DNA from: Candidatus Microgenomates bacterium
GTDB taxonomy: Bacteria > Patescibacteriota > Microgenomatia > UBA8517
Length of the DNA stretch: 46,267 nucleotides
NCBI GenBank assembly: GCA_016784385.1
Contig: JADHUT010000005.1
Coordinates: forward strand, 1-46,267
Reading direction: 5' to 3'
The notes below the pieces were generated by a model, which saw only the letters and a program-made list of their open reading frames with translations, was not told the DNA's origin and searched no databases. Below, piece by piece: positions 1 to 46,267 of the stretch (positions within the stretch are counted from its first letter, which is position 1; each line of letters opens with the position of its first letter). The position numbers were made by a program, and so were the translations under genes.

Positions 1-2
1 AG

Positions 3-356
3 GTTCTTAAAGAGATTGGTAAACTTTCAAAGACTAACAAGAAGTATTACCAAGACAGTATTGATGTGTATAAACTTTCTCAAAATGCACATGAGACTTA
101 CAGAAAAGCAAACAAAGACAGCAAGAGAAACTTGTTAAAACTTGCATTTGGTGAACTTCTGTTAGATGAAGGAAAACTTCAGTACTCGTACTCTAAAACA
201 TTTGAGTTACTTCAAAAAGCTGTAAGCACAACCAATAGTTCGAAAATACCAGAAAATGAGTTTATGAAGTTAAAAATTTTCGAACAACCCAAAAAGGCCG
301 AAAACGTGGGAGTAACTCAAGGATTTTATCCTCAGAGTTACCTTGTGCGGGAGTGA
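3..356 (+). CDS. C-terminal part of a large serine site-specific recombinase (truncated by window edge)
   Basis: Frame 3 is open from the window edge: VLKEIGKLSKTNKKYYQDSIDVYKLSQNAHETYRKANKDSKRNLLKLAFGELLLDEGKLQYSYSKTFELLQKAV...; matches the C-terminal style of serine recombinases of CPR/phage elements (family recognition from memory). Confidence 0.65.
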   Translation, partial: VLKEIGKLSKTNKKYYQDSIDVYKLSQNAHETYRKANKDSKRNLLKLAFGELLLDEGKLQYSYSKTFELLQKAVSTTNSSKIPENEFMKLKIFEQPKKAENVGVTQGFYPQSYLVRE

Positions 357-613
357 CGAGACTCGAACTCGCAACCTCTTCCGTGCAACTTATCCTTCTG
401 TTACCAAAAGGGCTGGACTATCTCATCAACCTAATAAGGTTGCCAGGTATATAGTCTCTACACATTTACGAAATTTAAAAAAATTTCGATTTAGCTCGGG
501 ATTGCCCTTAAAAAAGGGTTTCCCCGAATTAGCCTGGTTTTTCCTCATAACATTACTGTCATGGGCTGCCATATTTGACAGGGAAGCACTCTAACCAATT
601 GAGCTACACCCCC
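348..613 (-). tRNA. tRNA-Asp(GTC) interrupted by a group I intron (intron 386..577)
   Basis: Exons GGGGGTGTAGCTCAATTGGTTAGAGTGCTTCCCTGT / CACGGAAGAGGTTGCGAGTTCGAGTCTCGTCACTCCCG fold as a 74-nt cloverleaf; anticodon stem CTTCC/GGAAG, loop CTGTCAC. Confidence 0.9.
386..577 (-). other. Group I self-splicing intron (IC3-like), 192 nt, no ORF
   Basis: P1 CUGU^CA AAUA UGGCAG with U-G at the 5' splice site; conserved AATTCGGGGAAACCC ... GGCAATCCCGAGC (P4/P5) and AGAGACTATA ... GATAGTCC (P7); intron ends in G before CACGGAAG. Confidence 0.9.
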
Positions 614-694
614 ACGCATTTTTAGTATTTCAAACTACGTTGAATAATTTGCATCAAACAAATAGTCAACCTACAATAGATTATATAACAAATC

Positions 695-2419
695 ATGCTT
701 ACTTCCAAGAACATGACAAACAGGCAAATTGCAGAACTTTTGATTGACGTTGCAGCTGCACATCAACTTGTAGATCCTAAAACATATAAATTTCAAATAA
801 TTGCATATAACCGTGCAGCAAGCTCAGTAGAACATGCCACAAGTGAACTTAAAGACCTTTGGGATGACGGAAAATTAGATAGTGTCCCTGGCATAGGAAA
901 ATCGATTGCAGGCCATTTGAGTGAAATATTTAGTACTGGAAAGTCACGCCATTTCGAACAAATTTCAAAAGGAATTCCTGTGGAAGTCTTTAAACTAATG
1001 GAGTTGCCCGGTATTGGAATTAAAACTGCGATTAAAATGGTCAAAGAAGAATCAAAGACTGAGATAAAAAAGAAACTAGATGAAGTGAATAAGATCCGAA
1101 ATAAAAACAAAAGACATTTATTACCATACGCCCAGAAAATTGCCTCTGAGCTCACCAAGTGGCTTTTAGACGACCTAAACTGCAAAAATGTACAAGTATT
1201 GGGGTCACTGCGTAGAAAAGTTGCCACAATTGGAGATATTGATATTGCGGTAGCTACAAATAACCCAGTAAAAACCATAGAACATTTTGTTAATTTTCCA
1301 AAGTTGCAAAAAATAATTGAAAAGGGTGATAAAACTGCCTCAATCCTGGTTCCCGGGGGAGTTTCTGTAGATCTATTAGTTAGCAGTGTAGATAGCTTTG
1401 GCTCAGCCCTACAGCACTTCACAGGCAGTAAATTCCACAATATTGCTCTTCGTGAATATGCCAACAAACTTGGATATTCGCTGTCTGAATATGGAATAAA
1501 AAAGAAAAAATCAAAAAAGGAAACATCCGCCTCCACTGTAAACAAATTTCGCGACGAGAAGTCCTTTTACAACTTTTTAAAGCTTGACTATATTGAACCG
1601 GAAATCAGGGAAGGGACAGATGAAATTAAAGCGTCCATGAATCACACTTTGCCAAAATTAGTTGAAGTAGGGGACTTAAAAGGGGATTTACATATTCATT
1701 CAAATTATGACATCGAAACAAGCCATGACCTAGGACTTTCCTCCATGAAAGATCTTGTGAAAAAAGCAAATGAGCTTAAATACGAATACTTGGCAATGTC
1801 AGAACACAATCCAAGTAAGTCAAAGCATACTGAAGCCCAAATTGTGGATATTCTAAAAAGAAAGCGTGAAAAGGTAGAACAATTAAATTACTCATTATCT
1901 AAAACAAAAAATAATAGCGTAAAAAAAGTGTTCAATAGCCTCGAAATTGACATAATGCCAGATGGGTTATTACCGGTTTCCGGTGTTGGACTGCAAACTC
2001 TTGATTTTGCAATTGTTTCAGTACACTCCAGTTTTAGACTAAAAAGAAATGAAATGACCAAAAGAGTACTTAGTGCACTCGCCCACCCCAAGGTATTAAT
2101 TTTTGCCCACCCTGTGGCTCGAAAAATTAACCAACGAGAAGGAATTGATCTTAACTGGGAGCAAATTTTTGAATTTTGCGTGAAAAATAATAAGATACTA
2201 GAAATTAATTCAAGTCCTGCAAGGCTTGATCTACCTGATTTACTAGTGAGAGATGCAGTTAACGCTGGAGTTAAAATGTCTATAAATACAGATTCCCACC
2301 ATTTAGACCACATGGATGGTATTGGTAATGGAGTTTCAGTAGCCAGAAGGGGTTGGTGTGAAAAAAAAGACATAATAAATACAATGAGTCTTGAAAAATT
2401 CAAAGAAGTGATACAATAA
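695..2419 (+). CDS. polX: DNA polymerase/3'-5' exonuclease PolX (PolX + PHP domain)
   Basis: 574 aa; HhH, pol-beta core GSLRRKVATIGDIDIAV, PHP motif GDLHIHSNYD. Confidence 0.9.
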   Translation: MLTSKNMTNRQIAELLIDVAAAHQLVDPKTYKFQIIAYNRAASSVEHATSELKDLWDDGKLDSVPGIGKSIAGHLSEIFSTGKSRHFEQISKGIPVEVFKLMELPGIGIKTAIKMVKEESKTEIKKKLDEVNKIRNKNKRHLLPYAQKIASELTKWLLDDLNCKNVQVLGSLRRKVATIGDIDIAVATNNPVKTIEHFVNFPKLQKIIEKGDKTASILVPGGVSVDLLVSSVDSFGSALQHFTGSKFHNIALREYANKLGYSLSEYGIKKKKSKKETSASTVNKFRDEKSFYNFLKLDYIEPEIREGTDEIKASMNHTLPKLVEVGDLKGDLHIHSNYDIETSHDLGLSSMKDLVKKANELKYEYLAMSEHNPSKSKHTEAQIVDILKRKREKVEQLNYSLSKTKNNSVKKVFNSLEIDIMPDGLLPVSGVGLQTLDFAIVSVHSSFRLKRNEMTKRVLSALAHPKVLIFAHPVARKINQREGIDLNWEQIFEFCVKNNKILEINSSPARLDLPDLLVRDAVNAGVKMSINTDSHHLDHMDGIGNGVSVARRGWCEKKDIINTMSLEKFKEVIQ

Positions 2420-2456
2420 TTTAAATTCTAATTAATAGAAGGTTGGTGATTATGAA

Positions 2457-3044
2457 ATGAATATAGGAATTGTAATATTGGTAATAGCAGTAGTAATTGC
2501 TGTATGGATAATTGGTGTATATAACTTTTTTGTTTCTAGTAAAGCCAGAATCAAAGCATCTATCCAAGAAATTGGAAATCAGTTGAAAAGACAATCTAAC
2601 TTAATTCCAAACTTAGAAAATTCTGCAAAAGGATTTTTAAAGCATGAAAAAGCAATTTTCACAAAATTAACTGATGCCAGAAAAGCTGTTGACAGAGCAG
2701 TCAATTCTGGAGATGTAACCCAAATGGGTAATGCGGGTTCAAAACTTTCAGAGATACTACCTAAAATTCAGGTACTTGTAGAAAGTAATCCTGAACTAAA
2801 AGGAGACAAGGTGGTAACCAAGCTCATGGATGAGCTTAGGGACACTACAGATAAAGTAATGTATTCAAGAAGACTGCTAATTGATTTGACAGCTGACTAC
2901 AATGTAAAAAGAGTAACTTTTCCAACAAATATAATTGCAAATGCATTTAAATTTGATGAAATGAAAGGATTGGATACTCCACAAACAGGAGAGCATGTGT
3001 CAGTTTCAAAAACTGAAACTAAATCACCGAAAATCAATCTTTGA
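2457..3044 (+). CDS. lemA: LemA family protein
   Basis: N-terminal TM then YNFFVSSKARIKASIQEIGNQLKRQSNLIPNL...; near htpX as usual. Confidence 0.85.
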   Translation: MNIGIVILVIAVVIAVWIIGVYNFFVSSKARIKASIQEIGNQLKRQSNLIPNLENSAKGFLKHEKAIFTKLTDARKAVDRAVNSGDVTQMGNAGSKLSEILPKIQVLVESNPELKGDKVVTKLMDELRDTTDKVMYSRRLLIDLTADYNVKRVTFPTNIIANAFKFDEMKGLDTPQTGEHVSVSKTETKSPKINL

Positions 3045-3099
3045 GAACTTTGGTTATTTATCTAATTTGTGATTAATTTGATATGATTGTTGATCTTCT

Positions 3100-4305
3100 A
3101 TGAATAAATCAAGAGTAGTAGCACTGAAGGCCAATAAAAGGATTTTATTTTGGACTAAATTACTAGTAGAAATAAAAGCTCTCAACGCCATAATTACACT
3201 TTTCTATATACAAAGAGGAATAAGTGTAGGTGAAGTATTGTATTTGAGCGTGATTTGGTCAGTAACAGCATTGCTTCTGGAGATACCTTCCGGATATTTT
3301 GCAGACCTGTTTGGGAGAAAAAAGACAATAATATTAGGTGTGCTTTTACACTCTTTGAGCATCTCTCTGATGTTTGTTTCTTTTAGTTTCCCCATGTTTG
3401 CATTGTCTATAGCACTAGCTTCCGCTGGTTATGCTTGTTTTACTGGTACAGATTCTGCTCTTTTGTACGACAGTTTGAAGGAAATTGGAGATGAGAAGTC
3501 TTCATTGAGAGTGTCGGGTAAATATTATTCGGCTTCAAGATTTTCAAAAATATTTATACCGCTTTTGGGTGCAATTTTAGCTAAAAATCTATTTGCCTGG
3601 CAGTTTAATGTATTAATCTCTATAGAACTGATAGGTGCGTTGATTTCGCTAATTCTTGCAAACAAACTAACAGAGCCAAATAAGCACATGGATGTATCTG
3701 AAAAAGAAGAAGGTATGTTTAAGGATAGTTTTAAATTATTTAAAGAAAACAAATTGGTTAGAAAATTTGCATTAAATAAATCATTTGTGTTCATAGGAAT
3801 ATTGATAATTTGGAGAATATACCAACCACACTTGAAAAGTGTTGGGGCAAGCATTATTGTACTGGGAGTCATTTATGCAATTTTTCAGCTTCTAGCTTTT
3901 TTGTCACTGTGGTTGTCTGACAAAATTCAAAAAAGAATAACAGGATATTCTTTTTTTAGCTTACCTGTTTTTATGGGGATAATTTCTATTTTTGTATTTA
4001 TGTTCTCTCAAAATATCTGGTTTTTATCTGTGGCCACAATCTTGTTAATGATTTTAGGAACTGTTCGCGACCCACTTTTTTTTCAACAGATAAACTTGCA
4101 TGTAAAATCATTCAATAGGGCTACAACAATGTCGGTTTTGAATGTTATTAAAAGCATATTTGATATTCCTATTTTGTTGTTGGTTGGATACCTGGCAGAC
4201 ATTGACTTCAAATACGTTTACTTAATGGTTTTAAGTCTCTTTGTATATTCTTTGTTTTTTTTACGCATAGAGAAAAAAGATATACAATTAGTTGACACAA
4301 AATAA
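3100..4305 (+). CDS. MFS transporter
   Basis: 401 aa, many TM segments, GYFADLFGRKKTIILG motif. Confidence 0.8.
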   Translation: MNKSRVVALKANKRILFWTKLLVEIKALNAIITLFYIQRGISVGEVLYLSVIWSVTALLLEIPSGYFADLFGRKKTIILGVLLHSLSISLMFVSFSFPMFALSIALASAGYACFTGTDSALLYDSLKEIGDEKSSLRVSGKYYSASRFSKIFIPLLGAILAKNLFAWQFNVLISIELIGALISLILANKLTEPNKHMDVSEKEEGMFKDSFKLFKENKLVRKFALNKSFVFIGILIIWRIYQPHLKSVGASIIVLGVIYAIFQLLAFLSLWLSDKIQKRITGYSFFSLPVFMGIISIFVFMFSQNIWFLSVATILLMILGTVRDPLFFQQINLHVKSFNRATTMSVLNVIKSIFDIPILLLVGYLADIDFKYVYLMVLSLFVYSLFFLRIEKKDIQLVDTK

Positions 4306-4306
4306 A

Positions 4307-5260
4307 ATGAAAAATATTTACGAAGTACAAAAGTCAAATAAAATTAAATCCACAATTGTCGTGGTGTTTTTTGCGCTGTTTGTAGCACTGGCTGTGTATG
4401 TAATCTCTCAGGCTTTTGGGATATATCTTGGATATGAACCAGGAGGACTTGGATTTGTAGGAATTGCTTTGATTATTTCAGGAGTTTCAACCTATGTCAG
4501 CTATTATTTTTCAGATCGCATAGTCCTTGGTATCTCTGGTGCAAGAAAAGCAAATACACAAGAAGACAGACTTTTTACTTCTGTTGTGGAAAATATTTGT
4601 CTTGGAGCTGGTATTCCAAGACCAAAACTGTATGTAATTGAAGACACTGCTCCAAATGCATTTGCAACAGGCAGAGACCCTAAAAACGCAGTAGTTTGTG
4701 CCACAACAGGACTTCTTACAAAACTCACCCGTACCGAACTTGAAGCTGTAATGGCCCATGAGATAAGCCATATAAGAAATTATGATATAAGACTCATGTC
4801 TGTAGTTTCTGTGATGGTAGGCCTAGTTGCTCTATTGGCCGACTTTTTTCTAAGAGCCAGATTTTTTGGCAACCACATGGAATCTGGTGGAGGAAAAAGA
4901 AGTAGTAGTAGTAAAGACAATCAACTGGGTACAATTATTATGATAGTAGGAATTCTTTTTGCGCTTCTTTCTCCACTGGTTGCTAAATTAATTCAACTTT
5001 CAATATCAAGGAGGCGAGAATTTATGGCAGATGCAGGATCTGTGAGTATCACAAGACAACCTTCTGCAATGATTTCAGCTTTAAAAAAGATTTCAAGTGA
5101 CACAGAAGCCTTGGAAGCTGCAAACAAGGCAACTGCACATTTGTATATAATCAATCCATTCAAACAAAAAACTGGAAGAGCCGCAGAAAAGTTTTCTTCA
5201 TTATTCAACACCCACCCGTTAATTGCCGATCGAATCTCAACCCTTCAAAAAATGATGTGA
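4307..5260 (+). CDS. htpX: M48 metalloprotease HtpX
   Basis: VMAHEISHI zinc motif, N-terminal TMs, SRRREFMADAGSV. The ORF could start at 4292, overlapping the MFS gene. Confidence 0.9.
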   Translation: MKNIYEVQKSNKIKSTIVVVFFALFVALAVYVISQAFGIYLGYEPGGLGFVGIALIISGVSTYVSYYFSDRIVLGISGARKANTQEDRLFTSVVENICLGAGIPRPKLYVIEDTAPNAFATGRDPKNAVVCATTGLLTKLTRTELEAVMAHEISHIRNYDIRLMSVVSVMVGLVALLADFFLRARFFGNHMESGGGKRSSSSKDNQLGTIIMIVGILFALLSPLVAKLIQLSISRRREFMADAGSVSITRQPSAMISALKKISSDTEALEAANKATAHLYIINPFKQKTGRAAEKFSSLFNTHPLIADRISTLQKMM

Positions 5261-5320
5261 ATAGAATATTATAATTATGTATATAGAAATAAGTTACCTA
5301 TACCCAGATCGAAGGATATC

Positions 5321-5677
5321 TTGCCAAAAACCATCTATTTATCACCAAACAATAGAATAACCAGAGTTTTTAGAAAAAATGATACAGGAGACATAAGTGT
5401 GATAGTTTGTGTCTCTCTCGATTGTTTTATTAATGAAAATTGGCATACAATTATTTATTATGATAGTGTGCATGGTGAATTACACAGGCATGAAAAATTC
5501 TCTCTGGACGGTAAAACAGAAACAATTACTACTTTTGGCATTGAACAAAAAGGTTCACAAGAGATGCTAATGAGATGGGCTATCAGAGATATTTCTGACA
5601 AGCATACTTCTTATAAACGAAGATTTTTGAAAAATATTGGGTGTAATAAAGTGGAAGTTTTGTATAATTTGTATTAG
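5321..5677 (+). CDS. Small protein, DUF7718-like (WHTIIYYDSVHGELHRHEKFSLDG)
   Basis: 118-aa ORF (TTG start); family guess from the YDxxHGxxH pattern, from memory. Confidence 0.5.
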   Translation: MPKTIYLSPNNRITRVFRKNDTGDISVIVCVSLDCFINENWHTIIYYDSVHGELHRHEKFSLDGKTETITTFGIEQKGSQEMLMRWAIRDISDKHTSYKRRFLKNIGCNKVEVLYNLY

Positions 5678-5697
5678 CGTGATAATATTTACTTAAT

Positions 5698-5955
5698 ATG
5701 TCAAAGAAAGATCAATTCGATAAAAACATTAAACTACAGCATAAGCTGGGTGACTACATAGCCAAGAATCCAGTCTTACTTAAAAAGTATGGAGAAAGTT
5801 CTTATGTAATGTTTGTTGAAGGAGATAAAAAATTAAATAAGATAAACCTAGAGCTTGTTGAGAGTCTAAAAAATAGAGATAAAAACAAAAGTGTAATCAT
5901 GGCTACATTAACAAAGAATAAAACCAACCCTTGGAAGTTCCAATTTGCCAGTTAA
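5698..5955 (+). CDS. Small protein resembling DUF5647
   Basis: 85 aa, FDKNIKLQHKLGDYIAKNPVLLKK...VMFVEGDKKLNKINLELVESL; family recalled from memory. Confidence 0.5.
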   Translation: MSKKDQFDKNIKLQHKLGDYIAKNPVLLKKYGESSYVMFVEGDKKLNKINLELVESLKNRDKNKSVIMATLTKNKTNPWKFQFAS

Positions 5956-6009
5956 CAAACATAGCTATATGTTCTTCAAAAATGCACGCGAGTAAGATAT
6001 GATAGGTGC

Positions 6010-6294
6010 ATGATCAAAAAATTGGCGAGTCTTGCAAATCTAAAAGTTAAAAAGAAAGAAGAAGAATACTTTAAAAAACAGTTTGAAGAAACATTAAAAA
6101 TAGTAGAAAAATTTGATAGTCTGGATACTTCCGGTGTTGATGAAACATACATAGTAACTGGAACTAAAAATGTTCTCCGTGAAGACAAAATAGATCCACT
6201 AAACATGTTGACGCAAGACCAAGCCCTTTCTGGTTCCAAAAACACACATAATGGTTATTTTGTAGTTGATGGTGTTTTAAATAATGATTTATAA
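6010..6294 (+). CDS. gatC: Asp-tRNA(Asn)/Glu-tRNA(Gln) amidotransferase subunit C
   Basis: 94 aa, immediately upstream of gatA-gatB; VDETYIVTGTKNVLREDKID motif. Confidence 0.85.
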   Translation: MIKKLASLANLKVKKKEEEYFKKQFEETLKIVEKFDSLDTSGVDETYIVTGTKNVLREDKIDPLNMLTQDQALSGSKNTHNGYFVVDGVLNNDL

Positions 6295-6308
6295 AAAATA
6301 ACAATATA

Positions 6309-7553
6309 ATGATAGACAAAAAACTAAGCAAAAAACTAAATGTTTTTTTGACAATAGTCGACAAACCTAAAAAAGGGATACCTATTGCCATTAAAGATAA
6401 CTATTTAACAGAGGGAATTAGGACAACTGCAGCAAGCTTTGTTTTAGACGACTATATTCCACAATACAGCGCAACTGTAGTTAAAAAACTTGAACAAAAT
6501 GGATATTGTGTGGTTGGTAAAACCAATCTCGACGCATGGTGTCATGGTAGTTCGACTGAAACTTCAGATTATGGCCCAACACTAAACCCCCATAACACAA
6601 AACACCTGGCAGGTGGCTCATCTGGCGGGTCTGCGGCTGCAGTCGCGTCTGGAATGGTTGACTTTGCAATGGGATCTGAGACTGCTGGTTCTGTAAGAGG
6701 TCCTGCAAGCTGGTGCGGGGTTGTTGGTCTTAAACCTACATATGGAAGAGTTAGTAGGTATGGAGTAATTGCGATGGGTTCTTCTCTGGATTCTCCCGGA
6801 CCTATAACCAAAGACGTAACAGGAGCTGCAAAACTACTTAAAATAATTGCGGGAAAAGATGAATTTGATGCCACAACTTCTGGCAACTTGGTTGATGATT
6901 ATGAATTGGCCTTAACGGGAGATATTAAAGGCCTTAAGGTGGGTCTAGTTGAAAATTATATGCTTTCTGAAATGGATAGTGAAATTGTTAAAAAAACTCT
7001 TAAAGCGGTTGGCTTACTTGAAAAACTAGGAGCTAAGATCACCAAAGTTAAAACCTTGGATCCCACGCACGCAATTGGTGTTTATACAGTGGTTCAGAGA
7101 TCTGAAGTATCATCTAACTTGGCCCGTTTTGACGGTGTGAGATATGGATTTGGAAGAGATAAATTTGGAGAAGAAGCCAAGCGTCGAATAATGCTTGGAA
7201 CACACATACTTTCATCTGGATACCAAGATAGATATTATAAAAAAGCACAAAAAATTAGAACTTTGTTTATTAATGATTTCAATGAACTCTTTAGCGAATT
7301 TGATTGTTTGGTAGGGCCTACTATGCCGTCAACAGCTCCAAAAATTGGAGTTACAAAAAATGCTGCTATGTATGGTGAACTTGCAGACATATTGGCCGAA
7401 CCATCATCCATAGCTGGTCTTCCTGCGATTACTGTTCCTTGTGGAATGGTTAAAGGACTTCCAATTGGACTGCAAATTATCGGCAAACAATTTGAAGAAG
7501 GTAAAATTCTAAATACTGCCTTTGCTTATGAACAAAACAAGAAAGATGATTAA
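6309..7553 (+). CDS. gatA: Amidotransferase subunit A
   Basis: GGSSGGSAAAVASG amidase signature; short N-terminus. Confidence 0.93.
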   Translation: MIDKKLSKKLNVFLTIVDKPKKGIPIAIKDNYLTEGIRTTAASFVLDDYIPQYSATVVKKLEQNGYCVVGKTNLDAWCHGSSTETSDYGPTLNPHNTKHLAGGSSGGSAAAVASGMVDFAMGSETAGSVRGPASWCGVVGLKPTYGRVSRYGVIAMGSSLDSPGPITKDVTGAAKLLKIIAGKDEFDATTSGNLVDDYELALTGDIKGLKVGLVENYMLSEMDSEIVKKTLKAVGLLEKLGAKITKVKTLDPTHAIGVYTVVQRSEVSSNLARFDGVRYGFGRDKFGEEAKRRIMLGTHILSSGYQDRYYKKAQKIRTLFINDFNELFSEFDCLVGPTMPSTAPKIGVTKNAAMYGELADILAEPSSIAGLPAITVPCGMVKGLPIGLQIIGKQFEEGKILNTAFAYEQNKKDD

Positions 7554-8931
7554 AAACCAAAAAAAATACACACCAGTTATTGGGCTTGAAGTTCATATAG
7601 AACTATCAACTAAATCAAAAATGTTTTGCGGTTGCCCTGCTGATCACTTTGGTAAAAAACCAAATACTCAAACTTGCCCGGTTTGCTTGGGGCTTCCTGG
7701 AGCTTTGCCTGTACCAAATGAACTTGCTATACAAAACTGCGTTAAATTAGGACTTGCCTTAGACTGCAAAATCAACAAATGGAGTAATTTTGACAGAAAA
7801 CACTATTTCTATCCAGATCTTCCTAAGGGCTACCAAATAAGCCAGTATGAAGATCCATTTTGTTATGAAGGGCAATATTTGTTACCAAGCAATACCGACG
7901 GTAGAGACACAGAAAAAAGAATAGGGATAACAAGAGTTCATATGGAAGAGGATACTGCCAAATTGCAACACACCACACTGAATAACCCGTCTGGCGGTGA
8001 AAGCAAAAAAGTATCTTTGGTCGATTTTAATAGAAGCGGTGTTGCTTTAGTAGAACTTGTAACTGAGCCAGACTTTGAGCAAATTGAAGATGTATTAATT
8101 TTCGGAAAAGAACTTCAAACCATTGCTAGATACCTGGGTATTTCTGAAGCTGACATGGAAAAGGGTTCAATGAGACTGGAAGCAAACATCTCGCTTCGAG
8201 AAGAGTCCAGTGACAAAAAAACTCTTCCAAACTACAAAGTAGAACTTAAAAACATTAACTCATACCGCTTTCTAAAAAAAGCAATGCAATATGAGCTGGA
8301 AAGGCAAACCAAACTACTTTTGAAAGGTGAGGTTCCTAGTCAAGAAACAAGAGGTTGGGATGAAGCAAAATCAGTTACTTTTTCCCAAAGATCAAAAGAA
8401 ACTGCAAAAGATTACAGATATTTTCCAGATCCTGATATTCCACCAATTGAATTAACTGACGATCAAATCAAAAAAATTAAATCGCAAATTCCAGAATTAC
8501 CATCCCAAAAGGCCAAGAGGTATAAAAAAGAATTTGATTTTCCTAAAAACTACATAGAGATATTGGTCCAAGATAAACAAAAGTCCCAATACTTTGAAAC
8601 AGCCGCAGCGCTTAAACCGGAACTTGCAAAGCAAATTGCCAGCCTTATGGTTAACAAAAATTTGGACAAAGACTATCCAGAACCAGCAGGATTAATCAAA
8701 AAAATTGTGCAGTTAACAAAAGTTGATTATTCATCCACGGATGACACAACTAGTGCAATTGAAGAAGTAATCAAAAATAATCCTGATGTAGTCAAAAAAT
8801 ATGATGAAGGACAAGGATCAGTAGTTGGATATCTCATAGGCCAAACTCAAAAACTACTCAAAGGAAAAGGTGATCCGAAGAAAATTAGTGACATGTTAAT
8901 AAAAAAACTACAAAAATGGGGCGGAAAATAA
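7543..8931 (+). CDS. gatB: Amidotransferase subunit B
   Basis: PVIGLEVHIELSTKSKMFCGC and C-terminal GatB/Yqey domain; the ORF track starts at 7522. Confidence 0.92.
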   Translation, partial: KMIKNQKKYTPVIGLEVHIELSTKSKMFCGCPADHFGKKPNTQTCPVCLGLPGALPVPNELAIQNCVKLGLALDCKINKWSNFDRKHYFYPDLPKGYQISQYEDPFCYEGQYLLPSNTDGRDTEKRIGITRVHMEEDTAKLQHTTLNNPSGGESKKVSLVDFNRSGVALVELVTEPDFEQIEDVLIFGKELQTIARYLGISEADMEKGSMRLEANISLREESSDKKTLPNYKVELKNINSYRFLKKAMQYELERQTKLLLKGEVPSQETRGWDEAKSVTFSQRSKETAKDYRYFPDPDIPPIELTDDQIKKIKSQIPELPSQKAKRYKKEFDFPKNYIEILVQDKQKSQYFETAAALKPELAKQIASLMVNKNLDKDYPEPAGLIKKIVQLTKVDYSSTDDTTSAIEEVIKNNPDVVKKYDEGQGSVVGYLIGQTQKLLKGKGDPKKISDMLIKKLQKWGGK

Positions 8932-9515
8932 TGGATACATTCGTGTCTAATGAGACTAGCGCTGGCAATAAGTATAGAGGTTTGCCTAGTAAACGTGCCT
9001 TGATGCTTAATAATCGAGAATTAAAAGAAAAATTAGCAAAAGATAGTGTTATGAAGGTCTCCTCAAGGCACGAACTAGAAAAACAGTTTAAGTCAATTGA
9101 AGTAAGCAAGGAACCTGCGGGGCTTTTATTTATAGACATAGACAACTTTAAAGAAGTTAACGATGAGTTTGGACACGGCGTTGGAGACAAAGTGTTGGAA
9201 CTTGTTGGAGAACGTATAATAAATCAAGTTTCAAAAGATATTTTAGTGGGTAGATGGGGAGGAGATGAAATCTTAGTTGTTTTTCCAAAACTTGAAGATG
9301 CATTAGTATTAGAAGAGAGAGCAAATGAGATAAGGAATACGATTAAAAGTAAACCTTTTAAGATGGGAGATGCTGTATTGTTGTCAAGGACGCTGAGTAT
9401 TGGTGCGGCCATAAAAGAAGCAGGAGAAACCACAAAAGATTGGTTAAAAAGAGCGGATGCTTCATTGTATGAAGCAAAAGAGACTGGACGAGACAAGGTT
9501 GTCATGGCAAAATAA
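8931..9515 (+). CDS. Minimal GGDEF-domain protein (putative diguanylate cyclase)
   Basis: DIDNFKEVNDEFGHGVGDKVL...GRWGGDEILVVFP; no sensor domain. ATG overlaps the gatB stop (TAATG). Confidence 0.85.
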   Translation: MDTFVSNETSAGNKYRGLPSKRALMLNNRELKEKLAKDSVMKVSSRHELEKQFKSIEVSKEPAGLLFIDIDNFKEVNDEFGHGVGDKVLELVGERIINQVSKDILVGRWGGDEILVVFPKLEDALVLEERANEIRNTIKSKPFKMGDAVLLSRTLSIGAAIKEAGETTKDWLKRADASLYEAKETGRDKVVMAK

Positions 9516-9518
9516 CCA

Positions 9519-12500
9519 TTGATGACTTCTTCTAAATTTACCCACCTTCATGTCCACACAGAATACTCCTTACTTGATGGTCTTTCTAACATAAAAAAGT
9601 TGTTTACTCATGTCAAAAATAATGATATGGACGCAGTTGCCATCACCGACCACGGTGCCATGTATGGAGCAGTTGATTTTTTCAAAGAAGGACAAAAATC
9701 AGGAATAAAACCAATTATTGGATTGGAAGCTTACACAACTGCTTCAATGGAGGAAAAAATTAAAGATAACTACCATTTGACTTTACTGGCTAAAAATTAC
9801 GAAGGATATGTTAATTTAATGAGATTGACTTCTATTGCAAACATGGATGGCTATTATTATCGCCCACGATTCACTAAAGAGATCTTAGAAAAACACAAAA
9901 AGGGAATAATTGTACTGTCAGGTTGTCCTGCTGCAGAAGTACCTCAATACTTAATTAATGGTGAGCTGAAAAAAGCCAAAAAAACTACCCAGTGGTTTCA
10001 AAGTGTGTTTGGTACTGATTACTACATGGAAATACAACGCCACGATTATTCAAATATTATTCCGACTATTTCAAATGAAGAATTGAAAGTTAATTTGCAA
10101 AGAGTTGCAGATAATTCAAAAATTGCTGAAGAAGGTGTAGTTAAACTAAGTCGAGAGTTGGGAATACCACTAGTAGCAACCAATGACGCCCACTATGTAG
10201 AAAAGAGAGATGCCCCTGCACAAGATGCGCTTGTGTGTATTGCTACTGGCAAAAATATTTCAGACATAAAAAGAATGCGCTATATTGATAATCCTGATTT
10301 TTACTTAAAAACTCCTTCTGAAATGGAAGAGCAATTTCCAGACTTTCCAGATGCCTTGGAAAATAGTGTAAAGATAGCCGACAAATGTATCGTAGAAATT
10401 CCACTTGGAAAGTGGTATTTTCCTAAATTTAAACTCCCTAAAGGTAAAACTGATGATGCAGCTTACTTGCGTGAGCTTGTGTATGATCGTATTGCTGACA
10501 GAGTTGGTAAATTAACCAAAGAAGTCAAAGAAAGGGTCGAATACGAGCTAGAAATAATTTGTGGTAAAGGATACGCCGCATATTTTCTAATTGTCATGGA
10601 TATCGTTGATTGGGCAGCTGAAAATGGAATAGTGACAAACACCAGAGGTTCAGCAGCAGGTTCTCTGGTTTCATTTGTGTTAGGAGTTACTACAGTGAAC
10701 CCACTGACATACAACCTGCCGTTTGAGAGGTTTTTAAATCCGTACAGACCATCTCCTCCAGATATTGACTTTGATATTTCTGACAACCGTCGAGAAGATG
10801 TAATTAACTACATGGCCAATAAGTATGGTGTAGAAAAAACTGCTCAAATTTGTACATTTGGTCGAATGCTGGCCCGCGGGGCAGTGCGCGACATGGCAAG
10901 AGTTTTGGGATATGAATATTCAATCGGAGACAAGATATCAAAGTTAATTCCACTTGGTGCTCAGGGCTTTCCAATGACAATACAAAAGGCATTAGATGAA
11001 ACACCTGAACTAAAGCAGTTGTATGACAACGATGCAGATACAAAAAAAATACTTGATTTGTCCCGGGAGGTCGAAGGGTCTGCGAGACACATTTCAGTTC
11101 ATGCTGCAGGACTTGTAATTTCTCCAGGAGAGATTACAAAGTTTACTCCTATTCAAAAAGAACCTAAGGGCAAAAAAACTATCACTCAGTACGAAATGCA
11201 TGCTTGTGAAGATGTTGGCCTTATTAAGTTTGACATACTTGGAATTCGAAACCTGGCAATTTTGGGGTCTGCTATTCAAATTATTAAAGACAGAAGAGGT
11301 AAAACCATAACTCTCCACAACATACCAATAGATGGTAGTAAACATGAGTCTGCAAGAAAAACTTTTGAAATGCTCTCAAGGGGTGAAACTATGGGAACTT
11401 TTCAAATGGGAGGCTCTGGCATGACAAAGTTTTTAAAAGAGCTAAAGCCTGAGCGTGTTGAGGATATTATGGCAATGCTAGCTCTCTACCGCCCAGGCCC
11501 TATTACGGTGATACCTGAATACATTGCAAGAAAAAACAACCCAAAGCTGGTCAAATACTTGGACCCTAGAATGGAGAAATATTTAGATAAAAGCTATGGC
11601 CTTATTGTTTACCAGGACGATTTACTCTTTAGTGCAATTGATCTGGCAGGTTATTCCTGGGAAGAAGCTGATAAATTTAGAAAAGCGGTTGGAAAAAAGA
11701 TTCCTGAGGAAATGGCAGCACAAAAGGAAAAATTTCAAGCTGGAATTGTAGAAAATGGACAAACTAAAAAGTTTGCTGAAGATTTATGGCTTCTTTTTGA
11801 ACCATTCCAATCGTATGGATTTAATAAAGCCCATGCCGCTGCCTATGGAATGGTTGCATACTACACCTCATATCTTAAAGCCAACTACCCCGTAGAGTAC
11901 ATGACAGCACTCCTAACAGCTGAAAGTAATGATTCAGACAAGATAAGCCTGGCTATTAATGAGTGCAGGAAAATGAATATTAAAGTACTTCCCCCTGATA
12001 TAAACCAAAGTGATACTGACTTTACAATAGTAGATGACAAAGATTCTCTAGATAATATGGCTATAAGATTTGGGATATCAGCCATAAAACATGTTGGAGA
12101 AGCTGCAATTGAGGCAATTTTAGAAGCTAGAGAAAAGGAAAATTTTTCAAGTTTAATAGACCTTCTGACCAGATCTGATGGAAGAAGAGTTAATAAAAAA
12201 GTATTAGAAAGCCTAATTAAAGTAGGAGCTCTTTCTGAATTTGGGAAAAGATCACAGTTGCTATCCTCTTTGGACGATTTTAGAGCCAAGATAGTCAAAC
12301 CCAAACACGATAACGGACAAGAGGGGTTATTTTCAGCAGATGTAAATAAAAAAACATCCGGCTTTGTCAGTGACAGTGCACTACTAGACACTACCTTACC
12401 TGAATTTAGTAAAGAGGAACTTGAAAACTTGGAAAGAGAACTACTTGGATTTAGTTTAACTGCAAGACCCTTAGGGGAACTTCTGGGTGATTTAATCTTT

Positions 12501-12992
12501 GAAGCCACCCACAACGTTTCAGATCTTGATCCAGAGTCAAAAAAGAATCAAGTTGTAAAAATTGCAGGGGTAATTAAAGAGGTGAGACAAATTACAACCA
12601 AAAAGAGTGGTGCTGAAATGGCTTTTGTCAAAATTGAAGATCCAACAGGAATAGTAGACCTAGTAGTTTTTCCTAAAATCTATGAAAGCACAAAAGAAGC
12701 ATGGGTGGAAGGAAAACCACTGCTTGTTGAGGGAAAACTAGACAGTCGTGAAGAACAAGTAAATATTTTGGTTGAAAGTATCCAAACAGAGGTGCAAAAA
12801 CAAGCCACAATTAAAATTCCCAAAGAAGTAACACCAGATCAACTAAAAATGCTCAGAGCCGTCTTTGAAGAAAACCCAGGAGACAAAGAAGTAATGTTGT
12901 TTTTTGAAAAAAACAAAAAAAGAGTGAAACCAAAGATGAAGATTAATTGGAGCGAGACCTTGAGTTTACAAATTAAAGATATATTAGATTAA
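9519..12992 (+). CDS. dnaE: DNA polymerase III subunit alpha
   Basis: PHP domain FTHLHVHTEYSLLDG, PDIDFDISDNRREDVI, OB fold; 1157 aa, no intein evident. Confidence 0.95.
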   Translation: MMTSSKFTHLHVHTEYSLLDGLSNIKKLFTHVKNNDMDAVAITDHGAMYGAVDFFKEGQKSGIKPIIGLEAYTTASMEEKIKDNYHLTLLAKNYEGYVNLMRLTSIANMDGYYYRPRFTKEILEKHKKGIIVLSGCPAAEVPQYLINGELKKAKKTTQWFQSVFGTDYYMEIQRHDYSNIIPTISNEELKVNLQRVADNSKIAEEGVVKLSRELGIPLVATNDAHYVEKRDAPAQDALVCIATGKNISDIKRMRYIDNPDFYLKTPSEMEEQFPDFPDALENSVKIADKCIVEIPLGKWYFPKFKLPKGKTDDAAYLRELVYDRIADRVGKLTKEVKERVEYELEIICGKGYAAYFLIVMDIVDWAAENGIVTNTRGSAAGSLVSFVLGVTTVNPLTYNLPFERFLNPYRPSPPDIDFDISDNRREDVINYMANKYGVEKTAQICTFGRMLARGAVRDMARVLGYEYSIGDKISKLIPLGAQGFPMTIQKALDETPELKQLYDNDADTKKILDLSREVEGSARHISVHAAGLVISPGEITKFTPIQKEPKGKKTITQYEMHACEDVGLIKFDILGIRNLAILGSAIQIIKDRRGKTITLHNIPIDGSKHESARKTFEMLSRGETMGTFQMGGSGMTKFLKELKPERVEDIMAMLALYRPGPITVIPEYIARKNNPKLVKYLDPRMEKYLDKSYGLIVYQDDLLFSAIDLAGYSWEEADKFRKAVGKKIPEEMAAQKEKFQAGIVENGQTKKFAEDLWLLFEPFQSYGFNKAHAAAYGMVAYYTSYLKANYPVEYMTALLTAESNDSDKISLAINECRKMNIKVLPPDINQSDTDFTIVDDKDSLDNMAIRFGISAIKHVGEAAIEAILEAREKENFSSLIDLLTRSDGRRVNKKVLESLIKVGALSEFGKRSQLLSSLDDFRAKIVKPKHDNGQEGLFSADVNKKTSGFVSDSALLDTTLPEFSKEELENLERELLGFSLTARPLGELLGDLIFEATHNVSDLDPESKKNQVVKIAGVIKEVRQITTKKSGAEMAFVKIEDPTGIVDLVVFPKIYESTKEAWVEGKPLLVEGKLDSREEQVNILVESIQTEVQKQATIKIPKEVTPDQLKMLRAVFEENPGDKEVMLFFEKNKKRVKPKMKINWSETLSLQIKDILD

Positions 12993-13008
12993 AAAATAAT
13001 TTTCCAGC

Positions 13009-13037
13009 TTGAGGGTGGTTTGTTCTTCGTATATAAT
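13009..13037 (+). promoter_or_regulatory. rplS promoter TTGAGG-N17-TATAAT, 8 nt before ATG
   Basis: Motif and spacing read directly. Confidence 0.6.
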
Positions 13038-13045
13038 ACCCTTCT

Positions 13046-13495
13046 ATGGCATTAACAATTAAACATAAGCAAACCTTAAGCTCTGGAGAGCAAAAAGACG
13101 TTGAGTTTGGTGTAGGAGATAGAATCAGAGTATACCAAAAAATAAAAGAAGGGGATAAAACTCGTGTTGCCTTCTTTGAAGGGATGGTGTTGGGTATCAA
13201 AGGAATTGGCGAGAGAAAAAACTTTTTGGTCAGAAGAATTGGTGAAGCAAGAATTGGTATAGAGAGAATTTTCCCAATTTCCTCACCTACCATTACTGAA
13301 GTTAAAGTCATCAAAAAAGGAACAAAAGGAGCAAGACGTGCAAAACTCTACTACACAAGAGAAAAATCACCTCGTGAAATCGAAGCAATTTATACAAGAA
13401 ACAAAAGAAGAGAGGAAGCACAAACTAAAAAGGTTATAAAAAAGAAAAAGACTAAAATTGTCAAAAAATCTTCAAAAACATCAATTAAAAAATGA
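13046..13495 (+). CDS. rplS: Ribosomal protein bL19
   Basis: FGVGDRIRVYQKIKEGDKTRVAFFEGMVLGIKGIGERKNFLVRRIGEARIGIERIFPISSP. Confidence 0.93.
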   Translation: MALTIKHKQTLSSGEQKDVEFGVGDRIRVYQKIKEGDKTRVAFFEGMVLGIKGIGERKNFLVRRIGEARIGIERIFPISSPTITEVKVIKKGTKGARRAKLYYTREKSPREIEAIYTRNKRREEAQTKKVIKKKKTKIVKKSSKTSIKK

Positions 13496-13830
13496 CCAAG
13501 TTAGAGGCAGGACATGATTTTTCTCAATTTAATGGTAAGAAGTATGTTTTAGAAAAGGGACACATAGAAACACAACAGAAGGATCCTAAGATAGATTTAG
13601 AACACCATACCCATATAGCTGTGAGAATAGGTGTTACTGAATTCTTTGTGGATTCTCAAGGCTACAGACTTCCTTTTGTAGATGCTGCGGGAGAAATTAT
13701 TGTGCAAGATGGAAAAATTGGATTTGGGATAGGAACAACCACCTGCAAAATTAGAACAGATGAGGCTGAAGCCATCAAAAAAGTTAACTCTGTGGCAAAG
13801 GAGTTATTTGGTGAGGATAAAGTATTCTAA
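13492..13830 (+). CDS. Hypothetical protein
   Basis: 112-aa ORF, 4-nt overlap (ATGA) with rplS. Confidence 0.6.
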   Translation: MTKLEAGHDFSQFNGKKYVLEKGHIETQQKDPKIDLEHHTHIAVRIGVTEFFVDSQGYRLPFVDAAGEIIVQDGKIGFGIGTTTCKIRTDEAEAIKKVNSVAKELFGEDKVF

Positions 13831-13852
13831 TCTTCTGCTATACTCTTTCTAG

Positions 13853-14365
13853 ATGCTTATTTTAGGAATTGACCCCGGTACAGCTACAACTGGTTTTGGG
13901 TTTATAAACATAGTCAAAGGCAAACCTGTTAGTCGTGGTTGGGGTTTAATTGAAACAAATAAAGAAAATAAAACTGAAGTAAGGTTAGAAAGAATTCACA
14001 AAGAAACCCTTAAACTTCTTAAAATCCACAAGCCCGATATATTTGCTATAGAAAAAGTTTTTTTTGCAACTAACGCCAAAACTGCAATTGCGGTAGGGCA
14101 AGCTATTGGTGTCATGCTCTTGGCAGCTTCAAAGACTGGTATTACTGTATTTGAATACGCCCCTGGTACTATTAAAAAAATGGTTACAGGCTCAGGTAGA
14201 GCCAGTAAAAAAGAAGTTCAAGTTGCAGTCAGAAAAATCATGGGAAACCATGTAAAAAGCAAAAAACACAAAAAAACTCATTTTGACAATGCAGCAGACG
14301 CGTTGGCAGTTGCACTAACTCATGCCAGAAAAGAAGGACTTATAAAAGGAGGTGAGGAAAAATGA
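13853..14365 (+). CDS. ruvC: Holliday junction resolvase RuvC
   Basis: MLILGIDPGTATTGFGFI...AIEKVFFATNAKTAIAVGQA...HFDNAADALAVALTH. Confidence 0.93.
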   Translation: MLILGIDPGTATTGFGFINIVKGKPVSRGWGLIETNKENKTEVRLERIHKETLKLLKIHKPDIFAIEKVFFATNAKTAIAVGQAIGVMLLAASKTGITVFEYAPGTIKKMVTGSGRASKKEVQVAVRKIMGNHVKSKKHKKTHFDNAADALAVALTHARKEGLIKGGEEK

Positions 14366-14634
14366 CTGATGAAAAGAAAAGACCCTTGGGGTTTAAAATT
14401 GGAAAAGTATCCCACTATTACGACAAAATCAGCGTTGCAATAGTTGAACTAACTTCCGGCTTAGCAGTAGGAGACAAAGTTAAATTTGAAAGAGGAGGAG
14501 AGGATATGTTTGAGCAAAAAATAGATTCCATCCAAATCGAGCACAAAAAGGTGGATTCAGCAAGCAGTGGTGATGTGGTAGGATTAAAAGTTAATGAAAC
14601 GCTCAAAGAAGGCACGGAAGTCTACAAAGTCTAG
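14362..14634 (+). CDS. Translation elongation factor domain 2-like small protein
   Basis: IGKVSHYYDKISVAIVELTSGLAVGDKVKF...VGLKVNETLKEGTEVYKV; strong SD GGAGGTGAGG. Confidence 0.6.
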   Translation: MTDEKKRPLGFKIGKVSHYYDKISVAIVELTSGLAVGDKVKFERGGEDMFEQKIDSIQIEHKKVDSASSGDVVGLKVNETLKEGTEVYKV

Positions 14635-15055
14635 GGGGCAAGTTAGTTGGAAACTGGCACCCGACATCAAGAAACGCTCTCATGAGCTTATTTCTCAGTT
14701 TGGTTTAGACTGGATTAGATTTGAGAGAATATTTTTTTACCGCTCCATAGACTCAAAAGCTAAAGCATATGCAAGAACCTGGGGACTTCCCAGGCTTTGG
14801 CAAAGAAGCCTCAAAGTAGAACCTTCCTATATGATTGAAGTTTTAGCAGAACATTTTGACAAATTGGATGAAATGGAACAAGACAAAATAATTTTGCATG
14901 AGCTGAGCCATATCCCAAAAACATTTTCAGGTGCTCTCCTGCCCCATACAAGACACACTAAGGGTAGTTTCCATGACAAGTTGGATATACTCCTTAAGGA
15001 CTATCACAAACAAAAAGGAAAGAAGAGGTTTAGTATGTTTAAGATAAATTTATGA
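14594..15055 (+). CDS. Putative metallopeptidase (phage metallopeptidase-like, HELSH motif)
   Basis: IILHELSHIPKTFSGALLPHTRHTKGSFHDKL. Confidence 0.65.
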   Translation: MKRSKKARKSTKSRGQVSWKLAPDIKKRSHELISQFGLDWIRFERIFFYRSIDSKAKAYARTWGLPRLWQRSLKVEPSYMIEVLAEHFDKLDEMEQDKIILHELSHIPKTFSGALLPHTRHTKGSFHDKLDILLKDYHKQKGKKRFSMFKINL

Positions 15056-15663
15056 AAATAATAGTACTGCACGGTGATGACACTAAAAGGAGCTATGCGC
15101 GTTTGTCAAAGTTTATTGAGGTGGCAAAAAAAAGAAAATGGGAAATAGTTAACGACAAAGTAGAAGAGACACCATCTCTTTTTGGAACAGAAAAGTTAAT
15201 AATACTCAGAAAATATCAAATATTAGGAAAGCCCGAGTTAAAATTAACAGAAAAAATTCCAGGAACACTAGTTATATACCATGACAAAAATATACCAGTT
15301 ACATTTTTAAAAACTCTCCCCAAGACCACAAAAACAGAAAAATTTGAACTTCCAAAACTTCTTTGGAATTTTCTTGATAACTTAGAAATAAAACAGTTTC
15401 AAAAGGTGGTTGAAACAGAACCAGTTGAAATGGTGTTTGCAATGATTGCAAGAAGGTTTAGAGATTTATATTGGGCAAAGGTAGGAGACCCAAAAATGAG
15501 CCCGTGGCAGCTATCTAAATTAAAAAGACAAGCTGAAAAGTATACAGAAAGACAACTGAAGGAAATAATTGCTGATTTATCTAAAATTGATGTTGATGCC
15601 AAAACTGGAAAAGCTACTCTGAAAGACTCTCTTGACTTACTATTTATGAAAAGGCTAAGCTAA
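15052..15663 (+). CDS. DNA polymerase III delta subunit-like (HolA-like)
   Basis: N-terminal IIVLHGDD...; C-terminal RRFRDLYWAKVGDPKMSPWQLSKLKRQAEKYTERQLKEIIADLSKIDVDAKTGKATLKDSLDLLF. Confidence 0.6.
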   Translation: MKIIVLHGDDTKRSYARLSKFIEVAKKRKWEIVNDKVEETPSLFGTEKLIILRKYQILGKPELKLTEKIPGTLVIYHDKNIPVTFLKTLPKTTKTEKFELPKLLWNFLDNLEIKQFQKVVETEPVEMVFAMIARRFRDLYWAKVGDPKMSPWQLSKLKRQAEKYTERQLKEIIADLSKIDVDAKTGKATLKDSLDLLFMKRLS

Positions 15664-15679
15664 TATTCACTTATAATAT

Positions 15680-17107
15680 ATGAAAACCGTAAAGGATATT
15701 AATCCAGAGATCTTCAGGGGGTATGATATTAGAGCTTTGGTGGACAAAGACTTAAATGAAGATGTTTACTACACACTCGGAAAAGCCTACGCCACTTTTT
15801 TGTACAGAAGAAGAATTAATGAAACAGTGGTTGGTAGAGATATCAGATTAACATCTGAAGCTTATTCAAAAGTTTTTGTTCAAGGGCTTGTGGAGAGCGG
15901 AATTAATGTAATAGATATAGGACTTACACTTGCACAAATTATGTACTTCTCACAATATCATTACCTATCAAAAGGTGGAGCAATGATTACTGCTTCCCAT
16001 AATCCAGCTAACTATAATGGGCTAAAGTTGGCAGTTGGTTTTTCTGACACAATGATGGGTGAGGAGATCCAAGAAATAAGAAAAATTGCCAAATCTGGAA
16101 ATTTCAAATCATTCGATCAAAACGGGACTTATAAAGAGGAAGATGTTTTTGAATACTACCTTAACGATTTGTTTAAGCGAGTTCCTATAAAAGACGCTGG
16201 ATATAAAGTGGTAATAGACACATTAAACGCCACTGCTGGTAAATTTATGCCGGAAGTACTTAGAAGATCTGGTTGTGAGGTATTTGAACAAAATACAAAA
16301 TTAGATGGATCTTTTCCACTTGGTACACCTGACCCAACAGAGAGAAGTGTATTGGAGAGATTAGCAAAAGGAGTAAAAGAACATAACGCGGATTTAGGAT
16401 TTGCCTTTGATTCTGATGGTGACAGAATGGGAGTTGTAGATGGTAATGGAAATTTAATCTGGAATGATATTTTAGTTGCAATATTCGCAATGGATATATT
16501 AGAGTACTTACCAGGAGCCCCTATTGTATTCAACACTCTTTGTTCAAAGGCTACTTCTGATGTTATTACCAACAGTGGAGGAAAGCCTGAAATGTGGCTT
16601 ACTGGTCATAGTTTTATAAAAGCAAGAGTTAAAGAAACCAGAGCGCCTTACGGCGGGGAACTTTCAGGGCACATGTTCTTTATGGATAATTTCTACGGAC
16701 ATGATGATACCGCCATTGCAGTGTTAAGACTTCTTTCATACATGAAAAGAAAAAACAAAACATTGAAACAGATTGTGGATGAATTACCTAAATATGTTTC
16801 TAGTCCTGAAATAAAACTTGGCCTTGCAGATGCAATTAAATTTAAACTAATCGATGAAAAGATTAGTAAAGACGTAAAAGATATATTTCCAAAAGCTGAT
16901 TATGTAGACATAGATGGTTTTAGAGCAGATACAAAAGATGAAATGGTAATTATTAGAGCAAGCCAAAATGGTCCATATATAACTATAAAATTTGAGGCAA
17001 AAACTCAAGAAAAATATGATGAATTAAAGATAAAAATAAAACAGATTTTGACTAAATATAAAGAAATCGATTGGAAATCCGGTGTAAATATCCACGCATT
17101 TGAATAA
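15680..17107 (+). CDS. Phosphomannomutase/phosphoglucomutase
   Basis: TASHNPANYNGLKLAVG, FDSDGDRMGVVD, GELSGHMFF. Confidence 0.9.
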   Translation: MKTVKDINPEIFRGYDIRALVDKDLNEDVYYTLGKAYATFLYRRRINETVVGRDIRLTSEAYSKVFVQGLVESGINVIDIGLTLAQIMYFSQYHYLSKGGAMITASHNPANYNGLKLAVGFSDTMMGEEIQEIRKIAKSGNFKSFDQNGTYKEEDVFEYYLNDLFKRVPIKDAGYKVVIDTLNATAGKFMPEVLRRSGCEVFEQNTKLDGSFPLGTPDPTERSVLERLAKGVKEHNADLGFAFDSDGDRMGVVDGNGNLIWNDILVAIFAMDILEYLPGAPIVFNTLCSKATSDVITNSGGKPEMWLTGHSFIKARVKETRAPYGGELSGHMFFMDNFYGHDDTAIAVLRLLSYMKRKNKTLKQIVDELPKYVSSPEIKLGLADAIKFKLIDEKISKDVKDIFPKADYVDIDGFRADTKDEMVIIRASQNGPYITIKFEAKTQEKYDELKIKIKQILTKYKEIDWKSGVNIHAFE

Positions 17108-17109
17108 GC

Positions 17110-18135
17110 ATGAATAATAACAAACTTGACTCTATGGGAATTGGAAAGGCACTGCAGCTCTTCCCTGACCAGATAAAAAGAACTTTCAAAGAAAGCCTTG
17201 AGAGTAACCTGGAAAAACTAGATTTTGATTCAGTAGTTATCACAGGAATGGGAGGGTCTTCTAATGCTGGTAAAATGATTGCAAGCTGGCAAGAAGATAC
17301 TAACAATATCCCAATTGTTGTATATAACGACTATGGACTACCCAGTTGGGTAAACAGCAAAACACTCGTAGTGTTGAACAGTTATTCAGGAAACACAGAA
17401 GAAACTATTTCTGCATACGATCCAGCAAAGCAAAAAGACTGTATGGTGGTAGGGTTAACAACTGGTGGCAAGATCGGAGAGCTAATTAGCTCTGGTGAAA
17501 TTAAGGGAGCAATCATCTCAGCAGAAGACACAAATCCAAGCACATACCCTAAAAGTGGTTTAGGGTTATCTCTAGGAGGGCTCATTGGGGTGTTGGTTAA
17601 AGTGGGTTTATTGAACTTTTCAGAAGAAAAACTAAATTCCGCACTGGATGAGTTGGTTGAAATTAGGGCATCTTGGAATGTAGAGGAAATGTCTGGGAAA
17701 CTTGCTGGTTTTACTCCGGTATACTTTGGATCAAGGCAGTTTGTGGGTGCTTTGAATGCAGGGAGAAATGCAACATGTGAAATTGGAAGAGTGTTTACTC
17801 AGTTTTATGATTTTCCTGAGGTAAACCATGTACTTGTTGAAGCCTTACAAATCCCTGAGGAGGTAAAAAGAAATAGGTATCTATTTTTCGAAAGCAAGTT
17901 TGATAACGAAAGAATCAAGCTACGCTATAAAATTACCAAAGAAATTTTCAATGAGATGGGCTTGACATATTTTGACTACCAACTCAAAGGAGTGGACAAA
18001 TTTGTACAAAGCATGGAAATTGCACATTACGCAGCATGGTTAGGATATAACATGTCGATCTTAAGATCTGATGACCCGGGACCTGAGCCTTGGATATTAA
18101 AACTTAAAAAATCCCTTTCCCAACCAGTTCACTAA
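17110..18135 (+). CDS. Bifunctional phosphoglucose/phosphomannose isomerase (SIS domain)
   Basis: VVITGMGGSSNAGKMIASW...NSYSGNTEETISAY; C-terminal PGI/PMI domain. Confidence 0.85.
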   Translation: MNNNKLDSMGIGKALQLFPDQIKRTFKESLESNLEKLDFDSVVITGMGGSSNAGKMIASWQEDTNNIPIVVYNDYGLPSWVNSKTLVVLNSYSGNTEETISAYDPAKQKDCMVVGLTTGGKIGELISSGEIKGAIISAEDTNPSTYPKSGLGLSLGGLIGVLVKVGLLNFSEEKLNSALDELVEIRASWNVEEMSGKLAGFTPVYFGSRQFVGALNAGRNATCEIGRVFTQFYDFPEVNHVLVEALQIPEEVKRNRYLFFESKFDNERIKLRYKITKEIFNEMGLTYFDYQLKGVDKFVQSMEIAHYAAWLGYNMSILRSDDPGPEPWILKLKKSLSQPVH

Positions 18136-18151
18136 ATGTTATAGTTAATTC

Positions 18152-18349
18152 ATGGTCTATTCCAAGGGGCAGTTAAAGATTGCTTCAGAGTTTTCAAATG
18201 ATATCGCTAAAGGAGTAATGATTGCTGTTATCTTGGGGCAAGGAATAATTAATATCGATGCTCCTTTTAAAATTTATATAAATCTTTTGTGGTTTTCAAT
18301 CTCGATATTGTTGTTTATATCGGCTATGATATTTAGTAGAAGTTTATGA
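18152..18349 (+). CDS. Small two-TM membrane protein
   Basis: 65 aa; GVMIAVILGQGII...INLLWFSISILLFISAMIF. Confidence 0.6.
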   Translation: MVYSKGQLKIASEFSNDIAKGVMIAVILGQGIINIDAPFKIYINLLWFSISILLFISAMIFSRSL

Positions 18350-18474
18350 CATATCAATTAAGTGACCAGGCGATAACTGGCATTAACACTATATTTATTA
18401 TGCTTGCAATATTTGGAGTTGCTTTTGTTTATACTTTTGTTAAAGGTGATAAAAAGCGGATAAAAAGAAAATGA
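18346..18474 (+). CDS. 42-aa single-TM microprotein (not in ORF track)
   Basis: ATGA overlap with previous ORF; MTYQLSDQAITGINTIFIMLAIFGVAFVYTFVKGDKKRIKRK. Confidence 0.6.
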   Translation: MTYQLSDQAITGINTIFIMLAIFGVAFVYTFVKGDKKRIKRK

Positions 18475-18572
18475 ATATAACATGGGATATATACACTTCA
18501 GGATATGCACTTGGTATTGTTGTGGTGTTGGCATTTATCTCCCTTTATTATCTGAACAAAAATTATAAATAA
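18471..18572 (+). CDS. 33-aa single-TM microprotein (not in ORF track)
   Basis: ATGA overlap; MNITWDIYTSGYALGIVVVLAFISLYYLNKNYK; ends 2 nt before ppsA. Confidence 0.55.
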   Translation: MNITWDIYTSGYALGIVVVLAFISLYYLNKNYK

Positions 18573-18574
18573 TT

Positions 18575-20857
18575 ATGAATAACCTGCCACTCATTGTTGA
18601 TTTTAAAAATATTGATAAAGGTGATCTTTCTTTGGTTGGAGGCAAGGGGGCTAATTTGGGAGAGATGACAAAAGCCAAGTTTCCAGTTCCTGGAGGTTTT
18701 GCTGTAACTGTTCCTTCATATGAGCTGTTTTTAAAAGAAAACGAAATCGCACAAAAGATATACGATATCCTTAAGCCAGTTGATGTTGACGATCCAGCAC
18801 AACTTGAATCAGCTTCAAGAAGGATCCAGAAAATAATTATTTCTTCTAAATTTCCAGTAAGCGTACACAAAGAATTAGTTAATGCTTACAAAAAAATGTC
18901 TGGAAGGTTCAAGCCGGCTTTAGTTGCTGTAAGGTCATCCGCAACTGCTGAAGATTTGCCTGGCATGAGTTTTGCTGGTCAGCAAGCTACTTTTCTTAAC
19001 ATTAAAGGGGAAAACAACCTTCAAGTTGCAGTGAGGGAGTGTTGGGCTAGTCTTTTTACTCCAAGAGCAATTTATTATCGTACTCAAAATAAAATACCCC
19101 ATGAAGGAGTTGGCATATCTGTAATCGTCCAAAAAATGGTGCAAAGTAGCGTATCTGGGACTATGTTTTCCATAGACCCAGTTACCAATTTCAAAGATAG
19201 AATAGTAATTGAAGCTGTCTGGGGGCTTGGAGAAATGATCGTACAGGGTTCAGTGGTACCTGATAGATATGTAGTTCAAAAGGAGACTTTTTCAATTCTT
19301 TCAAAAGAAGTTAACACTCAAAAAATACAACTAATCAAAAGCAATGAAAAAACACTTGAAACAGATGTTCCCAAAAAACTTCGTGACAAAATAAAGCTCA
19401 CTGAAGAAGAGGTGGTTAAGTTGGCAAAACTAGCAGACGGTCTTCAAAAACACTATTACTTTCCACAAGACATTGAGTGGGCAAAGGAAGGTAAAGACCT
19501 TTATATTGTCCAAACCAGACCAGTAACAACCATTAAGGAAACTAAATCATCTAAGACCAAGTCGAAAGGTGAATCCACAGACCATTCAACACCAATTCTT
19601 ACAGGAATACCCGCTTCCCCCGGTATTGGTTCTGGTCATGTAAAAATACTTAAAAGCCCTTCTGAGATAGGAAGAGTTTCTAAAGGTGACATATTGGTGG
19701 CACCCATGACATCTCCAGATTACGTTCCAGCAATGAAAAAGGCTGCAGCCATTGTTACTGACCAAGGAGGTATGACAAGTCACGCTGCAATCGTTTCCAG
19801 AGAAATGGGAACACCTGCAGTAGTGGGTACTAAAATAGCTACAACTACACTGATTGAGGGTGATATTGTGACAGTAAACGGTGAATCAGGCCACATTTTT
19901 ATGGGTGGAAATATAGCTGCAGCTGAAGTATCCAAGAAAAAGGCTGATAAAAAGAAGAAATACAAAAAAAATCTAAAAACTGCTACAAAAATATATGTAA
20001 ATCTGGGAGAGCCTGAGCTCTCTGCAAAGGTATCAAAACAAAATGTTGATGGAGTAGGACTTCTCCGTGCAGAATTCATGATTGCCAATATTGGAATTCA
20101 TCCAAAACAAGCCATAAAATTGCACAAACAAGATGACTTTGTAAATAAATTAGTTAAAGATTTGACTACCTTTTGTAAAAATTTTGGGGAAAGACCTGTC
20201 ATTTATCGAGCTACTGACTTTAAAACCAATGAATATAGATCTTTGGAAGGAGGTAAAACTTGGGAACCAGATGAACCCAACCCAATGCTTGGTTACAGGG
20301 GTGCATTTCGATATGTCGCAGATCCTGAAGTATTTAATTTAGAACTTCGGGCAATCCGCAAGGTTAGGGCTATTCACAAAAACCTACACCTAATGATTCC
20401 ATTTGTTCGCTCTCCTGAAGAGCTTCGACGAGTAAGAAGATTTGTAGAAACTGAAGGTTTCTTTGACGATCCGACTTTCAAATTTTGGATGATGGTTGAG
20501 CTTCCAGTAAACGTAATTTTGTTGGACAAATTCATAGAGGTTGGAATTGATGGAGTTTCAGTTGGTAGTAATGATTTAACAATGCTTCTTCAAGGAACTG
20601 ACAGAGACAATTCAACTGTGGCAAGCGCATTTAATGAAAGATCGCCCGAGGTAATTTGGGCCTTAAAGAGGGTTATCAGAAAGTGTCACAAGGCAGGAAT
20701 CACTGCTTCTATTTGTGGACAAGCAGTTTCTTCATACGATGAATTAGTAGAAATTTTAGTTAAAGCTGGAATTACAAGTCTCTCAGTTAATCCAGATGCA
20801 ATAGATAGGGTTAGAAATGTTGTATATGAAGTTGAGAAGAACATTGGAGTAAAATAA
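18575..20857 (+). CDS. ppsA: Phosphoenolpyruvate synthase
   Basis: SLVGGKGANLGEM; TDQGGMTSHAAIVSREMGTPAVVGT swivel His; C-terminal PEP-utilizing domain. Confidence 0.93.
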   Translation: MNNLPLIVDFKNIDKGDLSLVGGKGANLGEMTKAKFPVPGGFAVTVPSYELFLKENEIAQKIYDILKPVDVDDPAQLESASRRIQKIIISSKFPVSVHKELVNAYKKMSGRFKPALVAVRSSATAEDLPGMSFAGQQATFLNIKGENNLQVAVRECWASLFTPRAIYYRTQNKIPHEGVGISVIVQKMVQSSVSGTMFSIDPVTNFKDRIVIEAVWGLGEMIVQGSVVPDRYVVQKETFSILSKEVNTQKIQLIKSNEKTLETDVPKKLRDKIKLTEEEVVKLAKLADGLQKHYYFPQDIEWAKEGKDLYIVQTRPVTTIKETKSSKTKSKGESTDHSTPILTGIPASPGIGSGHVKILKSPSEIGRVSKGDILVAPMTSPDYVPAMKKAAAIVTDQGGMTSHAAIVSREMGTPAVVGTKIATTTLIEGDIVTVNGESGHIFMGGNIAAAEVSKKKADKKKKYKKNLKTATKIYVNLGEPELSAKVSKQNVDGVGLLRAEFMIANIGIHPKQAIKLHKQDDFVNKLVKDLTTFCKNFGERPVIYRATDFKTNEYRSLEGGKTWEPDEPNPMLGYRGAFRYVADPEVFNLELRAIRKVRAIHKNLHLMIPFVRSPEELRRVRRFVETEGFFDDPTFKFWMMVELPVNVILLDKFIEVGIDGVSVGSNDLTMLLQGTDRDNSTVASAFNERSPEVIWALKRVIRKCHKAGITASICGQAVSSYDELVEILVKAGITSLSVNPDAIDRVRNVVYEVEKNIGVK

Positions 20858-20917
20858 ACAAAAGCAAATATCTATAAGTAAAACAAGCAAAGTTTGTAGT
20901 ATGTTGCTATAAAAAAT

Positions 20918-22192
20918 ATGAGTACTATAAAAAGAATCTGGGCTAGAGAAATTTTGGATTCTCGTGGAATTCCTACTATCGAGAATTACTGCCAAACAGA
21001 CGATGGAAAAATATCAGTGTCTTCCGTGCCTGCTGGCACGTCAACAGGCACACATGAAGCTGTTGAACTTAGGGATATGGATGAAAAAAGATATCTCGGA
21101 CAAGGTGTTTTAAAGGCGGTTGAAAATATAAATAACGTATTGGGTCCAGCTGTAGTTGGAATGGATCCAATGAAACAAGCTGAAATTGATCAAAAATTAA
21201 TTTCAACAGACGGAACTGAAAATAAATCCAAGTACGGTGCTAACGCAATATTGGCAATTTCAGAAGTAGTTTGTAAAATGGGTAGTCAAGTTTCACAAAA
21301 ACCATTATATAGTTGGATTGATGACCTGGGAGTAACAGTAGGACTAAAACAAGGAGTGAGACTTCCCACACCCCTTCTTAATATGATTAACGGTGGAAAA
21401 CATGGTGCAGGGAACTTAGATTTTCAGGAATTTTGGGTAATACCGGCAATTCACAAAACATTCAAAGAAGGTTTGCAAATTGGAGCGGAGGTATACCAAA
21501 CTATCGGAAAGAATCTCGCCCAACGCGGAGCCATCCACTCTGTGGGGCATGAAGGTGGATATGCTCCAAATTTATTTACTAACGCTGAGGCTTTTGAAGT
21601 GTTTGTTGAGTCAATAAAACAAACTGGGCACGCTCTTGGTAGAGATTTGTTTTTAGGACTAGACGTTGCTGCGGATTCATTTTATAAAGACGGTGAGTAC
21701 CATATTCGTGATAGAACTTCTTCAATGAGTGACGACCAGCTTTTGGAGTTTTACAAACAGCTTAACAACCAATACAAACTTCAAATCATAGAGGATGCCT
21801 TTTTTGAAGATGCCTGGGGAAGTTGGCAAAAACTAACTGCTGAGATGAGCTCTACAACAATTATTGCAGGGGATGATTTATTAGCAACTAACCCAAAGAG
21901 GCTTAAAAAAGCAATTTCGGAAAAAGCTTGTAATGCTGCAATTATTAAACCCAATCAAATTGGATCCATTACAGAAACCTTGCAAGTTATTAAAATAGCA
22001 AGAGATGCTGGTTGGAAAATAATAGTTTCTCACAGATCAGGTGAAACAAACGACAGCTTCATTGCAGATTTTGCAGTTGGTGTTGCGGCAGAATATGCAA
22101 AGTTTGGAGCACCTGCAAGAGGAGAGAGGGTTGCAAAATATAACAGACTATCTACTATTGAGCTTGAAGTAGAATACCTCAAAAATAAATAA
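20918..22192 (+). CDS. eno: Enolase
   Basis: AREILDSRGIPT, GHEGGYAPNL, HRSGETNDSFIADFAVG. Confidence 0.95.
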   Translation: MSTIKRIWAREILDSRGIPTIENYCQTDDGKISVSSVPAGTSTGTHEAVELRDMDEKRYLGQGVLKAVENINNVLGPAVVGMDPMKQAEIDQKLISTDGTENKSKYGANAILAISEVVCKMGSQVSQKPLYSWIDDLGVTVGLKQGVRLPTPLLNMINGGKHGAGNLDFQEFWVIPAIHKTFKEGLQIGAEVYQTIGKNLAQRGAIHSVGHEGGYAPNLFTNAEAFEVFVESIKQTGHALGRDLFLGLDVAADSFYKDGEYHIRDRTSSMSDDQLLEFYKQLNNQYKLQIIEDAFFEDAWGSWQKLTAEMSSTTIIAGDDLLATNPKRLKKAISEKACNAAIIKPNQIGSITETLQVIKIARDAGWKIIVSHRSGETNDSFIADFAVGVAAEYAKFGAPARGERVAKYNRLSTIELEVEYLKNK

Positions 22193-22195
22193 AGC

Positions 22196-23851
22196 ATGAC
22201 AAAACCCAAATTTGTAATTTTAGCAATACTGGACGGATGGGGACTAACTGCCCCAAGTACTGGTAATGCAATTTCTCAAGCTTCCACCATTAATATGGAT
22301 AAACTTTGGGCTAGCTACCCTCACACGCAGCTAGATGCATCTGGTGAGGCGGTAGGACTAATCAGAGGCCAAGCTGGCAACACTGAAACGGGACACATTA
22401 ACCTGGGTGCTGGAAGAGTGATATATCAAGACTTAGCAAGAATTGGAATGAGTATTGCAGAAGGTACATTTTACAAAAATGAGGCACTTCTTGGAGCCAT
22501 CGAACATGCAAAGAAAAATAATTCTAATCTCCATTTAATGGGGTTGGTTGGTGCTGGTGGCGTGCATAGCAACATTGAGCATTTATTTGCTTTAATTCAT
22601 CTCTGTGCGAAACATAACTTTGATAGGGTATTTTTACACCTTTTCACTGATGGCAGAGATTCACCACCAACTGCTGCAAAAACATACGTACAAAGAATAA
22701 ATGAAATAATACAAAAAGAAAAAGTAGGCACTATTGCCTCCATAATGGGCCGATATTGGGCACTGGATCGAGATTTCAGATGGGAAAGAACCGAAAAAGC
22801 GTATTTGGCACTAACCACTGCAAAGGCAGATTTAGTAAAGTCTTGTGATGAAGCAATTGATGCATCATATAACAGTGGAAAAACTGATGAGTTTATAGAA
22901 CCAGCTCTAATCTCCAATCAAGAGGGTAAACCAGTAGCAATTATAAAAGACAACGACTCAGTAATATTTTTCAATTTTAGAGTAGATAGACCAAGGCAGC
23001 TTACTTCTGCTTTTGTAGTAGAACAGTTTGATAATACACATCTCAAAAAAGAAGTAGATCCGTATTTGGAGAAATACGAAAAAACCCATCTTATTGAAAA
23101 AGTAAAAGTAAACAAACAAATTTTTACAAGAGGAGAAGCTTTAAAAAATTTATATTTTGCCACCATGACAGAATACAGCCCAGCATTGAAGGAAAATGGA
23201 ACTAAAGTTGCATACCCTCCAGAAATTGTTGAAATGCCACTTGGCAGGATAATAGCAGAGAATGGCTCCAAACAACTACATGCTTCTGAAAGTGAAAAAG
23301 AAAGATTTGTGACCTTTTACTTCAATGGCCTACATAATCAAAAATTTGAAGGTGAAGACAGGCTAATTGTCCCATCTCCCAAAGTTGCGACATACGACTT
23401 AATGCCTGAGATGAGTGCAAAAATGCTAACTGAATTAGTAATAAAAAGGCTACAAAGTAATTTAGAATATAAATTTGTAATTATTAATTATGCAAATGTG
23501 GACATGGTGGGCCACACCGGAAATATAGGTGCAGCACTAAAAGCTTGCCAGGTTGCAGATGAAGAAATCGGAAAATTAGCAAATTATGTACTTGCATACA
23601 ACGGAGCCTTGATCATAACTGCAGATCATGGAAACACAGAAGAAATGATTGACCAACACACTGGACAAATTGATACTGAACACAACGCAAACCCTGTCCC
23701 ATTTATTGCAGTGCACAAAGATTTCATGGGTAAATCTCAAACCTTGCAGTCTGGAATTCTGGCAGATGTTGCCCCTTCTATACTTAATTTATTAGGACTA
23801 ACTCCACCAACTCAAATGACAGGAAGGGATTTATTGAAGGGGATAATTTAA
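22196..23851 (+). CDS. gpmI: 2,3-bisphosphoglycerate-independent phosphoglycerate mutase
   Basis: LDGWGLTAPSTGNAI, GNTETGHINLGAGRVIYQDL, TADHGNTEEM. Confidence 0.95.
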   Translation: MTKPKFVILAILDGWGLTAPSTGNAISQASTINMDKLWASYPHTQLDASGEAVGLIRGQAGNTETGHINLGAGRVIYQDLARIGMSIAEGTFYKNEALLGAIEHAKKNNSNLHLMGLVGAGGVHSNIEHLFALIHLCAKHNFDRVFLHLFTDGRDSPPTAAKTYVQRINEIIQKEKVGTIASIMGRYWALDRDFRWERTEKAYLALTTAKADLVKSCDEAIDASYNSGKTDEFIEPALISNQEGKPVAIIKDNDSVIFFNFRVDRPRQLTSAFVVEQFDNTHLKKEVDPYLEKYEKTHLIEKVKVNKQIFTRGEALKNLYFATMTEYSPALKENGTKVAYPPEIVEMPLGRIIAENGSKQLHASESEKERFVTFYFNGLHNQKFEGEDRLIVPSPKVATYDLMPEMSAKMLTELVIKRLQSNLEYKFVIINYANVDMVGHTGNIGAALKACQVADEEIGKLANYVLAYNGALIITADHGNTEEMIDQHTGQIDTEHNANPVPFIAVHKDFMGKSQTLQSGILADVAPSILNLLGLTPPTQMTGRDLLKGII

Positions 23852-24477
23852 TATTGTCCGTATTTGCGGATGAGGCCAACCACTCTTCCTTGAATCTTGA
23901 CGTTTTTTACAAAAAGAGGTTGCATTGCAGCGTTAGCTGGTTCTAATCTAATTCTTGTAGCTTCTTTGTAAAATCTCTTTAAGGTAGCCATTCCATTACT
24001 TAGAAGTGCTACTACTATTTCACCATTAGTTGCGTCTTCTGTTTGTTCACAAATAACAAAGTCTCCGTCATCAATATGGTCTTCAATCATTGATTGTCCT
24101 CTGACTTGAAGTACATATACCCTTTTCTTGCCTGTGGCGAAATTGGGAGGAATGGAGGTAGTTGCATTTGGATCAGTGTGTGGTTCAATTGGAGAACCTG
24201 CTGCAATAAACCCGAGAATTGGAACTGTAATACCATCATTCCCTAAATTTACATCAGACTTCAACTCATATTTTCGCAGTCTTCCTGAAGTTTTACTAAT
24301 TAGACCTTTTTTAATTAGTCCTTGCATATGTTCATGCACTGTTGCCAAAGATGAAACACCAATAGCATCAGCAATTTGTCTGAGTGTTGGAGCAAAGCCA
24401 GTAGCTTCTATGTGTTGTTCAAGAAAGCCCAACACTTGCGCTTGTCTTTTGTATATTACTGGAGCTACTGTTCCCAT
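23848..24477 (-). CDS. lexA: LexA repressor (start revised to 24477)
   Basis: Winged-helix N-terminus QAQVLGFLEQHIEATGFAPTLRQIADAIGVSSLATVHEHMQGL; S24 peptidase VRGQSMIEDHIDDGDFVI. The TTG at 24513 in the ORF track coincides with a -35 box. Confidence 0.9.
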   Translation of the reverse strand: MGTVAPVIYKRQAQVLGFLEQHIEATGFAPTLRQIADAIGVSSLATVHEHMQGLIKKGLISKTSGRLRKYELKSDVNLGNDGITVPILGFIAAGSPIEPHTDPNATTSIPPNFATGKKRVYVLQVRGQSMIEDHIDDGDFVICEQTEDATNGEIVVALLSNGMATLKRFYKEATRIRLEPANAAMQPLFVKNVKIQGRVVGLIRKYGQY

Positions 24478-24484
24478 ATAAAAT

Positions 24485-24513
24485 ATAATACGAATGATCA
24501 CCAAACATGTCAA
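24485..24513 (-). promoter_or_regulatory. lexA promoter TTGACA-N17-TATTAT, 7 nt before ATG
   Basis: Exact -35, 17-nt spacer and -10 read on the minus strand. Confidence 0.75.
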
Positions 24514-24525
24514 CTATATCTTAAT

Positions 24526-24586
24526 AGAACAAAACACGAAGTTCTGTGGGGTTAATAAGTTCTTCCTATGGTGGGAGTTCTGTTCT
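24526..24586. promoter_or_regulatory. Candidate LexA operator cluster (AGAAC-N10-GTTCT plus GTTCT half-sites)
   Basis: AGAAC at 24526; GTTCT at 24541, 24559, 24577, 24582. Confidence 0.35.
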
Positions 24587-24778
24587 TTACACAACTACCG
24601 CAAGGTAAATCTTGTTTTGTTGCTGGATGGCCAGTTTCTTCAATAAATGTTTCCTCTGACAGAGAACTTCCTGAAATCTCTTTTGCTGTCTCCAACAAGG
24701 ATTTGTCTGTAGGTACTACAGACCACAGATGTAGCGAGTAACCTTTTTTATCAGATAGGTGACTACCTCTTTTGACAT
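24552..24778 (-). CDS. Small Cys-motif protein, intact only with a -1 shift at A6 (24744..24749)
   Basis: MSKEVVTYLIKK/GYSLHLWSVVPTDKSLLETAKEISGSSLSEETFIEETGHPATKQDLPCGSCVKNRTPTIGRTY; not in ORF track. Confidence 0.4.
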
Positions 24779-24807
24779 ATATGGATGTTATAATACTCTA
24801 ACTTTTC

Positions 24808-26856
24808 ATGAAATTCAAATTACAAAGTAAATACAAATTAATTCCTGAGCAAAAACGGGCAGTAGACTCTTTGGTTCAAAACATAAAAAATGATGTTAAG
24901 TATCAAACCTTGCTGGGTGTAACTGGTTCTGGTAAAACCCTCACCACAGCTCATGTAATCGAAAAATTAAATAGACCCACACTTATTATTTCTCACAACA
25001 AAACTCTTGCCGCTCAGTTGTATCAAGAAATGAGAGTATTGTTTCCCAAAAATGCAGTGTCTTACTTTGTTTCGTATTATGACTACTACCAACCAGAAGC
25101 CTACATTCCTTCTACTGACACATACATAGAAAAGGACTCTGACATTAATGAACTTATAGACAAGCTTCGTTTGGCTGCAACCACTAACCTTCTAACCCGA
25201 AAAGATAGTATTGTTATTGCCTCAGTCTCTTGTATCTACAACATAGGTTCTCCAATAGAATACGGAAAATTTGTGTTTGAGTTTAGTGAGGGTATGAAGG
25301 TGGAACGAAAACAAATATTGGATAGATTAATTGATCTTCAATATGAACGAAGCGAGTTTGGTTTCCATAGGGGAACATTTAGGGTTAGGGGCAATGTAAT
25401 AGATATTTATCCAGCATATCAGGATGTTGCCTTTAGAATAGATGTTAATGACGGTCACATCATCTCAGTAATTAACATAAACCCGGTCACTGGCGAAAAG
25501 ACCCAAAACAACAGTGGTGAAAATTATGTTCTGTACCCTGCAAAACATTTTATGACAGATCCAAGGAGTCATAAGTTTGCATTTATTCAAATGAAAAAAG
25601 ATTTAGACATGCAAGTAGCCCAACTTAAAAAAAGAGGCAAAGTTTTGGAAGCCCATCGAATAGCTCAAAGAGTAAATTACGATATTGAAATGATTAATGA
25701 ACTGGGTTATGTCAAGGGCATTGAAAACTACTCCAGATATTTTGATGGAAGGAGTCCCGGCGATCCACCATATTCCTTACTTGATTTTTACAATATTCCA
25801 TACAAAAAGGATTGGTTGGTAATTGCAGATGAATCTCACATGACTTTCCCTCAAATCAGGGGGATGTATGCCGGAGACCAATCAAGAAAAAAAACCTTGA
25901 TTGATTATGGGTTCAGACTTCCCTCAGCCTTGGACAATAGACCTTTAACTTTTCCAGAGTTTATGAGAAAGATTCCTAATTTTATTGCACTTAGCGCAAC
26001 ACCAAATGAGTTTGAACTGTCGCTTAGCTCAACTGACAAGAAAAATAATGGCGTGGTAGAACAACTTACTCGTCCCACTGGAATTCCTGACCCTAAAGTT
26101 GTCATTAAGCCCACTAAAAACCAAGTTTCAGATTGTATTGCAGAAATTAAATACGAAGTAAAACACGGCAGAAGAGTATTGGTAACAACACTAACTAAAA
26201 AAACTGCTGAAGATCTAGCTAATTATATAGAAGAACAAGATAAAAAGACGGGAGGAACTGCCCTCAAAGTTGCATACTTACACTCTGACGTTAAAACGCT
26301 CGATAGAACTGATATATTAGACAATCTAAGGAGAGGGAAATATGATGTGTTGGTAGGTATTAATTTACTTCGAGAGGGCTTAGATTTGCCTGAGGTGGGT
26401 CTAGTTTCCATATTGGACGCCGACAAAGAAGGATTCCTGCGATCCCAAACCAGCCTGATCCAAACAATGGGAAGAGCTGCAAGACATGTGGAAGGAAGAG
26501 TAATCATGTATGCAGACAGAGTGACAAATAGTATGGAGAGAGCATTAAGTGAGGTTAAGAGAAGAAGAAAATATCAACTTGCTGTAAACAAAAAATATAA
26601 TATCACTCCAAAAACAATCTCAAAGCCAATTAGAGAGAAACTTGTTGAAATGGAAGGTGAAACAAAAACTGAAATTGCACTTGGATTTGGTGCAAAAACA
26701 TATGCACATTTACCAGACATTAAATCTGATTCATTAACCCCCATGGATAAAAAGAGACTAGTCAAAAACTTGAAAAAAGAAATGATTCTAGTAGCTCGCG
26801 ACCTTAACTTTGAACTAGCTGCTCAAATTAGAGACAAGATTAAGCAGCTAGAATAA
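24808..26856 (+). CDS. uvrB: Excinuclease ABC subunit B
   Basis: LLGVTGSGKTLTTAHVI, YYDYYQPEAYIP, UVR motif at C-terminus. Confidence 0.95.
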   Translation: MKFKLQSKYKLIPEQKRAVDSLVQNIKNDVKYQTLLGVTGSGKTLTTAHVIEKLNRPTLIISHNKTLAAQLYQEMRVLFPKNAVSYFVSYYDYYQPEAYIPSTDTYIEKDSDINELIDKLRLAATTNLLTRKDSIVIASVSCIYNIGSPIEYGKFVFEFSEGMKVERKQILDRLIDLQYERSEFGFHRGTFRVRGNVIDIYPAYQDVAFRIDVNDGHIISVININPVTGEKTQNNSGENYVLYPAKHFMTDPRSHKFAFIQMKKDLDMQVAQLKKRGKVLEAHRIAQRVNYDIEMINELGYVKGIENYSRYFDGRSPGDPPYSLLDFYNIPYKKDWLVIADESHMTFPQIRGMYAGDQSRKKTLIDYGFRLPSALDNRPLTFPEFMRKIPNFIALSATPNEFELSLSSTDKKNNGVVEQLTRPTGIPDPKVVIKPTKNQVSDCIAEIKYEVKHGRRVLVTTLTKKTAEDLANYIEEQDKKTGGTALKVAYLHSDVKTLDRTDILDNLRRGKYDVLVGINLLREGLDLPEVGLVSILDADKEGFLRSQTSLIQTMGRAARHVEGRVIMYADRVTNSMERALSEVKRRRKYQLAVNKKYNITPKTISKPIREKLVEMEGETKTEIALGFGAKTYAHLPDIKSDSLTPMDKKRLVKNLKKEMILVARDLNFELAAQIRDKIKQLE

Positions 26857-27595
26857 AATGTGCTATCGCCAAAAATATTCTGTATACCCCAAACCCAGTG
26901 AAATCGTGGGAAGCAACAAATTTAATCAAAAATTTAATAGTAAACAGAGCAGTCACAAATGCACCTACTAGTCCAACCAAAAGCAAACAAACTTCAGTTT
27001 GTGTAAAAGAAAAACTAGTTTTCATCAAATCTAGTGTGGTTGCACCAAACATGGTGGGAATAGCCAAGAGAAATGAAAATTCAGTAGCACGCTTTCTGTC
27101 CATTCCCACAAACATACCACCAAAAATAGTAGCCATGGCCCGGCTTACTCCAGGAACCATTGCAAAGCTCTGAAATATTCCTATCAATAAATAATGTTTC
27201 GCTTCAAACTTTGCAATTTTTTTACCATTGAAATACTTTTCAAAAAAAATCATTACTATTCCACCCAGCAACAAACTCCAAACAACAACCAAAGAGTTGC
27301 CCAATAAACTTGCTTTTATATAGTCGTAAAAGACAAGACCAATTACTATACTTGGAGCAAAGGCAATTGCGATATTTTTCCAAAGAGGGAAATTTCCCCA
27401 AAGTTTTTTCCAGTACAGTACAACTACTGCCAAAATGGCACCTAGTTGGATTATTATCTCAAAACTTTTAAGAAACTCGCTGCCTGGAATACGAAGAAGT
27501 TCACCGGTTAATATTAAATGACCGGTTGAGCTAATGGGTAAAAACTCTGAAAAACCTTCAACTATTGAGAGTATTATTGATTGGAGTATATTCAT
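26840..27595 (-). CDS. uppP: Undecaprenyl-diphosphatase
   Basis: IVEGFSEFLPISSTGHLIL and VPGVSRAMATIFGGM. Confidence 0.93.
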   Translation of the reverse strand: MNILQSIILSIVEGFSEFLPISSTGHLILTGELLRIPGSEFLKSFEIIIQLGAILAVVVLYWKKLWGNFPLWKNIAIAFAPSIVIGLVFYDYIKASLLGNSLVVVWSLLLGGIVMIFFEKYFNGKKIAKFEAKHYLLIGIFQSFAMVPGVSRAMATIFGGMFVGMDRKRATEFSFLLAIPTMFGATTLDLMKTSFSFTQTEVCLLLVGLVGAFVTALFTIKFLIKFVASHDFTGFGVYRIFLAIAHFILAA

Positions 27596-27609
27596 AGATT
27601 ATTAATCCA

Positions 27610-27634
27610 AGTATATCATTTATTGTGATATACT
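27610..27634. promoter_or_regulatory. Symmetric divergent promoter uppP/uvrA (AGTATATCA-N7-TGATATACT)
   Basis: Perfect 9-bp inverted repeat; each arm is an extended -10 (TGATATACT) for the outward strand. Confidence 0.5.
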
Positions 27635-27711
27635 CATCTTTCCACTGGGAATCCAGCGGGATTTTGCTATGGATAATTTTATTAAAGTTAAGTCCACAAT
27701 GTAAAAACAAT

Positions 27712-30636
27712 ATGAGTAATGATTTCATTAAAGTCAGAGGAGCAAGACAACATAATTTAAAAAATGTTGATCTTGATGTTCCTAAAAACAAACTCTCTGT
27801 ACTAACTGGAGTATCAGGTAGTGGTAAAAGCTCATTTGCATTCGACACCATTTATGCAGAAGGTCAAAGAAGATATGTAGAAAGCCTTTCTACCTATGCA
27901 AGACAGTTTTTGGGAATCATGGAAAAACCAGATGTGGACAGCATTGAAGGCCTTTCTCCTGCAATTTCAATTGATCAAAAAACTACTAGTAGAAATCCTC
28001 GCTCTACCGTTGGAACTATTACAGAGGTATATGATTATTTAAGACTACTGTATGCTCGTGTAGGCCACCCACACTGTCCTATTTGTGGTTCTGAGATATC
28101 TGCGCAATCATTAGAACAAATTGTAGATAAAGCAATTGATACAATCAAAAAAAACACAAAAACACACAAAAAAGGATGGTTTTTTATTCTCTCTCCTGTT
28201 GTAAAAGACAGAAAAGGTGAGTTCTCTTCTCTTTTTGACAATTTGAAGGCAAAAGGATTTATTAAAGTAAGAGTGGATGGAGTTATAAAGGATCTGCACG
28301 ACGACTTTGTACTGATAAAGACAAATAAACACTCAATTGAGGTAGTAGTAGACAAGGTATCAGTTTCAGTTAAAGACACAAACAATAAAGTGTTTTTAGA
28401 CAACTTGAGATCACGCCTTTTTGATTCTTTCTCTCAAGCTCTAAACCTTGCTGACGGCTACGCTATTTTGACTGAAATAGGAGACACTGGCTTTACAATT
28501 CCTGAGTTTCCAAAAAAGTTTGATGATCATCTTTTTTCTGAAAAGTTTTCCTGTCCAAAAGACAATTTATCTCTACCTGAGATAGAACCTAGAAGTTTTT
28601 CTTTCAATTCTCCCCACGGAGCATGTTCTGACTGCACCGGGCTTGGTAAGCTTAAAAAGGTAGATGAAAAACTAATCATTTCTCCAACACTTTCCATACT
28701 GGAAGGTGCGATCTTGCCATTTTCGACAATGTTTGAAACAGACACCTGGTATAGCCGCCTTATCTTAGCAGTTTGTGAAGCCCACAAAATAAATCCAAAG
28801 ATGCCGTTTGAAAAACTGACGGAAGCTCAAGTTAAGTTGATCCTCTTTGGAACTGGTAAAAGAGAATACATAGTAGATGGAACTAATAAATCCGGAAAAC
28901 TAACCTCCATTAGGTGGGCATTTAGGGGAATTGTCAACGAGCTGCACCGTAGACACCGTGAGTCTTCTTCTGATTGGGTACGCTCTGAAGTTGAAAAGTA
29001 TATGAGAGAAGTTACTTGCGCAACTTGTTTGGGCGCTAGACTTAAAAAGGAAAGTCTTGCAACTACAATAGACAACTTGAGTATTTCTGAAATCACTAAA
29101 AAATCCATTACACAGCTACTTGACTGGATAAATAGTAGTAACACATTTTTAAATTCAAGGGAACTCAATATTGCAAAGCTTATCTTAAAAGAAATTGAAG
29201 GTAGACTTAAATTTCTTTGCTCAGTTGGCTTGGAATACCTAACTTTGGATAGAGTAGCAGGAACTCTGTCGGGTGGTGAAGCACAAAGAATAAGACTGGC
29301 AAGTCAAATTGGATCAGGCCTTACAGGGGTACTATATGTACTAGATGAACCAACCATTGGACTTCATCAAAAAGACAATAAAAAGCTAATAGATACACTA
29401 AAGCATCTCAGAGACTTAGGTAATACAGTAGTGGTTGTGGAGCATGACAAGGATTTAATGGAAAATGCTGACTTTATAGCAGACTTTGGCCCACTTGCAG
29501 GCAAATTGGGAGGGAAAGTGGTAGCATTTGGAACAAAAGAGATAATAAAAAAATCCAAAAATTCCCTTACTGGAAAGTACTTGTCAGGCAAGCGAAAAAT
29601 AAATGTAACAACTCCTCAAAACCTTTTTCCAATGAGGGAGCTCTCAGATGAAAACCAAATTTTAAAAATAAAGGGTGTAACTCAATTTAATTTGAAAAAT
29701 GTATCAGTTGAGTTTCCTTTGGGTAAGTTTATTTGTATAACAGGAGTCTCTGGTTCTGGAAAGTCCACTCTTCTTGTTGAAACCCTCTACCCGGCACTCC
29801 AAAACGAATTCATTTCACTGTTTAAAGGAGAAGTAGGAGAACACACTGGCATTGAAGGCATTGAAAACATAGACAAAACCATTCTAATTGACCAAAGCCC
29901 AATAGGTAGAACTCCGCGCTCTAACCCTGCTACCTACACTAAACTATTTGATCTAGTAAGAGATGTGTATGCTGCAACTAGAGAGGCAAGAGTTAATGGA
30001 TACAAGAAAGGTCAATTTTCTTTCAATCTAAAAGGGGGAAGATGTGAAGCATGTGAGGGACAAGGCCAAACAAAAATTGAAATGCAGTTTATGAGTGATA
30101 TTTGGGTGGACTGTGAAGTTTGCAAAGCCAAAAGATATAACAACCAAACCCTAGAAATTACATACAGAGGGAAAAACATATCTGAAGTACTAGATATGAC
30201 AGTTACCGAAGCTTTGGAATTTTTCCATGCTCACCATCCAATCACTGAAAAGCTGCAAACACTAAAAGACGTTGGTATGGGCTATATGCAACTAGGCCAA
30301 CCTGCAACAACTCTCTCAGGTGGAGAAGCCCAAAGAGTAAAACTTGCAACAGAGCTTGCAAAAAGACAAACCGGAAAAACTTTCTATATTTTAGATGAGC
30401 CAACAACAGGCCTTCATTTTGCAGACATAGAAAGACTATTGAAAGTATTAAAGCTTTTGGTATCTAAAGGAAACACAGTGTGTGTAATTGAACACAATCT
30501 GGATGTTGTCAAAAATGCAGATTATATAATTGACTTAGGACCCGGTGGAGGAGAGGCTGGTGGGGAAGTAATTGCAACAGGAACTCCGCTAGAGCTCAAA
30601 AATAATATAAATTCAGTGACTGGGAAGTATTTATAA
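27712..30636 (+). CDS. uvrA: Excinuclease ABC subunit A
   Basis: IKVRGARQHNLKNVD, two ABC domains, CxxC zinc motifs. The ORF track starts upstream at 27625. Confidence 0.95.
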   Translation: MSNDFIKVRGARQHNLKNVDLDVPKNKLSVLTGVSGSGKSSFAFDTIYAEGQRRYVESLSTYARQFLGIMEKPDVDSIEGLSPAISIDQKTTSRNPRSTVGTITEVYDYLRLLYARVGHPHCPICGSEISAQSLEQIVDKAIDTIKKNTKTHKKGWFFILSPVVKDRKGEFSSLFDNLKAKGFIKVRVDGVIKDLHDDFVLIKTNKHSIEVVVDKVSVSVKDTNNKVFLDNLRSRLFDSFSQALNLADGYAILTEIGDTGFTIPEFPKKFDDHLFSEKFSCPKDNLSLPEIEPRSFSFNSPHGACSDCTGLGKLKKVDEKLIISPTLSILEGAILPFSTMFETDTWYSRLILAVCEAHKINPKMPFEKLTEAQVKLILFGTGKREYIVDGTNKSGKLTSIRWAFRGIVNELHRRHRESSSDWVRSEVEKYMREVTCATCLGARLKKESLATTIDNLSISEITKKSITQLLDWINSSNTFLNSRELNIAKLILKEIEGRLKFLCSVGLEYLTLDRVAGTLSGGEAQRIRLASQIGSGLTGVLYVLDEPTIGLHQKDNKKLIDTLKHLRDLGNTVVVVEHDKDLMENADFIADFGPLAGKLGGKVVAFGTKEIIKKSKNSLTGKYLSGKRKINVTTPQNLFPMRELSDENQILKIKGVTQFNLKNVSVEFPLGKFICITGVSGSGKSTLLVETLYPALQNEFISLFKGEVGEHTGIEGIENIDKTILIDQSPIGRTPRSNPATYTKLFDLVRDVYAATREARVNGYKKGQFSFNLKGGRCEACEGQGQTKIEMQFMSDIWVDCEVCKAKRYNNQTLEITYRGKNISEVLDMTVTEALEFFHAHHPITEKLQTLKDVGMGYMQLGQPATTLSGGEAQRVKLATELAKRQTGKTFYILDEPTTGLHFADIERLLKVLKLLVSKGNTVCVIEHNLDVVKNADYIIDLGPGGGEAGGEVIATGTPLELKNNINSVTGKYL

Positions 30637-30923
30637 CTTGGAGTCTATTCTCAAAACTTTGTCAACCTTGTCGATTCGTTCATTTGTATCGTCATAATGT
30701 TGTTCTGTCAATACAACTGCTTCTCTGGTTTTTTTAAATTCCCCATCAATTTATCTTGACTGTCTAAATACACCTTCGTTGTTGGGAGATATTTAATTTT
30801 TTTAGTCAATTCTTTACGAAGCTCGTTCGCGCTCGTATCGATCATATTACCAATCTGTGGCATAAGTATCTCTTGAAACTGTGCTAAAGTGAGAGTAGAT
30901 TTACCATTTGTAGTTTTTGTCAT
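30631..30923 (-). pseudogene. Small coiled-coil hypothetical protein broken by a -1 frame change at A7
   Basis: Frame 1 MTKTTNGKSTLTLAQFQEILMP...MGNLKK, then -1 frame TREAVVLTEQHYDDTNERIDKVDKVLRIDSKL*. Confidence 0.6.
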
Positions 30924-31008
30924 ACTTTTTTTACTTCATGAAACCATTTTAGTCAAGAATATTTACCCCCATGGCATAGAAGTGATAGGTTTTGTATACT
31001 AGAATACA

Positions 31009-32865
31009 ATGAAAAAGTTTTTTTTGTTTTTTTGTACTTTTCTTTTTTTGTTTTCAGGTTTGACTAGTGGTGTAAGTGCTGATGGTGAGTTCAACACAGA
31101 CTTTGATGTAACATACACAGTTTCTGAAACTGGAGTTACTACAGTTTCTAATCAAGTTACTCTTACTAATATTTTTTCAAATTTATACGCTTCTTCATAC
31201 AGTATTGTTCTGGATAGTATGGCACCTTCCAATATACGGTCATTCGACGGTAATGGGGCTGTATACAATGTAAAAACAACTGTAGATGGCACAAAAACTA
31301 CCATTTCTGTTTCTTTTCCTGATAATTTAGTAGGAAAGGACAAATCAAGAACATTTTGGGTCAACTATGATGAACCATCATTCGCTGTTCGAACTGGAGA
31401 AGTTTGGGAAGTATCAATCCCTAGGCTTTCTGAATCTTCTTCCTTTTCTTCATACTTTGTAACTCTTTCAGTTCCATCTTCTTTTGGTCAAGAAGCATAT
31501 TTATCTCCTAGACCTCGTCAAAGATCAACTAATGGGGGAATGCAGGAGTTTAAATTTAATATAGAAGATGTAGCCTCCACGGGAATTGTGGCAGGATTTG
31601 GCCAATTCCAAGTTTTTTCATTTACACTTTACTATCATCTGGAAAATCCACTTACAAGGACTGCCACAACTGAGGTTGCCCTTCCTCCTGATACTGCATT
31701 TCAACGAATGTACTACCATAATCTAAATCCAAAACCCAAAAGTATTCATGTGGACACAGACGGAAATTGGATAGCAACTTATGAAATGAAAGCTAGGGAA
31801 AGAATTGATGTCGTGGCCAAAGGTTCTGTACAAATTTTTTCCACACTTCGTAATTTTCCGAAACCTACCATTGAGACATTAAATAAAAACCTGCAAAGTA
31901 CCCCGTATTGGCAAAGCTCAGATCCAACAATAATGTCTTTAGCAACTAGGCTTAAAACTCCAAAAGCCATATATGACTATGTGACAAATACATTTACGTA
32001 TGACTATTCAAGAGTTAGACCAAATGTGGAAAGATTAGGGGCAATCAGTGCTCTGGAGCAACCATCTATTGCTATTTGTATGGAATATACAGACTCGTTC
32101 ATTGCTCTCGCTCGTGCAGCTGGCATCCCGGCTCGAGAAATAAATGGTTATGCATATACAGAAAATCCTGAAATTCAACCTCTCTCATTGGTTAATGATG
32201 TACTACATGCCTGGCCAGAATACTATGATTCCACCAGGGGAGCATGGATTCCAATTGACCCTACTTGGGGTTCAACTACAGGGGGAGTTGATTATTTCAA
32301 CAAACTAGATCTTCGCCATTTCACTTTTGTTATACATGGAGAGCAAGACTCTCAACCATACTCTCCTGGGTCATACAAACTAGGTACTAATCCACAAAAG
32401 GATGTATTTGTTTCTTTTGGAAGCTTACCTGAAGAACGAAATTCAAAACCAACAGTGACTGCACAAGTTGGAGGTTGGATCCCATTTCTACCTAATAAGT
32501 TAAAACTTAAAATAGATAATCCAGGACCTGTTGCTCTTTATTCAGTTACTCCAACAATTCTTTTTGATCAAAGTGCTACAGAAAGCAAACTTTTCATTGA
32601 GAGTTTGTTGCCTTTCCAAACTTACGAAATATCTCTCGATATTCCATTTTCATTTTTAGGAACTAACACTCCAGAAAAAGTAACAGTCTTGGTGGAAGGG
32701 GAATCAGTTACAGTTCCTACCAATAAAAACCAGGTAGTTATATATAATTTGCTTTTTATATTCTTCTCCACAATACTTGTTCTTCTAACATTTCTTTTTA
32801 GACTTAAAAAATGGAAGGTAAACTTCAATGGCTTAAAAGCCATTTTGTTTAGTGTCAAGAAATGA
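31009..32865 (+). CDS. Secreted/membrane-anchored transglutaminase-like protein
   Basis: Signal peptide; AICMEYTDSFIALARAAGIPAREINGYAY...LHAWPEYYDSTRGAWIPIDPTWG; C-terminal TM. Confidence 0.8.
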   Translation: MKKFFLFFCTFLFLFSGLTSGVSADGEFNTDFDVTYTVSETGVTTVSNQVTLTNIFSNLYASSYSIVLDSMAPSNIRSFDGNGAVYNVKTTVDGTKTTISVSFPDNLVGKDKSRTFWVNYDEPSFAVRTGEVWEVSIPRLSESSSFSSYFVTLSVPSSFGQEAYLSPRPRQRSTNGGMQEFKFNIEDVASTGIVAGFGQFQVFSFTLYYHLENPLTRTATTEVALPPDTAFQRMYYHNLNPKPKSIHVDTDGNWIATYEMKARERIDVVAKGSVQIFSTLRNFPKPTIETLNKNLQSTPYWQSSDPTIMSLATRLKTPKAIYDYVTNTFTYDYSRVRPNVERLGAISALEQPSIAICMEYTDSFIALARAAGIPAREINGYAYTENPEIQPLSLVNDVLHAWPEYYDSTRGAWIPIDPTWGSTTGGVDYFNKLDLRHFTFVIHGEQDSQPYSPGSYKLGTNPQKDVFVSFGSLPEERNSKPTVTAQVGGWIPFLPNKLKLKIDNPGPVALYSVTPTILFDQSATESKLFIESLLPFQTYEISLDIPFSFLGTNTPEKVTVLVEGESVTVPTNKNQVVIYNLLFIFFSTILVLLTFLFRLKKWKVNFNGLKAILFSVKK

Positions 32866-34220
32866 TTCAAGTTTCACTAGATAAATACACCAACATTACC
32901 AAACTTTCGAAAATCAAAATAGACAAAAAAGTATTTTCTAAGCTCCCTCAAACTCCCGGTGTATACATTTTTTGGAAAAAAGTTGCTCGAAAAAAAGATA
33001 TTCCCATATATATTGGTAAATCAGTTAACTTAAAATCTCGTCTATCTAGCTACTTGGCAGTTCATTTGGGGCCAAAAACTAAAAAAATGGTCAAGGAAGC
33101 TGAGAGCATTTCTATTATTAAAGTATTTTCGGAACTTGAGTCACTCCTTTTGGAAGCTAGATTAATCAGAAAATTCAAGCCATTTTATAATATTATCGCA
33201 AAGGACGACAAACGACCCCTTTATATAGTGATTACAAAAGATGAGTTTCCAAGAGTTTTGTCTGCAAGGAGACCTAAAAAAAATGAATTTAGAGCTGAGT
33301 TTGGTCCTTTCCCTGCAGGAAAGAATGTAAAAACTATATTGAGGTTAATCAGAAAAATATTTCCATATAGTGATCACCTAACCAGTAAAAACAAACTTAG
33401 AAGTAAGCCTTGTATATATAGCCAGATTGGTCTTTGTGACCCTTGTCCAAACACCATTTCAAGTGCAACGGAAAAAACAAAATACAAACAAAACATTAAA
33501 AACACAAAAAGACTGCTGCAGGGAAAGTTTAGCGGTGTTCAGAAGGACTTAAACACTGCTATGAAAAAATTATCAAAGGAAAAAAAGTATGAAGAGGCAG
33601 GGAAGTTGAGGGATCAACTTAAAGCATTAAATTACATTACCCAACCTCAAATACCAACGGGTGAGTTTTTGAAAAATCCAAATTTAGAACAAGACGTCAG
33701 AAGTGAAGAAATAAAAAGCCTGAGTAGCATGTTGGCTTGTGGAGGGTTAAAGCCAAAAACCCTGCAGAGAATAGAATGCTTTGACATTGCACATATTGCC
33801 GGGGTTAACCCAACAGCCTCAATGGTAGTTGCAATTAATGGTCAAATGGAAAATTCGAAATACAGACACTTCAAAATTAAGCAAAAAAAGACCCAAAGCG
33901 ACTTTGACTCCATGGTCGAAGTAGCCAAAAGAAGAAGAAATAATATAGCCAAATGGGGGACTCCTGATTTAATAGTAGTTGATGGGGGATTGGCACAAGT
34001 AAAAGCGTTCAATCAAATTTTTATGGAACCTTTGCAAAAGAAAAAAATTCCTGTTGTGGGGATAGCAAAACATCCTGATAGATTAATATTTTCTGAAGGC
34101 AAAAAGGTCAAGCTTACTGGGTCAACTCTGCGCTTAACTCAAAGACTTCGTGACGAAGCACATAGGTTTGCAAGAAGGTATCACCACCTTCTGATGAAGA
34201 AGTCTTTATATGCTAGCTAA
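32862..34220 (+). CDS. uvrC: Excinuclease ABC subunit C (short form)
   Basis: GIY-YIG domain TPGVYIFW...PIYIGKSVNLKSRLSSY, UVR motif, RNase H-like FDIAHI...DLIVVDGG...RDEAHRFA. Confidence 0.9.
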   Translation: MIQVSLDKYTNITKLSKIKIDKKVFSKLPQTPGVYIFWKKVARKKDIPIYIGKSVNLKSRLSSYLAVHLGPKTKKMVKEAESISIIKVFSELESLLLEARLIRKFKPFYNIIAKDDKRPLYIVITKDEFPRVLSARRPKKNEFRAEFGPFPAGKNVKTILRLIRKIFPYSDHLTSKNKLRSKPCIYSQIGLCDPCPNTISSATEKTKYKQNIKNTKRLLQGKFSGVQKDLNTAMKKLSKEKKYEEAGKLRDQLKALNYITQPQIPTGEFLKNPNLEQDVRSEEIKSLSSMLACGGLKPKTLQRIECFDIAHIAGVNPTASMVVAINGQMENSKYRHFKIKQKKTQSDFDSMVEVAKRRRNNIAKWGTPDLIVVDGGLAQVKAFNQIFMEPLQKKKIPVVGIAKHPDRLIFSEGKKVKLTGSTLRLTQRLRDEAHRFARRYHHLLMKKSLYAS

Positions 34221-34271
34221 TTTTGACATCATGTATTATAATAATGCTGGGAATGGAGCTATTCTGTTCGC

Positions 34272-34300
34272 AAAAAGGACCGAAAGGTCCTGTTTTGTTT
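34272..34300. terminator. Bidirectional terminator AGGACC-GAAA-GGTCCT with T-tracts both sides
   Basis: Hairpin between convergent uvrC and the DUF3800 gene. Confidence 0.8.
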
Positions 34301-35159
34301 TATGGGATTAAGTTTACATTTTTACTCAGCAATTTATTCTTTAAATCCCTTTCAAAAGAAATAAAATGATCACTACGAGAATTATGATCTGAAACAACAG
34401 CATCATAAGTTGGATATAAAACCATATCTGCGATTTGTGTACCTAAATAATCTTGTTTCTTGGGAACTATAAATAAATCCAGGATCTGATTTCTTATCTC
34501 ACTTGGCTTAATAGAACCAACCCTGTTCTTGTAAATCATTTTGAAAGCGTTTCTTAATTCTGAATCTTCTCTTTGTCCTCTAGCTTCAGCTACAATTATT
34601 CCCCTCGCTTGAATCCTGTTGTTGGTTATAAATTTAAAAAAATTCCCCACCATTTGTCTTAGACAAAGAAGGTACAAATTATAATCAACAACTGAACTCT
34701 TTGGAAATAAGTTAGAGCCGATTTTTTTTATTTTAACAACAACTCCTTCTTTATTAAAAATTCCATATTTTTTTATTAACTCGTGCTTGTCAACAAAAAT
34801 TACATCAAATTTATAGTTTCCTGTCCTGACAAAGGAGGATAAAGAGGATTTTAACTCAAATTCTTTTTCAAATTTCTATTTAAATCTGAATAATTATCTC
34901 TTGTGTTTAAAATATCTACATAATGAAAAATTAAATTATTCTTTTTGGGATAATATTTCTTTTTTATTCTCTCAGATCTGGATATTAGATCATACAAACC
35001 AGAAGATGGGACAATAACTCCAGAAATCCCAAAGTGAAAATGTTTTTCTTTTGTGAAAATATCTTCTTTACTAAATTTAAGCATTTCGTTTAAATTTGGT
35101 GCATATATTTCGTCTAAAAACATAAAATAAAGATTGTCTGTCATAAAATGATTATACAA
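34300..35159 (-). pseudogene. DUF3800-like protein split by a single frame change near 34864
   Basis: Two ORFs (34851..35159 and 34300..34677) join through the -1 frame: ...RNL/EKEFELKSSLSSFVRTGNYKFDVIFVDKHELIKKY...VVDYNLYLLCLRQMVG.... Confidence 0.7.
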
Positions 35160-35166
35160 TAGAATC

Positions 35167-35195
35167 TTGACAGCAAGGCCTGCATGGCTAATAAT
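35167..35195 (+). promoter_or_regulatory. Promoter TTGACA-N17-AATAAT, 6 nt before GTG start
   Basis: Read directly. Confidence 0.65.
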
Positions 35196-35201
35196 TAAGC
35201 T

Positions 35202-35603
35202 GTGAAGAGAATACTAAGACATTTCACAATAGACACAGTTTCACTGTATTTGGCTTCTTCAATTGCGTCAGGTCTTGTTTTTGAAAAAGGTATTGAAACG
35301 ATTGTCTTTGCAGGATTGGGTTTAACACTAGCCTCATTAATTGCAAAACCAATAATAAATGTGCTCATGCTTCCTATTAATTTGATTTCATTTGGACTGT
35401 TTCGTTGGGTTTCATCTGCAATTGCTTTGTACTTGGTAACTTTGGTGGTTGATGGATTTCAAATTGTTAAATTCCATTTTGGAGGGTTTAGTAGTGTTTG
35501 GTTTGATCTTCCAAATTTTACCTTTGAGGGAGTAGCAGCAATTATTTCATTTTCACTACTTCTATCTCTCATAGCCAGCTTTATATATTGGCTTGTTAAG
35601 TAA
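35202..35603 (+). CDS. Phage holin family 4 / small integral membrane protein
   Basis: 133 aa, several TMs; FGLTLASLIAKPIINVLMLPINLISFGLFRWVSSAIALYLV. Confidence 0.75.
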   Translation: MKRILRHFTIDTVSLYLASSIASGLVFEKGIETIVFAGLGLTLASLIAKPIINVLMLPINLISFGLFRWVSSAIALYLVTLVVDGFQIVKFHFGGFSSVWFDLPNFTFEGVAAIISFSLLLSLIASFIYWLVK

Positions 35604-35629
35604 CACTTGAGGTATAATACTCTTTAAGT

Positions 35630-35833
35630 ATGAAAAATTTTGTAATCATAGCTCAAATTGTTTGTGCAATACTTCTAGTCATTTTTGTACTACTTCAAGT
35701 TAGAGGAACTGGATTTGGTAGAGGCTCCACAGCTTCATTTACCAGGCGTGGTGCTGAAAGGTTAATTTTTAAACTTACCTTTGTAGTTACTGCCATATTT
35801 TTAATTCTTTCAATTACAAACTTGTTTATATAA
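35630..35833 (+). CDS. secG: Preprotein translocase subunit SecG
   Basis: IAQIVCAILLVIFVLLQVRGTGFG...STASFTRRGAERLIFKLTFV. Confidence 0.85.
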   Translation: MKNFVIIAQIVCAILLVIFVLLQVRGTGFGRGSTASFTRRGAERLIFKLTFVVTAIFLILSITNLFI

Positions 35834-35839
35834 AAATCT

Positions 35840-37144
35840 GTGTATTCACCTAGATACATAACCAGACTTATCCAAGCTTTCTTTAAACGCTTTAAAGCTA
35901 TTATCTTTTTTAGTATATTTGTTGGTGCAGTATTTTTTTTGATCTTAAACCTCATCCTTCCATCCATTATTGCAAAAAGTGTTGAAAAAATTGGAATTAG
36001 TGGTAAATACTCTACAGACAATCTCCCAGAAGAAATATTAACCCTTATTTCTGATGGTCTAACAACAGTAGACGAAAACGGTGCAGTAACTCCCAACCTT
36101 GCCTCATCATGGGAGAGCCTGGATGGAGGTAAAACATGGATTTTTACACTAGATACTACCAAGACTTGGCAAGATGGTAAGAATATTAGTACAGAGTCAG
36201 TTGTGTATGAGTTTACAGATGCCCAGGTAAACATAATTGATGAAAAAACTATTGAATTCAAACTTCAAACCCCTTTTTCTGCATTCCCAGTAGTAGTTTC
36301 TAAGCCTGTTTTTAAAAAAGGTCTTCTTGGAACTGGAGAGTGGAAAGTTAAAAAAGTTTCATTAATAGGGGGATATGTTAACAAGTTAACTATGCAAGAT
36401 AGCTTGGGCAACAAAAAAATATTTAGTTTTTATCCAACTGAAAGCAGGCTAAAACTTGGTTTCAAACTGGGAGAAGTTTCCACACTTCAAAACCTTTTTA
36501 ATCCAAAGCCATTTGATGAGTGGAAAACTACCGAGGTGCAAAAAAATGTATCAACCAATCACTTTGTTGGAATATTTTTTAATACCTTGGACGAACTTTT
36601 GTCTGAAAAAATAGTAAGACAAGCCCTAAACTATGCTACGGACAAAAACAATTTTGACACCACACGAGCATTGGGGCCAATTTCTCCAACATCATGGGGA
36701 TATAACCCACAAGTAAAACCCTACACACAAGACATAGAAAGAGCAAAGGAATTATTAAATTCTGACGAGGAAATAAAAATAGTTCTTTCTACAAGCTCTT
36801 CACTACTTCCACAAGCTGAAAAAATTAAGGATGATTGGCAGAAAATCGGAGTAACTGCCCAAATACAGGTTGTTAGTGGTGTTCCACAAAACTATCAAGC
36901 ATTCCTGGCTACAGTAGATATACCAAAAGATCCTGACCAGTATGTTTTGTGGCATTCTACACAGCAAACCAACATATCAAAATATCAAAATCCAAGAATA
37001 GACAAACTATTGGAAGATGGAAGAATAGAACAAGATCTTGAAACAAGAAAAAAAATATACCTAGATTTTCAAAGGTTTTTAGTTGAAGATTCTCCTGCAA
37101 TATTCCTGTATCACCCCAGTTTCTATACTGTGACAAGAAAGTGA
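35840..37144 (+). CDS. ABC-type peptide solute-binding protein (SBP family 5), N-terminally anchored
   Basis: LISDGLTTVDENGAVTPNLASSWESLDGGKTWIFTL...RQALNYATDKNNF; N-terminal TM. GTG start. Confidence 0.8.
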   Translation: MYSPRYITRLIQAFFKRFKAIIFFSIFVGAVFFLILNLILPSIIAKSVEKIGISGKYSTDNLPEEILTLISDGLTTVDENGAVTPNLASSWESLDGGKTWIFTLDTTKTWQDGKNISTESVVYEFTDAQVNIIDEKTIEFKLQTPFSAFPVVVSKPVFKKGLLGTGEWKVKKVSLIGGYVNKLTMQDSLGNKKIFSFYPTESRLKLGFKLGEVSTLQNLFNPKPFDEWKTTEVQKNVSTNHFVGIFFNTLDELLSEKIVRQALNYATDKNNFDTTRALGPISPTSWGYNPQVKPYTQDIERAKELLNSDEEIKIVLSTSSSLLPQAEKIKDDWQKIGVTAQIQVVSGVPQNYQAFLATVDIPKDPDQYVLWHSTQQTNISKYQNPRIDKLLEDGRIEQDLETRKKIYLDFQRFLVEDSPAIFLYHPSFYTVTRK

Positions 37145-37181
37145 TTGATATCTTGCAGGCAAATGACTTTAAGTTGAGAAT

Positions 37182-37712
37182 ATGAATTACTACACTCTAA
37201 AAATAGGAAATATTACTAGAAAATTACCAATTGTTTTTTTACGAAATAATTTAAGGATAGCTTCAGTAAATTTATTGGGTGACACTGAACTTGTAGAAAT
37301 AATTGCTAAAAAACTACTAAATAAACTTAAACAAATAGACTTTGACTACTTTGTTGGGCCAGAAGTAAAAGTAGTTCCTCTGCTGCATGAACTATCAAGA
37401 CTTTCTAAAAATAATAGATACGTTGTCTGCAGGAAAAATATACATGGATACATGGTTTCACCCATTAAGACAAATTTAAAAAGCCCTCTTGTTATTAATG
37501 GCTCAGATGCCGAACTCTTAAAAGGAAAAAGGGTAGTAATTGTTGATGACGTAGTGACAACGGGGTCAACTTTCTACTCAGTAGAGAAACTTATGGAACT
37601 AGTAAACACTAAAGTTGTTGCAAAAATAGCAGTTTTTAAACAAGGAGATAATTTACATCCTAGCAATAAAAATACTATATTTATCTCTTCTTTACCAACT
37701 TTTACTTCTTGA
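37182..37712 (+). CDS. Phosphoribosyltransferase (adenine PRTase-like)
   Basis: VVIVDDVVTTGSTFYSVEKLM PRPP-binding motif. Confidence 0.8.
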   Translation: MNYYTLKIGNITRKLPIVFLRNNLRIASVNLLGDTELVEIIAKKLLNKLKQIDFDYFVGPEVKVVPLLHELSRLSKNNRYVVCRKNIHGYMVSPIKTNLKSPLVINGSDAELLKGKRVVIVDDVVTTGSTFYSVEKLMELVNTKVVAKIAVFKQGDNLHPSNKNTIFISSLPTFTS

Positions 37713-37834
37713 CGAGTTATAAGTTAATCTAGTAAATTGTAAATACATCTAAAAGAGCTTGTGGATGCCGCGAGCAAATTTTTTAATAAAATGGCAGAAT
37801 ATATATTATATTTTAAATGTAAGTTTACTTATTG

Positions 37835-37859
37835 ACTCGAGATCTCTCGAGTTTTTTTT
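37835..37859 (+). terminator. Rho-independent terminator ACTCGAG-ATCT-CTCGAGT + T-run
   Basis: Perfect 7-bp stem followed by T8. Confidence 0.8.
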
Positions 37860-37891
37860 ATGCAAAAAATAACTAGAAACGAGGTGGTTAA

Positions 37892-38104
37892 TTGATGAAA
37901 CAAGAAAAAAATGATTGTTATAACCCAGGAGATTTATCACTTCCAAAGGATTACATAATAATACCAAGAGAAAAAGTATTGATTATACAGAGCAATCAAG
38001 CAATGCTCACAAACCCTAGAGGCTTTGACAGGATAGAAAGCTTGGATTTAGAAACATATTCTAGAGAAGATGAAAAACAAGCTATCGCAGAAACAACAAT
38101 CTAA
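37892..38104 (+). CDS. Small hypothetical protein
   Basis: 70 aa; SD-like GAGGTGG upstream. Confidence 0.5.
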   Translation: MMKQEKNDCYNPGDLSLPKDYIIIPREKVLIIQSNQAMLTNPRGFDRIESLDLETYSREDEKQAIAETTI

Positions 38105-38116
38105 ATCAAATATATA

Positions 38117-38317
38117 ATGACAGAAACACCACATTTTCAAATAGGACACATGTGCGCAGGATGTGCAGTATCTAACAGACTACATACAGGTTGTGTAGCA
38201 AATGGAAATGTTGTTGTCATGAAAAATAATCAAAGCAAAGATTTTGACAATAACCCTTTGGTAGAACAACTTCCTAGAGAATTTCAAAAGAAGATTATTT
38301 CTACTACATCCTCTTGA
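38117..38317 (+). CDS. Small Cys-motif hypothetical protein (MCAGCAVSNRLHTGC)
   Basis: 66-aa ORF, 12 nt after the previous one. Confidence 0.5.
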   Translation: MTETPHFQIGHMCAGCAVSNRLHTGCVANGNVVVMKNNQSKDFDNNPLVEQLPREFQKKIISTTSS

Positions 38318-38335
38318 AATATATAAATATTTTTG

Positions 38336-38409
38336 GGTGGCTGAGGAGAATTGAACTCCCGACCTTTCCCTCCACAGGGGAACGCTCTGCCAACTGAGCT
38401 ACAACCACC
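38336..38409 (-). tRNA. tRNA-His(GTG)
   Basis: Cloverleaf; loop CTGTGGA; G-1 opposite C73. Confidence 0.93.
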
Positions 38410-38426
38410 AAACAATTACTGTTGTG

Positions 38427-38497
38427 AGCAGGTAGAGGGAATCGAACCCTCATTTACTGCTTGGAAAGCAGTAGTTCTGCCATTAAACTATACCTGC
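38427..38497 (-). tRNA. tRNA-Gly(TCC)
   Basis: Cloverleaf; ACTGC-TTTCCAA-GCAGT. Confidence 0.93.
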
Positions 38498-38528
38498 ATT
38501 CAAAGTAAAGCCAAGCTCTACTTTTCTG

Positions 38529-38602
38529 TCGGGGTGCCCGGGCTCGAACCGGGGACCTCACCGTCCCAAACGGCGCACTCTACCAAACTGAGCTACACCC
38601 CG
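38529..38602 (-). tRNA. tRNA-Pro(TGG)
   Basis: Cloverleaf; CGCCG-TTTGGGA-CGGTG. Confidence 0.93.
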
Positions 38603-38633
38603 TAAATATCAAAGATTATTATAACATTACTTG

Positions 38634-38717
38634 TGTCGGAGAGAGGATTCGAACCTCCACGCCATATAATGACAAAGGCTCTTAAGGCCTTCGCGTCTAC
38701 CATTCCGCCACTCCGAC
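38634..38717 (-). tRNA. tRNA-Leu(TAA), no intron
   Basis: Long variable arm; AAGGC-CTTAAGA-GCCTT. Confidence 0.93.
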
Positions 38718-38748
38718 ATATATTACTATTATATCAAAATTGAGTAAA

Positions 38749-40365
38749 TTATGTTGTTTTTACTGACTTCAGAAATTCCACAAAAATTGGGTGGGGGGTT
38801 GTGGGCCTACTTTTATATTCAGGGTGAAACTGTACCCCAACAAAGAATTTTTTTCCTGGAAGTTCAATTACTTCTACCAGTTTTCCATTTGGAGACATTC
38901 CACTAAACACCATTCCATTTTTTTCAAATTGTTTTTTGAATTTATTATTAAATTCATATCTATGTCTGTGTCTTTCTGATATAACTTTAGAATTATAAAT
39001 TTTGTATAGTTTTGAATTCTTTTTTATTTTGCAAGGGTATGCACCAAGTCTAATTGTCCCTCCATATTTTTTGTCTTTTATTAATTTTACTTGATCTGCC
39101 ATTGTATGAATCACTGGATACTTTGTTTTTGGATTTACTTCCATAGAGTTTGCACTTTTTAGACCTAACACATTTCTGCCATATTCAATGACAGCCATTT
39201 GCATACCAAAACAAAGCCCTAAAAACGGTAAATCGTTTTCACGAGCGTACTTAATCGCTTTTATTTTCCCCTCCACACCACGTTTTCCCCAACCTTGTGG
39301 AATTATTATTCCATTTAACTCTTTCATTGTTTTTTTGAAATTCTTTGTTTTTTCTAAAGCTTCTGAATCTATCCATATGATTTCGGAGTCAATTCCAAGT
39401 TTCCAACCAGCGTGCTTGATAGCTTCTACTACACACACATAACTGTCAGAAAGTACGTAATCTCCAGTCTTTTGATACTTACCAATTACTCCAATCTTGG
39501 TTTTTTTGGAAGTACTATTAATTTTTTTAACTAAAGCATTCCACTCGCCAAGGTCTTGTTTTTGTTTTTTCAGCCCCAACTTTTTTAAAATATTTACATC
39601 AAAATTTTGTTTTTTCAAAACCAAGGGAACTTCATATATACTTTCTACATCAGGGGCTGCAATAATATCCTCCATTTTAACTCCAGACGCTAGTGCAATT
39701 TTTTCTTTTCTTTTTTCATCAATCCAAATTTCGGACCTTGCAACTATAAAGTCAGGGGAAAGGCCCAGTGAATTAAGTTGGCTTACAGATTGCTGGAGTG
39801 GTTTACTTTTAAGCTCTCCAATAGAAGGAGGTGCTGGCAAATAACCTACATGAACTAATATTGTATCGTCTGGGCTTTCCAGTTTTAATCTCCTTACGCT
39901 TTCAAAAAAAAGTAGTCCTTCATATTCACCGACAGTTCCACCAAGCTCAACAATTACTACGTCGGACTTACTAGACAATCCTGCCTGTTTCCATTTATTA
40001 ATAATTTCAGGAGGGATATGGTGGTATGGTTCAACACATTTGCCTCCATAATCCAAAGCCCTTTCTTTATCCAGCACAAGCCTGTAAAGCTGACCATTTG
40101 TTGTATAGTTGGAGCGGGTTAAATCAATATCTAAAAATCGTTCGTAATGACCCAAATCTTGATCTGTTTCTAATCCATCATCAGTAACAAATACTTCACC
40201 ATGCTCAATTGGGTTCATTGTTCCTGCATCTTCATTAAGATACATGTCACACTTCATTGCAGTTACCTTAATTCCGCGAGATTTAAGAAGAAGACCTATT
40301 GAGGCAGCTGTTATGCCTTTACCAAGGCCTGACAGTACTCCACCTGAAACTATTATGAATTTCAA
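38749..40365 (-). CDS. pyrG: CTP synthase
   Basis: MKFIIVSGGVLSGLGKGITAASIG, HGEVFVTDDGLETDQDLGHYERF; glutaminase GLCFGMQ. Confidence 0.95.
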   Translation of the reverse strand: MKFIIVSGGVLSGLGKGITAASIGLLLKSRGIKVTAMKCDMYLNEDAGTMNPIEHGEVFVTDDGLETDQDLGHYERFLDIDLTRSNYTTNGQLYRLVLDKERALDYGGKCVEPYHHIPPEIINKWKQAGLSSKSDVVIVELGGTVGEYEGLLFFESVRRLKLESPDDTILVHVGYLPAPPSIGELKSKPLQQSVSQLNSLGLSPDFIVARSEIWIDEKRKEKIALASGVKMEDIIAAPDVESIYEVPLVLKKQNFDVNILKKLGLKKQKQDLGEWNALVKKINSTSKKTKIGVIGKYQKTGDYVLSDSYVCVVEAIKHAGWKLGIDSEIIWIDSEALEKTKNFKKTMKELNGIIIPQGWGKRGVEGKIKAIKYARENDLPFLGLCFGMQMAVIEYGRNVLGLKSANSMEVNPKTKYPVIHTMADQVKLIKDKKYGGTIRLGAYPCKIKKNSKLYKIYNSKVISERHRHRYEFNNKFKKQFEKNGMVFSGMSPNGKLVEVIELPGKKFFVGVQFHPEYKSRPTTPHPIFVEFLKSVKTT

Positions 40366-40414
40366 TATGAAGATATTTATACCATGAAACTGATAAAAAT
40401 GTAAGGAAGTTTTG

Positions 40415-40486
40415 TGCGCCTAGAGAGAGTCGAACTCCCATTTTCCGTTCCGAAGACGGACGCTCTATCCATTGAGCTATAGGCGC
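40415..40486 (-). tRNA. tRNA-Arg(TCG)
   Basis: TCCGT-CTTCGGA-ACGGA. Confidence 0.92.
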
Positions 40487-40592
40487 ATGCGTACTCTTAA
40501 TATCCTTCCAAATTATACCTTAATACACAAATAATTACCTACACCAGGGGTGTTATTATAAAACTAAAGAGGTCTATATATAAACAAATGGG

Positions 40593-40910
40593 TTAATTTT
40601 CTTCCAAAAGTATGGTTTCTAGATTTGCTGCACGTTCCTGGTATTCTGAAATCTTTTGTAATTTATGTGCATGTTTATCTACTTTTGCTTTCAAATCTTC
40701 TTTACATCCTCTTGGTATGAGGTTTGCCCAGCATCTATTCCTGCCCCCATATCCATCACAATCGACTGTTGTTGTTACTAAATTACCATCAATATCATAG
40801 GAATTAGCTATAGATGCCCCATTTCCTCTACAGGTACCTATTTTTATAACTTGTTTTTCAACACCATCAGGTAAATCGTTGGTTATAATAATTGTTACTG
40901 GAATTTCCAT
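40593..40910 (-). CDS. Hypothetical protein with Cys residues (CDGYGGRNRCWANLIPRGC)
   Basis: 105-aa ORF. Confidence 0.5.
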   Translation of the reverse strand: MEIPVTIIITNDLPDGVEKQVIKIGTCRGNGASIANSYDIDGNLVTTTVDCDGYGGRNRCWANLIPRGCKEDLKAKVDKHAHKLQKISEYQERAANLETILLEEN

Positions 40911-40947
40911 ATTTATATTTTTATCATCTCAAAAGTCAACTTCAACT

Positions 40948-41406
40948 TCACATTTTATTAACATCTAAAACTCCTTTTATTGCAAGGTTCTCATAACCTA
41001 TGATCGCTTTTTCAGGAAGTTCTCCTGCTTCCCGAACTCTATTTATTATCTCAACTACTTCTCCAGAATAAGTTTTTACACCTTCTGCAAAGATATTTAC
41101 ATGTGATACATATGAAATACTAAACTTACCTTCTCTTGCTCCTTTTCTTGTTCCCTTAACACGAAAAAGTTTTCCTTCACTATCTACTTTAATCACTGTT
41201 GCAACTTTGCACCACTCACCAGCTACTTTCATTTTTTTATCTATAAGTTCTATTGGGCACGTATCACGATCTGTACAAGCTACACACATTGAAGCAATCT
41301 GATCTTCAAACGTATTCTCAAGTTCGACAGGTTTGTCTTTAAAGCCGTTTTCCTGTGCAAAATTTTCTAAAAAGTTTTTCTTTGCTAGATTATTTCTTTC
41401 TTTCAT
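40948..41406 (-). CDS. Hypothetical protein with CxxCx5C motif
   Basis: 152 aa, MCVACTDRDTCPIEL; good promoter upstream. Confidence 0.65.
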   Translation of the reverse strand: MKERNNLAKKNFLENFAQENGFKDKPVELENTFEDQIASMCVACTDRDTCPIELIDKKMKVAGEWCKVATVIKVDSEGKLFRVKGTRKGAREGKFSISYVSHVNIFAEGVKTYSGEVVEIINRVREAGELPEKAIIGYENLAIKGVLDVNKM

Positions 41407-41417
41407 ATCAATGCAGT

Positions 41418-41446
41418 AGTATATTATAAGATAGTTTTATTGTCAA
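41418..41446 (-). promoter_or_regulatory. Promoter TTGACA-N17-TATACT, 11 nt before ATG of the 152-aa ORF
   Basis: Read directly. Confidence 0.7.
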
Positions 41447-41511
41447 TAATTACACACTCTCAAAACACACTTTGGGTGAGTGGAATTAATCCTGTTATAA
41501 TACACTCTATT

Positions 41512-42582
41512 ATGCTAACAATTGCTCAACAAATTGAAGAAATTGAGGCTGTAATCCGAAAAACTCCTCATCACAAGGCTACCAATGCTTTCATTGGCAA
41601 TATGCGAGCTAAAATTTCAAAGTTAAAAGACAAAGAAGCTGTGGCATCTAAAAAAGGTGGGGGAGGGGGAGGGATGGGTTATTCTGTAAAAAAACAAGGT
41701 GATGCAACTATTGCTTTAGTTGGTCCCCCTTCTGCGGGGAAATCAACTCTCATCAACAAAATTACAAACACCAAGAGTAAAGTAGCCGCCTATGCCTTTA
41801 CCACAGTTACAGTAATCCCTGGAATGCTTAAGTACAATGATGCATATATCCAGATCTTGGATATCCCCGGATTAATACAGGGGGCATCAATTGGGAAAGG
41901 GAGGGGGAAAGAAGTTCTTTCTGTTGCAAGGGGGGCAGACCTATTGGTAATTATGACTGATATAAAAAGACCAAAAGCTATAAATAAACTAGTAAATGAG
42001 CTTGAAGGGGCTGGTATTAGGATAAACAAGGTTGAACCAAAAGTAAGAATTGAAAAAATGATGGGTGGGGGAGTATCGGTAACGTCTAATATAAAACAAG
42101 ACTTTGATAATGAAACAATAAAATCTGTTGCTTCTGAGTTTGGATTCAAAAATGGCAATATAGCTTTAAAAGAAAAACTAACAATAGACCAACTAGTAGA
42201 CAGTTTTTCAAGAAGAATAGTATACAAAAAGGCTATTTTTGTAGTCAATAAAGCAGACACAGATATAGAAAAGAAAAACAGTGACTATTTGTATATATCA
42301 GCAGAAAACGGAACTGGAATTGAAAACTTCATTCAAACCATTTGGAATGAACTTGATCTGGTAAAAATCTACCTTGTTAGACGCGATCAAGAACCAAGCC
42401 AAGAGAATCCAATCATAATGAAAAAACACAACACTCTCCAAGATGTTGCAGACAGTATTGGGACTGAATTTGCCTCAGGTAAAAAACTTGCAAAAGTGTG
42501 GGGGAATGGCTCTAAATTTCCAGGACAAGAACTACCGCTGAGCTCAAATGTTGTTGAAGGAATGCAAATCAGGTTTATATAG
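41512..42582 (+). CDS. DRG-family (archaeal/eukaryotic-type) GTPase with TGS domain
   Basis: KATNAFIGNMRAKISKLKDKE...GGGGGGMGYSVKKQGDATIALVGPPSAGKSTLINKIT...FTTVTVIPGMLKYNDAYIQILDIPGLIQGASIGKGRGKEVLSVARGADLL; C-terminal TGS. The ORF track starts at 41440. Confidence 0.85.
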   Translation: MLTIAQQIEEIEAVIRKTPHHKATNAFIGNMRAKISKLKDKEAVASKKGGGGGGMGYSVKKQGDATIALVGPPSAGKSTLINKITNTKSKVAAYAFTTVTVIPGMLKYNDAYIQILDIPGLIQGASIGKGRGKEVLSVARGADLLVIMTDIKRPKAINKLVNELEGAGIRINKVEPKVRIEKMMGGGVSVTSNIKQDFDNETIKSVASEFGFKNGNIALKEKLTIDQLVDSFSRRIVYKKAIFVVNKADTDIEKKNSDYLYISAENGTGIENFIQTIWNELDLVKIYLVRRDQEPSQENPIIMKKHNTLQDVADSIGTEFASGKKLAKVWGNGSKFPGQELPLSSNVVEGMQIRFI

Positions 42583-42642
42583 CTTCTTCAGCAACTGGTA
42601 ATTATTCTTTTGCCGATGGACAATTATCAATACAAGGTCTGG

Positions 42643-43212
42643 TTAGAACTTTGGCTCGTTTCCAGGGTTCCATTTAATATTACATCCCGAGCTAGGCTTT
42701 TGATTCTTTAATATAGTTTTTTTATTTAAAACAGCATCTATGGCATCTTTTAAATGTTTCCCAGTAGGATGACCTCCTCCTGGACGGGTATCATCAAATT
42801 GGCCACGATAAACTAATTTCTTGTTTTCATCAAATACGTAAAAGTCTGGAGTACAAGCCGCTTGATATAATTTGGCCACATCTTGAGATTTGTCTACCAA
42901 ATAGGGGAAAGAGAAACAATATTTAGCGGCCTGTTGCACCATACCCCCTAGATCATCATCAGGATCATACCTTGGGTCATTGCTATTTATAGCAATGACA
43001 GCAACACTTTTTTTCATATATTTTGAGGCCAGGGACGCAAACTCTCGCTCTAGATGTTTAACGTATGGACAGTGAACACAGATGAAAGCAATGAGATAGG
43101 CCTTAGAATCTTTAAAATCATTTATTGAAACAAATTCACCATTTAAATTAGGTAAAGAAAAATCAGGTGCGGCAGTTCCTAAAGGGAGCATGCTAGATAA
43201 TGTAAGTGACAT
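42643..43212 (-). CDS. Thioredoxin-like/AhpC-TSA family redoxin
   Basis: APDFSLPNLNGEFVSINDFKDSKAYLIAFICVHCPYVKHLEREF. Confidence 0.85.
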   Translation of the reverse strand: MSLTLSSMLPLGTAAPDFSLPNLNGEFVSINDFKDSKAYLIAFICVHCPYVKHLEREFASLASKYMKKSVAVIAINSNDPRYDPDDDLGGMVQQAAKYCFSFPYLVDKSQDVAKLYQAACTPDFYVFDENKKLVYRGQFDDTRPGGGHPTGKHLKDAIDAVLNKKTILKNQKPSSGCNIKWNPGNEPKF

Positions 43213-43430
43213 AGTAAACTTATCCTACCATAAAAATTAATCAGTCGATGTTTAACCTACAGATGTCATGGACTTAACTAAAAAGAGAGTTATAAAGAAA
43301 GAGGTTTATTCACGGAATTTTTACAAAGAAGACAAAAAAATAAACAATTAAATTATCCCAGTCTTTTAAGTTTAATATTCAAACGATGTGTACCACATAT
43401 ACCAGTTTATGGGCTGGCACTATTTCTGGC

Positions 43431-43452
43431 CAGAAGTCTCTTTGTGTGATCC
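43431..43452. repeat. 22-bp direct repeat, distal copy (CAGAAGTCTCTTTGTGTGATCC)
   Basis: Identical to 45272..45293. Confidence 0.95.
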
Positions 43453-43587
43453 TAAGCATACCGAATCCGAACCAGATTATAAATGAACTCATAGACCTAT
43501 TCAAAACTTTCTTACCTGACATGTGTAGCCTTGGCTATACATATACAACATAGGCTCCGTATAGGTATTTGAACCGTCTATTCGTAT

Positions 43588-45057
43588 TTAATTAAACTTT
43601 GCTGTTTCTGGAGGAGGACTAGATTCATCAAGTACATATTTTACTTTACTGTCTGGGTTAACGATTATTTCAGTAGACGGGTAATGTGTCACACCAAGTT
43701 GTCGTAGCTTATTTGCATACTCAACACTAGATGTACACGAGTCCAGTGATTGCATAATCTTTGAAACTGGTTCAGTATTTTCCGTGCCGTATTTAAACCA
43801 TTTATCCATTGTAACGAGTTTAATATGTTCAAAGAGTTCATATGCTTTATAAGTTCCTCTGTCATTATATTCAGGCTCTTCTGCCCATTCACCATCGTCA
43901 CCATATGGATTAAAACGCAATTCTCCATCCTCTTTTTTAACTATTCCACGATAGGTTTTTGGTGTAGACACCATTACTCTTCTATTTCTACCATCTCTTT
44001 TAGCTGTAACCCATTTATCTTCAGTATCTTCTAAACGAAATATCAATTCGTTGTTTTCATTCTTTGTTACATATAATCTTATTTCTCCACTCTCACTACC
44101 AACCCTGTCAGTGGAAAATGGTCGTTTTCCTTCAATAATCTCAACATCTCGGTTATCTCGTAAAATTGAAATTATTTCAATCTCTTTACCTTCTACGTCA
44201 CGGAGTAGGCGATCAAAGAAACCAACTTGTGCAGGATTATTTATTTTCTTTACAGCTTCTTTTGCTTCAGCATATTTTTTCGAACTTAATTCACTTAACT
44301 TACTTACGAGATTTGATTTTATTTGACTGTGTACTTGCCAAATTTTCTCTTTTACAAAGTGTTTTAACAGTTCCTTATCAGAGAATACTTGGGTTGATAA
44401 CTCCGAATTTCTATCTAGGTCTCCAACTACAATGACGTTTCCTACTGATTGAGCCATCATCATTGCACCAAGAAGCCCAACACCGCCACCTTGTATGTCT
44501 TTAGGTACGCGAACTCCCCAACAGCGTTGATCATTTAATGTCATTGTTTCTGGATTGCTTTTCAATAGTTTCATAAGCGTGTAAATATTCTTACGGTAAG
44601 GTTCTGGGTCAGCTGTTTTGTCACCGTCTAATTCTAAAATTCTTGCATTTGAAACAATGCCATTTATCAATGATTGCATTTCTTCTGATTGCTTTATTTC
44701 GTTGTTTTTTTCTTCCGAAATAACACCCAACATAGACAATCGAATCTCATCCTCTTCATCTTTGGATAAAATATCTTTATTTTTCCATTGATTGACTTCC
44801 GCTGTATCTACTGGTGGCGGTGCTGTATTACAAAACATTTCTAAAGCTTCTGGTTGCAAAGAGTCTCCAAATCGCATTTCTCGAAAAGCAAAATCAGTCA
44901 ATGTTTCTTCTGGGCTAATTAAACCACCATCTCTTAAATCTTTCTCTGACAAATGTACATATGATTGACTTGCGAGCATGTCATATATCAATTTTTCTGC
45001 CGATTTACGATATAAATCGTTATTTGGAGGTTCAATATCTACAGATGCTTCTGCCAT
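43588..45057 (-). CDS. Orphan hypothetical protein, 489 aa
   Basis: Long ORF with TATAAT 9 nt before ATG; no domain recognised. Confidence 0.8.
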   Translation of the reverse strand: MAEASVDIEPPNNDLYRKSAEKLIYDMLASQSYVHLSEKDLRDGGLISPEETLTDFAFREMRFGDSLQPEALEMFCNTAPPPVDTAEVNQWKNKDILSKDEEDEIRLSMLGVISEEKNNEIKQSEEMQSLINGIVSNARILELDGDKTADPEPYRKNIYTLMKLLKSNPETMTLNDQRCWGVRVPKDIQGGGVGLLGAMMMAQSVGNVIVVGDLDRNSELSTQVFSDKELLKHFVKEKIWQVHSQIKSNLVSKLSELSSKKYAEAKEAVKKINNPAQVGFFDRLLRDVEGKEIEIISILRDNRDVEIIEGKRPFSTDRVGSESGEIRLYVTKNENNELIFRLEDTEDKWVTAKRDGRNRRVMVSTPKTYRGIVKKEDGELRFNPYGDDGEWAEEPEYNDRGTYKAYELFEHIKLVTMDKWFKYGTENTEPVSKIMQSLDSCTSSVEYANKLRQLGVTHYPSTEIIVNPDSKVKYVLDESSPPPETAKFN

Positions 45058-45178
45058 ACAAATATCATTATAAGCGATATTAGTATAAACACATAGTTTT
45101 TATTAAAGACAATTTGAAATTATAAGATGTAGTTGACGAAAGTTCTTCATATAATAAATTGAAAGTACTGAAGAATAC

Positions 45179-45210
45179 AAAAAAAACGGCTACAGCCGTG
45201 TGGCTGTCGG
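45179..45210 (-). terminator. Terminator with overlapping alternative hairpin
   Basis: Minus strand CCGACAGCCACACGGCTGTAGCCGTTTTTTTT. Confidence 0.7.
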
Positions 45211-45271
45211 AAATTTTTGCGATTTAGTTTGCAATTTGAAAAAAACAAAAAAGGAGTTCTCGCCGGCACAG

Positions 45272-45293
45272 CAGAAGTCTCTTTGTGTGATCC
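45272..45293. repeat. 22-bp direct repeat, tRNA-proximal copy
   Basis: Overlaps the last nucleotides of tRNA-Lys. Confidence 0.95.
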
Positions 45294-45359
45294 CAGAAGG
45301 ATTCGAACCTTCGACCTTATCCTTAAGAGGGATCTGCTCTACCACTGAGCTATGGGATC
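45288..45359 (-). tRNA. tRNA-Lys(CTT)
   Basis: Loop CTCTTAA; acceptor GATCCCA/TGGGATC. Confidence 0.9.
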
Positions 45360-45379
45360 AAATTGTATCAATTTGGAAT

Positions 45380-45410
45380 CATATGGTTCTCGCAAAGCGA
45401 GGTTCATATG
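45380..45410. repeat. Inverted repeat CATATG-GTT-CTCGC-AAA-GCGAG-GTT-CATATG
   Basis: Read directly, between tRNA-Arg and tRNA-Lys. Confidence 0.85.
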
Positions 45411-45455
45411 AGACCTCTTCTGTATTTTATCAAATTTTTTAGATTATTGTATTTG

Positions 45456-45527
45456 TGCGCCTACCAGGAATCGAACCTGGAATTACTCCTTAGAAGGGAG
45501 TTGGTATATCCGTTTACCTATAGGCGC
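45456..45527 (-). tRNA. tRNA-Arg(TCT)
   Basis: ACTCC-CTTCTAA-GGAGT. Confidence 0.93.
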
Positions 45528-45629
45528 TTAAAAAGCGTATATATCAGATTTTGCTGTTATGAGCGCATAAAAAAACAGAAAGATAATTGGAGCGGGTAAG
45601 AAACTTGACCCACTCCTCACTTCGCTCAG

Positions 45630-45700
45630 AGCGGGTAGAGGGAATCGAACCCTCGTATCCTGATTGGCAACCAGGTGTATTACCATTGTACTATACCCGC
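45630..45700 (-). tRNA. tRNA-Gly(GCC)
   Basis: CCTGG-TTGCCAA-TCAGG. Confidence 0.93.
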
Positions 45701-45749
45701 AAAATACACAAATTATATTACTCAAATATATGACTTTATGCCCTATTGG

Positions 45750-45822
45750 TGCTGAGAGCAAGAATCGAACTTGCATGGCGTGTTCTTCAGACACGTGTCA
45801 TGACCAACTAGACTATCTCAGC
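45750..45822 (-). tRNA. tRNA-Phe(GAA), followed by encoded CCA
   Basis: CGTGT-CTGAAGA-ACACG; the discriminator A is followed by CCA. Confidence 0.92.
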
Positions 45823-45870
45823 GAGTCTTACGAAATGAGACAAGCTACGCTTATCTCAGCATGTACTCAT

Positions 45871-46014
45871 TTATGTCAACAATTTTACTATCAAAAAAGC
45901 AATTCCAATTAAAAACATTGCTAATATAATTTTTCCAAAAAACTTTAATTCTGGAACTGTTATAAACGATGTCCAAACTTTTTTTAAAATTTGCTTTACT
46001 TGACCATCTTCCAT
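45871..46014 (-). CDS. 47-aa single-TM microprotein, possible SecE/Sec61gamma-like (not in ORF track)
   Basis: MEDGQVKQILKKVWTSFITVPELKFFGKIILAMFLIGIAFLIVKLLT; ATG one nt after the tRNA-Val 3' end. Confidence 0.6.
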   Translation of the reverse strand: MEDGQVKQILKKVWTSFITVPELKFFGKIILAMFLIGIAFLIVKLLT

Positions 46015-46015
46015 G

Positions 46016-46088
46016 TGCTCGCTGAGGGGCTCGAACCCCCGACCTTTCGGATGTAAACCGAGCGCTCTACCAACTGAGCTAAGCGAGC
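46016..46088 (-). tRNA. tRNA-Val(TAC)
   Basis: Loop TTTACAT; acceptor GCTCGCT/AGCGAGC. Confidence 0.92.
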
Positions 46089-46267
46089 ATCTATACTATT
46101 TTAACACATTTATACACAATTTCAGATATGTGCTGTAATTATACACTTCGCGCGAACCTACTTTGAACAGAACTAAGGAAGCCGCCCCGCCACCGCTCGC
46201 TGACGCTCGCCACCCCACAAAAAAGTTTTCTTATCAATTTTTTATTTTGCGCGCGACCGATTTTTCC

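Follow-up and report, generated by a model that had tools for sequence, protein, structure and literature searches.

The only tRNA-Asp(GUC) gene found in a Microgenomates genome carries a compact IC3-like group I intron within its anticodon

How does a CPR bacterium obtain its tRNA-Asp(GUC) when the only gene found for it is split inside the anticodon, and how did an intron come to lie there? The question is raised by a stretch of 46,267 nucleotides from a Candidatus Microgenomates bacterium, analysed as a whole and called the window below. Group I introns have long been known in the anticodon loops of bacterial tRNAs. The intron of the window resembles the known ones in its small size, its place in the anticodon loop, the exon U paired to G and the lack of an endonuclease gene (some fMet introns carry one). 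It differs from them in its host, tRNA-Asp(GUC), and in its insertion between U35 and C36, whereas the known bacterial sites, to our knowledge, follow other anticodon-loop uridines. The preferred reading, with a probability of roughly 90%, is that the one tRNA-Asp(GUC) gene detected in this CPR host, which is probably Woesebacteria-like, has its anticodon loop interrupted by a compact IC3-like group I intron; we infer that the intron is active and essential.

The initial annotation had described a 74-nt tRNA-Asp split by a 192-nt group I insert at U35|C36, and its coordinates, strand and lengths are right (Table 1). The insertion point lies inside the anticodon (loop CUGU|CAC). In the cloverleaf check, the joined exons form 7/7 acceptor, 5/5 anticodon and 5/5 T-stem pairs around the loop CUGUCAC; C38 and G73 can be read from the joined sequence, and the 3' exon does not encode CCA. 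ARAGORN identifies the spliced 74-nt sequence as tRNA-Asp(gtc). Run with the -i option, as an intron-aware search, it calls tRNA-Asp(gtc) with a 192-nt insert, and without intron settings it does not detect the split gene in the window. The tRNA-Leu(UAA) of the same window, said earlier to lack an intron, is indeed called intact. The Rfam model RF00028 (Intron_gpI), which had been proposed as a check, matches with 95.5 bits (E 1.7e-23; gathering score 50). The match spans 394-665 and thus departs from the intron ends, because the first helix of the model is placed upstream of the tRNA. The fold of the 266-nt precursor lies 5.6 standard deviations below those of its shuffles (z -5.6). Promoter and terminator scans around the gene gave chance-level results.

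Table 1. Parts of the split tRNA-Asp(GUC) gene and helices of its intron (positions in the window)
Feature	Position	Strand	Remarks
Split tRNA-Asp(GUC) gene, whole	348-613	minus	266-nt precursor; 74-nt tRNA after joining
5' exon, 36 nt	578-613	minus	ends CUGU (C32 U33 G34 U35); joined exons form a cloverleaf
Group I intron, 192 nt	386-577	minus	starts CAAAUA, last base G; RF00028 match
3' exon, 38 nt	348-385	minus	starts C36 A37 C38, ends G73
P1	566-581	minus	exon CUGU (578-581) with guide GCAG (566-569); CUGU^CA...UGGCAG
P2 hairpin	546-563	minus	CAUGACA-GUAA-UGUUAUG; read from sequence
P3	443-537	minus	CCAGG (533-537) with CCUGG (443-447); two-sided changes in 3/5 pairs
P4	495-528	minus	UUCGGG/CCCGAG (523-528 with 495-500), encloses P5; invariant
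P5	inside P4 (495-528)	minus	CCCUU/AAGGG; covariation in 4/5 pairs
P6a hairpin	469-488	minus	CGAAAUUU/AAAUUUCG; 5 pairs with two-sided changes
P7, guanosine-binding helix	416-456	minus	GACUAU (451-456) with AUAGUC (416-421); invariant
P8	427-442	minus	CAACC/GGUUG, enclosed by P7; all 4 main pairs covary
P9 hairpin	394-411	minus	CCUUUUG-GUAA-CAGAAGG; 4 pairs with two-sided changes
Terminal guanosine (omega G), 3' splice site	386	minus	read from sequence

The elements named in the initial annotation (P1 with a U-G wobble, P4/P5, P7 and the terminal G) are all present. The U35-G wobble of P1 stands at the 5' splice site and is kept in 9/9 relatives; the terminal G occurs in the CAU introns and in all parsed Asp and Asn introns, for which the parser demanded it. 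The suggested P10, between UG and CA of the 3' exon, is possible but is not conserved across the relatives. A pseudoknotted P3-P7 core of group I type is found. The alignment of nine introns, from Asp and Asn hosts, has 92.0% of its cells paired (79.0% in shuffles), with a covariation score of 0.382 versus 0.146. Two-sided changes occur in 25 of the 52 pairs as against 14.6 (SD 2.2) in shuffles, none of which reached 25, and at most 12 in slid controls, although kinship inflates such counts; the alignment was blind to structure, which itself had been derived from the sequence of the window. Covariation is seen in P3, P5, P6a, P8 and P9. P4 and P7, paired in 9/9 but never varying, are therefore silent in this respect, and P2 is weak in the alignment (65.5% of cells paired). 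The location in the anticodon loop, the small size and the GNRA-type GUAA tetraloops capping both P2 and P9 are traits of the IC3 type, so that the intron, judged from its layout and sequence, is classed as IC3-like. The intron contains no homing endonuclease gene, for which 192 nt leave no room. In this the earlier description as very compact and endonuclease-free holds; the length is short yet usual, with 182-196 nt in several relatives.

The host assembly (G000) comprises 695,930 bases in 31 contigs and is 95.7% complete. ARAGORN finds 40 intact tRNAs in it, and neither an intact tRNA-Asp(GUC) nor an intact tRNA-Asn(GUU) is among them, in agreement with an independent loop-and-stem scan of the assembly. 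A second, intact tRNA-Asp(GUC), which the initial annotation had named as evidence against its own proposal, was thus sought in two ways and not found. Since the assembly holds no intact tRNA-Asp while AspRS is encoded, splicing is probably essential; the intron is probably active, and the use of aspartate in host proteins should depend on its self-excision. Four further group I matches lie elsewhere in the genome. In the sole tRNA-Asn(GUU) detected, a related group I intron occupies the homologous position U35|U36 (G000 C23:1-271, which is L003:1-271, minus strand). On the same contig, a CAU tRNA carries a group I intron between U33 and C34 (L002:1480-1743, plus strand). This tRNA is taken as initiator-like because the genome's other CAU tRNA has no intron, a tRNA-Ile(UAU) is present and a relative (L072) has C1-A72; at least ten related genomes have a like arrangement. 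The host also has two different tRNA-His(GUG) genes, one in the window (38335-38408) and one elsewhere (G000 C7:72071-72144).

Guanosine attack followed by exon ligation is established group I chemistry. On that model the precursor transcript would fold and bring the U35-G pair of P1 into position. An exogenous guanosine, bound by P7, would attack after U35, and the freed U35 would then attack after the terminal G, joining the exons and restoring GUC. The sequence by itself gives the core structure, the splice-site signals, a restorable tRNA and an assembly without an intact copy.

RF00028 matches were obtained in 36 of 56 related genomes. The strict Asp-plus-intron pattern occurs in at least 10 of the 374 genomes of the class, and at each of the 11 places matched a tRNA-Asp gene holds its intron at the identical site. 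In a scan of public genomes, seven of 13 stretches proved real (three Woesebacteria, one Campbellbacteria, two uncultured bacteria and one Thiotrichaceae MAG); the other six are chance matches with no intron there. Altogether 16 tRNA-Asp introns were collected, every one at the same site. Among 58 genomes sampled around the Thiotrichaceae MAG, only the MAG itself (L110) gave a match. The tRNA-Asp site, earlier considered uncommon, is therefore scarce within the class but recurrent, present in other phyla too and of several origins. A pattern allowing up to two mismatches detected no intact tRNA-Asp in the intron-bearing genomes to which it was applied; candidate matches in G269 and G730 were rejected since their anticodon loops differ. 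For several relatives, ARAGORN -i reported Thr, Ala, Pro, Tyr, Ser or Leu, and these labels were rejected for misplaced splice sites. The rule of U-G and terminal G fixes the splice sites, and the split tRNAs of the relatives are accordingly read as Asn, Asp or CAU. Genome G269 has two tRNA-Asp genes (L118, L126), each with an intron at U35|C36. In one uncultured bacterium, a second group I match of 64 bits lies about 1 kb from the tRNA-Asp intron (L106:4993-5205, minus strand).

Reviews list cyanobacterial and proteobacterial tRNA hosts of group I introns (PMC3984707, PMC4033280), and interrupted fMet and Ile2 genes were reported with tRNAscan-SE 2.0 (PMC8450103). Beggiatoaceae and Thiomargarita have interrupted tRNA-Arg(UCU) and tRNA-Leu(UAA) genes with putative group I introns (PMC4853749). 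These resemble the window gene in that a single tRNA gene, holding a putative group I intron, is reported missing by standard annotation; the isotypes differ, being Asp in the window and also in the Thiotrichaceae MAG. Some tRNAs of closed CPR genomes hold group I introns, reported without isotypes or sites (PMC8172020), and a survey of CPR rRNA insertions found them often accompanied by endonuclease genes (PMC11270868), which the window intron lacks. The present host shares the phylum with these CPR introns and likewise has two group I matches, of 53.7 and 32.8 bits, in its 23S rRNA region (G000 C9:17841-19061; L004, L005). No report of a bacterial tRNA-Asp or tRNA-Asn group I intron was found in the openly licensed literature; an earlier description elsewhere is possible. 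The kind of intron is thus known, host and site are new as far as the literature found goes, and the informative part is the recurrence together with the site shared by Asp and Asn. Bacterial group I introns gain tRNA-Asp(GUC) as a host, and tRNA-Asn(GUU) alongside it, and the introns explain why standard tRNA finders call these essential tRNAs missing in small genomes.

The split gene could alternatively be a decaying remnant, with an intact tRNA-Asp in the unassembled part of the genome doing the decoding. The fragmented and incomplete assembly leaves room for such a copy; the exon stems, however, are perfect, the intron core is complete, and the other intron-bearing genomes tested, including one (G010) with the same tRNA-Asp intron whose assembly is one contig of 819,458 bases, are also without an intact tRNA-Asp, so that decay is quite improbable. 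The anticodon loop is also the place of archaeal bulge-helix-bulge introns, which would allow removal of the insert by a protein endonuclease. The bacterial host, the splice site at a U-G wobble, the terminal G and a complete group I core, pseudoknotted at P3-P7 and backed by covariation, speak against this, and the chance of such excision is close to negligible.

A further explanation concerns the history of the introns, namely that those of tRNA-Asp form one old, vertically inherited lineage that never moved between tRNA genes. The tree bearing on this comprises 42 introns, with a warning of long branches from the program. The CAU introns form one group in it, and the Asp introns are spread over three places or more. 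Type 1, in the family of the window, is common to Asp and Asn; type 2 stands near the CAU introns and comes from other families of the class and from Campbellbacteria; type 3, with AAUUCAGGGAA-like cores, is that of Thiotrichaceae and two uncultured bacteria and includes Asn introns. Within the window's type, one Asp clade is not rejected (p-AU 0.19), which speaks for a single lineage. For the full set of 42 introns, the test rejects one Asp clade (p-AU 0.000147), and the starred branches require the Asp label to change four times or more. Moreover, the window intron is most similar (79.5%) to the intron in the tRNA-Asn of its own genome. The likeness is most marked in the variable P6 stem (23/27 as against 10-17/26), which is suggestive only, as the stem is A+T-rich. 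Purely vertical descent is therefore very unlikely. On the evidence of the tree, at least three intron lineages occupy the Asp site, two of them mixed with tRNA-Asn introns.

The reading preferred here for the distribution is inheritance with occasional capture through the exon target CUGU, which explains it best because no endonuclease gene lies inside the intron. Different intron lineages would have colonised tRNA-Asp on several occasions, and two of these lineages would also have reached that position in tRNA-Asn(GUU), one of the two having done so in the host genome. P1 reads CUGU alone, and any tRNA whose loop starts with CUGU is thus a potential target; both Asp and Asn are used. The target by itself is not decisive, since the window tRNA-His(GUG) starts its loop with CUGU like the intron hosts and yet is intact. 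It may tentatively be suggested that the CUGU loop of GU-anticodon tRNAs (Asp, Asn) is a shared landing site and that endonuclease-free introns hop from one tRNA gene to another, perhaps through reverse splicing into the RNA of the loop, with the Asp and Asn copies in the 0.7-Mb genome as a recent case. If so, decoding by tRNA-Asp and tRNA-Asn and probably initiation would all depend on ribozymes in this host. One site in two isotypes and several lineages offers a natural series for studying the movement of endonuclease-free introns between tRNA genes.

As to possible movers and sources, the host genome gave no RVT_1 match to a reverse transcriptase gene. A phage or plasmid origin of the window intron was considered and dropped, as only a 31-base core match was found in phages and none in plasmids. 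The 18-mer GTGTAGAGACTATATACC is not specific as a marker of the window's intron type, for it occurs in 66 viral contigs too. All seven viral-contig stretches proved to be chance matches lacking an intron. According to a 2014 review, phage introns were known only in protein genes (PMC3984707). Predicted viral contigs of IMG/VR (L132, L138, L170 and others) carry tRNA-Leu(UAA) split by group I introns with a core closely like that of the window.
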